Source: Ornithinibacillus caprae | GTDB taxonomy: Bacteria > Bacillota > Bacilli > Bacillales > Amphibacillaceae | DNA length: 64,000 bases | NCBI RefSeq assembly: GCF_009728145.1 | Contig: NZ_WOCA01000014.1 | Coordinates: 1-64,000, forward strand | Reading direction: 5' to 3' | Part shown: positions 1 through 64,000 of the stretch, piece after piece | Position numbering within the stretch: the stretch's first letter is position 1 | How the letters are laid out: every line of letters starts with the position of its first letter | Position numbers and translations under genes: made by a program | Notes under the pieces: generated by a model | Told to the model about the DNA's origin: nothing | Database searches by the model: none | What the model saw: only the letters and a program-made list of their open reading frames with translations

Positions 1-54
1 TTCTATACTTACAAATTCCACTTCATTTTGAGTATTATTTCTAGTATGAAACAC
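1..54 (-). CDS. possible transposase, N-terminal fragment (runs off the left edge)
   Basis: A minus-strand frame is open for 18 codons from GTG at 54 to the window edge. A ribosome site AAGGCGG (63-69) sits 8 nt upstream and a TATAAT box lies at 84-89. The encoded start includes HTRNNTQNEVEFVSIE, which resembles the N-terminus of IS1182-type DDE transposases as I remember them. Too little is visible to confirm a domain. It could be another protein. Confidence 0.35.
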   Translation of the reverse strand, partial: MFHTRNNTQNEVEFVSIE

Positions 55-121
55 AGTTACCACCGCCTTGTATTGTTACTTATATTATAACAAATTAACG
101 CGGTGAATTGTTAAAGTATTC

Positions 122-160
122 TAAATAAAAACAGGCTGTCGAGGGTTTTTCGACAGCCTG
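122..160 (-). terminator. Rho-independent terminator after tex
   Basis: A perfect 10-bp stem (CAGGCTGTCG with CGACAGCCTG, 132-160) is followed on the minus strand by a T-rich tract at 122-131. It lies 31 nt past the tex stop codon. It could also mark the end of an insertion element that begins to its left. Confidence 0.75.
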
Positions 161-192
161 AGAACTTGCGTATAAGCAAGTTCTGTTTTTTT
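161..192 (+). terminator. second hairpin with plus-strand T-run
   Basis: Stem AGAACTTGC / GCAAGTTCT (161-184) is followed by seven T on the plus strand, overlapping the tex stop codon. It would stop transcription entering tex antisense from the left. Confidence 0.5.
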
Positions 193-2362
193 AGTTTTCA
201 TTTCCAATCATCGATAAAGCAATTCTTCCTTTATCTACATCTATTTGCTCCACCCAAACTGTTACTACATCACCAACTGAAGCAATGTCCATCGGATGCT
301 TAACAAACTTATTAGCCATTTTGGATATGTGAACTAAACCATCTTGTTTCACACCAATATCTACAAAGACTCCAAAGTCTACTACATTTCGTACTGTACC
401 TTGCAATTCCATCCCTGGTTTTAAATCTTCTAAAGTTAACACATTTTTCTTCAACAATGGCTTGGGTAAATCATCCCGTGGGTCTCTCTCTGGTCTACTT
501 AAGGCGGACATGATATCAGCTAAGGTTAGCTCTCCAATATCAAGCTTAGCTGCTGTTTCTTTTAATTCTAATTGGTTTAACTTTTCTTTTAAGATTTGTG
601 AACCGATATCCTCAACCTTACAACCTATCATTTTCAATAACTCTTCCGTATGGGTATATGTTTCAGGATGTATCGGTGTACGGTCAAGTGGATGCTCTCC
701 ATCAATAATACGTAGGAAACCAATGGCTTGTTCATATGTTTTAGCACCAAGTCTTGGGATTTTCTTTAATTGTTTTCTATTAGTAAACTTCCCATTTTCA
801 TTTCGTTGAGTCACAATATTATTGGCAACTGTTTTACTAAGGCCAGAAACATATTGCAATAACGAACTAGATGCAGTGTTTACATTTACACCAACTTGGT
901 TAACTGCAGTTTCAACAACAAAAGTAAGCGATTCATTTAATGCCTTTTGACTTACATCATGTTGATATTGCCCTACTCCAATAGATTTAGGGTCAATTTT
1001 TACTAGTTCAGCTAACGGATCCTGAACACGACGGGCAATAGAAGCAGCACTTCTCTCTTCTACTTGTAAGTCTGGAAATTCTTCACGTGCTAATTTCGAT
1101 GCAGAGTATACACTAGCTCCCGCTTCATTCACAATGATATATGGTATATCTAAATTATGTTTTGTAATAACATCCGAAATAAACTGCTCTGTTTCACGAG
1201 AAGCTGTCCCGTTTCCAATTGCAATCAATTCAACATTATATTTTGTGATGAAATTCATAACTATTTTTTCCGCACCTACGATATCATTCTTTGGTGCAGT
1301 TGGGTACATAACACTAACCTCATGAACTTTTCCTGTTTCGTCGACAACTGCTAATTTACACCCTGTTCGATAGGCGGGGTCTACACCTAGTACGTTTTTC
1401 CCTTTCAATGGTGGTTGTAGCAATAGATTTTTTAAATTTGTAGAGAAGATATCAATCGCTTGTTCTTCCGCTTTTTCCGTTAAGGAATTACGGATTTCAC
1501 GATCAATAGAAGGTTGAATTAAGCGTTTATAACTATCATCTATCGCCCCTAGCAATATTCCCCTTACCTCATCGTTCGGATTCTTATCGATCACTTGTTT
1601 TTGTAGGTATTCTGTTATCCGCTCAAATGGTGGTTCAATTGATACTTTAAGTACCTCTTCTTTTTCTCCACGATTCAATGCTAGTATACGATGTGACACG
1701 ATTGAACGCACAGCCTCATTATATTGATAATACATTTCGTAAACGCCTTTTTCATCCTTCTCAGCATTTTTAACATCAGCATGGATTGTGCCTCTTTTAA
1801 AGGTTTCCTCACGAATATATTCACGATAGGTCGGCACATCAGAAATCCATTCAGCTATAATATCATTTACTCCAGTAAGAACCTCTTCTACGTTATGTAA
1901 TTCATGTTCCTCTGATAGATACTTTTTAGCTTCCTCCACTACTTTTACAGTCTCTTGTTGCCAAACTAGTTTCGCTAATGGTTCAAGACCTTTTTCTTTA
2001 GCAATCGTTGCTTTCGTTCTACGTTTTTGCTTATAGGGACGATATAAATCCTCTACGCGTTGTAATTGAGTTGCTTCGTTAATATCATTTTCTAGTTCCT
2101 CTGTTAATTTGCCTTGTTCATCTATTAATCGAATTACTTCTGATTTTCGTTCAGCTAAATGAGTCGCATATTGCCATTTATCCTGAATTAACTTAATTTG
2201 TACCTCATCTAATCCGCCTGTTACCTCTTTACGATAACGAGCAATAAATGGAACCGTATTTCCCTCATCCATTAATGCAATCACTTTATTTACTATAGAC
2301 GGTTTAACCTTAGCTTCATTAGCTACCCATTTACTTAAATCTTGTTTCAGTTCATCTGACAC
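191..2362 (-). CDS. tex: Tex family RNA-binding transcriptional accessory protein
   Basis: 723-aa cytoplasmic nucleic-acid-binding protein of the Tex/YdcI family. The order is an N-terminal helical Tex domain, a YqgF-like RNase H fold around the motif GVDPAYRTGCK, helix-hairpin-helix repeats (VGVNVNTASSSLL region), and a C-terminal S1 domain (LQGTVRNVVDFGVFVDIGV). I place the start at GTG 2362: it has GGAGG 8 nt upstream and gives a length close to B. subtilis YdcI (719 aa as I recall). An upstream ATG at 2407 has no ribosome site. The gene follows rsbX at about 115 bp with a terminator between, so it is a separate transcription unit. Tex proteins affect transcription and RNA metabolism; the exact mechanism is not readable here. 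Confidence 0.93.
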   Translation of the reverse strand: MSDELKQDLSKWVANEAKVKPSIVNKVIALMDEGNTVPFIARYRKEVTGGLDEVQIKLIQDKWQYATHLAERKSEVIRLIDEQGKLTEELENDINEATQLQRVEDLYRPYKQKRRTKATIAKEKGLEPLAKLVWQQETVKVVEEAKKYLSEEHELHNVEEVLTGVNDIIAEWISDVPTYREYIREETFKRGTIHADVKNAEKDEKGVYEMYYQYNEAVRSIVSHRILALNRGEKEEVLKVSIEPPFERITEYLQKQVIDKNPNDEVRGILLGAIDDSYKRLIQPSIDREIRNSLTEKAEEQAIDIFSTNLKNLLLQPPLKGKNVLGVDPAYRTGCKLAVVDETGKVHEVSVMYPTAPKNDIVGAEKIVMNFITKYNVELIAIGNGTASRETEQFISDVITKHNLDIPYIIVNEAGASVYSASKLAREEFPDLQVEERSAASIARRVQDPLAELVKIDPKSIGVGQYQHDVSQKALNESLTFVVETAVNQVGVNVNTASSSLLQYVSGLSKTVANNIVTQRNENGKFTNRKQLKKIPRLGAKTYEQAIGFLRIIDGEHPLDRTPIHPETYTHTEELLKMIGCKVEDIGSQILKEKLNQLELKETAAKLDIGELTLADIMSALSRPERDPRDDLPKPLLKKNVLTLEDLKPGMELQGTVRNVVDFGVFVDIGVKQDGLVHISKMANKFVKHPMDIASVGDVVTVWVEQIDVDKGRIALSMIGNEN

Positions 2363-2445
2363 ACTTGGTTCCTCCTTTTCGTACATGCTTATTTTAACAA
2401 ATAACAAATTAATTTCCTATTCAAAGAGGCATATTGTCTATACAA

Positions 2446-2474
2446 ACAAAAAGACTGACCCCATATGTCAGCCT
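2446..2474 (-). terminator. terminator of the sigB operon
   Basis: Just past the rsbX stop, the minus strand reads GGCTGAC, a short loop, GTCAGTC, then TTTTTG. This ends the rsb-sigB transcript. Confidence 0.7.
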
Positions 2475-2476
2475 CG

Positions 2477-3073
2477 TTATTGTTCGTATCTCATAGCTAT
2501 TAACGTAGTATCGTCGTCCCTTTCATGATCACTCTGAAGGGCAAAAGATCTAGTAATATCTTCAACAGATGTATGTATATAAAAATTAGAAGAAAGCTCG
2601 GTATTTTTGACCCCATCCGTAAACATAATGAAATTCATCTCATCCTGTAATTTTTCCTCAACAACTTTAAATGGCCGCTTATATCCCGATAAATATCCAG
2701 CACTAGGGATATTTCTTTTCTTCTTTTTATCTTTCGTAACTGTGACAACTCCTATATTACCAATAGAAGAGAAGGAATATCTTTTCCCAAGAAAATCAAT
2801 TTTAAAAATCCCTAAAACCACACCACGTTTATCAAACAATTGCTCATTACACTTTTGAACAAGCTGTTCTACATTGGCATGAATATTTTCTTTGATTATA
2901 TCAATTACTACCCCAGATGACTCCTTGGCATACTCCCCACTCCCTAATCCATCGGCTAACGCACAGACAAATTCATTTTCTGTTTCAATATAATAATAGC
3001 TGTCACCGCTGCAAGCATTTCCCTTTTTAGCTTTTTGATAGACCGAAACATGTACTTTCTTTTCGCTACTCAA
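2477..3073 (-). CDS. rsbX: RsbX, PP2C-type phosphoserine phosphatase
   Basis: 198-aa PP2C-like phosphatase that in B. subtilis dephosphorylates RsbS and RsbR and so resets the stressosome after activation. The metal-binding motifs ADGLGSGEYA and FTDGV are present, and the length matches the family (about 199 aa). The start is TTG, overlapping the sigB stop by 4 nt (TTGA), with GGAGG 7 nt upstream, indicating translational coupling. It is the last gene of the eight-gene stress operon, the same position as in B. subtilis. Confidence 0.93.
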   Translation of the reverse strand: MSSEKKVHVSVYQKAKKGNACSGDSYYYIETENEFVCALADGLGSGEYAKESSGVVIDIIKENIHANVEQLVQKCNEQLFDKRGVVLGIFKIDFLGKRYSFSSIGNIGVVTVTKDKKKKRNIPSAGYLSGYKRPFKVVEEKLQDEMNFIMFTDGVKNTELSSNFYIHTSVEDITRSFALQSDHERDDDTTLIAMRYEQ

Positions 3074-3861
3074 TCTAATACCTCCGTACTGTCAGATTGG
3101 ATAGCCTCACGAAGTTTACGTAATGAACGGCGCATCAGCCTCGAAACATGCATCTGTGAAATTCCTAACAGCTCTCCAATTTCCTTTTGGCTCATATTAT
3201 CAAAATAAGTATATTTTAATATTTCTTGCTCTCTTTCTGAAAGTATGGGAAGAATTTTATCAATCAACATCTTCAAATCTGCTTGATTATATCCGTTCTC
3301 TTCATTCCCAATTAAATCAAGGATCGCAACAGCTTTTCCTTCAGAACTAACATCTACTTTCCGATCAACGGATAACGCGTTATAACTCCGCCCCATTTCC
3401 ATCGTTTCTAGAATATCTTCCTCAGACACTTCCAGATGTTTTGCAATTTCAGCAACTGTAGGAGCCTTTTGATTTAAAGTGGTTAATTCATCTACTGCTT
3501 TTTTAATTTTAGGACCCAGTTCTTTGATTCTTCGTGGAACATGAACGCTCCATGTCTTATCACGAATAAATCGTTTTATCTCACCAACAATAGTTGGAAT
3601 GGCAAAGGATTCAAATGTTTTACCATAAGATACATCAAATCGACGAACAGCTTGAAGAAGACCTATCATCCCTACTTGGACTAAGTCTTCATGAATACTA
3701 CTGTTTTTTGAGTATTTTCGAGAAATTGATTCTACGAGATCTTGGTATGCAAGGACAATTTTTTGTTGAATATGTTCATCTGTAGGATTTTCTTGCAATT
3801 TTTTAATCCATTGGTAAACCTCATCTCTTCCTTTATTTGGTGGTTGAGACGTGGTCGTCAT
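3070..3861 (-). CDS. sigB: RNA polymerase sigma factor SigB
   Basis: 263-aa general-stress sigma factor. Region 2 (EDLVQVGMIGLLQAVRRFD), region 3 (WSVHVPRRIKELGP) and a region 4.2 helix-turn-helix (SQKEIGELLGISQMHVSR) are present. The ATG at 3861 is chosen because GGTGG lies just upstream and the protein then matches the usual length; an ATG 7 codons earlier lacks a ribosome site. The gene overlaps rsbW by 29 nt, consistent with stoichiometric synthesis of sigma factor and anti-sigma factor. Expected to be held by RsbW until RsbV is dephosphorylated. Confidence 0.95.
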   Translation of the reverse strand: MTTTSQPPNKGRDEVYQWIKKLQENPTDEHIQQKIVLAYQDLVESISRKYSKNSSIHEDLVQVGMIGLLQAVRRFDVSYGKTFESFAIPTIVGEIKRFIRDKTWSVHVPRRIKELGPKIKKAVDELTTLNQKAPTVAEIAKHLEVSEEDILETMEMGRSYNALSVDRKVDVSSEGKAVAILDLIGNEENGYNQADLKMLIDKILPILSEREQEILKYTYFDNMSQKEIGELLGISQMHVSRLMRRSLRKLREAIQSDSTEVLD

Positions 3862-4309
3862 CAAATCCCACCCCAATTTCATCTATATACTTGGTCATTA
3901 GCACTATTACTCCAGAGTCATTCTTAATTTCAACCTTATCCATTAAAGCTTGCATTAAGAATAAACCAAATCCACCCTCGCGAAGATTCTCAATAGACTC
4001 ATTATTTTCATATGGACCGATACCATTTTTAACCTCACTTAGATTAAAGCTTCCCCCATGATCAGCAACCATTACTTCCAACCGGCTTTCATATATCCCA
4101 AAACCAATTGTCACTTCTCCCTCTTCATTTGCTTCGTAAGCATGGGTTACTGCATTAGTCACTGCTTCCGAGATCGCCACCTTTAAATCCTCTATATCTT
4201 CATATGTGAATCCCATTCGATTCGCAATACCCGATATGCTTAAACGAACAACACCAACATACTCCTCTTTTGCTGGAACTTTCATCTCAATAAAATCAAA
4301 AGCCTCCAT
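3833..4309 (-). CDS. rsbW: RsbW, anti-SigB factor and serine kinase
   Basis: 158-aa GHKL-fold kinase that binds SigB and phosphorylates RsbV. The N-box helix (AISEAVTNAVTHAY), the acidic ADHGGSF motif and the glycine-rich lid (EGGFGLFLMQALMD) are visible. The ATG shares one base with the rsbV stop (TAATG), so the two are translationally coupled. Family knowledge: with low ATP or with unphosphorylated RsbV, the kinase switches partner and frees SigB. Confidence 0.95.
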   Translation of the reverse strand: MEAFDFIEMKVPAKEEYVGVVRLSISGIANRMGFTYEDIEDLKVAISEAVTNAVTHAYEANEEGEVTIGFGIYESRLEVMVADHGGSFNLSEVKNGIGPYENNESIENLREGGFGLFLMQALMDKVEIKNDSGVIVLMTKYIDEIGVGFDDDHVSTTK

Positions 4310-4641
4310 TAGTCATTTACACCTCGTTCGTCCAAGTTTATATTAATAATTTGATCTAATCCTGTTATTTTAAAAAGTTTTCGAACGCGTTCTTTCAAAT
4401 TAATCAATGTCATACTACTTTCCGCTTCCTTAGTCGCTTTTAAAACACTAATAAACACTCCTAAACCAGTACTATCCATATAATTAACTTGCTCTAAATC
4501 TACCACAAGGGTGTACCCCTTTTTCTTTGTTAATGGTAAAAGGGTATCTTTAAGTTTTTGAGACGTATATGCATCTATTTCACCAGATAGATGAACCAGG
4601 TATTTCTCACTATTTTCCGTCACGTTAATATCTAAATTCAT
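4309..4641 (-). CDS. rsbV: RsbV, anti-anti-sigma factor (STAS domain)
   Basis: 110-aa single STAS-domain antagonist of RsbW. The phosphorylation motif MDSTGLGVF puts the target serine at residue 57, equivalent to Ser56 of B. subtilis RsbV. An ideal AAGGAGG lies 6 nt before the ATG. A 200-nt gap separates it from rsbU and holds the proposed SigB-dependent promoter, so rsbV-rsbW-sigB-rsbX can be transcribed separately from the upstream stressosome genes. Confidence 0.95.
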   Translation of the reverse strand: MNLDINVTENSEKYLVHLSGEIDAYTSQKLKDTLLPLTKKKGYTLVVDLEQVNYMDSTGLGVFISVLKATKEAESSMTLINLKERVRKLFKITGLDQIININLDERGVND

Positions 4642-4823
4642 AAAAATCCTCCTTAAAAAAACGAGTAATTTTTAGACTATATAAATCGTTGAAACAAGTT
4701 ACTACTAAAATTATTTCATAAAGCAAAAGTATAAGGATAAAGTGAATCCCCATGTAGAACATATCACCCATCACAGGCGATGAGAATTGAATTAGCTACT
4801 ATGAAAAGCCCTTTAGATGGTAA

Positions 4824-4849
4824 TTTCCCTAACCTCACTACAACTAAAC
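4824..4849 (-). promoter_or_regulatory. candidate SigB-dependent promoter for rsbV-rsbW-sigB-rsbX
   Basis: On the minus strand GTTTAG (4844-4849) and GGGAAA (4824-4829) are separated by exactly 14 nt. They compare with the SigB consensus GTTTAA-N14-GGGTAT. The -35 box overlaps the rsbU stop codon, and the position between rsbU and rsbV equals that of the autoregulatory SigB promoter in B. subtilis. Confidence 0.6.
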
Positions 4850-5854
4850 ATTCTTTCTCAAAATAATTAAAGTAAAATCATCTTTTAATTGAAAATTCTG
4901 CAGCCTTTCAAAGTGTTTGTAGACTTGATTTACAGTTTCTTGTGCAGGCAAATGAGCATATTTCTTAATAACTTCAATAACTTCTTCTCTCTCAATAAAT
5001 TTACCATTATTACGACATTCTGTTACGCCATCTGTAAGTAGGATAACCATATCACCTTGATGAAGTTGAAGTTCATATTGATTATAGTTGGTATCTGGGG
5101 AAACACCTAATACAAGCCCTTTTGCATCTATTTCATTATATGTATCTTGTTCTGCATAGTAATAAAATCCTGGTTCATGGCCTGCAGAAGCGTATTGTAA
5201 TTTACTATCAGTGGGATTATATAAAGCATAAAACATCGTTATAAACATGCCTGCTTCAACATTTCTTTCCACGACACGATTAAGACTTTCTAATATCGCT
5301 TTTGGTTTCATAGATTGATCTGGAAAGCTCTCCATAGAATATTTAATCATTGACATGCACAGAGCAGCAGGAATTCCCTTCCCAATGACATCCGCAACAG
5401 CTATCCCAATTAAACCATCATTACTTTTCACCAAATGATGATAATCTCCATTCATTTGATGGGCAGGAACACTAATTACTCCAATATCCAAATCTTCTAC
5501 ATTAGGTATCGTTGTAGCTAATAAGGTTTCTTGCATATTTGCAGCAATTGATATTTCTGATTTTAATTCTAATTGCTTCTCTCGCAATGTTTGATATTCC
5601 TGATGTGCTAATCCATAGGAAATCATTGTTTCAAGGAGAAAATTCATAGCATGCCGAATTTCTTTATTTAAATCGGGATATAGTTCAATAATCGATTGTA
5701 TATGTAAATTAACAATTTCTTCAGGTAAGATATTATTTTTAATAAATGATTTTGAGATTTGTTCTGCTCCATATAACGATTTCTCATCCTGAGTCTCAAT
5801 ATAACTCTTTAATAGTTCCTTATAATGTTTCAAGTCTAATTTTATCGTTTCCAC
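4844..5854 (-). CDS. rsbU: RsbU, PP2C phosphatase of RsbV-P
   Basis: 336-aa protein: an N-terminal all-helical RsbU_N domain (about residues 1-85) that binds RsbT, then a PP2C/SpoIIE phosphatase domain from about 110. Motifs ADVIGKGIPAALCMS and LLTDGVTECRN carry the metal-binding aspartates. The GTG start has AGGAG 9 nt upstream. It dephosphorylates RsbV-P when RsbT is released from the stressosome, linking environmental stress to SigB. About 100 nt separates it from rsbT; I see no terminator there. Confidence 0.94.
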   Translation of the reverse strand: METIKLDLKHYKELLKSYIETQDEKSLYGAEQISKSFIKNNILPEEIVNLHIQSIIELYPDLNKEIRHAMNFLLETMISYGLAHQEYQTLREKQLELKSEISIAANMQETLLATTIPNVEDLDIGVISVPAHQMNGDYHHLVKSNDGLIGIAVADVIGKGIPAALCMSMIKYSMESFPDQSMKPKAILESLNRVVERNVEAGMFITMFYALYNPTDSKLQYASAGHEPGFYYYAEQDTYNEIDAKGLVLGVSPDTNYNQYELQLHQGDMVILLTDGVTECRNNGKFIEREEVIEVIKKYAHLPAQETVNQVYKHFERLQNFQLKDDFTLIILRKNV

Positions 5855-5958
5855 GAATGTTCTCTCCTATCTTCCTATAAAAACAAACAGGGATATACAG
5901 TATTTGCATAACCCTTCTCTGTGCTGCTATTTAATAATTCAAATGTTAGATTATACTT

Positions 5959-6360
5959 TTATCTAACCCATTTAATCACTTTTATTTGAGTACCTTGACC
6001 GACTTCTGATTTAATATCAAATTCATCCATTAATCGTTTTACTCCAGGAAGCCCTGCACCTAGACCGCCTGACGTGGAAAATCCATCTTCCATTGCCATA
6101 CTTAGATCATCTATTCCTGGTCCTGAATCTTCAGCAGTAATTAAAATTCCTTTTTGATCTATTGTTTCTATAACATCAAAACAGACCTTCCCTTTTCCAG
6201 CATATAAGTAAATATTACGAGCAATTTCGGATACTGCCGTCGCAATTCTTGCTTGATCTACCGTACCCACACCGATTTTCTTGGCAATTTCTCGGCCTAA
6301 TTGACGAGCGGCAACAATGTCCCACTCTTTTTGAATCATAACACAGGATTGGGTTGTCAT
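5959..6360 (-). CDS. rsbT: RsbT, stressosome serine/threonine kinase
   Basis: 133-aa GHKL kinase that phosphorylates RsbS and RsbR and then activates RsbU. Conserved motifs include AARQLGREIAKKIG, SEIARNIYLYAGKG and TSGGLGAGLPGVKRLMDEF. Two ATGs are possible. The second (6360) is preferred because GGGGG lies 7 nt upstream and the length then equals B. subtilis RsbT (133 aa); the first (6366) overlaps the rsbS stop as ATGA but sits almost on the ribosome site. Confidence 0.94.
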   Translation of the reverse strand: MTTQSCVMIQKEWDIVAARQLGREIAKKIGVGTVDQARIATAVSEIARNIYLYAGKGKVCFDVIETIDQKGILITAEDSGPGIDDLSMAMEDGFSTSGGLGAGLPGVKRLMDEFDIKSEVGQGTQIKVIKWVR

Positions 6361-6362
6361 CG

Positions 6363-6728
6363 TCATTCCCCCAATTCCTGATGGAGTTTCAACAAACCTT
6401 GCTCTAAGTCTAATGCAGTCGGAACATTCCGCATATGAATTCCCAGTTCAATTAATGTCATAGCAACTGCCGGCTGAATTCCAGTTAGAACTACTTTCGC
6501 CCCCATAAGATCTGACATCGTAACTACATCTCCAAGAACCTTTGCGATAAATGAATCAATTACTTCAACAGAGGTTAAGTCAATGACTACACCTTGTGAA
6601 CCAGTTTTATGAATTTCATTTAATAGATCCTCTTGAAATTGTATAGCTGTTTGATCATCGATCTCAGTTTGTATTGAAATAAGTAAGTAATTATACAATT
6701 TTAAAATAGGAATTCGCACTAGGTTCAC
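6363..6728 (-). CDS. rsbS: RsbS, stressosome STAS scaffold
   Basis: 121-aa single STAS domain, the same length as B. subtilis RsbS. The phosphosite motif [13 protein letters not shown] places the target at Ser59, as in B. subtilis. It forms the stressosome core with RsbR proteins and sequesters RsbT. The GTG start overlaps the rsbRA stop (GTGA) but its AGGGG is only 1 nt away; a GTG three codons later is spaced 10 nt from it and is a plausible alternative. Confidence 0.94.
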
Positions 6729-7594
6729 TCCCCTTTAATAGAATCTAGCATTTTACTGATATTCTCTTCCTTCGACTCTAAATCTATTATTTTTTTATTC
6801 ATTAATTCTAGGGCAGTAGTAAAACCTTTTTTCAACGAACTTTTTGTTGGGAATTTGCCTAAGTCTATTCCTAGATTCACTATGGTTTGAGCAATTTCTG
6901 GACGTATTCCTACCAGGATACATGTTGCACCTATTAATCTAACAGCTTCCGCAGCTTGAATAATATGATGAGCAACCATGGTATCTACAACTGGAACACC
7001 TGTAATATCAATTAACACAACTTCAGAATTATGCTGCATAACTCCTTCTAATAGATTTTCCATAATTAATTTTGCGCGATCCGTATCTACTGTACCAATC
7101 AACGGCATAATCGTAATTCCTTCTAAAACAGGAATCAGTGGTGCGGATAACTCTTGTAAAGCTACACGCTGCAGGGAAACAATATGCTCCCAACTACCCG
7201 AGTATTCATTTACTAATTTCCGTATAATAGGTTCAACCCATAAATCAACACTTTCTAGCACTTGGGAAAAATAATTAGAGTCTACTTTTTCTGTCTTCGT
7301 TAATATATACTCAATAGTAACACGACGAAAAATTTGTAAACCATCAGTAATATAACTTAACGGCCAACCCAAATTAATAATTTTTTCTGAAAAATCTTCT
7401 ACAGCTTTTGAAGATCCTTGGTCTTTAATGCTTGTAAATATAACGTTTACAAATTCTCGGTTCGTGCTTTCAAATAAATCATCTGAAATAGTAGCCGTAT
7501 AGTTTCCATCTTTAATTGTATTAATTTCACTCATCCACATTTTAACAATGGAATCGCTATTATCTAATGCAATTCGTTTTAAGTTCCTATCCAT
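6725..7594 (-). CDS. rsbRA: RsbRA, stressosome sensor/scaffold
   Basis: 289-aa co-antagonist: an N-terminal globin-fold sensor domain (residues 1-140, variable) followed by a C-terminal STAS domain. The linker and STAS segments are highly conserved ([36 protein letters not shown]), including the two threonine motifs (GTVDTDR and VVDTMV) that RsbT phosphorylates in B. subtilis. ATG 7594 has AGGGG upstream; an in-frame ATG at 7636 has none. First gene of the operon, so a SigA-type promoter is expected between 7595 and 7730; I could not pick one convincingly. Confidence 0.94.
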
Positions 7595-7730
7595 TTTTAT
7601 TCCCCTAACATCAAAAATAATTATAAATATTGTCACATGTATTTATTTTTTGTGCAAACATAATGAAAATAAGAATTTTAAAATATTCAGACTGTTTTAG
7701 TTGGATGTTGATTTAATCTGCTACATAATA

Positions 7731-7760
7731 AAAACCCGTAGTTTTCATTTAAACTAGGGT
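7731..7760 (-). terminator. terminator after ndoA
   Basis: On the minus strand ACCCTAGTTT, loop, AAAACTACGGGT is followed by TTTTTATT. It separates the toxin-antitoxin transcript from the rsb operon. Confidence 0.7.
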
Positions 7761-7764
7761 TATA

Positions 7765-8124
7765 TCATTGACCATATAATTCTTTTAATCCAAGACTTAT
7801 CTCTAAAGCATGATTAATTTTTTTCATCATTTCATCATCTAATTTCGTAATTTTATCCGTTAACCGCTGTTTATCGAGCGTTCTTATCTGTTCAAGAAGT
7901 ATAACAGAATTACGGTCAAACCCATACCGTTTGGCATCAATCTCTACATGAGTAGGTAATTTCGCCTTTTGAATTTGTGCAGTAATAGCAGCTACAATAA
8001 CAGTAGGGCTAAATCGGTTACCAATATCATTTTGAAGGATCAATACCGGACGAATGCCCCCCTGCTCTGATCCAACCACAGGGGATAAGTCAGCGAAGTA
8101 GACTTCGCCTCTTTGTACGATCAA
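7765..8124 (-). CDS. ndoA: EndoA/MazF-type mRNA interferase toxin
   Basis: 119-aa ribosome-independent endoribonuclease toxin, close to B. subtilis EndoA (116 aa). The catalytic pair Arg25 (GGIRPVLIL) and Thr48 ([17 protein letters not shown]) is intact, so the toxin should be active. The start is TTG, as I recall for B. subtilis ndoA, with GGGGTG inside the last codons of the antitoxin gene. It is encoded 4 nt after the antitoxin, and upstream of rsbRA as in most Bacillus genomes. The B. subtilis enzyme cuts UACAU; the specificity here is inferred from similarity. Confidence 0.95.
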
Positions 8125-8128
8125 AATG

Positions 8129-8413
8129 CTACACCCCGATCACAGTGCGCTCTAAAGTGATTTCCGCCTCCTCTTCAGCTTGAAAAGCCTCCGAAGCAAT
8201 TGTAAGATTTATTCTAGCCATTTCTTCATAGCCTTTTTGCATGGATTCATAAAAGTTTTTAATGTGTTGTTCTTTCTTGGTTTCTAGATAGTTCCGTGTT
8301 GCTTGACAAATAAAATCACTTAGATCACTATTTTCGTATTTCATTATTCCATCCACCTCATTTAACAGGTTTTTTGGTAGCCGCACCATAATCTCTTGTA
8401 AACTCTCTGACAA
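8129..8413 (-). CDS. ndoAI: EndoAI antitoxin (ribbon-helix-helix)
   Basis: 94-aa CopG/MazE-like antitoxin: N-terminal ribbon-helix-helix ([17 protein letters not shown]) for DNA binding and dimerisation, then a C-terminal tail ([23 protein letters not shown]) that blocks EndoA. TTG at 8413 is preferred over the ATG two codons upstream because GGAGG is 9 nt from TTG but only about 2 nt from ATG, and the product then begins MSES like the B. subtilis protein. Confidence 0.92.
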
Positions 8414-8601
8414 AACCATGCACCTCCGCCAACTGTTGAACGACCATATTAAAATTCATTCTAATAATATCATTGTATAGACTGTAATGCAAAGGTTTAT
8501 CATACTTTTTTATAAAAAATATAGGTTATTGCCTTCATATCATCTACAAGATCCAGCAATTTTCTACATTATTACTATTTTCTCCTACAAAACCTTCTAA
8601 G

Positions 8602-9726
8602 TTAACTAATATAAACTCTTGGTACACGGCTATTAATCATACAAGGCACTTCATAGTTAATGGTATCTAAATAGTCCGCTATTTCATCTATTTCTATTTG
8701 ATTATTCTGCTGTTCTCCTATAAGGGTTACCTTTGTTCCTACCTTATATTCTTGGTCTAGCCGAATCATCATTTGATCCATGCAAACTCTTCCAACAACT
8801 GGCATTCTTTTTCCATCAACCAATACAAACGAACCCTGAAGCTTTCTATTCCAACCATCACCATATCCTATTGGAATGGTACCAATCCACTCGTCACCTT
8901 GAGTTATATACGTTTTCCCATAGCTGACACCTTCATCCTTTGGGATTCTCTTCACATGTATTAACCTACTATGTAAAGAAAATACCGGTTTTAACTTAAT
9001 CCTTTGTTCTGACTTAACAGTTTTTGAAGGATATAACCCATACATGGATATGCCAAAACGAATATAATTATGCATCTGTTTTGGAAAACGAATGGATGCA
9101 GCACTATTTCCAATGTGAATGGATACCGGCTTAGACCACAATTCATTAAACATATTTAATAATTTATTAAAACGTTTTTGTTGGTGATAAAAATACTGCA
9201 AATCTTCTTCATCTGCAGTAGCAAAGTGAGTGTACACTCCTTCTAATTCGATGTTTTTATTCTTTTTTAATAGCTGTAAAATATTCCTTAACTCTTGGTG
9301 AGATCGAATCCCTACTCTTCCCATTCCAGTATCCCACTTCATATGGAGTTTTAACGTATTGTCTAACGGGATTTGCATAACCTCTTCTAACCAATCTTGC
9401 TGAAAAAATGTGAGTGTAATATCATACTCTACTGCAATACTTACAAATGAAGGAGAAACCCATCCTAGCACGAGTATAGGAGCTTTTATTCCTCCTTCTC
9501 GTAATTTTATTCCTTCTTCCAAAAGAGCAACTGCCAGCACTTTTACACCTGATTCTAAAGCTTTTCTAGCAACCTCTACACTCCCATGTCCGTAAGCATC
9601 CGCTTTTACAACGGCAATAATATCACTTTGCTGTGGCAGCTTATTTCTTATTTGTTCTATATTATATTGTACTGCATTTAAATCAATTTCAGCCCATGTT
9701 GGTCTGTAAATCATCTGTTCTACCAC
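8602..9726 (-). CDS. alr: alanine racemase
   Basis: 374-aa PLP enzyme interconverting L- and D-alanine for peptidoglycan. The PLP lysine is Lys41 in VVKADAYGHG, and the second catalytic base Tyr lies in GVSYGKTY; the C-terminal RVCMDQMM segment is typical. GTG 9726 has AAAGGGG 9 nt upstream. It sits between a lipoprotein gene with its own terminator and the ndoAI-ndoA pair, the B. subtilis order. Confidence 0.96.
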   Translation of the reverse strand: MVEQMIYRPTWAEIDLNAVQYNIEQIRNKLPQQSDIIAVVKADAYGHGSVEVARKALESGVKVLAVALLEEGIKLREGGIKAPILVLGWVSPSFVSIAVEYDITLTFFQQDWLEEVMQIPLDNTLKLHMKWDTGMGRVGIRSHQELRNILQLLKKNKNIELEGVYTHFATADEEDLQYFYHQQKRFNKLLNMFNELWSKPVSIHIGNSAASIRFPKQMHNYIRFGISMYGLYPSKTVKSEQRIKLKPVFSLHSRLIHVKRIPKDEGVSYGKTYITQGDEWIGTIPIGYGDGWNRKLQGSFVLVDGKRMPVVGRVCMDQMMIRLDQEYKVGTKVTLIGEQQNNQIEIDEIADYLDTINYEVPCMINSRVPRVYIS

Positions 9727-9780
9727 AACAAGTTGCCCCTTTCGTAACCTTTTTATCTATTATACATGTGTTAAAGGAAA

Positions 9781-9815
9781 AATAAAAAGCAGACCCCCTC
9801 CACTTTGAGTCTGCT
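9781..9815 (-). terminator. terminator after the LolA-like lipoprotein gene
   Basis: AGCAGACTC ... GGGTCTGCT on the minus strand, followed by TTTTTATT. Confidence 0.75.
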
Positions 9816-9830
9816 CTATTCCATCTCATC

Positions 9831-10853
9831 TTACTTCACTTCTGTTCCTACAACAGATTGCGCAACTTCAATTAATTCCTCTCTCGTTAATTGGTCACTT
9901 GCTAAATAGAAGTTCATTCCTTGATAATCCCATTCAACTGCATTTTCTGAAAGGGCACCGACCGCATGTCCTAAATTAACGATGTCTCCATTAACTTCTT
10001 GTGGAGAGGAGAGCGTTGGTACAGTATTCCGCTTCTCTTGCACAAGCGTGAAGTTCTTTTCTCCAGTATACGTTGAAATAACACGTTTTCCATCTTCGAT
10101 ATCTTCTTCGATTCGGTCTGTTAACTCTGCTCCTACAGTATTATTTGGTACTACCACAGCAAACGTTTCATCGCTTACATCCCCTGATACAGGAACATCC
10201 TCAGAAGCAGCGGCAGTTTCCATAATTGCATCAATTTCAAAATCAGTCTCTTCAAATGTTGGATTTAATTCGAAATTAGAGAAACTTACCTCTACTAAAG
10301 CATTCTTATCTTTATCTAATATTTTCACTAAAACTGGCGTATAGCTTTTTTTGTCAATATATATTTCTTGGAACGGCAAGTTATTATTGCTTTGATAGTT
10401 CGTTTTAGCATGGAAAATATATTCGTTTTCTGTTGCTTCAAATTCCACTTCATCATCCGATATGATATCACTTACTAAAGATTGATATAAATATGGTTGA
10501 CTACTATTTTCTGGCCATTCCGACTGAAACTTAAAGCTCTTATTTAACTCCGGTGTGAGAACAAAAACACCATCTTCATTTTTTAAAATGATTTGGCTTT
10601 CTTTGTCTGATTCATCATTTGATAGTGTTACTCGATAAAAGTCTTCCTTCTTATGCCATACTTCAATATCAAAAGACTGTTCCTCTTGCCCTGTGTTCAT
10701 CTTCATTTGGGCATTTGTTTTATAACCGCTTAATTCTTCCATATTTTTTTGCAATTCATCTACTACATCTTCTTGTGATTTCTCACCACAAGCTGAAAGG
10801 ATTAATACTAAGCCTAAGAAAATGCTTATCCAAATACTTGATTTTTTAGTCAT
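9831..10853 (-). CDS. LolA-like outer-layer lipoprotein (YdcC family)
   Basis: 340-aa predicted lipoprotein: positively charged N-terminus, hydrophobic stretch, and lipobox ILSAC (Cys22). The rest is rich in beta-strand-like polar sequence, matching the LolA/YdcC fold, with a C-terminal segment (LVQEKRNTVPTLSSPQEVNG) resembling DUF4367. ATG 10853 is preferred over 10859 by ribosome-site spacing (8 versus 2 nt). B. subtilis YdcC has been linked to sporulation; a role in handling membrane lipids is only inferred from the fold. Its neighbours nnr and acpS match the B. subtilis ydcC neighbourhood. Confidence 0.85.
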   Translation of the reverse strand: MTKKSSIWISIFLGLVLILSACGEKSQEDVVDELQKNMEELSGYKTNAQMKMNTGQEEQSFDIEVWHKKEDFYRVTLSNDESDKESQIILKNEDGVFVLTPELNKSFKFQSEWPENSSQPYLYQSLVSDIISDDEVEFEATENEYIFHAKTNYQSNNNLPFQEIYIDKKSYTPVLVKILDKDKNALVEVSFSNFELNPTFEETDFEIDAIMETAAASEDVPVSGDVSDETFAVVVPNNTVGAELTDRIEEDIEDGKRVISTYTGEKNFTLVQEKRNTVPTLSSPQEVNGDIVNLGHAVGALSENAVEWDYQGMNFYLASDQLTREELIEVAQSVVGTEVK

Positions 10854-10944
10854 GGACATATCTCCCTTGTTCTAGGTTACATACAAGTGAAACCTACCTA
10901 CAAATAGATTCCTTTTAACAAAGGGAACGGAACGATTATCACCA

Positions 10945-12468
10945 TTATCGAAATGTATACGTACGATACACCTTGGAAATCCCATCGATTACATCGGTAG
11001 CCATTAAATCACGCTCTGAATTAGAATCATTCACTTGTAAGTCAGCTGACCTTCCATGAAGATAACAAGCATTACATATAGCACGAAAAACTGGCTGTCC
11101 TTGCATGACCATTGCTAAACTGATTCCAGTAAGCACATCCCCACTCCCGCCTTTTGCAAGACCTGGGTTACCAGTTATATTTACCGCTTGCTCTTTAGTT
11201 GGTGCTGTAATAATGGTATATTTCCCTTTTAACACCAAAAATACATTGTACTCTCTTGCAAACTCAAGAGAATATCGGAAAGGATTTACTAATAGATCAG
11301 ATACCGTAATATCAAGTAGTCTTGCCATTTCGCCTGGATGAGGCGTTAAGATCGTAGGTTTTGTTCTTTGTTTTAGTACGGAAAGTTCATTTTTAATATG
11401 ATACAATCCATCTGCGTCAATAATTAACGGGCATTGCGCATCATGTACAATTCGCTTTACAAGCTTTCTCGTTTGAGGCTCTCGTCCTAATCCTACTCCG
11501 ATTGCAATGGCATCAAAATTGTGGAAAGGGATTTCTGTTTCATCCGTTAAAAAGCCATTTGTTTCAGCCAAAAATTGAAAGGTTGCTTCAAAGCATTGAG
11601 ATGCGATAATGCTTGCCACATCCTTGGAAGTACCAATGGATATAAGACCTGCACCAGCTCTTAATGCAGCCTTAGCAGACATTCCGACCGCTCCAGGCAT
11701 TTCACTGTTTCCACCTACTACTAATCCTCTACCATGGTTTCCTTTATGGGCAAACGGTTTTCTCTTAGGCAAGGATTCCACAAATGCTCTCTCCGTGGAT
11801 AAAACTCTACGGACATTTGTCTGAAATGCCTGTAATGGAATACCGATCGTTACGACCTCCCACTCACCATAGTAACTAGAAGTATGCTGTAGAAAAGCAC
11901 TTATTTTTGGAGCTTCGATAACAACCGTATAATCGGCTTGTACCGAAACAAAGTCTTTTAATCCCTCATCTGCTGGAAGCCCAGACGGGATATCAACAGA
12001 AATAACGTATGCTTCTATGTTGTTAATCATGGAAACCATTGTTGCAAAAGGTTCACGTAGTTTTCCTGTTATTCCGATACCAAACATAGCATCAATAATT
12101 ACATCTGTATCCGCCAAATGTTTAGATAGATCCGCATGGTTACTTACCGTATTAACTTTTCCACCAAACTTTATATAGATTTGTTTGTGGACGAGTGCAT
12201 CCCCTTTAATCTTTTCATCAGGTACGACTTGTACTACGGAAACGTGATACTGATTATTTTGTAGCGTTCTAGCAATAACAAAACCGTCTCCCCCATTATT
12301 CCCCGAACCAACAATTACTTTTATTCGATCTTTTTCACCTACTTTACGAACTACTTTCTCATAAATAGCCCTTCCGGCATTCTCCATTAATAACTTTCCT
12401 TCTAAACCGATCTCACTAATGGTGTAATGGTCAATATCGTACATTTCTTTTGCGGTGACAATAAACAC
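10945..12468 (-). CDS. nnr: bifunctional NAD(P)H-hydrate epimerase / ADP-dependent NAD(P)H-hydrate dehydratase
   Basis: 507-aa repair enzyme for hydrated NADH/NADPH. The N-terminal YjeF_N epimerase half (about 1-210) contains GSGNNGGDGFVIARTL; the C-terminal ribokinase-like dehydratase half contains LTPHPGEMARLL, VLKGKYTIITAP and GNPGLAKGGSGDVLTGI. GTG 12468 has GGAGG 7 nt upstream, whereas the ATG 7 codons earlier overlaps that site. B. subtilis carries the two activities as separate genes; the fused form is common in other firmicutes. Confidence 0.94.
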   Translation of the reverse strand: MFIVTAKEMYDIDHYTISEIGLEGKLLMENAGRAIYEKVVRKVGEKDRIKVIVGSGNNGGDGFVIARTLQNNQYHVSVVQVVPDEKIKGDALVHKQIYIKFGGKVNTVSNHADLSKHLADTDVIIDAMFGIGITGKLREPFATMVSMINNIEAYVISVDIPSGLPADEGLKDFVSVQADYTVVIEAPKISAFLQHTSSYYGEWEVVTIGIPLQAFQTNVRRVLSTERAFVESLPKRKPFAHKGNHGRGLVVGGNSEMPGAVGMSAKAALRAGAGLISIGTSKDVASIIASQCFEATFQFLAETNGFLTDETEIPFHNFDAIAIGVGLGREPQTRKLVKRIVHDAQCPLIIDADGLYHIKNELSVLKQRTKPTILTPHPGEMARLLDITVSDLLVNPFRYSLEFAREYNVFLVLKGKYTIITAPTKEQAVNITGNPGLAKGGSGDVLTGISLAMVMQGQPVFRAICNACYLHGRSADLQVNDSNSERDLMATDVIDGISKVYRTYTFR

Positions 12469-12534
12469 TTTGTTCCCTCCTACCCGCACTAAAATATATG
12501 AGACAACCCTTTTAATTATGCAGAACCTATTAGA

Positions 12535-12891
12535 TTAATCTTCTATTATTACTTGTGCAACAACATACTCTTTACTATGGCTAATGGATATAAAAATTTG
12601 TTCAGCGTCATATCCACTCACTGTAATTGTTGGGGCACCTTGTTCATTTGGAAGAATTTCAATATCCGCAAAACTTAACCTACCTATCCCGGTTCCAGTT
12701 GCCTTCGCAAATGCTTCTTTTCCAGCAAATCTTCCAGCTAGAAATTCTACTTTTCTCGATTCACTATTTAAAGTCATAAAATATTCTTTTTCTCTATTTG
12801 TAAGAATCCGATCTGCAAATCGATTGTTTTTCTGAATACTTTCCTTAATCCTTATTAGTTCAATAATATCAATTCCGATTCCTTTAATCAT
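12535..12891 (-). CDS. acpS: holo-[acyl-carrier-protein] synthase
   Basis: 118-aa phosphopantetheinyl transferase that activates ACP for fatty-acid synthesis. The signature motifs [12 protein letters not shown] (metal-binding Asp) and [16 protein letters not shown] are intact, and [15 protein letters not shown] closes the fold. ATG with AGGAG 7 nt upstream. Followed by nnr at a 66-nt gap, probably one transcript. Confidence 0.96.
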
Positions 12892-13060
12892 ATGTATACT
12901 CCTATCATTTTACTTCTTATAAAAGCATATATTTGTATTTAACCACTGTATTTTAGTAATCTTAGAGTGGTAATACTATTCTTATCATAACCTACAAAAT
13001 CTATTGTACAAACAATCGAATTCCTTTTAAAAATATATTTTTCACGAGAGGGGGACATTT

Positions 13061-13828
13061 ATGTTTATTAGAACCGAACGAAGTTTAAAAGAATTTATGC
13101 AATTTTATCCTATTGTTTCCACACTGGTGATTATTCACCTTGCTTTATGGATTCTCATTCATTTTTTGCAGTTACCTTTTGGAATCCAACTATATCAATG
13201 GGGTGCTGGAAACAATTTCTTTATCACGATGGGAGAATATTGGCGCCTCATCACACCAATCTTTCTTCACGTCGATTTGATGCACACTCTTTTTAACTCC
13301 TTTGCACTCGTATTATTCGGTCCTGCATTAGAACAAATGCTAGGGAAATTTAAATTTATTTTCGCTTATCTAGGAGCAGGTATAATCGGAAATCTAGGTT
13401 CATACCTATTTGGACCGGAGTTTTATACACATGTTGGTGCATCTGGGGCTATCTATGGAATCTTTGGAATTTATATTTTTATGGTAGCTTTTCGAAAGCA
13501 TTTAATTGATACTGGAAACTCGCAAATCATTACCACTATCTTTATCATTGGGCTAGTTATGACATTTATCCAGCCTAACATTAATATTTATGGTCATATT
13601 TTTGGGTTCATTGGGGGCTTTATACTGGCATCTGTTGTTCTAATTAATGCAAAACCCTATTCTCCATGGAGAAACCAACGCTTTCGTGATGATAGTGAGA
13701 TTCAATTCGATCCAAACCGGTGGAATAAAAAAAGATTTCCTAAAAAATTCAAGAAGAACTTCCTGTGGATTATAATAGCCGTTCTTGTTCTACTAGGACT
13801 ACTAAGTCGGTTAGGTATTTTTTATTAG
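13061..13828 (+). CDS. rhomboid family intramembrane serine protease (YdcA-like)
   Basis: 255-aa polytopic membrane protein with about six to seven hydrophobic segments. The catalytic dyad is visible: Ser128 in GASGAIYG and His179 in IYGHIFGFIGG, with HTLFNS (His75, Asn79) forming the oxyanion region. A basic tail (WNKKRFPKKFKKNF) precedes a last hydrophobic helix. GAGGGGG lies 6 nt before the ATG. Divergent from acpS, as ydcA is in B. subtilis. Substrates unknown. Confidence 0.9.
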   Translation: MFIRTERSLKEFMQFYPIVSTLVIIHLALWILIHFLQLPFGIQLYQWGAGNNFFITMGEYWRLITPIFLHVDLMHTLFNSFALVLFGPALEQMLGKFKFIFAYLGAGIIGNLGSYLFGPEFYTHVGASGAIYGIFGIYIFMVAFRKHLIDTGNSQIITTIFIIGLVMTFIQPNINIYGHIFGFIGGFILASVVLINAKPYSPWRNQRFRDDSEIQFDPNRWNKKRFPKKFKKNFLWIIIAVLVLLGLLSRLGIFY

Positions 13829-14004
13829 ATTAAAGAGACTGTTACAAAACAAGATCACCCCATTTCAAAGCGAATGTTGCAGGGGCAGTAAGCATAGAAT
13901 GTTATTTTTTCAGCTAGATCTTAGTTCGTAGTTGATGTAAAAAAGCGCAGTAACTAATGGTATGAAACTAGGATAAATTTAAGAAGTAATGTACTGGTCT
14001 CGAC

Positions 14005-14310
14005 ATCGCTCCGAAAATAGATTTCGCTTTCCGCGGGCGGCTGGTGAGCTTCCTCGTGCTTTCGCACTGCGGGATCTCACCTCCCGTGTCCGAAGATCCC
14101 GCAGGAAGGTGATTTTTCTTCAGAGGAAGCTTGGGCCGTGCCCGATGCAAAGTAGACACTGTGAAAGTGACTGCAAGGAGATTGAACAGATGTCGCCCTT
14201 GTACTGGAAGTGAAAGCGAAGTATTCTGCCGTAGCGATGTTATAGCAGTCGTTTCAAAGAAGCGGGAGAAAGTAAATCCATACGAAAGTTACTTCGCAGT
14301 TTATACAAAA
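14005..14310. repeat. GC-rich intergenic element, probable dispersed Bacillaceae repeat
   Basis: In a 585-bp gene-free stretch between convergent genes lies a block of about 65% G+C (counted by eye over 82 bp from 14029) in an otherwise AT-rich region. It contains CTTTCCGCGGGCGGC, a GTGC-TTTC-GCAC hairpin nested within GGTGAG...CTCACC, and GATCCCGCAGGAAGG. I recognise this CGCTTTCCGCGGGCG ... TCCCGCAGGA pattern from many Bacillaceae intergenic regions. The edges are approximate. Short frames across it have no ribosome sites and are not called genes. Confidence 0.5.
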
Positions 14311-14343
14311 TTGGCAACAAAGTATAAAAAACAGCTCAAATGA

Positions 14344-14384
14344 AAAAGCCGATCTAATTCGTATTGAATCATAGTCCGGCTTTT
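14344..14384. terminator. bidirectional terminator
   Basis: AAAAGCCG ... CGGCTTTT hairpin between the end of the rhomboid/repeat region (plus) and ydbT (minus). The A and T tracts serve both directions. Confidence 0.65.
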
Positions 14385-14414
14385 CCTTAACTAAAATACT
14401 ATTCTCTCATCCGC

Positions 14415-15833
14415 TTATTTTCGATAGGAATACCAATCAGCTAATACATCTGTATTTGATTCATCAAGATCCTTCAGTTTATAGTGCTTTCCAACACCTA
14501 ATTTTCCAACGATTGATAAACTAATGGTTGCCAATCGGTTGAACTTCTGTATTTTATGTTGTTTCTTCTCAAAGGCTTGAATACGTTTATGAAAGATGAT
14601 AACGGTATTTTTATTAAGAACCCGGAACCGTACCGTTAACCGTTTATCCTCTGTTAATATTCCACCATCCTTATATCGTAACAAACCTAAATATAAGCTC
14701 CCTACTAATAAAACAATAGGAACCCAACTAAATTGGGGATAAAAGTAAATGGCTACTCCAGCTAATATAACAAACGGTACAATTGACCGAAGCACATAGA
14801 ACTTTCGCGCTCGCTTCGGTAATGGTTGTAGTTGTTTATTAGTCGGCTTATGTGTTGGCAAGAACTTCTCTAAAAACCCCTCTACTTCATTCGCCTTTAA
14901 AATTGGGAAAAGTACTGTTGAAAATTCCTCACCTTGATCTAATGAACCTCCAGCAACCTCCGCATAGACTGTAACAAACCCTAATGGTTGTCTAATTACA
15001 CTTTCTTGCATTCCAACCGCTTGAATTCGTTTTAATGGAATTGTAATTTGCTTTTTTTCTAATAAACCACGAGTAATAAATAATTCATCTTCATGTTTAG
15101 TGATTGTAAAATTTCCATATTTAATCATTGTTCCAGCTATTCCTAACAGCCACAGCATGAGGAGTATAACCATTACTAAAAATACGATAATAGCTAAACC
15201 AAGCCCTATTACCCATTCATATGTATTGTTATAGAAATCATCAGGTATAAATTGCTCCAGCTCTGAAAAACCAAATGCTGCTATAGCTAACATTACCCCA
15301 ATACTCCCTGAGGTAGAACCTGCTATAAATAAACGCTTCTTTGATATCTTCTGTGATGGATACTCTTCTATTTCTGATTCTTCTATAGAAGTTGAACGTA
15401 CAGATTTTAATTCCCGACGGATCTGTTCACCATCCTGTAAAGTTACCGCCTTCAAAGAAGCCTCTGCATTCATTCCACTTCCGGCAGTTTCAATTTGAAC
15501 CTTCACTAGCTTAAATAACCGGTGAATAACTCCAGCTGTTAAATCAATCGATTGAATACGATTTTTCGATATAAACCTTTTCTTTCGAATAAAAATTCCA
15601 TACTCAATTCGAAGCTCATCCTCAACAATTCTATATGTAAAGCGATACCATGATAAAACACTTATCGTGATAAACAAAACGACTAAAGCAGATAAAACTA
15701 AGCTAAAATATAAAAATGATTCTCCTTTAAACGTAATAAAACCTAATATGATTAGAAAAATCGACTCTCTAATTGTTCGAATAAAATTAAATAAAATGGT
15801 AGCTGGATGTAATCTATGCGGTTTAGACATCAT
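14415..15833 (-). CDS. bPH2-domain membrane protein (YdbT-like)
   Basis: 472-aa membrane protein with three bacterial PH (bPH2/DUF304) domains between pairs of membrane helices: first RFTYRIVEDELRIEYGIF, second NFTITKHEDELFITRGLL, third near the C-terminus (RFRVLNKNTVIIFHKRI). The ribosome site GGTGG precedes a run ATG-AAG-ATG-ATG; ATG 15833 is chosen on spacing, and an upstream in-frame ATG at 15884 lies well inside ydbS. It overlaps ydbS by 11 nt, so the two are coupled. In B. subtilis ydbS-ydbT are implicated in resistance to antimicrobial peptides; that role is transferred by homology only. Confidence 0.87.
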   Translation of the reverse strand: MMSKPHRLHPATILFNFIRTIRESIFLIILGFITFKGESFLYFSLVLSALVVLFITISVLSWYRFTYRIVEDELRIEYGIFIRKKRFISKNRIQSIDLTAGVIHRLFKLVKVQIETAGSGMNAEASLKAVTLQDGEQIRRELKSVRSTSIEESEIEEYPSQKISKKRLFIAGSTSGSIGVMLAIAAFGFSELEQFIPDDFYNNTYEWVIGLGLAIIVFLVMVILLMLWLLGIAGTMIKYGNFTITKHEDELFITRGLLEKKQITIPLKRIQAVGMQESVIRQPLGFVTVYAEVAGGSLDQGEEFSTVLFPILKANEVEGFLEKFLPTHKPTNKQLQPLPKRARKFYVLRSIVPFVILAGVAIYFYPQFSWVPIVLLVGSLYLGLLRYKDGGILTEDKRLTVRFRVLNKNTVIIFHKRIQAFEKKQHKIQKFNRLATISLSIVGKLGVGKHYKLKDLDESNTDVLADWYSYRK

Positions 15834-16305
15834 CTTCATCCACCCTTGCCAAAGCAGAAATCCTATCCCTAAGTTCGGAAGCATCCTCTTCTAATAATGC
15901 TGGTATCTCATGTGTTGTAGCAGCTGTTGAAATGGTAACACTAGCCAAATTATATCTTTTTAAGATCGGCCCTTGTTTAGTATCTACATGCTGAACACGA
16001 ATCATCGGGACGAGTGTTCTCGAAACAATAAGAATACCATGTTGAATATAAATTTCCTGTTCAAAAACCTCATATCGCCATCTTCTCCACCTGAGTTTTG
16101 GCAAAATCACCACAAAAAACACGGTACTTAAAACACTTACAATGAATGCAATCAACACAATCCATACGGACCAATCAAAAACAAAATATAGTACTCCTAG
16201 CGATATTGTAACCAACCATACAATTCCTTCTCCTAGTAAAGCGGTGATCCTCCACGCTTTTATTGCATCCTTTGCTATTGTATTACTAGGTGGCTGTCTC
16301 ATCAT
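15823..16305 (-). CDS. bPH2-domain membrane protein (YdbS-like)
   Basis: 160-aa protein with two hydrophobic helices (about residues 24-65) followed by one bPH2 domain (WRYEVFEQEIYIQHGILIV, RVQHVDTKQGPILKR). Tandem ATG-ATG with GGAGG 6 nt upstream sets the start at 16305; an upstream ATG (16323) has no ribosome site. Partner of the following YdbT-like gene. Confidence 0.87.
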   Translation of the reverse strand: MMRQPPSNTIAKDAIKAWRITALLGEGIVWLVTISLGVLYFVFDWSVWIVLIAFIVSVLSTVFFVVILPKLRWRRWRYEVFEQEIYIQHGILIVSRTLVPMIRVQHVDTKQGPILKRYNLASVTISTAATTHEIPALLEEDASELRDRISALARVDEDDV

Positions 16306-16368
16306 TAATAACCTCCAATCCAATACTATTTACGTATAAGTATATAATTAAGATTCATGAAACTAATA

Positions 16369-16400
16369 GAAAAAAGCCCCTTTTTATGTAGGAGCTTTTG
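16369..16400 (-). terminator. terminator after cshA
   Basis: AAAGCTCC ... GGGGCTTT followed by TTTTC on the minus strand. Confidence 0.65.
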
Positions 16401-16417
16401 TTCATGTTTGTATGATC

Positions 16418-18367
<1,950 letters not shown>

Positions 18368-19273
18368 ATGAGGCTACCTCCCGTTAATCCATATTTTGCT
18401 GTAGTTATTGGTGTAATATCTATTTCTACATCAGCTATCTTCGTAAAATTAGCTGAAAATGCACCCGCTGCAATCATTGCTAATTACCGCTTACTTTTTG
18501 CCGTATTACTAATGACACCAGTAATCCTGTTGAAATACCGGCATGAATTTCGGATGATCCAAAAAAGGGACTGGATCCTTTCTACATTTGCTGGTATCTT
18601 CTTAGCATTTCATTTTATTTTCTGGTTTGAATCATTAAATTATACATCTGTCGCAAGTTCTGTGGTTCTAGTTAGCCTACAACCAATTTTCGCGTTTCTA
18701 GGGACCTATCTGTTTTTTAAGGAGCGGTTTTCACCTGGAGCAATTATTAGTATGATTATTGCTTTACTAGGCAGTTTCATTATAAGTTGGGGCGACTTTC
18801 AAATAAGTGGGGTTGCACTTTTCGGTGATATTTTAGCTCTTTTAGGAGCTATTATGGTTACTGCTTACTTTCTTATGGGACAATCTGTTCGAAAGCGTCT
18901 ATCTTTAATGACATATACGTTTGTGGTTTATGGGATTAGTAGTTTGACTCTGATTTTTTATAATATTGTGCTACAAAATCCATTTACCGGATACTCAAGT
19001 AACCATTGGTTACTATTCTTAGCACTAGCAATTATTCCGACATTTTTGGGACATACTTTATTTAACTGGGCATTAAAATGGTTAAGTACCTCTACAATAT
19101 CTATGGGAGTTATATTAGAACCCATAGGTGCCTCTATTTTAGCCTATTTCATATTAGGTGAGAAAATTACCTGGTCACAATGGCTCGGAGGCACCATTGT
19201 TGTATTTGGTTTATTCTTATTTGTTTTAAGTACAACTCGTAAAGCAAACGTAACCATTTCACATAAAAGCTGA
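18368..19273 (+). CDS. EamA/DMT superfamily permease
   Basis: 301-aa membrane protein with about ten hydrophobic helices arranged as two EamA repeats (about 10-145 and 155-290). Typical features are the N-terminal SISTSAIFVKLA and the helix-4 motif SVVLVSLQPIFAFLG, with EPIGASILAYFILGE in the second repeat. AAGGAG 8 nt before ATG. These carriers export or import amino acids or other metabolites; the substrate cannot be read from sequence. Confidence 0.9.
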   Translation: MRLPPVNPYFAVVIGVISISTSAIFVKLAENAPAAIIANYRLLFAVLLMTPVILLKYRHEFRMIQKRDWILSTFAGIFLAFHFIFWFESLNYTSVASSVVLVSLQPIFAFLGTYLFFKERFSPGAIISMIIALLGSFIISWGDFQISGVALFGDILALLGAIMVTAYFLMGQSVRKRLSLMTYTFVVYGISSLTLIFYNIVLQNPFTGYSSNHWLLFLALAIIPTFLGHTLFNWALKWLSTSTISMGVILEPIGASILAYFILGEKITWSQWLGGTIVVFGLFLFVLSTTRKANVTISHKS

Positions 19274-19347
19274 TTTTCAACAAAGCTATATAAACTCTAG
19301 CTATAAACTGGTATACTAACATTAATTAAATAGAAGTAGGTGAAGGA

Positions 19348-20202
19348 ATGGACTTTCAATTAATGACCGATGGTGGTGCAGATATTCCAAAACGTTTAAC
19401 AGAAACTGTTGACATCATTGTTGTTCCACTTTATTTACATTTTAAGGATGAACAATATCAAACTGGAGTAACTATTGATATTCCCACTTATTATAAGAAG
19501 ATTGAGGAAACAAAGGAATTACCTCGTTCCTCAGCTCCAAGTCCGAATGATTTCTATGAGGCATATAAACAAGTTGACCCAAGAAGACCAATTATAATGC
19601 TCAGCTTATCAAAAGGATTAAGCAGTACATATGAAAATGCCGTAACCGGTAAAAACATGTTATTAGAAGAAGAGCCCGAGCGTAAAATTGAAGTTATTAA
19701 TACGAAAACTGCTTCCTGTGGGCAAGCTTTATTATTACATGAAGCAACTCAAAAAATAAAAGAAGGTCTTTCTTTTGAAGAACTCGTAATCCACTTAAAC
19801 GAGAGAACAGAACAAACAACAACACTTTTCGTTTTAAAAACACTCGAAAACTTAGTACTTGGTGGTCGTCTAGATAGAGTAAAAGGCACATTAGCAAAAA
19901 CCTTAAACATTAAATTACTAATGAAAGCTAGTGATGAAGGAACAATTGAAGTATCCGAAAAGGTACGTGGAGATAAAAAGTCGATCCGCCGATTTGTCGA
20001 GCAAATTGGAGAATATACCAAGAACGTAGAAGATAAAGTGATTATGATGACACATTGCAATGCAGAAGATCGTGCAATGAAGGTTCTTAAAGATATGACA
20101 GATAACTATCCATTTAAGGATTCGTTTTTAACGGAAACAGGTCCGTTAATCTCAACATATGGTGGACAAGGTGCATTAGTTATTTCCTTCTTTAAGGATT
20201 AG
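19348..20202 (+). CDS. DegV family fatty-acid-binding protein
   Basis: 284-aa cytoplasmic DegV protein. The N-terminal motif TDGGADIP, the SAPSPNDFYEAY segment and LETLENLVLGGRLDR-like helix (here LKTLENLVLGGRLDR) are characteristic. Members such as FakB bind single fatty acids for phosphorylation by FakA; which role this paralogue plays is unknown. 74 nt after the transporter gene, possibly cotranscribed. Confidence 0.9.
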   Translation: MDFQLMTDGGADIPKRLTETVDIIVVPLYLHFKDEQYQTGVTIDIPTYYKKIEETKELPRSSAPSPNDFYEAYKQVDPRRPIIMLSLSKGLSSTYENAVTGKNMLLEEEPERKIEVINTKTASCGQALLLHEATQKIKEGLSFEELVIHLNERTEQTTTLFVLKTLENLVLGGRLDRVKGTLAKTLNIKLLMKASDEGTIEVSEKVRGDKKSIRRFVEQIGEYTKNVEDKVIMMTHCNAEDRAMKVLKDMTDNYPFKDSFLTETGPLISTYGGQGALVISFFKD

Positions 20203-20221
20203 AAAACTAAAGCAGGATAAA

Positions 20222-20253
20222 GAAGAGATCGGCAATTAGTTGCCGACCTCTTC
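20222..20253. terminator. bidirectional terminator
   Basis: Near-perfect 14-bp stem GAAGAGaTCGGCAA / TTGCCGAcCTCTTC between convergent degV and esterase genes. Confidence 0.7.
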
Positions 20254-20988
20254 CTATATTGTAGAGTCAGTTAAAGAAACCGTTTCTTTTTTATCTTCCT
20301 TCTTCTTATCCAAAAATTGATAAACCATTCGATTTAACGTATCTTTATCATCACCTAAACAAATTAAATGTCTAGACCGTTCAAAAAAAACAACTTCTTT
20401 TTTGGATGAAGGAATCTCTTTGTCTAGGTAATACGCAGTTTTATACGGGACCATGCTGTCCATTTGCCCTTGTGCAATGAGGACAGGTGATTTTATATTT
20501 TTTAGGTATTTTCTTGTAAATCGAACAAGTTTTAGAAATTCAATGTTTGCCTTTAATGGTACAGTACCTAATTTCCTTTTGTAATTTAGATACAATTTAT
20601 TTTGACTTAAATTCCCTTGGAAACTATCCTTGATCACATCACCAAGGTCTACCCCCATTTGTTTTACGGATAAATATTTTCTTGCAGTTGCCAGCAACAC
20701 AAGTTTATCCACCTTGTATTTTGCAGCTAAATATGCCGCAATCATTCCTCCCATCGAAAAACCGATAACATAAATTTCCTCATATTTTTCCTTTAGTTGC
20801 AGTAGTGATTTTTCAGCAGTGTTTATCCAATTTTTATGTGTAACATTTTCTAGCGCTAGTTGCTTGCCATGTCCTGGTAAGGTTGGTACTAAAATATCCC
20901 AATTTGTATTCTCTTTCAGGTAGTTAGTTAGTGGTTCTAACTCATATGGACCACCAGTAAATCCGTGTATAATTAAACAACCTATCAT
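20254..20988 (-). CDS. alpha/beta hydrolase, carboxylesterase (Est30-like)
   Basis: 244-aa alpha/beta-hydrolase. The HGFTGGPYE oxyanion region, nucleophile elbow GFSMGGM, acid residue in QGQMDSMVP and histidine in ERSRHLICLGD make a complete triad, arranged as in the thermostable monoglyceride esterase Est30 and B. subtilis YvaK. AAGGAG precedes the ATG. The C-terminal tail (KKKEDKKETVSL) is longer and more charged than usual. Confidence 0.88.
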   Translation of the reverse strand: MIGCLIIHGFTGGPYELEPLTNYLKENTNWDILVPTLPGHGKQLALENVTHKNWINTAEKSLLQLKEKYEEIYVIGFSMGGMIAAYLAAKYKVDKLVLLATARKYLSVKQMGVDLGDVIKDSFQGNLSQNKLYLNYKRKLGTVPLKANIEFLKLVRFTRKYLKNIKSPVLIAQGQMDSMVPYKTAYYLDKEIPSSKKEVVFFERSRHLICLGDDKDTLNRMVYQFLDKKKEDKKETVSLTDSTI

Positions 20989-21073
20989 CGTTCATTCTCC
21001 TTACAAAAGTTCTCTCCTTCTTTTGCCCTACTTCACACGAAATCATACTTCGCTCCATATCCCCACTGACAAA

Positions 21074-21102
21074 AGAGCTGAAAATGTACTAAATTCAGCT
21101 CT
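21074..21102 (-). terminator. terminator after the YppG-like gene
   Basis: AGAGCTGAA ... TTCAGCTCT stem with TTTTG following on the minus strand. Confidence 0.65.
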
Positions 21103-21135
21103 ATAACTTCTATAGTATCTCACTTTAACCATAAT

Positions 21136-21513
21136 TTATCGAAACGTTTTAATCAAATCTCCAAATTGCTTAATAATCGGTTGGACTTGATGATATGTGT
21201 TCGCCATTTGTCCAACGGTAGATAACATCTTATCAAGGTTTATTTGTCCATTTTCATCCTGAAATTGCGATAGTATCCCTTTAGGTGCTGGAGCATACTG
21301 TTGCTCAAAGGAATTAGGGTTTTGTTGTTGTGTATACTGATACCAGTTTGGAGGTTGCTTCGGCTTGGAAAAATATTCAAATGGAGTTTGTGTTTGAAGT
21401 GGCTCATTTTGTTGATAATACGGACTGTACGGTTGCTGGTTTGATGGATATGGATTATTCGTATAGCTTTGTCGATAGGATGGAGGATGATGATAAAATG
21501 GCCTTTGATTCAT
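21136..21513 (-). CDS. YppG-like Pro/Gln/Tyr-rich protein
   Basis: 125-aa soluble protein. The N-terminal half is low-complexity and rich in Pro, Tyr, Gln and Asn (YPSNQQPYSPYYQQNEP). The C-terminal half is conserved: ILSQFQDENGQINLDKML followed by a helix ending IIKQFGDLIKTF. This layout and length match the YppG family of Bacillaceae, which has a coat-protein-like composition; function is not established. Confidence 0.7.
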   Translation of the reverse strand: MNQRPFYHHPPSYRQSYTNNPYPSNQQPYSPYYQQNEPLQTQTPFEYFSKPKQPPNWYQYTQQQNPNSFEQQYAPAPKGILSQFQDENGQINLDKMLSTVGQMANTYHQVQPIIKQFGDLIKTFR

Positions 21514-21581
21514 AACACCACATCCTTTAAACTACTTTATTACTAATAATTTATGCAGGCATCCATTTGATGTGAGTGTCC

Positions 21582-21824
21582 TTATTTTATATTTAGCACC
21601 TTCTTTAACTTTTCTGTTTGTAGACCTAAGATAAAATGATCATTTCGATGAATATAGGTTGCTGGTGTTCCAAATATTCCTTGTCCCTGTAATTCTTTCA
21701 TAAAATTTTTTTCTTGCGTAACATTTTTCACTTCATACCGGACATTCGATTCGTTCAACATATCCAGTACTCGCTGACAATATTTACAATTGTCACTTAT
21801 ATAAACTGTTATCTGTAAATCCAT
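21582..21824 (-). CDS. glutaredoxin-like thiol-disulfide protein
   Basis: 80-aa thioredoxin-fold protein with the glutaredoxin active site CKYC and the cis-Pro motif GTPATYI. ATG 21824 has GGAGG 8 nt upstream; the ATG nine codons earlier does not. Likely a thiol reductant (bacilliredoxin or mycoredoxin-like use of bacillithiol is possible but not shown). Confidence 0.85.
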   Translation of the reverse strand: MDLQITVYISDNCKYCQRVLDMLNESNVRYEVKNVTQEKNFMKELQGQGIFGTPATYIHRNDHFILGLQTEKLKKVLNIK

Positions 21825-21974
21825 GAATGAATCCTCCTCAATTTGTCCCATTTAACAGTTACCCTGTATGAGTTATTTACAAACTGTTTTCTATTACACT
21901 TAGAAATTTTTACGGTGTTCCTTGGTTTGATGTCGTCATACATTAAACTGGAAGGGGGAAAGATTTCTTATCAA

Positions 21975-22014
21975 CCAAAAAGAAAAGAGTAACTTTTTTT
22001 CAGTTACTCTTTTC
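21975..22014 (-). terminator. strong hairpin, minus-strand terminator
   Basis: Perfect 13-bp stem GAAAAGAGTAACT / AGTTACTCTTTTC (21982-21994, 22002-22014) followed on the minus strand by TTTTTGG. No annotated gene lies upstream of it. Confidence 0.6.
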
Positions 22015-22100
22015 TAAGTCTGGGGCGTTATACTAGTATACCGACAAACAAGTATAACACTTTTATCGTGAAAGCAGAGACATCCCATATCTCTTCTTTA
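21975..22100 (-). ncRNA. possible small RNA ending in a strong terminator
   Basis: Minus-strand segment starting about 30 nt past the Fnr-type box and ending at the hairpin at 21982-22014 with its T-rich tail. No coding frame of note. Length about 115-125 nt. No Rfam family recognised; inference from signals only. Confidence 0.22.
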
Positions 22101-22126
22101 GATTAACATCTATATCTCCATATAGC

Positions 22127-22142
22127 AGTGACATATGTCACA
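22127..22142 (-). promoter_or_regulatory. Crp/Fnr-type binding palindrome
   Basis: TGTGACATATGTCACT on the minus strand, a perfect 14-bp core palindrome, fits the Fnr/ArcR/Crp pattern TGTGA-N6-TCACA/T. No gene start is near; the closest signal is the minus-strand hairpin at 21982. Confidence 0.45.
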
Positions 22143-22421
22143 TCATATCCCCCTTATAAATAAAGAAATATATTACCTCTCATATTAATTACTGGTATAA
22201 AACCCATCTAGTAAGTAATTAAAATATTTCAATGTTCGGCTTTTACAGTTCCCAGTTTTTTAAACTAGAGCTTTCGATCATCTCAATTCTACTTCAACCA
22301 GAGATTAATTGATCGATAAAACTATTATACTATAAAATCCTAACCTCTTAGTAAACATCATTAAGAAACACTTATAAATTACATTTAATTACAATAATAA
22401 CCTAAAATCCGAACGTAATAT

Positions 22422-22435
22422 ACGATTGCAATCGT
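22422..22435. promoter_or_regulatory. 14-bp palindrome upstream of phnD
   Basis: ACGATTGCAATCGT is perfectly palindromic and lies about 120 nt before the phnD start codon. It could be an operator for the phn operon; the regulator is unknown. Confidence 0.4.
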
Positions 22436-22557
22436 TTTCGATAATATTTTTTGTAAAAAAACCGTAAAATTTGTAAATTAGTCTAGCATTTTTTACAAAA
22501 ATGTTATTTAATAAGATAGAAAGATTATTAATTCTTTATATTCTTAGGAGGGTCAAG

Positions 22558-23508
22558 ATGAAGAAATTATACGGTTTATTGCTAATGTTAGCATTAGCGC
22601 TTGTACTTGCAGCATGTGGAGGATCTGATAGTGACTCTGATTCAAACAATGGAGACGGAGAAGGAAACGCAGAAGAAAGCGAAGGAATGATCCCAGATAC
22701 TCTAGTAATCGGTTTTGTACCTTCACAAGATTCAGACACAATCGCTGATACTGTTGCACCATTAGCAGATCGTTTAGGTGAAGAGCTAGATATTGAAGTT
22801 AAAAGTCAAGTTATGACTGACTATAACGCTTTAGTAGAAGCAATGGGAGCAAACCAAGTACATGTTGGATTCATTCCTGCATTTGGATATGTTTTAGCAA
22901 ATGAGCAATACGATGTAGAAGTAATCTTAAAATCTATCCGTTACGGATCAGGTACATACAAAGCACAATACGTTGTACGCGCTGATTCCGGTATTGAAAG
23001 TCTTGCAGATTTAGAAGGTAAAGTTTGGGCATACGGTGACCAAGGTTCAACTTCTGGATACTTATTCCCTGCTAACCAATTAATGGAAGAATTCGGACTA
23101 GAAAGTGCTGCTGAATTAGAAACAGAATTCTTCAGTGGTACACGTCAATCAGGTGGACACGATAATTCAGCTATCATGGTTTATGAAGGAGATGCTGATG
23201 TAGCAACTACTTTTGATGATGTTCGTACTGAACTTGAAGAAGAATACCCTGATGTTATGGAAGTACTAACTGTATTAGATTATACAGAAGAAATTCCAAA
23301 CGATACAATCTCTGTAACAAAAGAACTTGATAAAGAATTCGTCCAAAAAATTAAAGATACTTTCTTAGCATTTAATGATGACGATGAAATGATTCAAATT
23401 ATGAATGACGTTTATAACTGGGATGCCATTGATGACGCATCTGACGAAGAATATCAAGTAGTTAAAGACACTTATAATAAATTCAAAGATACTGTTGGTC
23501 TTGACTAA
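22558..23508 (+). CDS. phnD: phosphonate/phosphate-type ABC transporter substrate-binding lipoprotein PhnD
   Basis: 316-aa lipoprotein: signal peptide with lipobox LAAC (Cys20), an acidic Ser/Asp/Gly/Asn linker to about residue 40, then a PhnD-type type-2 periplasmic-binding fold (VPSQDSDTIADTVAPLADRL, GDQGSTSGYLFPANQLM, GTRQSGGHDNSAIMVYEGDADVATTFDDVR). ATG 22558 has AGGAGG 6 nt upstream; the ATG 19 codons earlier lacks one. Captures phosphonate, phosphite or phosphate esters for PhnC/PhnE. It is separated from phnC by a hairpin, which would allow higher expression of the binding protein. Confidence 0.92.
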   Translation: MKKLYGLLLMLALALVLAACGGSDSDSDSNNGDGEGNAEESEGMIPDTLVIGFVPSQDSDTIADTVAPLADRLGEELDIEVKSQVMTDYNALVEAMGANQVHVGFIPAFGYVLANEQYDVEVILKSIRYGSGTYKAQYVVRADSGIESLADLEGKVWAYGDQGSTSGYLFPANQLMEEFGLESAAELETEFFSGTRQSGGHDNSAIMVYEGDADVATTFDDVRTELEEEYPDVMEVLTVLDYTEEIPNDTISVTKELDKEFVQKIKDTFLAFNDDDEMIQIMNDVYNWDAIDDASDEEYQVVKDTYNKFKDTVGLD

Positions 23509-23551
23509 TTAAATATTTCAAACGAGTTATTTCTGAAAATTGATAATATAC

Positions 23552-23583
23552 AAAAGGGAAGGGTACTTAACTTCCCTTTTATT
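23552..23583 (+). terminator. hairpin between phnD and phnC (partial terminator)
   Basis: AAAAGGGAAG ... CTTCCCTTTT followed by ATTATG. Typical of processive attenuation after a binding-protein gene. Confidence 0.6.
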
Positions 23584-23649
23584 ATGTAATAATTACTAGT
23601 TTTCATGTTACAATATAGAAAACTAAATGCCTATAATGGAGGATTTAAA

Positions 23650-24426
23650 ATGATAGAATTTAAAGATGTAGGCCTTGTCTATCCTAATGGTACAGAAGGT
23701 TTAAAAAATATTAACGTTAAAATTAATGAAGGTGAGTTTGTTGTTATTGTCGGACTCTCAGGTGCAGGTAAATCAACTTTCATCCGTAGTATCAATCGAT
23801 TAGTAACCCCTACTTCTGGTTCCCTTCTAGTAGATGGTGAAGATATATTAAACTATCACAGCGGTAACCTTCGTAAACTCCGCACGAAAGTCGGGATGAT
23901 TTTCCAAAATTATAATCTAGTAAAACGTTCCAATGTATTTAAAAATGTGTTGGCCGGTCGTTTAGGGCATACAGGTACATTGCGCTCCATTTTAAACCTT
24001 TATTCAAAAGAGGATAAATCACTTGCTTATGAAAGTTTAAACCGTGTAAATATTGCAGAAAAACTTTATAATCGTGCTGATGAATTAAGTGGTGGTCAGC
24101 AGCAACGTGTTAGTATTGCCCGCGTTTTAACTCAAAAACCGAAGTATATTTTAGCAGACGAGCCTGTGGCATCACTTGATCCTCCAACATCACATCAAGT
24201 AATGACCTATTTAAAAAAGATTAATAAAGAAGATAAGATTACAACGATCGTAAATTTACACTTTATTGATATGGCAATGGAATATGCTGACCGTATTATC
24301 GGAATGCGAGCAGGTGAAGTAGTATTTGATGGTCCTGCTTCTGAAGTAACTGAAAAAACATTCGAAGAAATCTATGGCCGTTCCATTCGTGAGGATGACT
24401 TGCGTGGGGGGGCAGATGAATCGTGA
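23650..24426 (+). CDS. phnC: phosphonate-type ABC transporter ATP-binding protein PhnC
   Basis: 258-aa ABC ATPase: Walker A GLSGAGKST, Q-loop, signature LSGGQQQR, Walker B ILADEPVASLDP, and H-loop region NLHFIDMA. ATG 23650 has GGAGG 7 nt upstream; the frame's earlier ATG (23605) does not. Overlaps the next permease gene by 4 nt (GTGA). Confidence 0.94.
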   Translation: MIEFKDVGLVYPNGTEGLKNINVKINEGEFVVIVGLSGAGKSTFIRSINRLVTPTSGSLLVDGEDILNYHSGNLRKLRTKVGMIFQNYNLVKRSNVFKNVLAGRLGHTGTLRSILNLYSKEDKSLAYESLNRVNIAEKLYNRADELSGGQQQRVSIARVLTQKPKYILADEPVASLDPPTSHQVMTYLKKINKEDKITTIVNLHFIDMAMEYADRIIGMRAGEVVFDGPASEVTEKTFEEIYGRSIREDDLRGGADES

Positions 24427-25235
24427 CAAATGAAAACCAATCATTAGTTCAAAAGTCGGTGCCTCTTTACCCGGCGAAGACTAAAATGCAAGTTACAATA
24501 ATTTTCTTTGTAGTCCTTGGAATCTATGCCTTTAGTATGTTCTGGACACAAAAAGAAATGGTAAATGGATTTGGTGGAGCACTAGGAAACATGTATGTTG
24601 TTATTGAAAAGTTTTTCCCACCGAACCTTTCCATATTACCAGCTATCTGGAACGCAATGATGCAAACCATACAAATGGCGATCATCGCTACAACAGTAGC
24701 TGCTATCTTAACCGTCCCTTTAGCGGTATTATCCGCACAAAATATTACAACCTTTAAACCGTTGTATGTCTTAACTAGGACTTTTTTAAACTTATTACGT
24801 ACTATTCCAGATCTAGTATTAGCAGTAATCTTTGTAGGACTATTTGGTGTCGGTGTATTTCCTGGTATTTTAGCACTGACGATTTTCTCACTAGGAATAT
24901 TAGCAAAATTAATCAGTGAAACAATTGAATCTGTTGATATGAATCCATTAGAAGCAATGCGAGCTTCTGGTGGAAACGTTTTTCAAGTTATCTGGTACGC
25001 TTTAGTACCCCAAGTTCTTCCGCAATTTACATCATTAGTACTATATGTATTCGAGATTAATATCCGTGCTTCTGTTGTATTAGGGTTAGTTGGAGCAGGT
25101 GGTATTGGACTAGTATTGAATCAACAGTTAAAATTCTATAACTATCCGAATGCAATGACGGTTATCCTAGTTATTTTCGCTGTGGTACTAATTATAGAAT
25201 ATATTAGTAATAAAATAAGGGAGGCATTGATCTAA
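24423..25235 (+). CDS. phnE: phosphonate-type ABC transporter permease PhnE (first)
   Basis: 270-aa integral membrane permease with about six helices and the EAA-type loop (ESVDMNPLEAMRASGGN). GTG start overlaps the phnC stop. With the following paralogue it forms a heterodimeric channel. Confidence 0.92.
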   Translation: MTNENQSLVQKSVPLYPAKTKMQVTIIFFVVLGIYAFSMFWTQKEMVNGFGGALGNMYVVIEKFFPPNLSILPAIWNAMMQTIQMAIIATTVAAILTVPLAVLSAQNITTFKPLYVLTRTFLNLLRTIPDLVLAVIFVGLFGVGVFPGILALTIFSLGILAKLISETIESVDMNPLEAMRASGGNVFQVIWYALVPQVLPQFTSLVLYVFEINIRASVVLGLVGAGGIGLVLNQQLKFYNYPNAMTVILVIFAVVLIIEYISNKIREALI

Positions 25236-26035
25236 TGGAAAACCTTCAATTACCTCCAAAACCTGAAAAGTCATTATTCAAGAAGATTAGAGCAATTTTT
25301 ATCACGCTACTAGTTATCGCGATGTACGTTTGGACCTTTGTTGGTATAGATATCGATTGGGGAAGAGCTATTGAACGATCTATTAGCAATTTCCACCGTG
25401 TTGTTCCTAAATTATTCAGTCCCGATTGGGCTGCAGCGGGTGATGTTGGTCTAGCAATGCTAGAAACCGTATTTATTGCATTTGCTGGATCTCTAATGGC
25501 AGCAGTTTTAGCTGTTCCACTTTCTTTCTTAGCTGCACAAAATATGATGGGTGGTAAAGTAGTTTCTACGATTGGAAAGTGGATTCTATCCGCAATCCGA
25601 GCATTTCCAGATCTTATTTTAGCAATTCTATTCGTAGTTGCCGTGGGACCGAATGCCTTTGCTGGGGTTTTAGCCATCGCAATTGGATCAACTGGTATGC
25701 TCGGAAAAATGTTCTCGGAAATCATTGAATCTATTGATATGGATGTTGTACAAGCAATGGAAGCAAATGGTGCTAATAAGATTCAGATATTGTTCTATGG
25801 TGTTATCCCGCAAATTACACCAGAATTTCTATCTTATGCAATCTATCGTTTTGAAGTAGATATTCGTGCATCTTCTATCCTAGGTATTGTAGGTGCAGGC
25901 GGTATTGGTACGATGATCGTATTCGCATCAAGTAACCGTAACTGGAATGAAATGGGAATGATTTTACTCGCGATTATTATTGTCGTAACCGTTATTGACT
26001 TTGCTTCTGCAAGAATTAGACGTAAAATTGTATAA
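25235..26035 (+). CDS. phnE: phosphonate-type ABC transporter permease PhnE (second)
   Basis: 266-aa permease paralogous to the previous gene (shared ESIDMDVVQAMEANGANK loop and ASSILGIVGAGGIG end). Its ATG shares one base with the upstream stop (TAATG). Two phnE genes next to phnC and phnD is the common Bacillaceae arrangement. Confidence 0.92.
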   Translation: MENLQLPPKPEKSLFKKIRAIFITLLVIAMYVWTFVGIDIDWGRAIERSISNFHRVVPKLFSPDWAAAGDVGLAMLETVFIAFAGSLMAAVLAVPLSFLAAQNMMGGKVVSTIGKWILSAIRAFPDLILAILFVVAVGPNAFAGVLAIAIGSTGMLGKMFSEIIESIDMDVVQAMEANGANKIQILFYGVIPQITPEFLSYAIYRFEVDIRASSILGIVGAGGIGTMIVFASSNRNWNEMGMILLAIIIVVTVIDFASARIRRKIV

Positions 26036-26046
26036 TAAAACCATAT

Positions 26047-26086
26047 GAAACGAAATTAAAGTATATATCTTTAATTTCGTTTCTTT
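26047..26086 (+). terminator. terminator after the second phnE
   Basis: Perfect 15-bp inverted repeat GAAACGAAATTAAAG / CTTTAATTTCGTTTC followed by TTTCTT. It lies only about 20 nt before the nucleotidase gene. Confidence 0.75.
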
Positions 26087-26105
26087 CTTACATAAAGATG
26101 AAAGG

Positions 26106-27686
26106 ATGTACGAACAATTGGATAGGACAACAGTGAAAATATATTATACGAGTGATGTACATGGAAACGCCATCCCTATATTGTATGGGACAAATGAAGA
26201 AGCTGAGTTAGGACTTGCGAAATACGCAACGGTTATAAACGAAGCACGAAAGACACATAAACACATCATTGTCATTGATAATGGTGACTTAATTCAAGGG
26301 ACTCCTATGATGACACATTATGTTAAAGAACATATGGAAAAACAAAACCCTATGGTTGGGGTTATGAATAAAATAAATATTGATGCAGGCGTAATCGGTA
26401 ATCACGAATTTAATTTTGGTAAGCAAATCTTATCTGATGCTGTGGAACAATCCGAATACCCATGGTTATCCGCAAATATTATTGATAAAACTACCGGTGA
26501 ACCTTTCTTTGGCCCTCCGTACTTGATAAAAACTTTAGAGAACGGCATCAAAGTGGCTATAGTTGGGGTGACTACGCACTACATCCCAAATTGGGAATCC
26601 CCTGAGCATATTAAAGGATTAGAGTTTAAAGATGCTTTTGCAACTCTAAAATCATGGGTCGAATATATTCATAATAACGATCATCCAGATATTCTAATAG
26701 CTTCTTATCATGGCGGTTTAGAGAGAGATCTAGAAACGGGTGAACCGACCGAAGAATTAACGGGAGAAAACCAGGGCTATGAAATGTGTGAACAGATCGA
26801 TGGAATTGATGTTTTATTAACTGGCCATCAGCATAGAACATTAACAGGAAAAATTAATAATGTACTCGTTACACAACCAGGTAACAATGGAAAAATGTAC
26901 GGAGAAATAGACATTATACTGAAAAAAGAAGAAAATTGGGTAATTGTAGATAAACATGCAGAGATTAAGAGCGTGGAAGGAGAAAAACCCAATCCTACTA
27001 TCATGCAGTATATGGAAAATATTGAAGAATCTACGCAAAAATGGTTAGACCAACCTATAGGTCAAATAAAAGGTGATATGATTATAACTGATCCATTGCA
27101 GGCTAGAATCCATAAACATCCATTTATCCAACTGATTCAAAATGTTCAAATGGAAGCCAGTGGTGTAGATATATCTGTTACTTCTCTTTTAAATAACGAT
27201 TCTCGAGGCTTTGATTCTACTGTGACAATGAGAGATATTGTTTCAAATTATATGTATCCAAATACACTTGTTGTTCTTGAATTAACTGGTTCCGATATTA
27301 TTGCTGCCTTAGAAAAGAGCGCGGAATACTTTGTCATGAACAACAATGGTGAAATAGCAGTAAATCCAACTTATATTGAACCGAAACCTCAACATTATAA
27401 TTACGACATGTGGGAAGGAATCGAGTACACAATTAATGTTTCCAATCCATTTGGATCACGAATTGAAAATGTAAGCTACAAAGGAGAGGCCCTTCAGCAT
27501 AATCAAACCTACCACGTTGTACTAAATAATTATCGCGCAAGTGGGGGCGGTAATTATGACATGTTTAAACATAAACCAGTGGTAAAAGAAATACAAAAGG
27601 ATGCTGTTGAGCTCATCCATGCTCATTTTGAGAAATACAAAACGATAGAGCCTAATGTAATAGAAAATTACCAAGTAACAGGATAA
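26106..27686 (+). CDS. bifunctional metallophosphatase / 5'-nucleotidase (cytoplasmic)
   Basis: 526-aa protein of the UshA/YunD type. The calcineurin-like metallophosphatase half (about 10-300) carries TSDVHGN, DNGDLIQGTP, GNHEFNFG, SYHGGLERD and LTGHQHR; the C-terminal 5'-nucleotidase half carries NNDSRGFDS and NNYRASGGGNYDMF. There is no signal peptide, so it should act in the cytoplasm on nucleotides or cyclic 2',3'-phosphates. The start is uncertain: ATG 26106 is tight against AAAGG, while GTG 26133 has GGATAGG 7 nt upstream. Behind phnDCEE, it may release phosphate from imported organophosphates; the intervening hairpin argues for partial independence. Confidence 0.88.
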   Translation: MYEQLDRTTVKIYYTSDVHGNAIPILYGTNEEAELGLAKYATVINEARKTHKHIIVIDNGDLIQGTPMMTHYVKEHMEKQNPMVGVMNKINIDAGVIGNHEFNFGKQILSDAVEQSEYPWLSANIIDKTTGEPFFGPPYLIKTLENGIKVAIVGVTTHYIPNWESPEHIKGLEFKDAFATLKSWVEYIHNNDHPDILIASYHGGLERDLETGEPTEELTGENQGYEMCEQIDGIDVLLTGHQHRTLTGKINNVLVTQPGNNGKMYGEIDIILKKEENWVIVDKHAEIKSVEGEKPNPTIMQYMENIEESTQKWLDQPIGQIKGDMIITDPLQARIHKHPFIQLIQNVQMEASGVDISVTSLLNNDSRGFDSTVTMRDIVSNYMYPNTLVVLELTGSDIIAALEKSAEYFVMNNNGEIAVNPTYIEPKPQHYNYDMWEGIEYTINVSNPFGSRIENVSYKGEALQHNQTYHVVLNNYRASGGGNYDMFKHKPVVKEIQKDAVELIHAHFEKYKTIEPNVIENYQVTG

Positions 27687-27776
27687 AGTGTTATGAACAG
27701 CAGCCTCTCACTTAACCTCCTTGAGATCACCTCGTAGGTGGAAGTGGGGCCAGACTGTTTGTTATATACGGAATAA

Positions 27777-27805
27777 ACGGAAGCTACAAGGGTAGCTTCC
27801 GTTTT
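27777..27805 (+). terminator. terminator between nucleotidase and PepSY genes
   Basis: ACGGAAGCTAC / GTAGCTTCCGT stem followed by TTTTC; a matching A tract makes it usable from both sides. Confidence 0.75.
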
Positions 27806-27824
27806 CTTCGTTTACTATGAAATA

Positions 27825-28571
27825 TTAATCATCATCTTCATCATCATCAAAATCAGAGTCAATAGAGATAACTAGGATTTCACCAGTATATGCATCAATT
27901 TCAAATTCCGCTTCTCCAGTTGCTGTTTCAATTTCAATTTCATAAATTAAACGGCCATCATCTTCATCTAGTTCTAATTCTGTAACTGTTCCAGGAAATT
28001 CTTTTAGTGCTATCTTTTTTGCTGCTTCAATGTCAATGGTTGCTTTCTTGGATGACTTATTATTGCCGTCTTTCTGTTTAGATTCATTTTGGTCATTTTT
28101 GTCATCTCGGTCATCTGAACGCTCATTTTCCTTCGTTGAATCATCATTCTGATCAGAAGATTCATTTTTATCGTCCGTTTGATCCGTTTTATTAGAGTTA
28201 TTGTCATCATCTTTTTCGGTAACCGTTAAACTGCTAGAACCCTCTGTATCATCATCACTTTCTACATCCACTTCTCCTTTAGCAGTATAAGTTTTTTCTT
28301 CCAGCTTAAGAACTTCCCCAGTGTCTCCGTCAAATTTTATTTCATACTTTTTCCCATTACCTTCAACTTCAACTTCATAAACTGCTTTATTTCTATCCTT
28401 TTCTAGCTCGATTTCTGTAATTTCACCCGGGTATTGAGACTCAACCATTACACGAATATCCGCTTCAGAAAGTGCTGGTTCAGCATTTGCTGCGTCTGAA
28501 TGATAAATTCCTAAGCCTAATACTGTTGTTAATGCTATTGCACCAACGGTAATTGCGACTTTCCTCTTCAT
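27825..28571 (-). CDS. exported protein with two PepSY domains
   Basis: 248-aa protein with an N-terminal hydrophobic export signal or anchor (KVAITVGAIALTTVLGLGIY). Two PepSY domains (about 38-95 and 180-240; YEVEVEGNGKKYEIKFDGDTGEVL and EIEIETATGEAEFEIDAY repeats, each ending TGE-L) flank a low-complexity Asp/Lys/Asn/Ser linker and an acidic tail. PepSY proteins are thought to inhibit or interact with extracytoplasmic proteases. It is adjacent to a two-component system, like B. subtilis ykoJ next to ykoG-ykoH, and is probably its target. Confidence 0.87.
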   Translation of the reverse strand: MKRKVAITVGAIALTTVLGLGIYHSDAANAEPALSEADIRVMVESQYPGEITEIELEKDRNKAVYEVEVEGNGKKYEIKFDGDTGEVLKLEEKTYTAKGEVDVESDDDTEGSSSLTVTEKDDDNNSNKTDQTDDKNESSDQNDDSTKENERSDDRDDKNDQNESKQKDGNNKSSKKATIDIEAAKKIALKEFPGTVTELELDEDDGRLIYEIEIETATGEAEFEIDAYTGEILVISIDSDFDDDEDDD

Positions 28572-28676
28572 ATTGTGAAACCTCCTTAGCTATTTGTTAC
28601 TTACAGCATACACACGAAGAATGAAAGAACAATGTGAGAAAGATTAAAATTTGATGAGAATCGAATTAGTATTCTT

Positions 28677-30008
28677 TCATAATGGAAGTTTTAAAGTGAA
28701 TGTTGATCCTTCCCCTACCTTGCTTTTCAGAGTTAAAGTTCCTTTATGAGATAATGCAATCGTCCTGGCTATAGATAGTCCAAGACCTGTTCCACCAGTA
28801 TCACGACTTCTCGCCTTATCTACACGATAAAATCTGTCAAAGATACGAGATTGTTCATGAACAGGAATCCCCTGTCCATAATCGGTAACGGAAAGAATTG
28901 TATTCCCTTCCTCTTTTCTTATTCGCACATGGACCTTATCTTCGCTATATTTCAAGGCATTATCAATTAATATATACATAATCTGTTGAAGCTGATCAGC
29001 ATTTCCCTTTACGTATACTGCATCATCCGTGTAATCTAAGTCAATTTCCCTGTTATATGCACCTATAAATGATGCAACTGCCTCTTTACATTTGGACACT
29101 ATATCTACTTGTTCGTTGTGATGTTCTCCTTTATTTTTAGCAAGGGCTAGCATCTGCTCTACCAACTTTTGCATTCGATCTGCCTCGGAATTAATCGCTT
29201 CCACAGATTCTTTGAATAGCTCTGGATTCGCAAGTCCACGCTTTTCCATCAATTGAGCATAACTTTTAACAATCGATATTGGAGTTTTTAATTCATGAGA
29301 AGCATCAGAAACAAAAATTTCTTGTTTCTCATAGGCTTCTTTTAGTTTATCGATCATATCATTATACGCCTTTGTCATTTCGTATAGCTCATCCTTTGAT
29401 TTGCTATTTCTATCAATCTTTTCCCATTCTGCATGCTTCGCATTTGCGTTCATTGTTTGTATAAATGCTTTAATTGGACTTAACAGGAATCGGCTCAATA
29501 CATTACCAGCAATCACCGTTGGAATTAATATGATTATAGATGCCACAACTAACACATATAACAAAACCTTCATCGTTTCGGTAAGATTGATAAGATGCTT
29601 GGAAACTTGTAACGTGAGAATTTCTCCATCACCCCAGATTATTGGCTTAGAGATGACTGCAAACCATTCCCCTTGCTGGTTAATGATAGTCTGTGACTCT
29701 GCTACGGAATATTCCCCCGGCAAATTAAAATAATCTCTGTCTTTCGTATGGGCTAATGGTTCACCTTCTTTTGGAATGACTCGAATCATTCCATCCATTG
29801 GTAAGAATGCTTTTAACAAGTCATTCTTTGCTATTTCTGGATTAGAATTTAATGAGGTAATGATCGTATTTGTGTGGGAAGCTAATTCCTCTAATTCATT
29901 ATCTGCAGACAGTTTATAAAATAAAAAATAAATAGATGTATTTATGATTAGGATCAATACGAGCATAAATAAACTAGAAAAAAGTTGTATTTTCGTTTTT
30001 AACTTCAT
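28677..30008 (-). CDS. sensor histidine kinase (YkoH-like)
   Basis: 443-aa membrane kinase: two transmembrane helices (about 8-30 and 145-168) enclosing an extracytoplasmic sensor loop, then a HAMP linker, HisKA domain with phosphoacceptor motif DASHELKTPISIV, and HATPase domain (IDNALKYS, DYGQGIP, GGTGLGLSI). ATG overlaps the regulator stop (ATGA), so the pair is one operon. The signal is unknown. Confidence 0.92.
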   Translation of the reverse strand: MKLKTKIQLFSSLFMLVLILIINTSIYFLFYKLSADNELEELASHTNTIITSLNSNPEIAKNDLLKAFLPMDGMIRVIPKEGEPLAHTKDRDYFNLPGEYSVAESQTIINQQGEWFAVISKPIIWGDGEILTLQVSKHLINLTETMKVLLYVLVVASIIILIPTVIAGNVLSRFLLSPIKAFIQTMNANAKHAEWEKIDRNSKSKDELYEMTKAYNDMIDKLKEAYEKQEIFVSDASHELKTPISIVKSYAQLMEKRGLANPELFKESVEAINSEADRMQKLVEQMLALAKNKGEHHNEQVDIVSKCKEAVASFIGAYNREIDLDYTDDAVYVKGNADQLQQIMYILIDNALKYSEDKVHVRIRKEEGNTILSVTDYGQGIPVHEQSRIFDRFYRVDKARSRDTGGTGLGLSIARTIALSHKGTLTLKSKVGEGSTFTLKLPL

Positions 30009-30697
30009 TGCTCCCTGTCCTTTATGGTATATCCAACCCCACGAACGGTTTGAATATAAGCATCATCATATCCTTTATCTACTTTTTGCCTGAGGTATCT
30101 TACATACACATCTACCACATTTGTTTCACCAAAATAATCATAACCCCATACATTTTCAATTAACTTTTCTCTAGTGAGTACGATATTTTTATTTTTTAAC
30201 AAGCAAACGAGTAAGTCATATTCTCTCGGAGTAAGTTCAATGACCTGATCACCTCTTCTTACTTCCCGCCCATCTAAGTCCACATGTAAATCTCCGACTG
30301 AAAGTTGCTCTCTAATTGGATTTTCTTGAGTTGGTTTTCGTAAATGCACACGGATTCGCGCAAGTAATTCTTCTAACTGAAATGGTTTCGTAATATAATC
30401 ATTAGCTCCCAAATCAAGACCACTAACCTTATCATGTACCTGATCTCTAGCGGTTAGTAAAATGATCGGTGTTATCTTATCGGTTTTTCGAACGCGACGT
30501 AATACCTCCATACCGCTTAACTCAGGAAGCATGATATCAAGAAGAACTAAGTCCCATTTACGATCTTCAATTAATTGCAATGCTTCTTTTCCATTAGATG
30601 CAACTTGTGTATGATAATTTTCATATTGTAGCTCTAGCTCTAATACTCGACTAAGTTTCTTTTCATCCTCAACAATTAGAATGGACAATTGACTCAT
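30005..30697 (-). CDS. OmpR-family response regulator (YkoG-like)
   Basis: 230-aa regulator: receiver domain with acidic pocket VEDEKK, phosphoacceptor Asp54 (LLDIMLPE) and Lys in ITKPFQ; C-terminal winged helix (ELTPREYDLL, TNVVDVYVRYLRQK). ATG 30697 has AGGTGGGG upstream; the in-frame ATG at 30769 encodes an implausible hydrophobic extension. Partner of the kinase that follows. Confidence 0.93.
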   Translation of the reverse strand: MSQLSILIVEDEKKLSRVLELELQYENYHTQVASNGKEALQLIEDRKWDLVLLDIMLPELSGMEVLRRVRKTDKITPIILLTARDQVHDKVSGLDLGANDYITKPFQLEELLARIRVHLRKPTQENPIREQLSVGDLHVDLDGREVRRGDQVIELTPREYDLLVCLLKNKNIVLTREKLIENVWGYDYFGETNVVDVYVRYLRQKVDKGYDDAYIQTVRGVGYTIKDREQ

Positions 30698-30842
30698 TTT
30701 TTCCCCACCTCTTTGTTGTAATATAACAAAACTCGTAAGAAATGTAATCAAAAATAAAATCATAATCAAACATTTTGCAAATAAGATGAAAAAAAGTAGA
30801 TAATAGTAACATGGACGGAAGAAACTTGAGGGAGTGAATGAA

Positions 30843-31490
30843 ATGTTAGCATTGGATCATATTGTCCTTGCTGGTAAAAACATTGAAGAAGATAGTACTA
30901 ATTATGGACGAAAGTTTGCAATTAAAGCAATTAAAGGCGGCGAACATGATGAATGGGGGACTTATAATTACTTAGCCTATTTTTCCAATGAAAGCTATCT
31001 TGAATGGTTAGGTATTCAAGATATAGAAAAAGCAAAAAATAGTGCTAATCCACTAATTCAACATCTAGTGTACGAAATAGATAATCATGTACTAGCTCCA
31101 TTTCAATTCGCTCTTCGAACCAATAATATGGATCATTACGTTGAACACTTTAAAGATAATAACATTCCATATCACGGTCCTTTTTTCGGACAACGAAAAA
31201 GACCAGATGGCTCTAATTTAACCTGGAGAATGCTATTTCCAGCATATGACCATACAAAAGAAATGCTCCCTTTCTTGATTGAATGGGGTTCAGACTCTGG
31301 TGGCCCTTCTATTAAAAGCTTATCTAACCCACAAGCAATTTTGAATATTTATTTTGGGGGAATTGATAAAGAGCGTTTTGAACAGATTTATCAACTTAAA
31401 CCAAAACGATTATTAAAAAATCAATTCACACTACAAAATGCAAAGATCCTTTTTAGTGATGAAAGAAAGCTTAGCTTTGATTTAGCATAG
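30843..31490 (+). CDS. VOC / glyoxalase-like domain protein
   Basis: 215-aa protein beginning LALDHIVLAGKNIEE, typical of the Glyoxalase_3 (PF13468) group of the vicinal-oxygen-chelate superfamily. His (LDHIV) and Glu (YLEWLG) fit metal-ligand positions. ATG 30843 has GAGGG 10 nt upstream; a GTG 3 codons earlier overlaps that site. Catalytic role unknown; it stands alone between a divergent regulator gene and the minisatellite. Confidence 0.8.
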   Translation: MLALDHIVLAGKNIEEDSTNYGRKFAIKAIKGGEHDEWGTYNYLAYFSNESYLEWLGIQDIEKAKNSANPLIQHLVYEIDNHVLAPFQFALRTNNMDHYVEHFKDNNIPYHGPFFGQRKRPDGSNLTWRMLFPAYDHTKEMLPFLIEWGSDSGGPSIKSLSNPQAILNIYFGGIDKERFEQIYQLKPKRLLKNQFTLQNAKILFSDERKLSFDLA

Positions 31491-31498
31491 TGTTAAAA

Positions 31499-31529
31499 GA
31501 GGATGTGACAGGGTCGCATCCTCCTTTTT
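31499..31529 (+). terminator. terminator after the VOC gene
   Basis: GAGGATG ... CATCCTC stem followed by CTTTTTAA. It marks the left limit of the non-coding repeat region. Confidence 0.75.
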
Positions 31530-31572
31530 AATCTGTTTGATGTAGGATTGTAGGATGCGTGATTCTGCTTCT

Positions 31573-32118
31573 GTGTCCGATGTTCCCGCTCTCGTGTCCG
31601 ATACTCCTGCTCCTGTGTCCGTTGTTTCCGCTCTCGTGTCCGATATTTCCCCTCCTGTGTCCGATGTTTCCCCTCTCGTGTCCGATGTTTCCCCTCTCGT
31701 GTCCGATGTTTCCGCTCTCGTGTCCGATGTTCCCGCTCCTGTGTCCGATGTTCCCGCTCTCGTGTCCGATACTCCCCCTCCTGTGTCCGATGTTCCCCCT
31801 TCTGTGTCCGATACTCCTACTCATCCGTCCGATGTTTCCGCTCTCGTGTCCGATGTTCCCCCTCCTGTGTCCGATGTTCCCGCTCTCGTGTCCGATGTTT
31901 CCGCTCTCGTGTCCGATGTTTCCGCTCTCGTGTCCGATATTTCCCCTCCTGTGTCCGATACTCCCCCTCACGTGTCCGATGTTTCCCCTCTCGTGTCCGA
32001 TGTTCCCGCTCTCGTGTCCGATGTTTCCCCTCTCGTGTCCGATGTTTCCCCTCCTGCGTCCGATGTTTCCTCTCTCGTGTCCGATACTCCTGCTCATCCG
32101 TCCGATGACTCTCCTCCT
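31573..32118. repeat. 21-bp tandem repeat array (26 units)
   Basis: Twenty-six consecutive, gap-free 21-bp units fill 546 bp. The left half of each unit, GTGTCCGAT, is nearly invariant; variation is confined to a few positions in the pyrimidine-rich right half (T/C, G/C alternatives). Because 21 is divisible by 3, several frames stay open across the array: heptad VSDVPAL and CPMFPLS on plus, GNIGHER on minus. None has a convincing ribosome site, and the array lies between two convergent terminators, so it is treated as non-coding. Flanking single-copy DNA carries only degenerate partial units. Confidence 0.93.
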
Positions 32119-32144
32119 TCAACCAGTTCAAATCAATCCACCAT

Positions 32145-32177
32145 TAAAAAAATCACCCTTCTATACAGAAGAGTGAT
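32145..32177 (-). terminator. terminator after the thioredoxin gene
   Basis: ATCACTCTTC / GAAGGGTGAT on the minus strand followed by TTTTTTT. It closes the right side of the repeat region. Confidence 0.75.
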
Positions 32178-32188
32178 CATTATTAAAT

Positions 32189-32512
32189 CTATCCTAATTG
32201 CTGATGTAGAAATTCAGTTACTGATTCTGGAGTTTTGGTATATGCACTATGCTGATGTGCTTTTTTCTCTCCATTTTGGAAAATTAAGATACTAGGAATT
32301 CCCATTACTTCATATTTCTGAGCGATTCCTTCTATTTCATCGCTGTTTACTTCGTACCATTTGTAGTTATTAAATTCTTCTAAAATTCCATCGATGAACA
32401 TGTCCATTCGCTTACAATCTGGACACCAATCTGCATAGAATTTCACAATCACCGGTTCTTCACTTTCAATTATTTCATTAAATTTCTCTTCTGTTTGAAT
32501 ATGTTCCATCAT
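32189..32512 (-). CDS. thioredoxin-like protein (YdbP-like)
   Basis: 107-aa thioredoxin-fold protein with active site WCPDCKRM (instead of the classical WCGPC) and cis-Pro motif GIPSILIF. ATG 32512 is favoured: AAGGGG is 5 nt away, while the GTG two codons earlier overlaps that ribosome site. WCPDC members are found in Bacillaceae as accessory thiol oxidoreductases; the partner is unknown. Confidence 0.86.
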   Translation of the reverse strand: MMEHIQTEEKFNEIIESEEPVIVKFYADWCPDCKRMDMFIDGILEEFNNYKWYEVNSDEIEGIAQKYEVMGIPSILIFQNGEKKAHQHSAYTKTPESVTEFLHQQLG

Positions 32513-32577
32513 CGTCACCCCTTTTGCTTACTATAGCCTATTGTAAGGTTTTTATAAAAGTTTGTCTTATAGTTTGC

Positions 32578-33393
32578 TTATTCTTTGTATTCTACTCTCC
32601 CTAGAATATAGGCTACAAAAAGACCTGTAGCAAAAGTTACTATACTAATTCCTACTAGTCCACCTGTTGTTGGCCAACCTGGAAAAACGACAACAATAGA
32701 GCCAATAACTAGTCCTATTATCAATGCAAATGTGGCTGTATGAAAATTCGTTAAGAAATAGTTGACAATTTTACTCATGGTTACGATCCCAATTACAATT
32801 CCAATCCCCACCACAGCAATTACATCAAGCTGTAAATTACTAATTGCACTGATGATTGTATAATATACACCAATAACCATTAATATAAATGATCCGCTAA
32901 TACCAGGTAAAACCATAGCAGCACTAGCAATGAATCCGGAAAAGAATAACAAAACATATGTAGAAATTGTTAAATTTTCGATTACCGCTTCCTCAGCTTC
33001 CTGCATAAATCCCATCGATCCAACTAACACAGCTCCAATAAGTAAGAGTACAATATGTTTTAGCTTAAATGTCTTCTTCGCATCTGCTTTTTGCAATAGA
33101 TTTGGCAAAATACCTATAATTAATCCAAGGAAGAAAAACTGCATTGGTCCCGGATAATGTTCAAACAACCACTCAATTAATTTTGCTAATGAAAAAATAG
33201 CTGTAACGATTCCTAATCCTAAAGGAATTAAAAAACCTAAATGTTTTTTCCATTCTTTACTCATTAATCCATTGATAGCTGCAATTAACCGATCATATAT
33301 TCCAAGTAAAACTGCAATTGTACCACCGCTTACACCTGGAATAACATCACTAGCTCCCATCATCATTCCTCGATAAATATTCTTCCATTCCAT
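32578..33393 (-). CDS. popT: DUF368 membrane protein, PopT-type undecaprenyl-phosphate transporter
   Basis: 271-aa integral membrane protein with about eight hydrophobic segments. The N-terminal motif GASDVIPGVSGGTIAVLLGIY and the second glycine-rich motif MVLPGISGSFILMVIGVY form the DUF368 repeat. Members of this family (PopT) were recently identified as undecaprenyl-phosphate translocases that recycle the cell-wall lipid carrier. ATG 33393 has AAAGGAG 9-10 nt upstream; the TTG 7 codons earlier overlaps it. The symbol is assigned by family. Confidence 0.82.
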   Translation of the reverse strand: MEWKNIYRGMMMGASDVIPGVSGGTIAVLLGIYDRLIAAINGLMSKEWKKHLGFLIPLGLGIVTAIFSLAKLIEWLFEHYPGPMQFFFLGLIIGILPNLLQKADAKKTFKLKHIVLLLIGAVLVGSMGFMQEAEEAVIENLTISTYVLLFFSGFIASAAMVLPGISGSFILMVIGVYYTIISAISNLQLDVIAVVGIGIVIGIVTMSKIVNYFLTNFHTATFALIIGLVIGSIVVVFPGWPTTGGLVGISIVTFATGLFVAYILGRVEYKE

Positions 33394-33485
33394 CCAATCG
33401 GTCTCCTTTTTCAATCCACTAATACTTTATATCTTATCAAAAAAGACTTGCATTTTATAGAAAAATATTTATAATAAAAATATGC

Positions 33486-33541
33486 TACTTTGTTATGCAA
33501 GGTAGCTAACATTAAAGCTAGTATCTTGTAATACAAGGTAG
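33486..33541 (+). promoter_or_regulatory. tandem operator sites upstream of padR
   Basis: Two 20-bp sites, TACTTTGTTATGCAAGGTAG (33486-33505) and TATCTTGTAATACAAGGTAG (33522-33541), are imperfect dyads (CTTGTA-A-TACAAG in the second) repeated 36 bp apart. The second overlaps the ribosome-site region of padR, as expected for autorepression. Confidence 0.6.
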
Positions 33542-33550
33542 GTTAGAATT

Positions 33551-33895
33551 ATGTCATTACGCAGTCAATTGTTAAAAGGTATATTAGAAGGTTGTATCCT
33601 TGCAATTATTAAACAACAACCAACGTATGGATATGAGCTTTCTGTAAAGCTTCAAGGCTTTGGATTAACAGATGTTAGTGAAGGTTCGATTTATCCAATC
33701 TTACTTCGCCTACAAAAAGAACAATTAATATCAGGGACATTAATTAAATCCGAAGCTGGACCAAAGCGAAAGTACTATCATTTAACAAATGAAGGACAAA
33801 AAGCACTACAGGAATTTATTCAACATTGGAACTCCATCAAACCACCGGTAGAAAAAATAATTGAAAAAGGGGGAATGATTGATGAAAGTGAATGA
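33551..33895 (+). CDS. PadR family transcriptional regulator
   Basis: 114-aa winged-helix repressor. The N-terminal LLKGILEGCILAIIKQQPTYGYEL and the GSIYPILLRLQKEQLI wing are diagnostic for PadR, and the C-terminal helix (KALQEFIQHWNSI) makes the short dimerisation arm. It precedes and overlaps a DUF1129 membrane protein gene by 14 nt, a pairing seen in other firmicutes, and is probably autoregulated through the upstream dyads. Confidence 0.92.
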   Translation: MSLRSQLLKGILEGCILAIIKQQPTYGYELSVKLQGFGLTDVSEGSIYPILLRLQKEQLISGTLIKSEAGPKRKYYHLTNEGQKALQEFIQHWNSIKPPVEKIIEKGGMIDESE

Positions 33896-34568
33896 GATTA
33901 TCGAATGGAACAATAAAAAACGAGAAGAATTAACAGATGAAAATAAGCGTATTTATGAGGATATGGTTGTTTACATTAGGGCTAGTTCAAATAAGTCTGA
34001 ACAACAAACCGAAGAAGTATTGCTAGAATTGCTAGAACATCTAATACATGCCCAAAATGAGGGGAAATCTGCAATAGAGATCTTCGGAGCTAATATAAAA
34101 GCGTATTGTGATGAAATTATTCAAGAAATCCCAGGAGAAAAACAAAAAAAGAAGATAGGTTTTGGTGTCTTTCTCGCCCTCCAGTATATAGCGATCATTA
34201 GTTTTGTCACAGGATTTATAGGTTTTGGTTTACATTACTTTTTCGAAATAGGTTCAGGTGGCTTTACATTTTCGCTTATTTCCGGAATAATCATCATTGC
34301 TATTTATCTACTACTACTATATCTGTTTATCAAAGTGGTTATGAAGTGGATTCAGAATAGTATATTTAAAAAGAGAAAGAAATGGCTAGAATTTCTTCAA
34401 CTATGGATTTTTTGCACCCTATACTTTGGTTTATATTATGTTACGCCTAAAATAATTCCTACACTTGGAACAACCATAACCGTCCCTATACTTAGTATCG
34501 GTTTAATTGGTGGAGCCCTGTACATTGGAACATTCATAGTAAACAAAAAAGTTCACATCACAAAGTAA
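33882..34568 (+). CDS. DUF1129 family membrane protein
   Basis: 228-aa protein: a cytoplasmic helical N-terminal domain (NKRIYEDMVVYIRASS, VLLELLEHLIHAQNEGKSA) followed by four hydrophobic segments (about 92-215). This matches DUF1129, usually encoded behind a PadR regulator. ATG 33882 has GGGGG 8 nt upstream within the padR 3' end. Function unknown. Confidence 0.85.
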   Translation: MKVNEIIEWNNKKREELTDENKRIYEDMVVYIRASSNKSEQQTEEVLLELLEHLIHAQNEGKSAIEIFGANIKAYCDEIIQEIPGEKQKKKIGFGVFLALQYIAIISFVTGFIGFGLHYFFEIGSGGFTFSLISGIIIIAIYLLLLYLFIKVVMKWIQNSIFKKRKKWLEFLQLWIFCTLYFGLYYVTPKIIPTLGTTITVPILSIGLIGGALYIGTFIVNKKVHITK

Positions 34569-34571
34569 GAA

Positions 34572-34604
34572 GAGGTGTTCATTCTGGGAATGAGCACCTC
34601 ATTA
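34572..34604. terminator. bidirectional terminator
   Basis: GAGGTGTTCATTC / GAATGAGCACCTC stem (one mismatch) between the convergent DUF1129 and CapA genes, with ATTATTTT following on plus. Confidence 0.75.
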
Positions 34605-34606
34605 TT

Positions 34607-35770
34607 TTACCCCTCTATAAACTTTAATTCTGGCATCCACTGAGAAACATGTGCCTTTATTTCCTCGTAATGCCTATGTGCATCTTTAAGATCATTTTCT
34701 GTCAACTGATACATAGGAATGACTTCATAATCTCCCCAATTTTCATATTTTACATAGGTCGGAACAAACTGTGGGGTATGAATCTCGATGTCTTTTTCAT
34801 TTCCTTTCAGAGATTTGGTAATTGAAAATTTCAGGATTCCACCAATTTGCCGGTAAAATTCATCCTGACCTGATAAAAAATTACCTAATGAATACGCAAC
34901 AAGCGTTTTGTTGCCACTTTCCCCTGTTACCCATTCTAACGGTTGTAGGACATGTGGGTGGTGTCCAATTACGACATGAACACCTTGATCAGCAGCATAT
35001 TGAACAAGATCCTTTTGCTCCTGATTCGGCATCCGTTCATACTCATTACCGAAGTGGAGACTTAAAGCAATCACATCGGCTTGTTCTTTTGCTTCCTCTA
35101 TTTCCATGGCCATTCGTTCACGATCAATTAAATTAACCAGATAATCCTTTCCATCAGGTACTGGGATTCCATTGGTTCCATATGTGTAGGATAAAAAAGC
35201 AACCGATATACCTTCGTCCGTTTCATAAACTCTTAGATTTGATTGGTCTGCTTTATCCTTATAAGCGCCAGTATACATCATATCTATTTTTTCCCAATGC
35301 TTAATGGCTTCTTGTATGGCCTCTTCTCCACGATCTAATGTATGGTTATTCGCAATGGAAACGACATTAACTCCTGCCCATTTTAATGCATCACCTACTT
35401 CAGTAGGACTATTAAAAGCTGGGTAAGAGGATAGGCCTAATCCTTCCCCACCAATCATCGTTTCTTGATTAGCGAAAGAAATGGTGGAATCTTCTATATA
35501 AGGCTTCACTTTTTTTAGCATTGGAGTAAAATCATAGCCTTCTGCTGTTTTTGCATCATTATAAACAGGGCTATGGATTAACATATCACCGATTGCAGAG
35601 AACGTAATTTCTTGTATTACAGAAATCGGTTCTTTCGTTTTATCATTATTTACTAGTTTTCCATTATGATTACTAACAGTTTTGGGCTCTTGGTTATTTG
35701 CATAACTACCTGAACAGGCTACTAACAACATGCACAAAAACATAATTAATACAGTCTTAACCTTTTTCAT
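34607..35770 (-). CDS. CapA family lipoprotein (poly-gamma-glutamate system-like)
   Basis: 387-aa lipoprotein (lipobox LVAC, Cys19) with a CapA-type metallophosphatase-fold domain: AIGDMLIHSPVY, SFANQETMIGG, SIANNHTLDRGEEAI, SLHFGNEYERMPN and IGHHPHVLQPLEW. ATG 35770 with AAAGGAG 9 nt upstream; the frame starts earlier but that part is not plausible. No capB/capC genes are nearby, so a role in poly-gamma-glutamate synthesis is not supported; stand-alone CapA proteins have unknown envelope functions. Confidence 0.88.
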   Translation of the reverse strand: MKKVKTVLIMFLCMLLVACSGSYANNQEPKTVSNHNGKLVNNDKTKEPISVIQEITFSAIGDMLIHSPVYNDAKTAEGYDFTPMLKKVKPYIEDSTISFANQETMIGGEGLGLSSYPAFNSPTEVGDALKWAGVNVVSIANNHTLDRGEEAIQEAIKHWEKIDMMYTGAYKDKADQSNLRVYETDEGISVAFLSYTYGTNGIPVPDGKDYLVNLIDRERMAMEIEEAKEQADVIALSLHFGNEYERMPNQEQKDLVQYAADQGVHVVIGHHPHVLQPLEWVTGESGNKTLVAYSLGNFLSGQDEFYRQIGGILKFSITKSLKGNEKDIEIHTPQFVPTYVKYENWGDYEVIPMYQLTENDLKDAHRHYEEIKAHVSQWMPELKFIEG

Positions 35771-35890
35771 AAATAGCCTCTCCTTTACACTCTTGTCAAC
35801 ATCATAACACACAAACTGACATTTTATGAGCTGATTAGCTATTTTTTGAGCTATTATACCTTTAGTATACCTAATCAAAAACTTTCCATT

Positions 35891-37036
35891 CTAAAGCCCA
35901 ATATTTTTTGCAATAATACTTTTCATAATTTCATTCGTCCCTGCATAAATAGTTGCTACTGGAGTGTCTCGATACCTTCTAGCAATTTTATAGTCTTCCA
36001 TATACCCATAGCCACCATGTAATTGCATACATTCTGAGGCTATCGTTCGTGCCGTTTCTGTTAACCAGTATTTCGCCATCGAAACCTTTGTTACAATATT
36101 TTCCCCTGCCATATGTTCTTCGATTAATGATTCCAAAAAAGAATGACCTAACTCAACTTGTGTCGCCATCTCTGCTAGTTTAAATTTTGTATTTTGAAAT
36201 GTACTGATCGATGTTCCAAACGCTTTTCGTGATTTTACATAATCAAGCGTCATCTGCACCATTTCTTCTGATGCTACTTGGGCGCCAATTGCAACAACTA
36301 AACGTTCTTGTTGTAGTTTCTCCATTAAATATGTAAAACCGTTTCCTTCTTCACCAATTCGATTTTCAATTGGAACTCGGCAATCTTCAAAAAATAATTC
36401 AGCCGTATCCTGTGCATGTAATCCAACTTTATCTAGCTTTTTTCCCCGTGAGAATCCAAATGTTCCCTTTTCTACCACTAGTAAGCTAATCCCGCTATGC
36501 TTAGCTTTGGGATCGGTTTTCACAGCAACTAGTACTAGATCCGCATGTATACCATTTGTGATAAACGTTTTTTGGCCATTGACAATATAATGGTCTCCAT
36601 CCCGAACTGCTGTTGTTTTAATATTAGCTAAATCCGACCCAGCTCCAGGCTCTGTCATGGCAATTGCTGTGATTAGATCTCCACTAACACATCCTGGAAG
36701 CCACTTTTCTTTTTGTTTTCGGCTTCCATAGGAAGAAATATATGGAACAACAATATCCGAGTGAAGTCCGATTCCTATTAAACTAGTACCAATCCGTTCA
36801 AGCTCCTCCAAAATGATAACAGAAAAACTAAAATCAAGCTCTAGTCCCCCATATTCTTCCTCAACATGTGGACAAAGAACCCCCATCCTTCCAAGCTTTA
36901 TCCATAAGTCTCTCGGAATTATTCGCTCCTGCTCCCATTGATCATAGAACGGTACTACTTCTTTGTTTAAATATTTCCGAAGTGATTTTCTAAACAGTTC
37001 ATGCTCCTCCGTCTCGAAACGATATCCTCCCAACAT
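35891..37036 (-). CDS. acyl-CoA dehydrogenase
   Basis: 381-aa FAD-dependent acyl-CoA dehydrogenase with the full three-domain layout. FAD/substrate motifs: AMTEPGAGSDLAN, YIVNGQKTFITNG, LHGGYGYMEDY. The C-terminal YAGTNEI has Ala where short- and medium-chain enzymes carry the catalytic Glu; instead Glu lies nine residues before the tyrosine of DYVKSRKAFG, the position used by long-chain and isovaleryl enzymes. ATG 37036 with AGGAGGG upstream. It follows the thiolase gene at a 62-nt gap, so one beta-oxidation operon. Confidence 0.92.
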   Translation of the reverse strand: MLGGYRFETEEHELFRKSLRKYLNKEVVPFYDQWEQERIIPRDLWIKLGRMGVLCPHVEEEYGGLELDFSFSVIILEELERIGTSLIGIGLHSDIVVPYISSYGSRKQKEKWLPGCVSGDLITAIAMTEPGAGSDLANIKTTAVRDGDHYIVNGQKTFITNGIHADLVLVAVKTDPKAKHSGISLLVVEKGTFGFSRGKKLDKVGLHAQDTAELFFEDCRVPIENRIGEEGNGFTYLMEKLQQERLVVAIGAQVASEEMVQMTLDYVKSRKAFGTSISTFQNTKFKLAEMATQVELGHSFLESLIEEHMAGENIVTKVSMAKYWLTETARTIASECMQLHGGYGYMEDYKIARRYRDTPVATIYAGTNEIMKSIIAKNIGL

Positions 37037-37098
37037 TTTCCCTCCTATTGACAAATTCAGATTCAATCAGTGGGGACTGCTTGCTTCCTTCATTCACT

Positions 37099-38256
37099 TT
37101 ATATATGGGATAACCTTTCAATGACCGTAGCATTAGCCATTCCCATACCCTCACAGATAGCTAATAAACCATACCTTCCATTTATTCGATCTAATTCATG
37201 AATTAACGTTGTCATCAACTTCGTTCCAGTTGCCCCCAATGGGTGTCCCAAAGCAATTGCTCCCCCATTTACATTAAGCTTTTCTGGATCTGCTTTTGTT
37301 TCCTGTAACCATGCTAAAGGAACCGAAGCAAATGCCTCATTAACTTCATAACGATCCATATCATCAATCGTTAAACCAGCTTTGTCTAAAACTCTATTCG
37401 TTGCTTCTATTGGACCTGTTAACATCAATGTTGGATCCGAACCGACAACCGTCCGAGCAATAATTCGAGCCCAAGGTTTTAACCCTAAAGCTTTTGCCTT
37501 ATCTCCTGACATGAGAAGAACTGCACTTGCTCCATCACTCATTTGACTTGAATTCCCAGCTGTAATCCTCCCTTCTTCCTGAAAAACTGGCTTTAATTGT
37601 GCCAATGCATCCATAGAAGTGGACTCACGTGGACCTTCATCCACAACCATCATACGTAATTTTCCATCTTCTCCTTCTACCTCAACTGGAACAATCTCTT
37701 TTTCAAATTTTCCTCGACGAATCGCTTCCAATGCTTTCTTATGACTTCTTAGTGAAAACGCATCCAACTGTTCCCTAGATAACCCCCATTGATTCGCAAT
37801 TTTTTCGGCAGAGATTCCTTGATTAACAATTTCATATTTATCCGTAAGCTTCCCGCTTGGCTTCGTAGTCCCCATATTGGAAAACATCGGGGATCGAGTC
37901 ATACTTTCCACCCCACCAGCAATGACGATATCCATATCACCCGATGCAATCGCCTGTGCGGCGAAATGAATCGCTTGCTGACTAGATCCACATTGACGAT
38001 CGATCGTGACACCTGGAACATGGATCGGAAACCCAGCTATAAGTGCTGCTGTTCTAGCAATATTACCGCCTTGCTCATTTACTTGAGTGACACAGCCAAG
38101 AATAACATCCTCAACCGCTTCTTTATTAATAGATGAACGAGTTACTAATTCTTCTAATACTATAGCCGCTAATTCATCTGCACGATAATTTGTAAAACTT
38201 CCCTTTCTCCTCCCAACTGCAGTACGACAGCCTTCCACAATAACAACTTCACGCAT
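37099..38256 (-). CDS. acetyl-CoA acyltransferase (thiolase)
   Basis: 385-aa thiolase. Nucleophile Cys89 (RQCGSSQQAIH), catalytic His in NGGAIALGHPLGATG and second Cys in ICEGMGMA are intact. Cytoplasmic; either degradative (fatty acids) or acetoacetyl-CoA type, the pairing with an acyl-CoA dehydrogenase favours degradation. ATG with GGGGTGAG upstream. Confidence 0.92.
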   Translation of the reverse strand: MREVVIVEGCRTAVGRRKGSFTNYRADELAAIVLEELVTRSSINKEAVEDVILGCVTQVNEQGGNIARTAALIAGFPIHVPGVTIDRQCGSSQQAIHFAAQAIASGDMDIVIAGGVESMTRSPMFSNMGTTKPSGKLTDKYEIVNQGISAEKIANQWGLSREQLDAFSLRSHKKALEAIRRGKFEKEIVPVEVEGEDGKLRMMVVDEGPRESTSMDALAQLKPVFQEEGRITAGNSSQMSDGASAVLLMSGDKAKALGLKPWARIIARTVVGSDPTLMLTGPIEATNRVLDKAGLTIDDMDRYEVNEAFASVPLAWLQETKADPEKLNVNGGAIALGHPLGATGTKLMTTLIHELDRINGRYGLLAICEGMGMANATVIERLSHI

Positions 38257-38325
38257 ATACTCACCCCGTTTTTAGAAAATTCTTTTTCTTCATTATAACT
38301 CGTTTAAAATTTTAATTAAAGGATT

Positions 38326-38362
38326 AAAAAATGTTACTATTTTAACATAATAGTACATTTTT
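38326..38362. promoter_or_regulatory. imperfect inverted repeat in the thiolase/DUF4064 intergenic region
   Basis: AAAAATGTTACTATT and AATAGTACATTTTT form a dyad with one bulged base, between two divergent genes. It could be an operator for either. Confidence 0.35.
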
Positions 38363-38420
38363 GAATCTTTATTATTTCAAAATCGTACTACTATATGAAT
38401 AAAAAACTGGAGGGCATTAT

Positions 38421-38834
38421 ATGAAAAGAACAGGAGAAGTTATTTTAGGGATTATCGGTGCAGCATTTTATGCATTTTTGGCAGTTATTGGTGGATCAGC
38501 GATTTGGTTAAAAAACAACCCAGATCTGGTACAAGAAGCACTAGATCAAAGTCCTGAAGACCTTGGTATATCTGCAAGCGAGCTAGCAGCTACGATGGGT
38601 AGTGGCGGTGTTTTCTTAGTAGTATCTTCTGTTATTGCAATTATTTTAGGGGTTGTTGCAATGGTTCTACTTCGAGGAAATAAAAAACCAAAAGTTGCAG
38701 GTATTATTTTCATTGCGACTTCTGTTATTTTTACAGTTATAACATTTGGCGGAGGTATCTTTGCAGGAATCCTGTATTTAATAGCTGGAATCATGTGTCT
38801 TGTTCGTAAGCCAAAGCAATTAATTGAAGAGTAA
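38421..38834 (+). CDS. DUF4064 membrane protein
   Basis: 137-aa protein with three to four hydrophobic segments, starting KRTGEVILGIIGAAFYAFLA, the DUF4064 signature. GGAGG 7 nt before ATG. Directly followed by an ABC transporter pair, so probably part of that operon. Function unknown. Confidence 0.85.
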   Translation: MKRTGEVILGIIGAAFYAFLAVIGGSAIWLKNNPDLVQEALDQSPEDLGISASELAATMGSGGVFLVVSSVIAIILGVVAMVLLRGNKKPKVAGIIFIATSVIFTVITFGGGIFAGILYLIAGIMCLVRKPKQLIEE

Positions 38835-38859
38835 GTATTACCATTTAGGGGATGAAGAA

Positions 38860-39786
38860 ATGTCTAATGTAGCAATGGAGTTAGTAAATGTAAAAAAATC
38901 AATTGGTAAAAAGGAAATTATTAAAGGTTTATCATTTTCCATTCAAAAAGGTGAAGTGTTTGGTTTTATCGGCCCTAACGGTGCTGGTAAAACCACAACC
39001 ATTCGTATGATGGTTGGATTAATGAAACTAACTGATGGAGATGTGAAGATCCTAGGGAACAGTATAAAGTCTAATTATAAGGAAGCTGTACGTGAGGTAG
39101 GGGCAATCGTTGAAAATCCTGAAATGTATCCATTTATGTCTGGTTGGCAAAACCTAATGCATTATTCACGCATGATACCTGGAATCTCAAAGGGAAGAGT
39201 GAAAGAAGTTATTTCCTTAGTTGGCCTGGAAAAAGTAATTAAAGAAAAAGTGGGCCGATATTCATTAGGTATGCGTCAACGGTTAGGGATTGCGCAAGCA
39301 TTGTTACATAACCCATCTATTTTAATTTTAGATGAGCCAACAAATGGATTAGACCCCGCAGGAATTAGGGAAATCCGCGAATACATACGAAAAATAGCGA
39401 AGGAACAACAAGTAGCAGTCATCATCTCTAGCCACTTATTGGCTGAAATTGAGCAGGTTTGTGATCGTATTGGCATTATAAAAAATGGAGAAATGATTTC
39501 CATCCAATCTGTCAAAGATCAAGAAGAATTAGAACAGGAAAGTCTTAGCCAAGTTCAATTGGAAGTTACACCAATCAATCATGCTATGAACCTTCTAAAA
39601 GAGAAATATGAAATAGATGCTGAAGTAAACGATCAATCCATTTCATTCGAGTACAATAAAGCAGATATTCCAAAATTAATTCAATTTCTCGTTTCAGAAG
39701 AAATCGATATTTATCAGGTTGAGATTTCGAAAGTTACACTAGAGGATAAATTCTTTGATTTGATTGGGGAGAATGTAATTGGTTAA
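38860..39786 (+). CDS. ABC transporter ATP-binding protein (bacitracin/antibiotic-export type)
   Basis: 308-aa ATPase of the CcmA/BcrA type: Walker A GPNGAGKTTT, signature YSLGMRQRLGIAQALL, Walker B ILILDEPTNGLDP, H-loop SSHLLAEIEQ, and a C-terminal extension typical of drug-export ATPases. ATG 38860 has AGGGG 8 nt upstream; the frame extends further up but overlaps DUF4064. Overlaps the permease gene by 8 nt. Confidence 0.92.
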   Translation: MSNVAMELVNVKKSIGKKEIIKGLSFSIQKGEVFGFIGPNGAGKTTTIRMMVGLMKLTDGDVKILGNSIKSNYKEAVREVGAIVENPEMYPFMSGWQNLMHYSRMIPGISKGRVKEVISLVGLEKVIKEKVGRYSLGMRQRLGIAQALLHNPSILILDEPTNGLDPAGIREIREYIRKIAKEQQVAVIISSHLLAEIEQVCDRIGIIKNGEMISIQSVKDQEELEQESLSQVQLEVTPINHAMNLLKEKYEIDAEVNDQSISFEYNKADIPKLIQFLVSEEIDIYQVEISKVTLEDKFFDLIGENVIG

Positions 39787-40756
39787 ATTTATTAAACTAC
39801 TTATTAACGAGCAACTAAAAATATATATTCGAAAATCAACATGGGCCATGTATATCATATTAGCAATACTTATTATTGGCTTTGCAGCATTAACAAACAC
39901 CTTTGAAGACACAAACAAATACACCGAAGACAATTGGCGACAAGAGCTTCAGAATGAAAACGAGGCATTATTAAACGAAAATAAAGAGTTCCAAGAGGAT
40001 ACAGGTGCAGAAGATGATGATTTCTATATTAGTTTTAATATGGATACCATCGAAAAGAACAATTATTACTTAGAAAATGATATTCAACCATTGCAATATG
40101 GGGCTTGGCAGTTCACGATGGATAACAGAGGATTACTATCTGTTGTTAGCTTATTAACGATTATTATTGCTGCAGGTATCGTAGCTAGTGAATACCGTTG
40201 GGGTACCATTAAGTTATTACTTATACGACCAATTTCTCGTAATCTTGTATTGCTATCTAAATATATTTCCGTTTTATTATTCGCTTTCTTTACGTTAGTA
40301 TTTGTATTTTTATTCTCACTAATTGTTGGAACAGTCTTCTTTGGTTTTGAAGGAATAGATCCCCACTTTGTGACAGAAAAAAATGAAGGGTTCGCTTATA
40401 TATCTGTCATTAGTGAAATTTTTTCTGGATATGGCTACAGTCTCGTGAACTTAGTAATGATGGCAACCTTTGCATTTATGATTTCATCTGTTTTCCGAAA
40501 TAGCACACTTGCGATAGGGATCGCTATTTTCTTAATGATGGCAGGAAATTCAATTGTTAGCTTTTTTGGAGACCGGGAATGGGCCAAATATATTTTATTT
40601 GCAAATACTGACTTAAAACAGTATGCGGATGGAAATACACCTTGGATAGAAGGAATGACAATGGGATTTTCCATCACCGTCCTACTTGTTTACTATATTA
40701 TTTTCATGGCATTAACATGGGTGTTCTTTACAAAAAGAGATGTTGCTGGTCAGTAA
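39779..40756 (+). CDS. ABC transporter permease (ABC-2 type)
   Basis: 325-aa membrane protein with six hydrophobic segments and a large extracytoplasmic loop after the first (about 45-110), rich in Asn and Glu. The ASEYRWGTIKLLLIRPISR motif is typical of ABC-2 permeases that pair with BcrA-like ATPases. TTG start with GGGGAG upstream, coupled to the ATPase gene. Substrate unknown. Confidence 0.88.
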   Translation: MVKFIKLLINEQLKIYIRKSTWAMYIILAILIIGFAALTNTFEDTNKYTEDNWRQELQNENEALLNENKEFQEDTGAEDDDFYISFNMDTIEKNNYYLENDIQPLQYGAWQFTMDNRGLLSVVSLLTIIIAAGIVASEYRWGTIKLLLIRPISRNLVLLSKYISVLLFAFFTLVFVFLFSLIVGTVFFGFEGIDPHFVTEKNEGFAYISVISEIFSGYGYSLVNLVMMATFAFMISSVFRNSTLAIGIAIFLMMAGNSIVSFFGDREWAKYILFANTDLKQYADGNTPWIEGMTMGFSITVLLVYYIIFMALTWVFFTKRDVAGQ

Positions 40757-40839
40757 TAGGTATATATACTTAAAACCTATGGTACATTTGTGGTATAAAT
40801 AAAATCAGAAGTGTATAGTATACCATTGAGGTGTTTATC

Positions 40840-41025
40840 TTGAAGCGTTATTTAACCTTGATCTTTCTATTAGTCAGTGCAGTGATCTTATTTTTCGGAT
40901 TGCGCCTTGATCTACAATGGACAGGTGCTGTAACTTGGGGGCTAACCTTTATTTGTCTCGTTTTTGCAGCGTATTGCACAAAATTTATTCCAGATAGAAA
41001 GGAAAAAGAAAAATCTAGGGATTAA
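40840..41025 (+). CDS. small two-helix membrane protein
   Basis: 61-aa protein with two hydrophobic helices (about 4-20 and 30-48) and a charged C-terminal tail (PDRKEKEKSRD). TTG 40840 with GAGGT 7 nt upstream gives a better start than the GTG three codons earlier. Not recognised. It follows the ABC permease after about 80 nt with a possible promoter of its own. Confidence 0.6.
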   Translation: MKRYLTLIFLLVSAVILFFGLRLDLQWTGAVTWGLTFICLVFAAYCTKFIPDRKEKEKSRD

Positions 41026-41045
41026 TCATTTCTCCCTAGATTTTT
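41009..41045. terminator. bidirectional terminator
   Basis: Perfect 12-bp stem AAAAATCTAGGG / CCCTAGATTTTT spanning the end of the small membrane protein gene and abutting the stop of the DUF1232 gene. Confidence 0.75.
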
Positions 41046-41323
41046 CATTTAAATAACTGATGTTTCTCTTTTAACGAATGCGGAGCAACTTTCACCATCA
41101 ATTGTAATAAGAGTATTGCGATTGTAATATCATCTACCACACCAAAGCCAAGTAAAAAGTCTGGGATAAGGTCTAACGGAAAAATAATATATCCGATAAT
41201 AAGAAAGAGGAACAAAGCTTTCTTGAAAATGCTTACTTCCTTTGCAAAGAAAAAATCCTTAAAGAATGGTATTGATTTTCGTAACTGAAATAAAAATCCA
41301 AGTCGCATTACAAATCGAGACAT
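41045..41323 (-). CDS. DUF1232 (YkvA-like) membrane protein
   Basis: 92-aa protein with the DUF1232 signature FPLDLIPDFLLGFGVVDDIT, one or two hydrophobic segments. ATG 41323 has GGGGG 8 nt upstream; the frame's earlier start lies inside treR. 19 nt after treR, so probably cotranscribed with the trehalose genes; no functional link is known. Confidence 0.85.
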   Translation of the reverse strand: MSRFVMRLGFLFQLRKSIPFFKDFFFAKEVSIFKKALFLFLIIGYIIFPLDLIPDFLLGFGVVDDITIAILLLQLMVKVAPHSLKEKHQLFK

Positions 41324-41342
41324 TCTTTTTTCCCCCAATAAT

Positions 41343-42056
41343 TTAACCTTGAATCCTTCTTGCAAAATCTATAAAACGAAATTTATCTGGTCTATGTCTG
41401 GATTCGGTGTATTGAAATAAACTTGTATCTTCTAAATACACATGATTTTTTATAACTACAATATTCGAGAATCCTTCTAGATCTAAATATCGTCTATCTT
41501 CTTCCGTAGGTTCTTCGACTACAATTTCTTTTTGAGCAAACCCAATCGTTAATCCTAGTTGGCCTTCTATATACTCATAAATCGAATTTTCGCATATGTC
41601 TTTTGTAAGTATTGGAACTTGTTGATTATTAAAATAATCTTTATCTAAAATAATCTTTTCACCACTGATTTCTCTTGTGCGGATTACTTTCCATACATGT
41701 TCAAGAGTAGTATCTAATTCTTTTCCTATTTCCTCATCTTCTTTAATAAATCCCAATTCTTGTACGATTGTTTTACTTGAAAGATGTAACTGTTTGGATA
41801 ACTCTTTATAGCTTACAATACCCGAGACTGGAAAAGAAAACTTATGCACATCTATGACAATCGATCCTTTTCCACGGATTTTTTGTATATAACCATTTTG
41901 GGATAATAAATTCAATGCTTTCCGAATTGTCTCACGAGATGTTTCATACTGCACCGTGAGCTCGTTCTCAGATGGCAACATCGTATTAACAGGTATTTCT
42001 TTTCCTTTAATCTTCTTGACTAAGTCATCGTAGATGGTTAAATATTTCTTCTGCAT
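41343..42056 (-). CDS. treR: trehalose operon repressor TreR (GntR family)
   Basis: 237-aa GntR/HutC regulator: N-terminal winged helix (LPSENELTVQYETSRETIRKAL) and C-terminal UTRA effector domain that binds trehalose-6-phosphate in homologues. Last of the treP-treA-treR genes, 13 nt after treA, the B. subtilis order. It should act on the two TTGTATATACAA-type sites before treP. Confidence 0.93.
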   Translation of the reverse strand: MQKKYLTIYDDLVKKIKGKEIPVNTMLPSENELTVQYETSRETIRKALNLLSQNGYIQKIRGKGSIVIDVHKFSFPVSGIVSYKELSKQLHLSSKTIVQELGFIKEDEEIGKELDTTLEHVWKVIRTREISGEKIILDKDYFNNQQVPILTKDICENSIYEYIEGQLGLTIGFAQKEIVVEEPTEEDRRYLDLEGFSNIVVIKNHVYLEDTSLFQYTESRHRPDKFRFIDFARRIQG

Positions 42057-42069
42057 TACCTATACCTCA

Positions 42070-43728
42070 TTATTTAACATAATACACGACAGACTCGTAC
42101 GGTCTTAATGTGATTTCTCCTAACCCGTCCGGTGAATCCGTATAGTTTGAAACTAATAGTTGGGGAAGTTGATTATCCTCAAGAGGCAGCTTTACTGTGG
42201 CTTCTGTTGCATAGAAGTTATTTACCACGACTAATTTTTCACCTTTCCAACTACGTGTATATGCAAAGATTTGAGGATCTTCTGCAAATAGCAGTTTATA
42301 GTCCCCATACGTAATAATATCATACTTTTTACGTAGCTCAATTAACTTTTGATAGTGACCAAAAATAGAATCCGGATCCTGCAACACCGTTTCAGCATTA
42401 ATATCAGTATAATTTGCTGCTAATTCGATCCAAGGAATTCCTGTCGTAAAGCCTGCATTCTCTTCAGCTGACCATTGCATTGGAGTTCTAGCATTATCCC
42501 GAGATTTCTGTTGTAAAATTGCTATGATCTCTTCTTCTGACTTACCTTTTTGTTTCAACATCTCAAAAGCATTAATTGACTCCACATCCCGATATTGATC
42601 AATGGAAGTAAAGTTCGGATTCGTCATTCCTAGTTCTTCTCCCTGATAAATATAGGGCGTTCCTTGCATCATATGGATGGTTGTTGCAAGCATTTTTGCC
42701 GATTTCTTATGGTAAGTTGAATCATCCCCAAAACGAGAGACGACACGAGGCTGATCATGATTACACCAGAACAACGCATTCCAACCCTCTCCTTCATGCA
42801 TGCCAACCTGCCAATGAGATAATATTTTTTTCAACTCCACAAAATCAAATGGTGCTTTTGTCCACTTATCACCATTTGGATAATCCACTTTCAAATGATG
42901 GAATTGAAATGTCATATCTAACTCTTTTCGTTCCGGCTTTGTATATAGAACACAATTTTCTAACGTAGTTGATGACATTTCTCCAACTGTCATCATGTTA
43001 TATGGTGAGAAAGCAGATTGATTAATCTCATGTAAATACTCATGTACGCGTGGACCATCAGTGTAAAATTTCCGACCATCACCAGTATCATCATTGGGAA
43101 AACGCTGATCTTTGGAAATTAAATTGATGACATCCAATCTAAATCCATCAATACCTTTTTCAGCCCAAAATTTGATCATCTCTACTACGTTTTCTCGTAC
43201 TTCTCTGTTCTCCCAGTTAAGATCAGCTTGCGTTACATCAAATAAATGTAAGTAATACTGTCCAGTGTTCTCGTCATACTTCCATGCAGTACCCCCAAAT
43301 TTAGATTCCCAATTAGTTGGTTCTCTACCTTCAACTGGGTCCTTCCAAATGTAAAAATTACGATATGGGTTTGTTTTTGATAAAGCAGCTTGCTTAAACC
43401 ACTCATGCTCTGTAGATGTATGATTAATTACTAAATCCATAATCAGTTTCATCCCACGTTTATGGGTCTCATCCAATAACTCTTGAAAATCATCCATCGT
43501 ACCGTATGTTGGCTCAATAGAATAATAATCACTTATATCATATCCGTTATCTTTTTGTGGAGATTTATAAACAGGTGTCAACCAAATAACGTCGACACCT
43601 AGTTTTTTTAAATAGTCTAGCTTTTGTATGATCCCTTGTAGATCTCCAATACCATTGCCTGTAGTATCGTTAAAGCTTTTAGGATATATCTGGTATACTG
43701 TTGCTTTCTTCCACCATGCTTCACTCAT
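42070..43728 (-). CDS. treA: alpha,alpha-phosphotrehalase
   Basis: 552-aa GH13 hydrolase that splits trehalose-6-phosphate into glucose and glucose-6-phosphate. Nucleophile Asp199 (GFRLDVINL), acid/base Glu250 (TVGEMSS) and Asp325 (WCNHDQPR) are present, with DLVINHTSTEHEW for substrate binding. The C-terminal beta domain ends normally. Located 33 nt downstream of treP. Confidence 0.95.
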   Translation of the reverse strand: MSEAWWKKATVYQIYPKSFNDTTGNGIGDLQGIIQKLDYLKKLGVDVIWLTPVYKSPQKDNGYDISDYYSIEPTYGTMDDFQELLDETHKRGMKLIMDLVINHTSTEHEWFKQAALSKTNPYRNFYIWKDPVEGREPTNWESKFGGTAWKYDENTGQYYLHLFDVTQADLNWENREVRENVVEMIKFWAEKGIDGFRLDVINLISKDQRFPNDDTGDGRKFYTDGPRVHEYLHEINQSAFSPYNMMTVGEMSSTTLENCVLYTKPERKELDMTFQFHHLKVDYPNGDKWTKAPFDFVELKKILSHWQVGMHEGEGWNALFWCNHDQPRVVSRFGDDSTYHKKSAKMLATTIHMMQGTPYIYQGEELGMTNPNFTSIDQYRDVESINAFEMLKQKGKSEEEIIAILQQKSRDNARTPMQWSAEENAGFTTGIPWIELAANYTDINAETVLQDPDSIFGHYQKLIELRKKYDIITYGDYKLLFAEDPQIFAYTRSWKGEKLVVVNNFYATEATVKLPLEDNQLPQLLVSNYTDSPDGLGEITLRPYESVVYYVK

Positions 43729-43761
43729 TATTACGTTTCACTCCTAGTAGTTCTAAACATG

Positions 43762-45702
43762 TTATTTTAATTTTTCTTTTGCAATTAGATACGTAATGAT
43801 AAATGGAACTACAATTACGATTGCCATGCCAATTAAGAACGGTATCCAATTCGATGCAACGATTGATAGTGGTGCTGGAATACCGCCTACCCCAATAGAG
43901 TTAGCTTTTACTCCTTGAAGTGTAATAAATGCACCTGCAATTGATGTACCAATAATGGCAGCTATGAAAGGATAACGATAACGCAAGTTCACACCAAACA
44001 TCGCAGGCTCTGTTATACCTAACCAGGCAGAAATCCCCGATGTTCCAGCTAACCCTTTTAGATTTTCATCTCTAGTAGCTAACATAATTGCAAATACAGC
44101 TGCACCTTGTGCGATATTAGATAGCGCGAGGATCGGCCATAAGAATGTGGTTCCTGTGCTTCCTAATAATTGCAAATCCACCGCAAGGAAGGTGTGATGC
44201 ATACCTGTAATAACTAGTGGTGCGTATATTGCACCATAAACAAGTCCGCCAATAATCGGTACTGTATCAAAAATTGTTACTAATCCTTCGGTAATCCAAT
44301 TACCAATTGTAAATGTAATTGGTCCAATAATAATAAATGCTAAGAAACCAGTAACTAACAAAGCAACAGGTGCTACTACTAATAGTTGCAAGGAATCGAC
44401 AACTCGTTTACGAAGAAAAATCTCAATTTTAGCTAATACCCAAGATGCAAATAAAACCGGTAATACTTGGCCTTGATACCCTACTTTCTGAACATCCAAC
44501 CCGAACAAGTTCCATGTTGGGATCTCACCCTCCGTTAATGCAGAACCATAGCCCCATGCATTCATCAAATCCGGATGAACTAAAATTAGTCCTAGTACGA
44601 CACCTAATAATTCATGTCCACCAAACCTTTTAACAGCTGACCAACCAATTAGTGCCGGTAAGAAAACAAATGCTGTATTTGCAATAATATTAATCATATC
44701 AGCAATTCCAGCCCATTGTGGATAGGTTTCGATTAATGGTGGCGCATCTCTACCAAAAATCCCTGGGTTAGCTAAAATATTATTAATACCCATTAATAAA
44801 CCAGCAGTAACAATGGCCGGTAATATTGGAATGAAAATATCAGCTAATACTTTAATCCCCCGTTGTATTGGATTTTGATTTTTTCCACCTGCAGCTTTTA
44901 CATCTTCTTTTGAAGCTTCTTGTATTCCTGTTTCTGTTACCATCGCTTGATAGACTTTATCCACTGTACCTTGTCCAATTACGATTTGGAATTGTCCATT
45001 TGCTGAAAAAGAGCCTTTAACTAAGCTCATTTTCTCTAAAGCTTGTTCATCCACTTTTTCCTCATCTAAAAGCGCAAATCGAAGGCGTGTAACACAATGC
45101 GTTGCAGCACTAATATTTTCGACTCCACCAACCGCTGAAACAATATCTAATGCTTCTTGGCTATATTGCATTACACTTGTTTTCGTTTTCATCTTTCCGC
45201 TTTCATCTGATTTTGAATCTCCTTTTACCGCAGTTCCAAGAAGAACTGAGTCTAGTGCAATTACATCTTTCTCTTTTGTTTTTTGTAATGTTTCAAATTG
45301 ATCACCGTTCGTAATAATTATTGGAGTAATATGACTTTTCGCTTTTTCTTTAATATAATCTAAATCAAAGGTAATTAATGGATCCCCAGCTTTAACTTTA
45401 TCTCCTTGCTTCACATGTGATTCAAAGCCTTCACCTTTTAAATCAACTGTTTCTAAACCTATATGAATTAATACCTCAATACCAGACTTACCTACTAATC
45501 CGACTGCATGTTTGGTAGGGAAAACTTGTAGAACCTCACCATCTATTGGTGAAACCACTTTTCCTTCAGTTGGTTCAATGGCTATCCCATCACCCATCAT
45601 TTTTTGTGAAAACGTTGGATCTGGAACTTCTTCTATCCCTTTCGTAATACCCGTTAAGGGAGCATATAGTAATATTTCATTATTTATTCCCTCGTTACTC
45701 AC
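43762..45702 (-). CDS. treP: PTS trehalose transporter EIIABC (IIA at the N-terminus)
   Basis: 646-aa phosphotransferase transporter. A glucose-type IIA domain comes first (residues about 10-155; phosphohistidine His80 in LIHIGLETV with His65 in TKHAVGLV), then a linker, IIB (Cys203 in THCVTRLRF), then the multi-helix IIC channel. B. subtilis TreP has only IIB-IIC and borrows a IIA, so this is a longer variant with A-B-C order. GTG start with AAGGAGG 10 nt upstream. Heads the operon and is under TreR and probable CcpA control. Confidence 0.93.
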   Translation of the reverse strand: MSNEGINNEILLYAPLTGITKGIEEVPDPTFSQKMMGDGIAIEPTEGKVVSPIDGEVLQVFPTKHAVGLVGKSGIEVLIHIGLETVDLKGEGFESHVKQGDKVKAGDPLITFDLDYIKEKAKSHITPIIITNGDQFETLQKTKEKDVIALDSVLLGTAVKGDSKSDESGKMKTKTSVMQYSQEALDIVSAVGGVENISAATHCVTRLRFALLDEEKVDEQALEKMSLVKGSFSANGQFQIVIGQGTVDKVYQAMVTETGIQEASKEDVKAAGGKNQNPIQRGIKVLADIFIPILPAIVTAGLLMGINNILANPGIFGRDAPPLIETYPQWAGIADMINIIANTAFVFLPALIGWSAVKRFGGHELLGVVLGLILVHPDLMNAWGYGSALTEGEIPTWNLFGLDVQKVGYQGQVLPVLFASWVLAKIEIFLRKRVVDSLQLLVVAPVALLVTGFLAFIIIGPITFTIGNWITEGLVTIFDTVPIIGGLVYGAIYAPLVITGMHHTFLAVDLQLLGSTGTTFLWPILALSNIAQGAAVFAIMLATRDENLKGLAGTSGISAWLGITEPAMFGVNLRYRYPFIAAIIGTSIAGAFITLQGVKANSIGVGGIPAPLSIVASNWIPFLIGMAIVIVVPFIITYLIAKEKLK

Positions 45703-45717
45703 GATTAGACTACCTCC

Positions 45718-45731
45718 TTAAAGCGATTTCA
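45718..45731 (-). promoter_or_regulatory. candidate cre (CcpA) site
   Basis: TGAAATCGCTTTAA on the minus strand matches the cre consensus TGWAANCGNTNWCA at 13 of 14 positions. Placed between promoter and treP start, it would act as a roadblock for catabolite repression. Confidence 0.6.
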
Positions 45732-45735
45732 TTTT

Positions 45736-45753
45736 AACTTGTATATATAAGTT
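45736..45753 (-). promoter_or_regulatory. TreR operator 2
   Basis: AACTTATATATACAAGTT, one mismatch from a perfect dyad, resembles the TTGTATATACAA sites bound by TreR in B. subtilis. Downstream of the promoter. Confidence 0.65.
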
Positions 45754-45762
45754 AACTAATAA

Positions 45763-45792
45763 AGTATATCTTGTATATACAAGTTTAGGCAA
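45763..45792 (-). promoter_or_regulatory. treP promoter with TreR operator 1 in the spacer
   Basis: TTGCCT (45787-45792) and TATACT (45763-45768) are separated by 18 nt. The spacer contains the perfect 14-bp palindrome CTTGTATATACAAG (45770-45783), a TreR site that would exclude RNA polymerase. Confidence 0.7.
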
Positions 45793-45856
45793 CTATTTTA
45801 TCTAATGATATTGAATTATGTATTATACTTCCCTGTTAACAAGGAGTCATAACAAA

Positions 45857-45894
45857 AAAATGCTAAAGGCATGTAAAGATGCCCTTAGCATTTT
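45857..45894. terminator. terminator after the sugar dehydrogenase gene
   Basis: AAAATGCTAAAGGCAT / ATGCCCTTAGCATTTT hairpin overlapping the stop codon; A and T tracts on both sides. Confidence 0.75.
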
Positions 45895-46987
45895 AGTTTT
45901 CTATTTCTTGTATAAACAGTAATCGATCATCATCTTCTGTAGGATCTCCCCGACCATCTGTATTATTCGTAATCAGATAGAGTCCGGTTTCTGTTGCTAA
46001 TACATCCCGCACGCGACCAACATCTGAAATAACGGTATCTACTTCCATCGTTTCAAGGTTTAGTTTACGCAATGCTTCTCCCCGTAATGAAGCAAAATAA
46101 AGTTTCCCCTTATAAAAAGCCAGCCCAGATGGTGCCCATGTATCTTCTCCAGCATGAACAACAGGGGTTTCCATCCCATCCTGTTCTTGATCTCCTTGAA
46201 TAATAGGCCAGCCATAATTATTTCCACCTTTAATTCGATTAATTTCATCATGTGCGCTATCTCCATGTTCTGTAGCATACAACTCATTATCTATCCAAGC
46301 TAGTCCTTGCGGGTTACGATGTCCATAGGAAAATACATATGAGTCTTCAAATGGATTATCGCGCGGAATGCTACCATCCAAATTCATACGAAGGATTTTA
46401 CCCGCTAAACTAGTAAGATCTTGTGATAATTCAGGATTTGATGCATCTCCTGTTGTTATATATAGCTTTTGATCAGGTCCTATTTCGATTCTTCCACCTT
46501 GGTGATATTGACCACCAGGAATATGGTCGATAAGTGTTTCCACTTCTTCCCATTGATTATCTAACTCCTTAATTTTCACTACACGCTGATAGAATGCATC
46601 CCCGTCGTGATAGGAGTAATATGCATAAGCTGTACCATTAAAGTCATTTGGAAAAGCTATTCCTAACAAACCAGCTTCTGGTTGATTGGATAGATCCCTT
46701 TCTAATTGGACTGCTTTACGATGTTGTTCACCATCTTTAACCGTTACAATCGCTCCACCACGTTCACTTATATAAAATACATCATCATATAATACAATTT
46801 CCCATGGCTCTTGAAGTTCTGTAGCAATTACATCAAAATCTTCTACTGGTAAGTCTGTTTCTTCTGATGGTTCCTTCTTTTCTTCAGTATCTTCCTCAAG
46901 AACCGAACAGCCTATGATAAAGATACTAAATAAAATTACTAGTATATATCGAATAGTACTAACCACCTTCACATGAAATTTACACAT
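45893..46987 (-). CDS. PQQ-dependent sugar dehydrogenase family lipoprotein
   Basis: Up to 364-aa protein with a signal peptide and lipobox-like FIIGC, then a six-bladed beta-propeller of the glucose/sorbosone dehydrogenase family (GLLGIAFPNDF, GGQYHQGGRIEIGPDQKLYITTGDASN, SYGHRNPQGLAW, ATEHGDSAHDEINRI). The start is unclear: ATG 46987 has no ribosome site and adds a non-signal stretch, whereas ATT 46954 has AAGGTGG 8 nt upstream and begins exactly at a good signal peptide. Substrate and cofactor use are not established in Bacillaceae. Confidence 0.87.
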   Translation of the reverse strand: MCKFHVKVVSTIRYILVILFSIFIIGCSVLEEDTEEKKEPSEETDLPVEDFDVIATELQEPWEIVLYDDVFYISERGGAIVTVKDGEQHRKAVQLERDLSNQPEAGLLGIAFPNDFNGTAYAYYSYHDGDAFYQRVVKIKELDNQWEEVETLIDHIPGGQYHQGGRIEIGPDQKLYITTGDASNPELSQDLTSLAGKILRMNLDGSIPRDNPFEDSYVFSYGHRNPQGLAWIDNELYATEHGDSAHDEINRIKGGNNYGWPIIQGDQEQDGMETPVVHAGEDTWAPSGLAFYKGKLYFASLRGEALRKLNLETMEVDTVISDVGRVRDVLATETGLYLITNNTDGRGDPTEDDDRLLFIQEIEN

Positions 46988-47000
46988 AGTGGAATATAAT

Positions 47001-47039
47001 AAAAGAGTCAGCCCCTTTCTTACTCCGGAGACTGACTCT
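47001..47039 (-). terminator. terminator after typA
   Basis: GAGTCAG ... CTGACTC stem followed by TTTTATT on the minus strand. Confidence 0.7.
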
Positions 47040-47056
47040 CATGAAAGAATATTTAA

Positions 47057-48886
47057 TTAACCAAGTTTCGTACGTTTTGCCGCTTTTTCACGTTCACTCT
47101 TGTTTAATATTTTCTTACGTAAACGAATCGATTCTGGCGTTACTTCACAATACTCATCATCGTTTAAGTATTGAAGTGCCTCCTCTAACGACATATTTCT
47201 TGATTTTCGAATCGTAACGGTTTGATCTTTAGTTGCTGAACGAACATTCGTTAAGTGCTTTTCTTTCGTAATATTAACTGTTAAATCATTATCACGATTA
47301 TGCTCTCCTACGATCATTCCAGCATATACATCTGTGCCAGGCTCCACAAATATAACCCCGCGATCCTCCAACTGCATAATTCCATATGTGGAGGCTTTTC
47401 CGTTTTCTAAGCTTACCAACACACCTTGACGACGGCCACCAACTTGCCCTTTTATCAAAGGCTCATATGCTTCAAATGTGTGATTAATAATACCATATCC
47501 ACGTGTTTGTGACATGAATTCAGTAGAATACCCAATAAGTCCACGAGATGGAACTTTAAATTCTAAACGAACTTGTCCATTTCCGTGATTAACCATATCA
47601 AGCATTTCACCTTTTCGTTCACCAAGTGATTCCATGACTGATCCTGTATACTCTTCTGGTACATCTACTTGTACTCGTTCTACTGGTTCACATGCAACAC
47701 CATCAATTTCTTTTATAATAACTTGAGGTTTGGATAGTTGCAACTCATATCCTTCACGACGCATGTTTTCAATTAAGATGGACAAATGAAGTTCTCCACG
47801 TCCAGATACTACCCAAGCATCTGGTGATTCTGTTGGATCTACACGTAAACTAACATCTGTTTCCAGTTGTTTCATCAAACGTTCTTCGATTTTACGAGAA
47901 GTAATGAATTTACCTTCTTTTCCAGCAAAAGGACTATTATTCACTAAGAAAGTCATTTGCAATGTAGGTTCATCAATTCTTAAAATTGGCAATGCCTCAG
48001 GATGTTCCACCGGGCAAATTGTTTCTCCAACATTAATATCATCTAATCCGGAAATAGCAACAATATCACCAGATACCGCTTCTTCAATTTCCACACGCTT
48101 CAAGCCAAAGAAACCAAATAATTTACTAATTCGGAAAGCCTTTGTTGATCCGTCTTTTTTCATTACTACAACTTGTTGGCCAACTTTAATCGACCCACGA
48201 ACGACACGTCCAATACCAACTCGACCTACATAATCATTGTAATCAAGTAATGTAATTTGGAATTGTAATGGCTCACTACTTGTATCAACTGGTGCAGGGA
48301 TATGATCTAAAATGGTAGTAAATACTGGATCCATCGTTTCTTCCTGCTCTTGGGGCTCGTGTCCAGATGTACCGTTTAATGCCGATGCATAAACTACAGG
48401 GAATTCTAACTGATCATCATCTGCTCCAAGTTCAATAAATAAGTCTAAAACTTCATCAATAACTTCAGATGGTCTAGCATTAGGACGGTCTATTTTATTT
48501 AAAATAACGATTGGTGTTAATTTTTGTTCCAATGCTTTCTTTAACACGAAACGAGTTTGTGGCATCGTTCCTTCATAAGCATCAACCACTAGTGCAACAC
48601 CATCAACCATTTTCATGATACGTTCCACTTCACCGCCAAAATCGGCGTGACCTGGTGTATCTAAAATATTGATTCTTGTATCATTATAGTTAATTGCTGT
48701 ATTTTTAGCTAAAATAGTTATACCACGTTCACGTTCTATATCGTCCGAGTCCATCGCACGCTCATCCACTTGTTCATTCTCACGAAAAGTACCAGAGTAT
48801 TTTAATAACTGGTCAACAAGGGTTGTTTTACCATGGTCTACATGGGCGATTATTGCGATATTACGAATATCTTCTCTTAATTGCAT
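47057..48886 (-). CDS. typA: translational GTPase TypA/BipA
   Basis: 609-aa ribosome-associated GTPase. G1 AHVDHGKTTLVDQ, switch I ERERGITILAKNT, G3 DTPGHADFGGE and G4 NKIDRP are intact, followed by EF-G-like domains and the TypA C-terminal region (GGRRQGVLVSLENGKAS). ATG 48886 has GAGGAG 9 nt upstream; an earlier in-frame ATG at 48931 has none. Involved in ribosome assembly and cold or stress growth. Ordinary location-independent housekeeping gene. Confidence 0.95.
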   Translation of the reverse strand: MQLREDIRNIAIIAHVDHGKTTLVDQLLKYSGTFRENEQVDERAMDSDDIERERGITILAKNTAINYNDTRINILDTPGHADFGGEVERIMKMVDGVALVVDAYEGTMPQTRFVLKKALEQKLTPIVILNKIDRPNARPSEVIDEVLDLFIELGADDDQLEFPVVYASALNGTSGHEPQEQEETMDPVFTTILDHIPAPVDTSSEPLQFQITLLDYNDYVGRVGIGRVVRGSIKVGQQVVVMKKDGSTKAFRISKLFGFFGLKRVEIEEAVSGDIVAISGLDDINVGETICPVEHPEALPILRIDEPTLQMTFLVNNSPFAGKEGKFITSRKIEERLMKQLETDVSLRVDPTESPDAWVVSGRGELHLSILIENMRREGYELQLSKPQVIIKEIDGVACEPVERVQVDVPEEYTGSVMESLGERKGEMLDMVNHGNGQVRLEFKVPSRGLIGYSTEFMSQTRGYGIINHTFEAYEPLIKGQVGGRRQGVLVSLENGKASTYGIMQLEDRGVIFVEPGTDVYAGMIVGEHNRDNDLTVNITKEKHLTNVRSATKDQTVTIRKSRNMSLEEALQYLNDDEYCEVTPESIRLRKKILNKSEREKAAKRTKLG

Positions 48887-48972
48887 AAAAGTACGCTCCT
48901 CTTTCATCACGAAATGGTTCAAACCATACAATTATATCATATACTTTTAAAACTGTCTTATATATTTCAATT

Positions 48973-50307
48973 TTATACATATAATTGTATCGTAAACTTC
49001 GCTCCACCAAGCTGAGACTTACCAACTTCAATCTTCCCACCTGATTGCTCAACAATTGCTCGAGCAATCGCTAATCCTAAACCTGTTTCTCCATTCTTAC
49101 CTTTCACAAAACGATGAAAAATATGTGGGATTAAATCATCTGCAATCCCTTCACCATCATCTTCTATTATGATATTGGCTGTTTGTTTCGATGGACTAGT
49201 GACCGTAATATGCAATTGTGATTTAGCATGACGAATTCCATTAAAGCTCAAATTTAATAATGCTTGTAACATTTTTTCCTCATCGACAAGTAACGTTATA
49301 TCTTCTACGTCATTATGTTTAATTTGTAACTCATTTTCATTTGCCACCGGTAAAATTCGATCAATAATTTCCTCAATAAGAACTTTAGCGCTAACTTTTG
49401 TAGGATTGTAAACAGACTGCTCACTTTCTAACTTAGCAAGTAATATCATCTCATTTATTATTTTCTTCAATCTGTTTACTTCTTTCACCATAACCTCTAA
49501 ACCTTTTTCTTCGTCCTTTTCATCAAAAATATGATCTTTTATCCCTTCTGCATATCCTTGAATTGTCATTAGTGGCGTTTTTAATTCATGACTTGCATTT
49601 TGAAAAAATGTCTGTTGCGAATTTATATATCGCTGTAATTCATTTGCCATATCATAGACACTTTGTGCAACTTCTTTTATTTCACCTGTTGCTTTAATTG
49701 GTTCAATCTCTTCGAATTTCCGTTTTTCAATTTTCTTTAATTGTTGCTTCAAACGAGTAAGTGGCGTGACTAGTTTATTGGTTAAGAAATAACTAAGTGA
49801 AACGATAACTAATGAACCTACAAGAAATACAATTAACATACGTTGGATAAAATTTTGCTGTACATTTTGAATGTCTCGCAATGGGGTTAAAAGGATCAGT
49901 TCCATTCCTAACGTTTCTGGATAGAAAAGAATCCGTGATGTTACAAACTTATCATTCCCATACTCCCAAAGATCTTCAGTAGTATCTGAAAAATCATTAT
50001 TCATAAAAAAACCATTAACAACTTCATTAGACATTGTTGACAAAAGGACTTTATTTTGCCTGCGATCATATAAGAACAACTGGAGATCCTGATCCTGTAA
50101 GAAATCATTAAATTGTTGAACATCCTCTTGAGTTCTGTACGTCTCATTCAGCACATTTACAATAATTTCGCCTTTTTGCTCTAGTTGTCTTCGTTCATCC
50201 TCAATTAATAAATCTAAAATTAGTGAGTAAATGACATAGCCTGTTACTGCCATAATAACAATTAGTAAAGCAGTAAAAGCTGCATTTAACTGATATTGAA
50301 GTTTCAT
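48973..50307 (-). CDS. cssS: sensor histidine kinase CssS (secretion stress)
   Basis: 444-aa kinase with two transmembrane helices (about 8-30, 155-178) around an extracytoplasmic domain, HAMP, HisKA (NASHELKTPLMTIQGYAEG) and HATPase (LNLSFNGIRHA, EDDGEGI, GETGLGLAI). Assigned to CssS because its regulator matches CssR and the next gene, transcribed divergently, is htrA, the known CssRS target. It would sense misfolded exported proteins. Confidence 0.83.
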   Translation of the reverse strand: MKLQYQLNAAFTALLIVIMAVTGYVIYSLILDLLIEDERRQLEQKGEIIVNVLNETYRTQEDVQQFNDFLQDQDLQLFLYDRRQNKVLLSTMSNEVVNGFFMNNDFSDTTEDLWEYGNDKFVTSRILFYPETLGMELILLTPLRDIQNVQQNFIQRMLIVFLVGSLVIVSLSYFLTNKLVTPLTRLKQQLKKIEKRKFEEIEPIKATGEIKEVAQSVYDMANELQRYINSQQTFFQNASHELKTPLMTIQGYAEGIKDHIFDEKDEEKGLEVMVKEVNRLKKIINEMILLAKLESEQSVYNPTKVSAKVLIEEIIDRILPVANENELQIKHNDVEDITLLVDEEKMLQALLNLSFNGIRHAKSQLHITVTSPSKQTANIIIEDDGEGIADDLIPHIFHRFVKGKNGETGLGLAIARAIVEQSGGKIEVGKSQLGGAKFTIQLYV

Positions 50308-50312
50308 ACTAA

Positions 50313-50996
50313 TTATTCCTCATTAAATCGCAGTCGATAACCATATCCCCATACCGTTTCAAGTGGCATTTCTGCGAATTTTTTTCGAATTCGTTTTACT
50401 AAATCATCTACAGCTCGATCACTACCAAAGTAGTCCTCTCCCCATACTTTCACTAATAATTCTTCTCGTGAAAAAGCACGATTTACATTTTCTGCAAACA
50501 AAAGAATCATATCAAATTCCTTTGTTGTCACATCTTGTTCCATACCATCCCAAAATAATCGCCGGTCATTTTTGTAAATTACTAATGGACCAACCTTTAC
50601 TTTTTCTTGATCTTCGTGAGGTGTAATAGAAGGTGTTGTTCGCTTAAATAATCGTTTAACACGAGCAACTAATTCCCTTGGACTGAAAGGTTTGGTTAAG
50701 TAATCATCCCCACCCAATTCAAGACCTAATATTTTATCAATCTCTTCATCTTTAGCAGAAATGATGATAATTGGTACATTACTTTCATTACGAATTTTCT
50801 TGCAGAACTCATATCCATCCATACCAGGAAGCATAATATCTAATATCCACATATCTGGTGGGTTTTCCGACCAAAGCTGTAAGCCTTCTTCTGCCGAGTT
50901 AAGAATGGTTACTTCAAAACCTTCCTTTTTTAAAAAAGCAGAAACGATATTTTGGATATTTGGATCATCTTCCACAATGCCAATATGATAATTCAT
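50313..50996 (-). CDS. cssR: response regulator CssR (secretion stress)
   Basis: 227-aa OmpR-family regulator with phosphoacceptor Asp53 (WILDIMLPGMDGY) and a winged helix (REELLVKVWGEDYFGSDRAVDD). Long stretches agree with B. subtilis CssR as I remember it, and it is 5 nt upstream of cssS. Divergent from htrA with a shared 163-bp control region. Confidence 0.85.
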   Translation of the reverse strand: MNYHIGIVEDDPNIQNIVSAFLKKEGFEVTILNSAEEGLQLWSENPPDMWILDIMLPGMDGYEFCKKIRNESNVPIIIISAKDEEIDKILGLELGGDDYLTKPFSPRELVARVKRLFKRTTPSITPHEDQEKVKVGPLVIYKNDRRLFWDGMEQDVTTKEFDMILLFAENVNRAFSREELLVKVWGEDYFGSDRAVDDLVKRIRKKFAEMPLETVWGYGYRLRFNEE

Positions 50997-51159
50997 ACTT
51001 GCACCTCACTCTCTACTAACATGTTAATTTTATTTTTACACAACTATTGATAATTGGACAATAATTTAGCTGTTTTACACATTTATTCCACAAAATTTCC
51101 AAAGGTATCACAATATCGCTGGTTATACTAAAACTAACACGTATGAAAGGGTGAATATC

Positions 51160-52437
51160 ATGGAGCATGATGAAAATAAACCGATGGAAGAAAATCAAAT
51201 AGACCCTACACACATAGAAGAGAAGACAGATGACCCAGGTCATAGTCAGGCAATAACATCTTCAAGTCAACCAAAGAAGAAAAGGACTTCTTCATACAAT
51301 AATATATTCTCAGGTATAGTAGGGGGGATTATTTCAGCAGTAACAGTGGCTATCCTATTTACTAATAATATTGTTCCAACCGATGCAGATAATGATCCAA
51401 ATTCACTACCACTAGAGGAACAGAATGATCCGGAAATCGTAGCAACCATGTCCGTTGATAATGAAGAAATTGTTTCCTCAAATATTGAAGAGGTATCAGA
51501 AGCAGTAGTTGGTGTAATTAATTTAAGACGACAAAGTATCTGGACATCAAATGAAGAAGCTGGAGCAGGCTCCGGTATTATCTATAAAAAACAAGATGGC
51601 AAAGCCTATATTGTTACTAACCAACATGTTGTCGATGGAGCTGAAGAAGTTGAAGTAGTTTTAACGAGTGAAGAACGATTATCTGCAAAGGTATTAGGAA
51701 CAGACGAATTAACTGATTTAGCAATATTAGAGGTGGATGGTAGCCAAATTAACAAAGTAGCCAATTTAGGTTCCTCTGAAGAAATAAAAATTGGTGAAAC
51801 AGTTCTAGCTATCGGAAATCCACTTGGTATGGAGTTTGCTAACTCACTTACAAAAGGAATCATTAGTGGCAAAGACCGTTCCGTTAGTGTTGATACTAAT
51901 GGTGACGGTGCTGCAGATTGGATAACGGAGGTTATCCAAACTGATGCTGCTATCAATCCTGGTAATAGTGGTGGGGCATTAGTCGATGCTGAAGGAAACG
52001 TCATTGGAATTAATTCCATGAAGGTTGCTAGAAATGAGGTTGAAGGAATCGGATTTGCAATACCCATTGATGCTGCTTTACCAATAATGGAACAACTAGA
52101 AACAAATGGTGAAGTTACTCGACCGTTTATCGGAATTAGTACTACTACATTGAATCAGGTACCACCACAATATCGACATAATATTGTTCTACCTGAAGAA
52201 ATAGAAGAAGGCATGGTTATTGCGGATGTAGAGACTGGTTCACCTGCAGATCAAGCGGGGCTACAACAATTTGATGTTATTACGAAAATTAATGATAAAG
52301 AAGTCACTTCTATTCTTGAATTACGAAAATATATGTATTCCCAAACAACTATTGGTGATACGGTCACATTAGAGATATACAGAAATGGTGAGAAACATGA
52401 TATCGAGTTAAAGCTAACAGAAAGAGAATCCATTTAG
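51160..52437 (+). CDS. htrA: HtrA-type serine protease (membrane-anchored, PDZ)
   Basis: 425-aa DegP/HtrA protease: acidic cytoplasmic N-terminus, one transmembrane anchor (about 49-70), trypsin-like domain with His156 (VTNQHVVDG), Asp186 (LTDLAILEV) and Ser270 (NPGNSGGAL), and one C-terminal PDZ domain (residues about 330-420). ATG 51160 with AAGGG 8 nt upstream; the frame's GTG at 51151 is less well placed. Quality-control protease at the membrane-wall interface, expected to be induced by CssRS. Confidence 0.93.
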   Translation: MEHDENKPMEENQIDPTHIEEKTDDPGHSQAITSSSQPKKKRTSSYNNIFSGIVGGIISAVTVAILFTNNIVPTDADNDPNSLPLEEQNDPEIVATMSVDNEEIVSSNIEEVSEAVVGVINLRRQSIWTSNEEAGAGSGIIYKKQDGKAYIVTNQHVVDGAEEVEVVLTSEERLSAKVLGTDELTDLAILEVDGSQINKVANLGSSEEIKIGETVLAIGNPLGMEFANSLTKGIISGKDRSVSVDTNGDGAADWITEVIQTDAAINPGNSGGALVDAEGNVIGINSMKVARNEVEGIGFAIPIDAALPIMEQLETNGEVTRPFIGISTTTLNQVPPQYRHNIVLPEEIEEGMVIADVETGSPADQAGLQQFDVITKINDKEVTSILELRKYMYSQTTIGDTVTLEIYRNGEKHDIELKLTERESI

Positions 52438-52462
52438 GAAGGGAGGACTCCCTTCTTTTTTT
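52438..52462 (+). terminator. terminator after htrA
   Basis: GAAGGGAG-GACT-CCCTTC stem immediately past the stop codon with seven T. Confidence 0.8.
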
Positions 52463-52594
52463 ACGAGATTTTTGATTGTTGCTTTTTTGGAAGAATGTAC
52501 TCTAACTTTTAGTTGGATTTATTTTCTTTCGTACTCCCAAACCTAATAATAAAAAGCCTTCTCTCTAACTCACCCTGTTTGCTTGATCATACAG

Positions 52595-52629
52595 AAAAAG
52601 AATCCTTTCGAATGGAAAGGATTCTTTTT
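52595..52629. terminator. bidirectional terminator after yteA
   Basis: Perfect 15-bp stem AAAAAGAATCCTTTC / GAAAGGATTCTTTTT; it serves yteA on minus and back-stops htrA on plus. Confidence 0.8.
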
Positions 52630-52639
52630 TGCTATCAAT

Positions 52640-53329
52640 TTATTCTGTTTCACCAAACTCTTCATCATATTCTTCTTCATACTTATTATGATTTGGTGTA
52701 ACACCAGTAAAATTTCCGTGTTCATCTGCTGCTAAAAATTCTTCAATATTTTCAGCACTACTTACAATCTCATCAGCATTTGGATACATTTCATTGTATT
52801 GATCCTGATCACCATAGAAGTCAGCCGCCGTTTCTGATGTACCATATTGGCTCACCTCTTGATAAGCATCTTCTGCATCATACCCAACTTGTTCCTCTTG
52901 CGTAACTTCGTCAGGATTAATATTAGGACTAAAAACTCCTTCTTCAACAGGTCGATTGCTCTCAAAGGTATCATCATTAGCATGCTCTACACATCGGTCT
53001 GCTGTAGGTACTGCTTCCAACCGTTCAACAGGAATATCCGCCCCACACTTGCTACAAATCCCATATGTTCCTTCTTCGATCGCATGTAGTGCTTTGTTTA
53101 TTTCTTCAAGTTCTTGTTCAGCATGTTCATTTAAAGCCACATCTTTTTCTCTTTCGTATAATTCCGTACCTAAATCTGCTGGATGGTTATCATAATTGGA
53201 CAGTTCACTCATCGATTCCTTCACCAATTCAAAATCTAATCCAAAATGATCCTGAACATGATTGATTAATTCATTTTGCCGAGCTAACAATGCTTGTTTA
53301 AATTGACTCAATTGTTCCCTTGAAATCAT
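52640..53329 (-). CDS. YteA-type protein (DksA/TraR-like, sporulation-associated family)
   Basis: 229-aa acidic protein. An N-terminal coiled-coil-like segment with a conserved DNHPADLGTELYEREKD motif is followed by a DksA/TraR-type finger reduced to GICSKCGADIPVERLEA plus RCVEH. The C-terminal 100 residues are Asp/Glu/Asn-rich and typical of the bacillar YteA family. Role unknown; B. subtilis YteA is also uncharacterised. Confidence 0.85.
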   Translation of the reverse strand: MISREQLSQFKQALLARQNELINHVQDHFGLDFELVKESMSELSNYDNHPADLGTELYEREKDVALNEHAEQELEEINKALHAIEEGTYGICSKCGADIPVERLEAVPTADRCVEHANDDTFESNRPVEEGVFSPNINPDEVTQEEQVGYDAEDAYQEVSQYGTSETAADFYGDQDQYNEMYPNADEIVSSAENIEEFLAADEHGNFTGVTPNHNKYEEEYDEEFGETE

Positions 53330-53422
53330 ATCAATTAGCCTCCCTTAAAAACAAACTACCGTAAATGCATGATTGAAAAAGGTTGCTAATTATACTATGT
53401 GTAAAAGCACTGTTATGATTCT

Positions 53423-53872
53423 CTATTTTCGTATTCGAAGCATGTCAATATGTGGAATATCATCCTCTAAATATTCCTCTGAAATTTGTTCAAAACCTAA
53501 AGAACCATAAAATTCCCTCAAGTAAACTTGGGCTTGGATTTTAATTTTATCTGTTCCCCATTCATTCGAAATATAGTCAATTGCTTTGAGCATCAATTCT
53601 TTTGCATATCCATTGCCGCGAAATTTTTTAACTACCATAACTCGTCCAATGGAAGCAGCATTCTTGTATTTCAATCCTTTTGGTAACAAACGAACAATAG
53701 CTGCAATTTCATTATTCACCTTTAAGTAGTAATGAAGTGATTGCTGATCATAATTATCTAATTCAGGATAAGGACAATTCTGTTCAACCACAAATACATC
53801 TATCCGTGCCTTTAGCAGTTCATATAATTCATCATTAGGTAATTCATTGAATTCTTTTATGTTCCATTCCAT
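53423..53872 (-). CDS. GNAT N-acetyltransferase (ElaA-like)
   Basis: 149-aa acetyltransferase. The N-terminal LYELLKARIDVFVVEQNCPYPELD is the ElaA signature, and the acetyl-CoA loop is KKFRGNGYAKELM. ATG 53872 with AAGGGAG 8 nt upstream. Substrate unknown. Confidence 0.88.
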   Translation of the reverse strand: MEWNIKEFNELPNDELYELLKARIDVFVVEQNCPYPELDNYDQQSLHYYLKVNNEIAAIVRLLPKGLKYKNAASIGRVMVVKKFRGNGYAKELMLKAIDYISNEWGTDKIKIQAQVYLREFYGSLGFEQISEEYLEDDIPHIDMLRIRK

Positions 53873-53952
53873 CTTACTCACTCCCTTGAAGGATATTATA
53901 TAACGAATGTCGAAATAAATTATAGTGATTTATTTTCATGGAGGGATCGTAT

Positions 53953-54828
53953 ATGTTAACAAAACAATCAAAAATAGGCTTTATCGGGACTGGCGTAATG
54001 GGTAAGAGTATGGTTAAAAACTTACAGGCAGCTGGATACACGGTCCATATATACACACGAACAAAGTCTAAAGCATTAGATCTGATAAAGAATGGAACAA
54101 TATGGAAAGACTCAGTAGCTGAAGTAGCAAAAGACTCAGATGTTATTATTACAATCGTCGGCTACCCAACTGATGTTGAAGAAATATATTTTGGAGCCAA
54201 CGGTATATTAGAACATGCAAAAAAAGGATCATTTGTTGTTGATATGACAACTTCTAAACCATCCTTGGCTATTGATATTTACAAACAAGCTAAATCTAAA
54301 GGCATCTTCGCTCTGGATGCTCCTGTATCCGGTGGTGATATCGGTGCCAAAAGTGGTAAGCTAGCTATTATGGTAGGCGGGGATCAATCTGCATTTAATA
54401 CTTTATTACCTGTTTTTAATGTCCTTGGTGAAAATATTATTTTACAAGGGTCAGCCGGAGCCGGTCAGCATACAAAACTAAGTAACCAAATTACAATTGC
54501 CTCCAATATGATTGGCGTTTGTGAAGCCATTATGTATGCAAAAAAAGCTGGACTTAATCCAGAACGGGTACTTGAGAGTATAACAACAGGAGCAGCAGGT
54601 AGTTTCTCTTTATCAAAGCTTGGTCCTCGTATGATTCAAGGTGATTTTACACCAGGATTTTATGTAAAACATTTTATTAAGGACATGACCATAGCCCTGG
54701 AATCAGCGCAAGAAATGGGATTATCTACACCTGGACTATCCCTTTCCCTTGAACTGTATAAGGAATTAGCAGATAAAGGGGAAGAAGATAGCGGAACTCA
54801 AGCACTAATTAAGCTGTTCGAGAATTAA
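53953..54828 (+). CDS. NAD(P)-dependent beta-hydroxyacid dehydrogenase (YkwC-like)
   Basis: 291-aa reductase of the 3-hydroxyisobutyrate dehydrogenase family. Rossmann motif GFIGTGVMGKSMV, substrate motif DAPVSGGDIGAKSG and catalytic lysine in GQHTKLSNQI are intact. Close to B. subtilis YkwC by recalled sequence. ATG 53953 has GGAGG 8 nt upstream; the earlier ATG (53938) overlaps it. Its stop overlaps the convergent neighbour by 4 nt. Confidence 0.9.
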   Translation: MLTKQSKIGFIGTGVMGKSMVKNLQAAGYTVHIYTRTKSKALDLIKNGTIWKDSVAEVAKDSDVIITIVGYPTDVEEIYFGANGILEHAKKGSFVVDMTTSKPSLAIDIYKQAKSKGIFALDAPVSGGDIGAKSGKLAIMVGGDQSAFNTLLPVFNVLGENIILQGSAGAGQHTKLSNQITIASNMIGVCEAIMYAKKAGLNPERVLESITTGAAGSFSLSKLGPRMIQGDFTPGFYVKHFIKDMTIALESAQEMGLSTPGLSLSLELYKELADKGEEDSGTQALIKLFEN

Positions 54829-55133
54829 TTACACTTATCTATTTCATGCTGAACAAGGAAAGCTAAATCATCGTTCCCAAAAAGCTGCAAGACATTTAAT
54901 ACCGTTTGATCAGGAATTTCTTCAGATTCTTTTTTGGGAACGGTTAATTCCATCGCATCCACTAATGCTTGATTTTTCATCTGAGATGGATACGCTTCTT
55001 CATATAATTTCACTGGATCAATATTATTGTTAATACACCACTGTGCATAAACTAAAATCATTATTTTCTCATCACTTTTATAACTTTCAATTACTCGTTG
55101 TTCCATCTCTTTTTTATCCAAATTAATCCCCAA
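54825..55133 (-). CDS. conserved hypothetical protein
   Basis: Up to 102-aa soluble acidic protein, not recognised. A helical N-terminal half (VIESYKSDEKIMILVYAQWCINNNID trimmed) carries YAQWCIN and LYEEAYP motifs; no transmembrane segment. Possible starts are TTG 55133 (inside the methyltransferase gene), TTG 55121 (1 nt after its stop, GGGG 6 nt upstream) and ATG 55106. It is cotranscribed with the methyltransferase. Confidence 0.7.
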   Translation of the reverse strand: MGINLDKKEMEQRVIESYKSDEKIMILVYAQWCINNNIDPVKLYEEAYPSQMKNQALVDAMELTVPKKESEEIPDQTVLNVLQLFGNDDLAFLVQHEIDKCN

Positions 55134-55803
55134 CCTTCTGTAACATAAATACCCACATAAATGTTAATGCTTGTTTTAATTCTACAGGTAGATCCTGGTA
55201 ATTTCTTTCGGTAACCCCTTGCTTATATACACCAAAGCCATCAATATGTGTAAAACCCTTTTCCTTTGCTAACATACCAAACTCCCATGGCATCATAGTG
55301 TTACTGATCGTATCATTACCATATAATCGCGGATATCCATTTGACCTTGGACCTGCAGTTGGACCGAGTATACCAACACATACATAACCATCATTTTTTA
55401 ATACACGTTTTAGCTCTTGCAAGGAGTTTGCAGGAACTTCTGTCCACTCTAATACATTTATACACATAATTCCATCAAACTTTCCAGATTCAAAAGGTAA
55501 TTCATTCATGTCACTTTGTATAAAAGAAATATTTTTTGTACGTTGCATTGCCTTTGAAATCATTTCTGAAGAGATATCAACTCCGGTGACATTGTATCCT
55601 AATTGTTGAAGCTTAAAAGAACCATAGCCATCTCCACACCCAACATCTAATATGTCACTTCCACTTTTATTATACTTTTCAACAAACGGTATAATATCTT
55701 TTCGGCTGCCGTTGTCCCACATATTGGTGCTGCGCTTATTCCAAAACTGAGCTTGTTGATCCCATTGTTCCTTTGCGACACTATGCCAATCAAACTTAGC
55801 CAT
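55123..55803 (-). CDS. SAM-dependent class I methyltransferase
   Basis: 226-aa methyltransferase: motif I ILDVGCGDGYGSFKLQQLG, motif II GVDIS, motif post II MCINVLEW. ATG with AGGGGAG upstream. Similar to the YxaB/YodH-type small-molecule methyltransferases; substrate not predictable. Confidence 0.87.
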   Translation of the reverse strand: MAKFDWHSVAKEQWDQQAQFWNKRSTNMWDNGSRKDIIPFVEKYNKSGSDILDVGCGDGYGSFKLQQLGYNVTGVDISSEMISKAMQRTKNISFIQSDMNELPFESGKFDGIMCINVLEWTEVPANSLQELKRVLKNDGYVCVGILGPTAGPRSNGYPRLYGNDTISNTMMPWEFGMLAKEKGFTHIDGFGVYKQGVTERNYQDLPVELKQALTFMWVFMLQKVGD

Positions 55804-55855
55804 GTCATCTCCCCTTAAGCATTATTCGATTTATTTATTATAGCTTACATAACTT

Positions 55856-55937
55856 TGCATTTGCCATGCCATCATGGTAAATGCCTTAGTTCCACTTATT
55901 AAAGAATAGGAAAGTCTATGCCTCCTATCTGCCAAAA
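55856..55937. repeat. terminator-linked repeat, copy 1
   Basis: About 82 bp containing two hairpins: GCATTTGCCATG / CATGGTAAATGC, then ATAGGAAAGT ... TCCTAT, ending CTGCCAAAAAAA. Shares its layout and many positions with copy 2 at 58164. It abuts the U-tract of the cold-shock gene terminator. Confidence 0.55.
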
Positions 55938-55967
55938 AAAGACTTACCCCCTAAGAGATAAGCCTTT
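55934..55967 (-). terminator. terminator after the cold-shock gene
   Basis: On minus GGCTTA, loop, TAAGTC, then seven T. The T-tract overlaps the end of the repeat copy. Confidence 0.65.
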
Positions 55968-55986
55968 CGATTTTATTATTTATTAA

Positions 55987-56184
55987 TTATAGACGAGTTA
56001 CGTTAGCTGCTTGTGGTCCGCGGTTACCTTCAACGATTTCAAATTCTACGTCTTGACCTTCTTCAAGAGTTTTGAAACCTTCTGCATTGATAGCTGAGAA
56101 ATGTACGAATACATCGTCTCCGTCTTCGCGCTCGATGAAACCGAAACCTTTTTCTGCGTTAAACCATTTTACTTTACCAGTCAT
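55987..56184 (-). CDS. cold-shock protein (CspA family)
   Basis: 65-aa nucleic-acid chaperone, a single OB-fold domain. RNP1 KGFGFIE and RNP2 VFVHFSAI are intact. ATG 56184 has AAGGAGG 8 nt upstream; a longer reading frame upstream is leader. Such proteins melt RNA structure in cold and in fast growth. Which paralogue (CspB/C/D) cannot be decided here. Confidence 0.95.
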
Positions 56185-56522
56185 TAAAATGACCTCCTTA
56201 TACAAATATCGTGCAAAGTATAATTGAATCATTAATACTTTTACACCACTTGTTAAAGAGATCGTAAAGTATTACAAATTTCAATTTCCTTTTGCACTTT
56301 TAACTTTACCTTTTTATGAAAAAAAATGCAAGCAAATCACTTTGTAATTTATAAAAAAATAATTAATTTCTTATGAATATTATGTAGTTATAAGTTATCA
56401 CTATTGACATGTTGAAAACCCATGTTTTTTTTGATAAAATATACTCTTGCAAGATTATAAAAATGAATATCGACTACCAAACATTTATATCTTGCAAATA
56501 TGAATGGATAGGTGGTAATAAA
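56185..56522. other. 338-bp divergent intergenic region (csp / trhO)
   Basis: AT-rich. The part next to csp probably holds its leader; I could not pick a promoter or recognise a cold box. The part next to trhO holds a promoter and a 5'-leader dyad, listed separately. Confidence 0.5.
56412..56440 (+). promoter_or_regulatory. trhO promoter
   Basis: TTGAAA (56412-56417) and TAAAAT (56435-56440) with a 17-nt spacer, about 75 nt ahead of the trhO start. A 9-bp dyad TTGCAAGAT / ATCTTGCAA (56447-56455, 56489-56497) falls in the resulting leader. Confidence 0.6.
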
Positions 56523-57503
56523 ATGGAAAAGAAAGATTACAGAGTACTACTGTATTATCATTACACAGACATCGAGGATCCGGAAACTTTTGCTGATCAA
56601 CATCTTAAGTTCTGCAAAGACATGGAACTAAAAGGAAGAATCCTTGTTGCCAAAGAAGGGATCAATGGCACCGTTTCTGGTACAGTAGAAAACACAAACA
56701 AGTACATGGAAGCGATGAGAAATGATCCTCGTTTTGATGGTATTGTATTCAAAGTAGATGAACATGATGGACATGCATTCAAGAAAATGCACGTGCGTCC
56801 TCGCAAAGAATTAGTTACTCTTCGTTTGGATGAAGAAGAAGATGTGAGTCCACAAGAACTAACTGGTGAAAAGCTAAATCCAAAAGAATGGTATGAAGCA
56901 ATGCAACGTGAAGATACGGTTGTTATTGATACTCGTAACGATTACGAATATGAATTAGGCCATTTCCGTGGTGCAATTAATCCTGATATCAAAACGTTTC
57001 GTGATTTACCCGATTGGGTTCGTGAAAATAAACATTTAATTGAAGGTAAAAAAGTTCTTATGTATTGTACTGGTGGAATCCGTTGTGAAAAATTCACTGG
57101 GTGGATGATAAAAGAAGGTTTTGAAGATGTTGCACAGCTTCACGGCGGTATTGTGACATATGGTAAAGATCCTGAGGTTCAAGGCGAACTATGGGATGGA
57201 CAATGCTACGTGTTTGACGAGCGTCTTTCTGTTCCAGTCAACCAAAAAGAACATGTCGTTGTTGGAAAAGACTACTTCGACGGTCAACCATGTGAACGCT
57301 ATGTAAATTGTGCAAATCCTGAATGTAATAAACAAATTCTCTGCTCAGAAGAAAATGAGCATAAATATATGCGTGGATGTACACACGATTGCCGTGTAAG
57401 CCCACGAAACCTATATGTAAAAGAGCATAACTTAACTCAAGAAGAGATTCAACGCAGATTAGATGTTATAGCTGAAGAAGACCACGTTAAACAAGAAGCA
57501 TAA
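56523..57503 (+). CDS. trhO: tRNA uridine-34 hydroxylase, rhodanese-type (TrhO)
   Basis: 326-aa protein. An N-terminal acylphosphatase-like domain ([14 protein letters not shown]) precedes a rhodanese domain with catalytic Cys182 ([11 protein letters not shown]) and a C-terminal cysteine-rich region ([21 protein letters not shown]). It forms 5-hydroxyuridine in tRNA, a prephenate-independent route. ATG 56523 has AGGTGG 7 nt upstream; the extended frame is leader. Confidence 0.92.
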
Positions 57504-57514
57504 AGTTTGTACAC

Positions 57515-57565
57515 AACTGGACTCCCTTTGTTGGATATTACCAACAATTGGAGTCCAGTTTTTTT
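57515..57565 (+). terminator. terminator after trhO
   Basis: AACTGGACTCC / GGAGTCCAGTT outer stem with an inner TTGG...CCAA, followed by TTTTT. Confidence 0.8.
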
Positions 57566-57676
57566 AGAGCTTTTAACAAATCGTTTCTATAATAATTGGT
57601 CTAGATACGTTTTCCAAGGACTACTTTGATTTTAAATCAATATCTTGCTATTCTTATTTAAAAGGGAGGAATAAAC

Positions 57677-58156
57677 ATGAGTGTCTACGATTTTTCCGCA
57701 ACTACGATCGATGGAACAGAAAAGTCACTAGCTGATTATAAAGAAAAAGTACTACTTATTGTTAATACCGCAAGTGAATGTGGATTTACTCCTCAGTTAG
57801 AAGGGTTACAAAACCTCTTCGATACATATAAGGACAAAGGTTTTGAAGTGTTAGGTTTTCCATGTAATCAATTCGGAAGTCAGGATCCTGGTTCAAATGA
57901 AGAAATCCAAAGCTTTTGTCAAAAAAATTATGGCGTCACCTTTCAAATGTTTAGTAAAGTAGATGTAAAAGGTGAAAATGTACATCCTCTATTCAATTAT
58001 TTAACACATGAGGCAAAAGGTTTACTAACCAAAGAAATCAAATGGAATTTCACCAAGTTTTTAGTGGATAAAAATGGACAGGTTATTGATCGATATGCAC
58101 CACAAACCAAACCTGAAACCATAGCAAATGATATAGAAAAATCGTTAAATAGCTAA
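57677..58156 (+). CDS. glutathione peroxidase family thiol peroxidase
   Basis: 159-aa peroxidase: peroxidatic Cys35 (NTASECGFTPQ), Gln in GFPCNQFGSQDPG and Trp in KWNFTKFLVD complete the site. Cys rather than selenocysteine; without glutathione in Bacillaceae it likely uses thioredoxin. Corresponds to B. subtilis BsaA. GGGAGG 8 nt upstream of ATG. Confidence 0.93.
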   Translation: MSVYDFSATTIDGTEKSLADYKEKVLLIVNTASECGFTPQLEGLQNLFDTYKDKGFEVLGFPCNQFGSQDPGSNEEIQSFCQKNYGVTFQMFSKVDVKGENVHPLFNYLTHEAKGLLTKEIKWNFTKFLVDKNGQVIDRYAPQTKPETIANDIEKSLNS

Positions 58157-58163
58157 AAAACGT

Positions 58164-58245
58164 TGCATTCACCATGCCTTTATAGTGGAATGCAAAGCTG
58201 CACGTATGCAGGATAGGAAAGTTTACACATTCCTAGCTGCAAAAA
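58164..58245. repeat. terminator-linked repeat, copy 2
   Basis: About 82 bp with the same layout as copy 1: GCATTCACCATGCC ... GTGGAATGC, then GGATAGGAAAGT ... TTCCTA, ending GCTGCAAAAAA. It abuts the U-tract of the amino-acid ABC operon terminator. Confidence 0.55.
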
Positions 58246-58280
58246 ACACTCTGTGATATTTATTACTCACAGAGTGTTTT
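58243..58280. terminator. terminator after the amino-acid ABC operon
   Basis: AAAACACTCTGTG / CACAGAGTGTTTT stem, 13 bp, usable from both strands. Confidence 0.8.
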
Positions 58281-58282
58281 AA

Positions 58283-59005
58283 TTATAACACCTTATCCAG
58301 GAAATCTTTTGCTCTTTCTGTTTTGGGCTTCATAAAGAAAGACTCAGGTTCTCCTTCCTCCATCAATTTTCCATCATCTAAAAACATGATTCGATCTGCA
58401 ACTTCACGAGCGAAATTCATCTCATGGGTAACAACGACCATCGTCATACCTGTTTGAGTAAGATCCTTCATGACATCCAGTACTTCTTTTACCATTTCTG
58501 GATCTAGTGCTGATGTAGGTTCATCAAAAAGCATCACATCTGGATCCATTGCCAAGGCTCGTGCAATTGCAACACGTTGTTTTTGACCACCTGATAAACG
58601 ATTCGGATAGGATGCTTCTTTATCCGTGAGCCCGACTTTCGCTAACAGTTCTTTTCCAACTTCATTCGCTTGCTCTCTTTTTAATTTCTTTACTTTGATT
58701 GGAGCATACGTTACATTCTCCAAAACGGTCATATGTGGGAACAAATGGAAATGTTGAAAAACCATACCAATGTTTTTTCTGATTTCCATTTTGTTTATTT
58801 TGGAGTTAGTAATTTCTTGGTCTTGAAACCAAACCTTTCCTGAAGACGGCTGTTCCAAAAGATTGAGACATCTCAAAAAGGTTGATTTACCTGATCCAGA
58901 CGGACCGATAACAGCTACTACTTCTCCCTGCCCAATAGTGGCAGTAATATTTTTTAGAACGGTATTATCTCCGAATTTTTTCGTAATATCCTGTGTACTA
59001 ATCAC
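58283..59005 (-). CDS. polar amino-acid ABC transporter ATP-binding protein
   Basis: 240-aa ATPase of the GlnQ/HisP class: Walker [16 protein letters not shown], signature [15 protein letters not shown], Walker [15 protein letters not shown]-loop [12 protein letters not shown] start with GGAGG 10 nt upstream, overlapping the permease end by 8 nt. Confidence 0.94.
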
Positions 59006-59657
59006 TTTGTCTCATCCTCCGTTCCACAGCACTACCAAGTCTTGTAAGGATAAAAATCATCACCCAATAAATAACTCCTGCGAGTAATAGTGGCTCAAAA
59101 TTACGGTATATATCAGCACCAACTATCTGAGCTCGACGCATAATATCCATATATCCTATCGTTGCTACTAGAGCAGATTCCTTCGTTAATGTAATAAATT
59201 CATTCATTAATGCAGGTAATATATTTTTCAGGGCTTGGGGGAGGATGATGTTTATCATCATTGGTTTGTATGGAACACCTAGTGCCTCCGCTGCTTCTGT
59301 TTGCCCTTTATCAACTGCCAATATCCCAGCTCGTATTATTTCGGACACATAAGCTGCCGAATTCAACCCAAATGCTAATACTGCTGATAAAAATATTTCA
59401 ATATCATACCCTGTTAATTGTGGTACCGCAAAATAAATAATCCATAATTGCAATATAAGTGGAGTTCCACGAAAGATTGACGTGTATGCATCTGCTAGCC
59501 ATTTTATAAATGGTTTTTTCGTAATTTTGCACAAGGCCAACACAATACCTAATATTAGTCCGAATACAATTGATACACTTACAAATTTTAATGTAGCCCA
59601 TATTCCTTCAAGTATAAAAGGAACATAAGGCACGATTTGGCTAAAGTCCAAATTCAT
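58998..59657 (-). CDS. polar amino-acid ABC transporter permease
   Basis: 219-aa permease with five helices. Conserved HEQ-type segments: [14 protein letters not shown] and the EAA loop ([17 protein letters not shown]). GAGGTG 7 nt before ATG. A single permease implies a homodimer. Confidence 0.92.
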
Positions 59658-59688
59658 GCCTTAACACCTCACCTTCTAGTTGCCTTCC

Positions 59689-60471
59689 TTATTCATATTC
59701 TGATAACCATTGATCCTTCAGCTCATCTATTTTTCCGCTTGCTTCTAACTCTTCTAAAATAGCATTTACTTCTTCAACTAGTTCACTTCCTTTAGGAAAC
59801 GCAATCCCCATTCCAGGTGAACTTGTTGTTGGGTCATCAAATCCAACAAAACCTTGGGAATCCATATAACCTACCGCTACGGTTTTATCCATATAAGCTA
59901 CATCAATACGATTTGAATTTAATTCCTGAACTAAAACACTTGAATCATCTACTTTTTTCACTTCAAACCCGTATTCTTCACTTAACGTTTCTGCACCTTC
60001 TTCTTGAATTGTTCCTAATTGCACACCAACAATTTTCCCTTCTAAGTCTTCTAAACTATTAACCTCTGCATCAGGTTTAGAAATCAGCATTTCTCCTGAA
60101 CGGTGGTATTCCTTAGAAAAGTCAACATTCTTACTACGTTCTTCGGTAGCACTCATACCCGCCATAACCATATCTACACGTCCTGCTTGTAATGCTCCAA
60201 TTAGACCATCGAAATTCATATCTTCGATTTCCAGATCATATCCTAATTCATTCGCAATTGCATGTGCTAATTCAATATCAAATCCTTCAAAGTTTCCTTC
60301 TGTATCATAGGATTCAAATGGAGGAAAATCAGCTGACGTTGCCATTTTTAGTATTTCCTTGTCCTCGGAATCATTAGAGGCAGATGTTGTATCCTCTCCT
60401 TCTGAACCACATGCAACTAACATACTTACCATAAACACTACGAATAGAGAATGAAACATTATTTTTTTCAT
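59689..60471 (-). CDS. polar amino-acid ABC transporter substrate-binding lipoprotein
   Basis: 260-aa lipoprotein (lipobox LVAC, Cys21) with an SBP_bac_3 fold: TSADFPPFESYDTEGNFEGF, FDIELAHAIANELGY, ADVGMSATEERSK-like MAGMSATEERSKNVDFS. Binds an amino acid or derivative; located 15 nt after an amidohydrolase gene, which hints at acylated amino acids. Confidence 0.93.
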   Translation of the reverse strand: MKKIMFHSLFVVFMVSMLVACGSEGEDTTSASNDSEDKEILKMATSADFPPFESYDTEGNFEGFDIELAHAIANELGYDLEIEDMNFDGLIGALQAGRVDMVMAGMSATEERSKNVDFSKEYHRSGEMLISKPDAEVNSLEDLEGKIVGVQLGTIQEEGAETLSEEYGFEVKKVDDSSVLVQELNSNRIDVAYMDKTVAVGYMDSQGFVGFDDPTTSSPGMGIAFPKGSELVEEVNAILEELEASGKIDELKDQWLSEYE

Positions 60472-60486
60472 ATCAATCTCTCCCTT

Positions 60487-61647
60487 TTAGTTATTTTCTT
60501 CAAATTCTGTTTTAATAGTTTGTAATAACTTTGAATCTGTTAAAATATCATATCCTGTATTCGCCAACGCTAATGCTCCATTTACTAATGCTCTGTGACC
60601 ATCTTGTGTAATTGTTTGGTCTGCAAATTCTTTTGTATGTGCAACTAAACCTGGCGCATTTAGCCCAATATATGGATGAATTGCTGGAACAACTTGACTC
60701 ACATTCCCCATATCAATCGAACCATAGCTTAGTTTGGCAGGTAGAACTGGTAGCTTTGTTGATTCCTCTAAATTCTTGTTAAAGGCATTAGATAGTGTTT
60801 GGTTAGTAACCATATCATCGTAGCTTAGTTCATAGTTTTTAATTTCTACGGTTGCCCCAGTCATTAATGCAGCACCATGTGCGATGTTTTTCACCTTTTC
60901 GACAACCTCATTGAGGTAATAGCGTTCCTTTGCACGAATATAAAACTGTGCAACAGCATAATCTGGTACTACATTAGCTGCTTGACCACCTTCTGAAATG
61001 ATCCCGTGGATTCGTACATCTGTCGGAAGATGCTCACGCAATGCATTAATTCCGTTGAACATTTGGATGACACTATCCAAAGCATTAATCCCTTTCTCAG
61101 GTGATGCTGCAGCATGAGAAGACTTTCCAGTATAAGCAAACTGGATCGCATCCATTGCAAGCGAATCTCCACTTTCATAAGATTGGTCACCTGGGTGAAG
61201 GATCATTGCGACATCTATATCATCAAAAACACCCTGTTCACTCATGGGCACCTTAGCTCCATTTGTTTCTTCTGCAGGTGTGCCTAAAACGACAACTCTT
61301 CCTCCAGTATCATTCAACAGCTTACTAAGTGCTATTCCTGCTCCGACGCTCATTGTACCGATCAAATTATGTCCACAACCATGTCCAATTCCAGGCAAAG
61401 CATCGTATTCTGCTAACAAAGCAATCGTTGGACCTGGTTTATTACTGTTAAATACAGCCTTAAAAGCTGTTGGTCGGTCTACTATACCCTTTTGAACTTC
61501 AAAATGATGTTCTTTTAGATAATCTGATAATAACTCCATCGAATTAAATTCTTGATCACCTAGTTCCGGATTGGCGTATAGGTGGTCACTCATTCGAATG
61601 AGGTTAGGTTCTATGTTGTGTAGTTCTCGAATCAGTTTCTCTCTCAT
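60487..61647 (-). CDS. M20 family metallo-amidohydrolase
   Basis: 386-aa peptidase M20/amidohydrolase (hippurate hydrolase/N-acyl amino-acid deacylase type). Metal-site motifs HGCGHNLIG, PAEETNGAKVPM and MILHPGDQ are visible, with dimerisation domain in the middle (about 185-300). AAGGTG before ATG. First gene of the operon with the ABC importer; B. subtilis yxeP-like neighbours suggest S- or N-modified cysteine, but only the family is supported. Confidence 0.9.
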   Translation of the reverse strand: MREKLIRELHNIEPNLIRMSDHLYANPELGDQEFNSMELLSDYLKEHHFEVQKGIVDRPTAFKAVFNSNKPGPTIALLAEYDALPGIGHGCGHNLIGTMSVGAGIALSKLLNDTGGRVVVLGTPAEETNGAKVPMSEQGVFDDIDVAMILHPGDQSYESGDSLAMDAIQFAYTGKSSHAAASPEKGINALDSVIQMFNGINALREHLPTDVRIHGIISEGGQAANVVPDYAVAQFYIRAKERYYLNEVVEKVKNIAHGAALMTGATVEIKNYELSYDDMVTNQTLSNAFNKNLEESTKLPVLPAKLSYGSIDMGNVSQVVPAIHPYIGLNAPGLVAHTKEFADQTITQDGHRALVNGALALANTGYDILTDSKLLQTIKTEFEENN

Positions 61648-61773
61648 ATTTATTCACCTTTTTGTATATTTATTAATTCATGTGTATATTTATACCACAT
61701 ATTAATAATCATACGCAATAGTTTTTATAAAATTTTTTATCGATCTTGGTAGAAAAGACTCCTTCCTCAAAAC

Positions 61774-61804
61774 GTGGGCAGCTTTAGGTGGGAGATGAAT
61801 CGCC
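61774..61804 (+). mobile_element. possible remnant of an IS200/IS605-type end
   Basis: GTGGGCAGCTTTAGGTGGG followed by AGATGAATCGCC resembles sequences after tnpB genes as I recall them. No transposase remains. Low confidence. Confidence 0.2.
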
Positions 61805-61930
61805 TATTTTAATTTTTATTTAGAGGAAATTTTTTACGTTATTGCCCTTCAACTCTTGAAGGATAATAATCCTTCCATTTGTCATACTAATAATAAGGTT
61901 TCAATGAACTTGTGGAAATGAGATGAAAAT

Positions 61931-62386
61931 ATGCTAACACTTTCTTTTATATTTTTCTTCTTCATACTGTTGATTGGCTTTAATAAATTTAATATTCTAC
62001 CGATAACTAAAATTATACCTATTTGGCTTTTCATCGTATTCATCTCTGGTTTAATTATAAATTCAGTTTTTACAAACTTAGAGTATATAGCAAAACCAAA
62101 ATCAGCAGACTCATATATTTCATACTTAATCCTGCAAAGTTTAATACTGCCTTTAGCTATACTATTCATAATCAATATATACAAGTTAGTTAGATTACCA
62201 CTTAAAGTTGCTACGCTAATACTAGGAACCATAATTTTGATAATTGCAGAAAAATTTATAGAACAAATAGGCATCATTACATATACGCATTGGAATATAG
62301 CTTTTTCTACTATTTTATGGTCTTCAATCATTATGATTTCTATTTGTTTTTACCATTTCATGAAGAGGGGGATTTCTCATTCTTAA
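61931..62386 (+). CDS. small membrane protein, CBO0543-like
   Basis: 151-aa protein with four to five hydrophobic helices. The end (TYTHWNIAFSTILWSSI ... FYHFMKRG) resembles the CBO0543 family of firmicutes. Ribosome site weak (GAGATG). Coupled to the next gene. Function unknown. Confidence 0.6.
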   Translation: MLTLSFIFFFFILLIGFNKFNILPITKIIPIWLFIVFISGLIINSVFTNLEYIAKPKSADSYISYLILQSLILPLAILFIINIYKLVRLPLKVATLILGTIILIIAEKFIEQIGIITYTHWNIAFSTILWSSIIMISICFYHFMKRGISHS

Positions 62387-62888
62387 ACTCCCAACACAAT
62401 TTGATTCAAATGAATGGTTTGTTATGATAACTATGATTTTTTTAGTAATTGCCTTTTTCATGTTACCTAAAATATTTCCTACAGAAATGACGATTTCGAT
62501 ACTTTTATACTTCGCTGTACTCGGACTAGCTACAGATGTTCTAATCGGTGTAGACTATCCATTTAACTTTTACCAAATCATGGATGATTCCAAATTAGAG
62601 CTTTTTGATGTTTTTATCTATGGTGTTAATTATTCTATATATGGTTACTTTTTTTCATTTTTGATTTATAAGTGGATGATACGTAGAGGTAAATTATTAT
62701 TAATCATTATTTATTGGAGTGGACAAACCACTCTAATTGAATGGGTCTCCGTAAAGTTTCATGTATTTTCATATCATAATGGATGGTATATTGGTTATTC
62801 AATTATTGCCTATTTATTAGTTTTCACAATAAGTGCATTCGTCGTTAAAGTATTTATTCATTGCTGGAAGAGTGAAAATAAGCTCTAA
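62379..62888 (+). CDS. small membrane protein, CBO0543-like (possible ATT start)
   Basis: Up to 169-aa protein with four to five hydrophobic segments (PTEMTISILLYFAVLGLATD, FFSFLIYKWM, IEWVSVKFHVFSYHNGW). The first ATG (62424) has no ribosome site, but in frame upstream ATT 62379 has GAGGGGG 7 nt away and adds LKLPTQFDSNEWF, a segment I recall as N-terminal in related proteins. Overlaps the previous gene by 8 nt. Confidence 0.6.
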   Translation: MLKLPTQFDSNEWFVMITMIFLVIAFFMLPKIFPTEMTISILLYFAVLGLATDVLIGVDYPFNFYQIMDDSKLELFDVFIYGVNYSIYGYFFSFLIYKWMIRRGKLLLIIIYWSGQTTLIEWVSVKFHVFSYHNGWYIGYSIIAYLLVFTISAFVVKVFIHCWKSENKL

Positions 62889-62899
62889 CTTATTAAACC

Positions 62900-62940
62900 A
62901 TAAAGATCGCACAGTGATTTATTCACTGTGCGATCTTTAT
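62900..62940. terminator. bidirectional terminator
   Basis: Perfect 17-bp stem ATAAAGATCGCACAGTG / CACTGTGCGATCTTTAT between the convergent membrane-protein and proS genes. Confidence 0.85.
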
Positions 62941-63009
62941 TTAAATAAAATGTTTGTTTATCTATATACGAAACAGGATAATTTATCCCTTAGCTCCTTT
63001 AAATATACC

Positions 63010-64000
63010 TTAATATGCTTTTGCCCAGTAAACTAGTTCCTTTGCTTCTTTACCACAGCATACACATGTATCTGAAACCTTTTCTTGTTCAAATGGAATG
63101 CATCGAGAAGTTGCCGTTGTATCTTCTTTAATCTTTTCTTCGCAAGCTACATCTGTGCACCACATCGCTTTTATAAATCCACCTTTTTGATCAAGCGTTT
63201 GTTTAAACTGTTCCATATTCGTTGCAACAGATGTCTTCTCATCACGATGTTCTAATGCCTTATTGTATAGATTGGTTTGAATTTCGTCTAATAATGCAGG
63301 TAAACGTTCCTCCAATTCGCTTAGTGAAACAAACTCTTTTTCCCCTGTATCGCGACGAACAAGTACTACCTGCTCTTTTTCTATATCTTTAGGTCCCATT
63401 TCGATTCGAACTGGAATACCTTTCATTTCATACTCGTTAAATTTCCAGCCTGGCATTTTGTCACTTGCATCAATGCCAACGCGAACAAGACCTTTTAACT
63501 GGTCACGAAGATCATAAGCTTTATCCAATACACCTTCCTTATGCTGTGCAATTGGAACAATCATAGCTTGAGTTGGAGCAATTCGAGGCGGAACAACTAA
63601 CCCACGATTATCACCATGTACCATGATTAAAGCTCCCATTATTCGTGTAGAAAGCCCCCATGATGTTTGATGTACGTATTGACTTTTACCATTTTCATCT
63701 AAATACGTAATATTAAATGCTTCTGCAAATTCAGAACCAAAGTGATGCGATGTACCGGATTGTAATGCTTTACCATCATGCATTAGAGCTTCAATGGTCA
63801 ATGTATATTTAGCACCTGCAAATTTTTCCTTATCCGTTTTTCTTCCACGAAGGACTGGAATTGCTAAATAATCTTCAACTAGGTCTGCATAAACATTAAG
63901 CATTCGATCTGTTTCATTTGATGCATCCTCATCTGTTGCATGAGCAGTATGCCCTTCCTGCCAATGGAATTCGGAAGAACGTAGGAATGGACGTGTAGTT
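63010..64000 (-). CDS. proS: prolyl-tRNA synthetase, archaeal/eukaryotic type (3' part)
   Basis: The C-terminal 330 codons are visible; the gene runs off the right edge. The frame is open through to position 64000, with [20 protein letters not shown] at its start. Class II motif 3 region ([21 protein letters not shown]), anticodon-binding domain ([20 protein letters not shown]) and the C-terminal zinc-type extension ([17 protein letters not shown]) ending WAKAY are those of the type-3 enzyme, without the bacterial editing insert. It attaches proline to tRNA-Pro. Confidence 0.92.

Follow-up and report, generated by a model that had tools for sequence, protein, structure and literature searches.

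A 21-bp satellite array of Ornithinibacillus caprae belongs to a repeat family linked to NERD-domain genes

A 64,000-nt stretch of the Ornithinibacillus caprae genome, here called the window, carries a long tandem array in the gap between two convergent genes, which raises the question of what kind of repeat this is and how it came to be there. The array (31573..32118, plus strand) consists of 26 units of 21 bp that follow one another without gaps over 546 bp, as an earlier note on this DNA had described (TRF: 24.4 copies, score 616). Its units join a core, GTGTCCGATR (YATCGGACAC on the reverse strand), to a 12-nt linker. The near-invariant part of the unit singled out by the note is real: GTGTCCGAT is exact in 22 of the 26 units, and most variation falls at unit positions 10, 11, 13, 15, 16, 20 and 21. 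The left neighbour is a Glyoxalase_3 or VOC-type gene (30843..31490, plus strand; start picked by eye, the longest ORF beginning at 30834) whose terminator-like hairpin and T run (31499..31523, plus strand) directly precede the array. Directly after the array comes the terminator-like hairpin (32151..32178, minus strand) of the convergent thioredoxin gene (32189..32518, minus strand), which all 11 genomes of the genus have. Shuffled sequence yields 0.4 ± 0.6 such hairpins against the two found, and the array does lie between terminator-like hairpins of the VOC-type and thioredoxin genes, as had been proposed.

The gene pair is old, and the array at its gap is not. By eye, the gap after the thioredoxin gene in ten genus relatives is short, with a hairpin and a VOC-type gene, in eight and has other neighbours in two, and the window repeat is found (≤2 mismatches) in none of the ten. 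A two-unit pattern, also with ≤2 mismatches, gives 211 and 135 matches in the O. caprae genome and none when reversed, and has no match in 60 relatives. Searching the O. caprae genome with the window array recovers 31 matching pieces on nine contigs and a weak one on a tenth. Within 777 kb of O. caprae sequence there are 24 21-bp arrays of at least four units (25 under a looser rule), ranging from 8 to 47 units. The idea that they always sit between convergent genes fails, because only 11 of the 25 do; another 11 occupy tandem gaps, one a divergent gap, and two at a stretch end are of undetermined type. The genome also holds 52-nt arrays, with 18 stretches of three or more copies in the same 777 kb (TRF). 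Where simple longest-ORF gene calls leave a gap of 30 bp or more, an array of either family occupies 16 of 92 such gaps if they are convergent, 23 of 302 if tandem and 2 of 93 if divergent; because the 777-kb stretches were picked for arrays, only the comparison between gap classes is meaningful. With a period of 20–21 nt, at least four repeats and several related arrays in the genome outside genes, the window array by itself simply adds one more member to a satellite class that is already known. One 27-unit array (G000:C36:133043-133608, G000 being O. caprae) separates two same-strand genes that we take to be purN and purH, and so lies inside a likely operon.

Across genomes, the unit resolves into a conserved core of ~9 nt, TGTCCGATR, and a variable 12-nt linker. 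The expectation that the repeat family exists in other Bacillaceae is borne out: among the matches listed, the same core and pitch occur in Sporosarcina koreensis, Fredinandcohnia onubensis and Bacillus sp. REN16 and SJS, and also in Ureibacillus and Shouchella. Linkers are near random between the genera that share the core (O. caprae, S. koreensis, F. onubensis, REN16 and SJS). In four genomes (117, 54, 51 and 266 units), the nine core columns carry ~1.1–2.0 bits and most linker columns <0.6. Exact neighbouring cores are spaced by 21 nt in 335 of 393 cases in O. caprae and in 62 of 77 and 161 of 178 elsewhere; the remaining spacings are mostly multiples of 21, with some of 19, 20, 22 or 23. 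Of the 397 genomes that represent the order, 8, from 4 genera, have three-unit core matches, and three control 8-mers (the reversed core, a second one shuffled, and its reversal) give three-unit matches in none. Among the eight genomes that have TGTCCGAT triplets, G356, G364 and G396 have only one or two matches each, which continue differently (TGTCCGATT); the G364 match resembles a perfect short repeat. As regards species specificity, the whole 21-bp unit is absent from 60 relatives and the core is common to other genera. The core, TGTCCGATA, is not palindromic.

Orthologous arrays in two Fredinandcohnia genomes show that core and linker evolve at different rates. In five of six pairs (excluding the sixth, which is a duplicated cluster), changes amount to 8/270 in the core, 57/389 in linkers and 128/984 in flanks, and counting by phase gives 10/285 for the core versus 58/383 for linkers (p = 2.7e-7). 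The core thus changes 4–5 times more slowly than the linkers, which change as fast as the flanks, indicating that the core is under selection and that the linkers drift like their surroundings. The earlier note had offered either a protein-binding array or an unusual DNA structure. The former fits best, given a core that is kept and linkers that drift; we found no need for the latter. Nor is the C/T versus G/A strand asymmetry the key feature that it had seemed, because the linkers are AT-rich or mixed in relatives that share the core, and an asymmetry confined to O. caprae linkers cannot be essential. A C/T-rich strand as the cause of the arrays was rejected on the same ground, that relatives share the core and have no such strand.

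A second, unrelated core, TCGCGG, gives four-unit matches in 11 of 397 genomes; the reversed 6-mer GGCGCT does so in 7 of 397, so that recurrence of TCGCGG alone is not special. In S. koreensis, a 40-kb region (G427:C4:1460000-1499999; loci L290 and L291) holds more than 20 arrays of five units each, and many of its arrays share, by eye, an end tail ATCGGCATCCAGACACAATTCA. In Fredinandcohnia, a second 21-bp array with another core, AATTGYGCCCTA, adjoins a TGTCCGATA array (L123, about 2990-3150; by eye). The linkers of successive units recur in the same order both at different loci and between two genomes (G404 C23/C33 and G365 C21/C22), and multi-unit blocks have therefore been copied as wholes. 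A CRISPR array was considered and rejected: CRISPRs have repeats of about 21–48 nt, longer spacers and cas genes, and here the conserved part is 9 nt and the linker 12 nt.

Comparison of the genes that flank arrays in different genomes identified one recurrent family, a NERD-domain protein of ~330 aa. The O. caprae gene lies outside the window (G000:C4:91615-92649) and has arrays with the same core on both sides (91127-91551 and 92754-92942). Its relatives, at 28–35% identity, adjoin TGTCCGATA arrays in two Fredinandcohnia genomes, REN16 and Sporosarcina, such that a NERD gene stands beside an array in five of five array-rich TGTCCGATA genomes examined; in Bacillus sp. SJS, a locus found by its repeat alone proved to have one too. 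A NERD search in 29 genomes placed NERD genes directly behind TCGCGG arrays in five genomes. At 11 NERD loci (TGTCCGATA, including SJS, and TCGCGG), the upstream array has its core on the coding strand of the NERD gene. Besides NERD, two adjacent genes, presumably glyA and upp, flank arrays in both O. caprae and Fredinandcohnia; other neighbour matches comprise four weaker or partial ones between Sporosarcina and O. caprae and one between REN16 and Sporosarcina. The O. caprae NERD gene and its two arrays (G000:C4:91127-92942; L159:1127-2943) form a block between two other genes, which we take to be spoIIID and mbl, neighbours in B. subtilis, and the block therefore looks inserted.

Arrays and NERD genes are linked well beyond these loci. 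We scored arrays at 107 of 216 NERD matches, taken from the matches listed and from fetched loci, using a detector that accepts any 6-mer occurring at least four times in register at a period of 15 to 60 within 900 bp of the gene, and which missed one array already known. Arrays were present at 60 of the 107, with repeats of 20–21 nt or twice that in 41 (one of these calls is weak, being four copies of a 6-mer at 41 nt; G000 C22:225204) and of 51–53 nt in 19. Two NERD clades together comprise 79 genes, of which 57 have a 20–21 or 51–53-nt array within 900 bp and 22 have none by the detector. Among control ORFs, which were drawn from ten random stretches of genomes that carry arrays, the figure is 18 of 150 (Fisher p = 4e-20, treating relatives as independent). 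Leaving out nine loci fetched earlier for their arrays gives 49 of 70, and the genus relatives, which were not picked for arrays, give 16 of 18. A third clade has an array at 1 of 18 genes. O. caprae has seven NERD matches genome-wide, one of which (C4:48994) is of the array-linked kind and has no array by the detector.

The length of the repeat goes with the NERD clade. In a quick, midpoint-rooted tree of 97 NERD proteins of 240–380 aa, with clade limits read from the tree, a 24-member clade (SH-aLRT 100) has eighteen 52-nt arrays, zero 21-nt arrays and six genes without an array. A further 55 proteins, comprising a branch of 53 (SH-aLRT 85) and two long Sporosarcina branches at its base, have thirty-nine 20–21-nt arrays, zero 52-nt arrays and sixteen genes without. 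Length and clade therefore correspond in 18/18 and 39/39 cases (18/0 versus 0/39, with relatives treated as independent). The remaining, 18-member clade I is array-free in 17; its one exception, on a long branch (G427 C4:325237), lies beside a 52-nt array. On this tree, two switches between the 52 and 21 labels are required. The core itself is not a simple function of NERD descent. Every NERD lineage has a core of its own and close orthologues do share cores, G149 and G416 having the same three different cores at three NERD loci, but the nearer relatives of the O. caprae NERD protein have other cores and more distant ones share its core.

Across 45 array-linked NERD proteins, six of them labelled as of the 52-nt kind, Asp79, Glu/Asp92 and Lys94 (Glu/Asp-x-Lys) are invariant, as are zinc cysteines 236, 253 and 256; cysteine 239 is kept in 43. 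The structure predicted for the REN16 protein is poor overall (mean pLDDT 49.8; three input sequences), but its C-terminal part (pLDDT about 60–70) resembles a winged helix in having three helices and two short strands. The protein combines nuclease residues, a CxxC-CxxC zinc ribbon and, probably, a winged helix-turn-helix. A sequence search of solved structures with the NERD protein returned only two zinc-ribbon chains (E = 0.52). The putative recognition helices of TGTCCGATA proteins from four lineages are modestly alike (0.46 versus 0.32 in random sets, p = 0.02), and those of TCGCGG proteins are not (0.28, p = 0.77). A motif, [YFL]RL[LI][KR], occurs in exactly the six TGTCCGATA proteins among 55, having been chosen after these were viewed.

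By analogy with RAYT transposases, which spread REP sequences, including orphan REPs that lie apart from the RAYT gene, we consider the window array to be, probably, an orphan target array of a two-part NERD–satellite element. The window holds no NERD gene, and the array-bearing 777 kb contain only two, at L159 (21-nt arrays) and L248 (G000:C16, 52-nt array); with one NERD-linked locus for each family, the window array would be an orphan member. At the linked loci, arrays do lie beside a NERD gene of the matching clade. One part of the element would be a gene, present in one copy, whose product joins a NERD nuclease domain to a zinc ribbon and a probable winged helix; the other would be the arrays, as tandem sites with a ~9-nt core at fixed pitch. 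The winged helix may read the core, and the geometry of the protein may set the pitch, with 20–21 nt (two helical turns, 2 × 10.5 bp) in one clade and 51–53 nt (five turns, 5 × 10.5 bp) in the other. Nuclease activity could help arrays to arise and to spread, as RAYT transposases spread REP sequences, to gene ends, the least harmful sites, which would then be merely tolerant of them. A bolder generalization, that NERD–zinc ribbon–winged helix proteins make the satellites of Bacillaceae, each with its own core and a cut distance of two or five helical turns fixed by its clade, writing and scattering arrays whose length is constant and whose linkers are free to vary, is a conjecture that we put forward tentatively and that may well be wrong. 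If true, it would define self-spreading elements of a kind that has no relation to known transposases, and would explain two satellite lengths that have no common sequence.

The arrays might instead be phased sites for organizing the nucleoid or transcription, bound by the NERD or another protein as scaffolds, roadblocks or operators and spread by slippage and recombination without the help of a nuclease, an idea near that of Subirana and Messeguer. This would account for the conserved core, for a 21-bp pitch of two helical turns and for the position of arrays at gene ends; an array upstream of a NERD gene is a possible operator, and a phased structural or regulatory role would yield the same array–NERD linkage. 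Alone, however, it leaves unexplained why the linked gene has nuclease residues and why the array is absent from the window locus in genus relatives, and we think it rather unlikely. Another possibility is neutral slippage, with NERD genes and arrays merely sharing tolerant gaps, and here replication polarity is relevant. Taking as leading the G-rich strand of the surrounding 20 kb, rather than mapping an origin, the purine (ATCGGACA) strand is leading in 24 of 25 21-nt arrays of O. caprae (binomial p = 1.5e-6; 23 of 24 over the 24-array count), the lone exception (C9:80372-80938 of G000) being a 42-nt double unit of diverged sequence. The 52-nt arrays of O. caprae keep the same strand leading in 18 of 18 (p = 7.6e-6; for example, L155:12810-13345). 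Polarity is strong where arrays are long and homogeneous, a point in favour of slippage; short arrays with variable linkers are non-polar, as are isolated cores outside arrays (6 versus 5). The slow core, the linkage far above control ORFs and the rule of length by NERD clade nevertheless make neutral slippage an improbable account. The same polarity could mark a chromosome signal like Chi, SRS or KOPS, the more so because three polar 52-nt arrays (L155, L246 and L248) lie in gaps whose flanking genes are both head-on to replication. But the opposite strand leads in 21 of 26 arrays with the same core in Fredinandcohnia and REN16 and, weakly, in 34 of 52 in Sporosarcina (many of both sets being clustered or orthologous), TCGCGG arrays are split 10/19, and of the motifs that we take for polar chromosome signals, AGCGG occurs 60 times against 60.6 expected and GAGAAGGG not at all. 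As a general role, a polar signal is thus very improbable. Because the polarity rule is not general across genomes, we read polarity as a by-product of long-array formation in O. caprae, to which fork-linked synthesis may have given its direction, and not as a function.

Two further possibilities would have the array expressed. A coding repeat, making heptapeptide proteins such as VSDVPAL or NIGHERG, is suggested by a unit length divisible by 3 and by several open frames. Two plus-strand frames and one minus-strand frame span the whole array; a fourth, on the minus strand, is open only over 31817-32131, which makes the earlier count of four open frames out of six slightly generous. There are also fewer stops than in column shuffles, both in two minus frames of O. 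caprae (14 versus 31 and 18 versus 35) and in Sporosarcina (plus frames, 3 versus 10 and 4 versus 13; a minus frame, 25 versus 37). These deficits, however, extend over several frames and both strands, as expected from the likeness of units within an array, and in Fredinandcohnia and REN16 every frame has stops (10–46 per frame in 107 units), so that translation is not the reason for core conservation there. Every codon position falls within the conserved core, spacings of 19, 20, 22 or 23 also occur, the two ORFs tested against Pfam gave nothing above cut-off, and GNIGHER/VSDVPAL-type peptides are the plain translation of the repeat. A coding role is thus very improbable and the array is probably not translated, in line with the original view that it need not be. 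We give equally little credence to an RNA element read from transcripts at gene 3′ ends. Arrays do occur behind terminators and between operon genes, and 52-nt satellites of B. coagulans are reported to be transcribed in the available part of one study (PMC8625621). Yet the orientation of the core with respect to its flanking genes varies between genomes, being antisense in 11 of 11 tandem gaps of O. caprae and sense in 13 of 19 of Fredinandcohnia and REN16, and there is no Rfam match.

The reading as a NERD–satellite element bears on a published puzzle. In the parts of their paper available to us, Subirana and Messeguer (2021) count 781 arrays of 20–21 nt and 1886 of 51–53 nt in 176 Bacillus genomes, satellites of constant length and variable sequence that they call enigmatic and for which nucleoid binding or small RNAs are proposed (PMC8161180). 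The arrays described here are like these in length, in forming dispersed families, in having a short conserved signal within a variable unit and in being mostly noncoding. They differ in that the published families are species-specific, as far as that text goes, whereas the core found here is common to several genera; the same text describes neither a partner gene nor replication polarity and does not say why there are two lengths, whereas here NERD genes are linked (PMC8161180). Borg elements likewise have dispersed tandem arrays, whose formation is considered enigmatic with slippage proposed, but the available portion of that work describes perfect units of many lengths, A-biased and often in genes, and names no partner protein (PMC9879509). 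PglW-type defence proteins are alike in their NERD part only, which matches PglW weakly (E = 5e-5) and MADS6 at 6.9e-10, far below that model's cut-off (PADLOC, NCBIfam); the proteins here are about 330 aa, with a zinc ribbon and helix-turn-helix, and have none of the kinase or other defence domains. In the open-access literature, we found no description of a two-part NERD–satellite system or of a NERD domain with tandem repeats; work there that mentions a NERD domain alongside intergenic sequence and repeats is on archaeal mobile elements. Noncoding 20–21- and 52-nt Bacillus satellites are already published, and the NERD–array linkage is the new part. It may explain the long-standing puzzle of bacterial satellites, and by tying each satellite class to one NERD clade makes that puzzle testable, with a named protein, a core and a predicted pitch. 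Should the NERD protein build arrays, it would represent a new mechanism by which bacteria make repetitive DNA; should it bind them and no more, the two would form a new system of the nucleoid or of regulation. In both cases, these NERD proteins, for which no function is known, gain a candidate substrate.

REP/RAYT systems are relevant here in two ways. Dispersal of the present arrays by a RAYT was rejected, because the 10 Y1_Tnp loci examined, including one from O. caprae, have no core within about 1.5 kb. That O. caprae locus, the one examined among four O. caprae matches, has no TGTCCGAT or 52-nt core nearby; its RAYT-like Y1_Tnp gene (L298; G000:C22:272765) lies amid other short repeats, GGGTCAGGTCC...GTCCC, which form a separate repeat system. 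As a model, REP/RAYT resembles the proposed element in having one enzyme gene flanked by repeats and many orphan repeats in other gene gaps. By eye, the 52-nt units even carry short inverted repeats. REP/RAYT, however, pairs a Y1 (HUH) transposase with palindromes, whereas the element proposed here would pair a NERD nuclease with non-palindromic, tandem 21-nt units.
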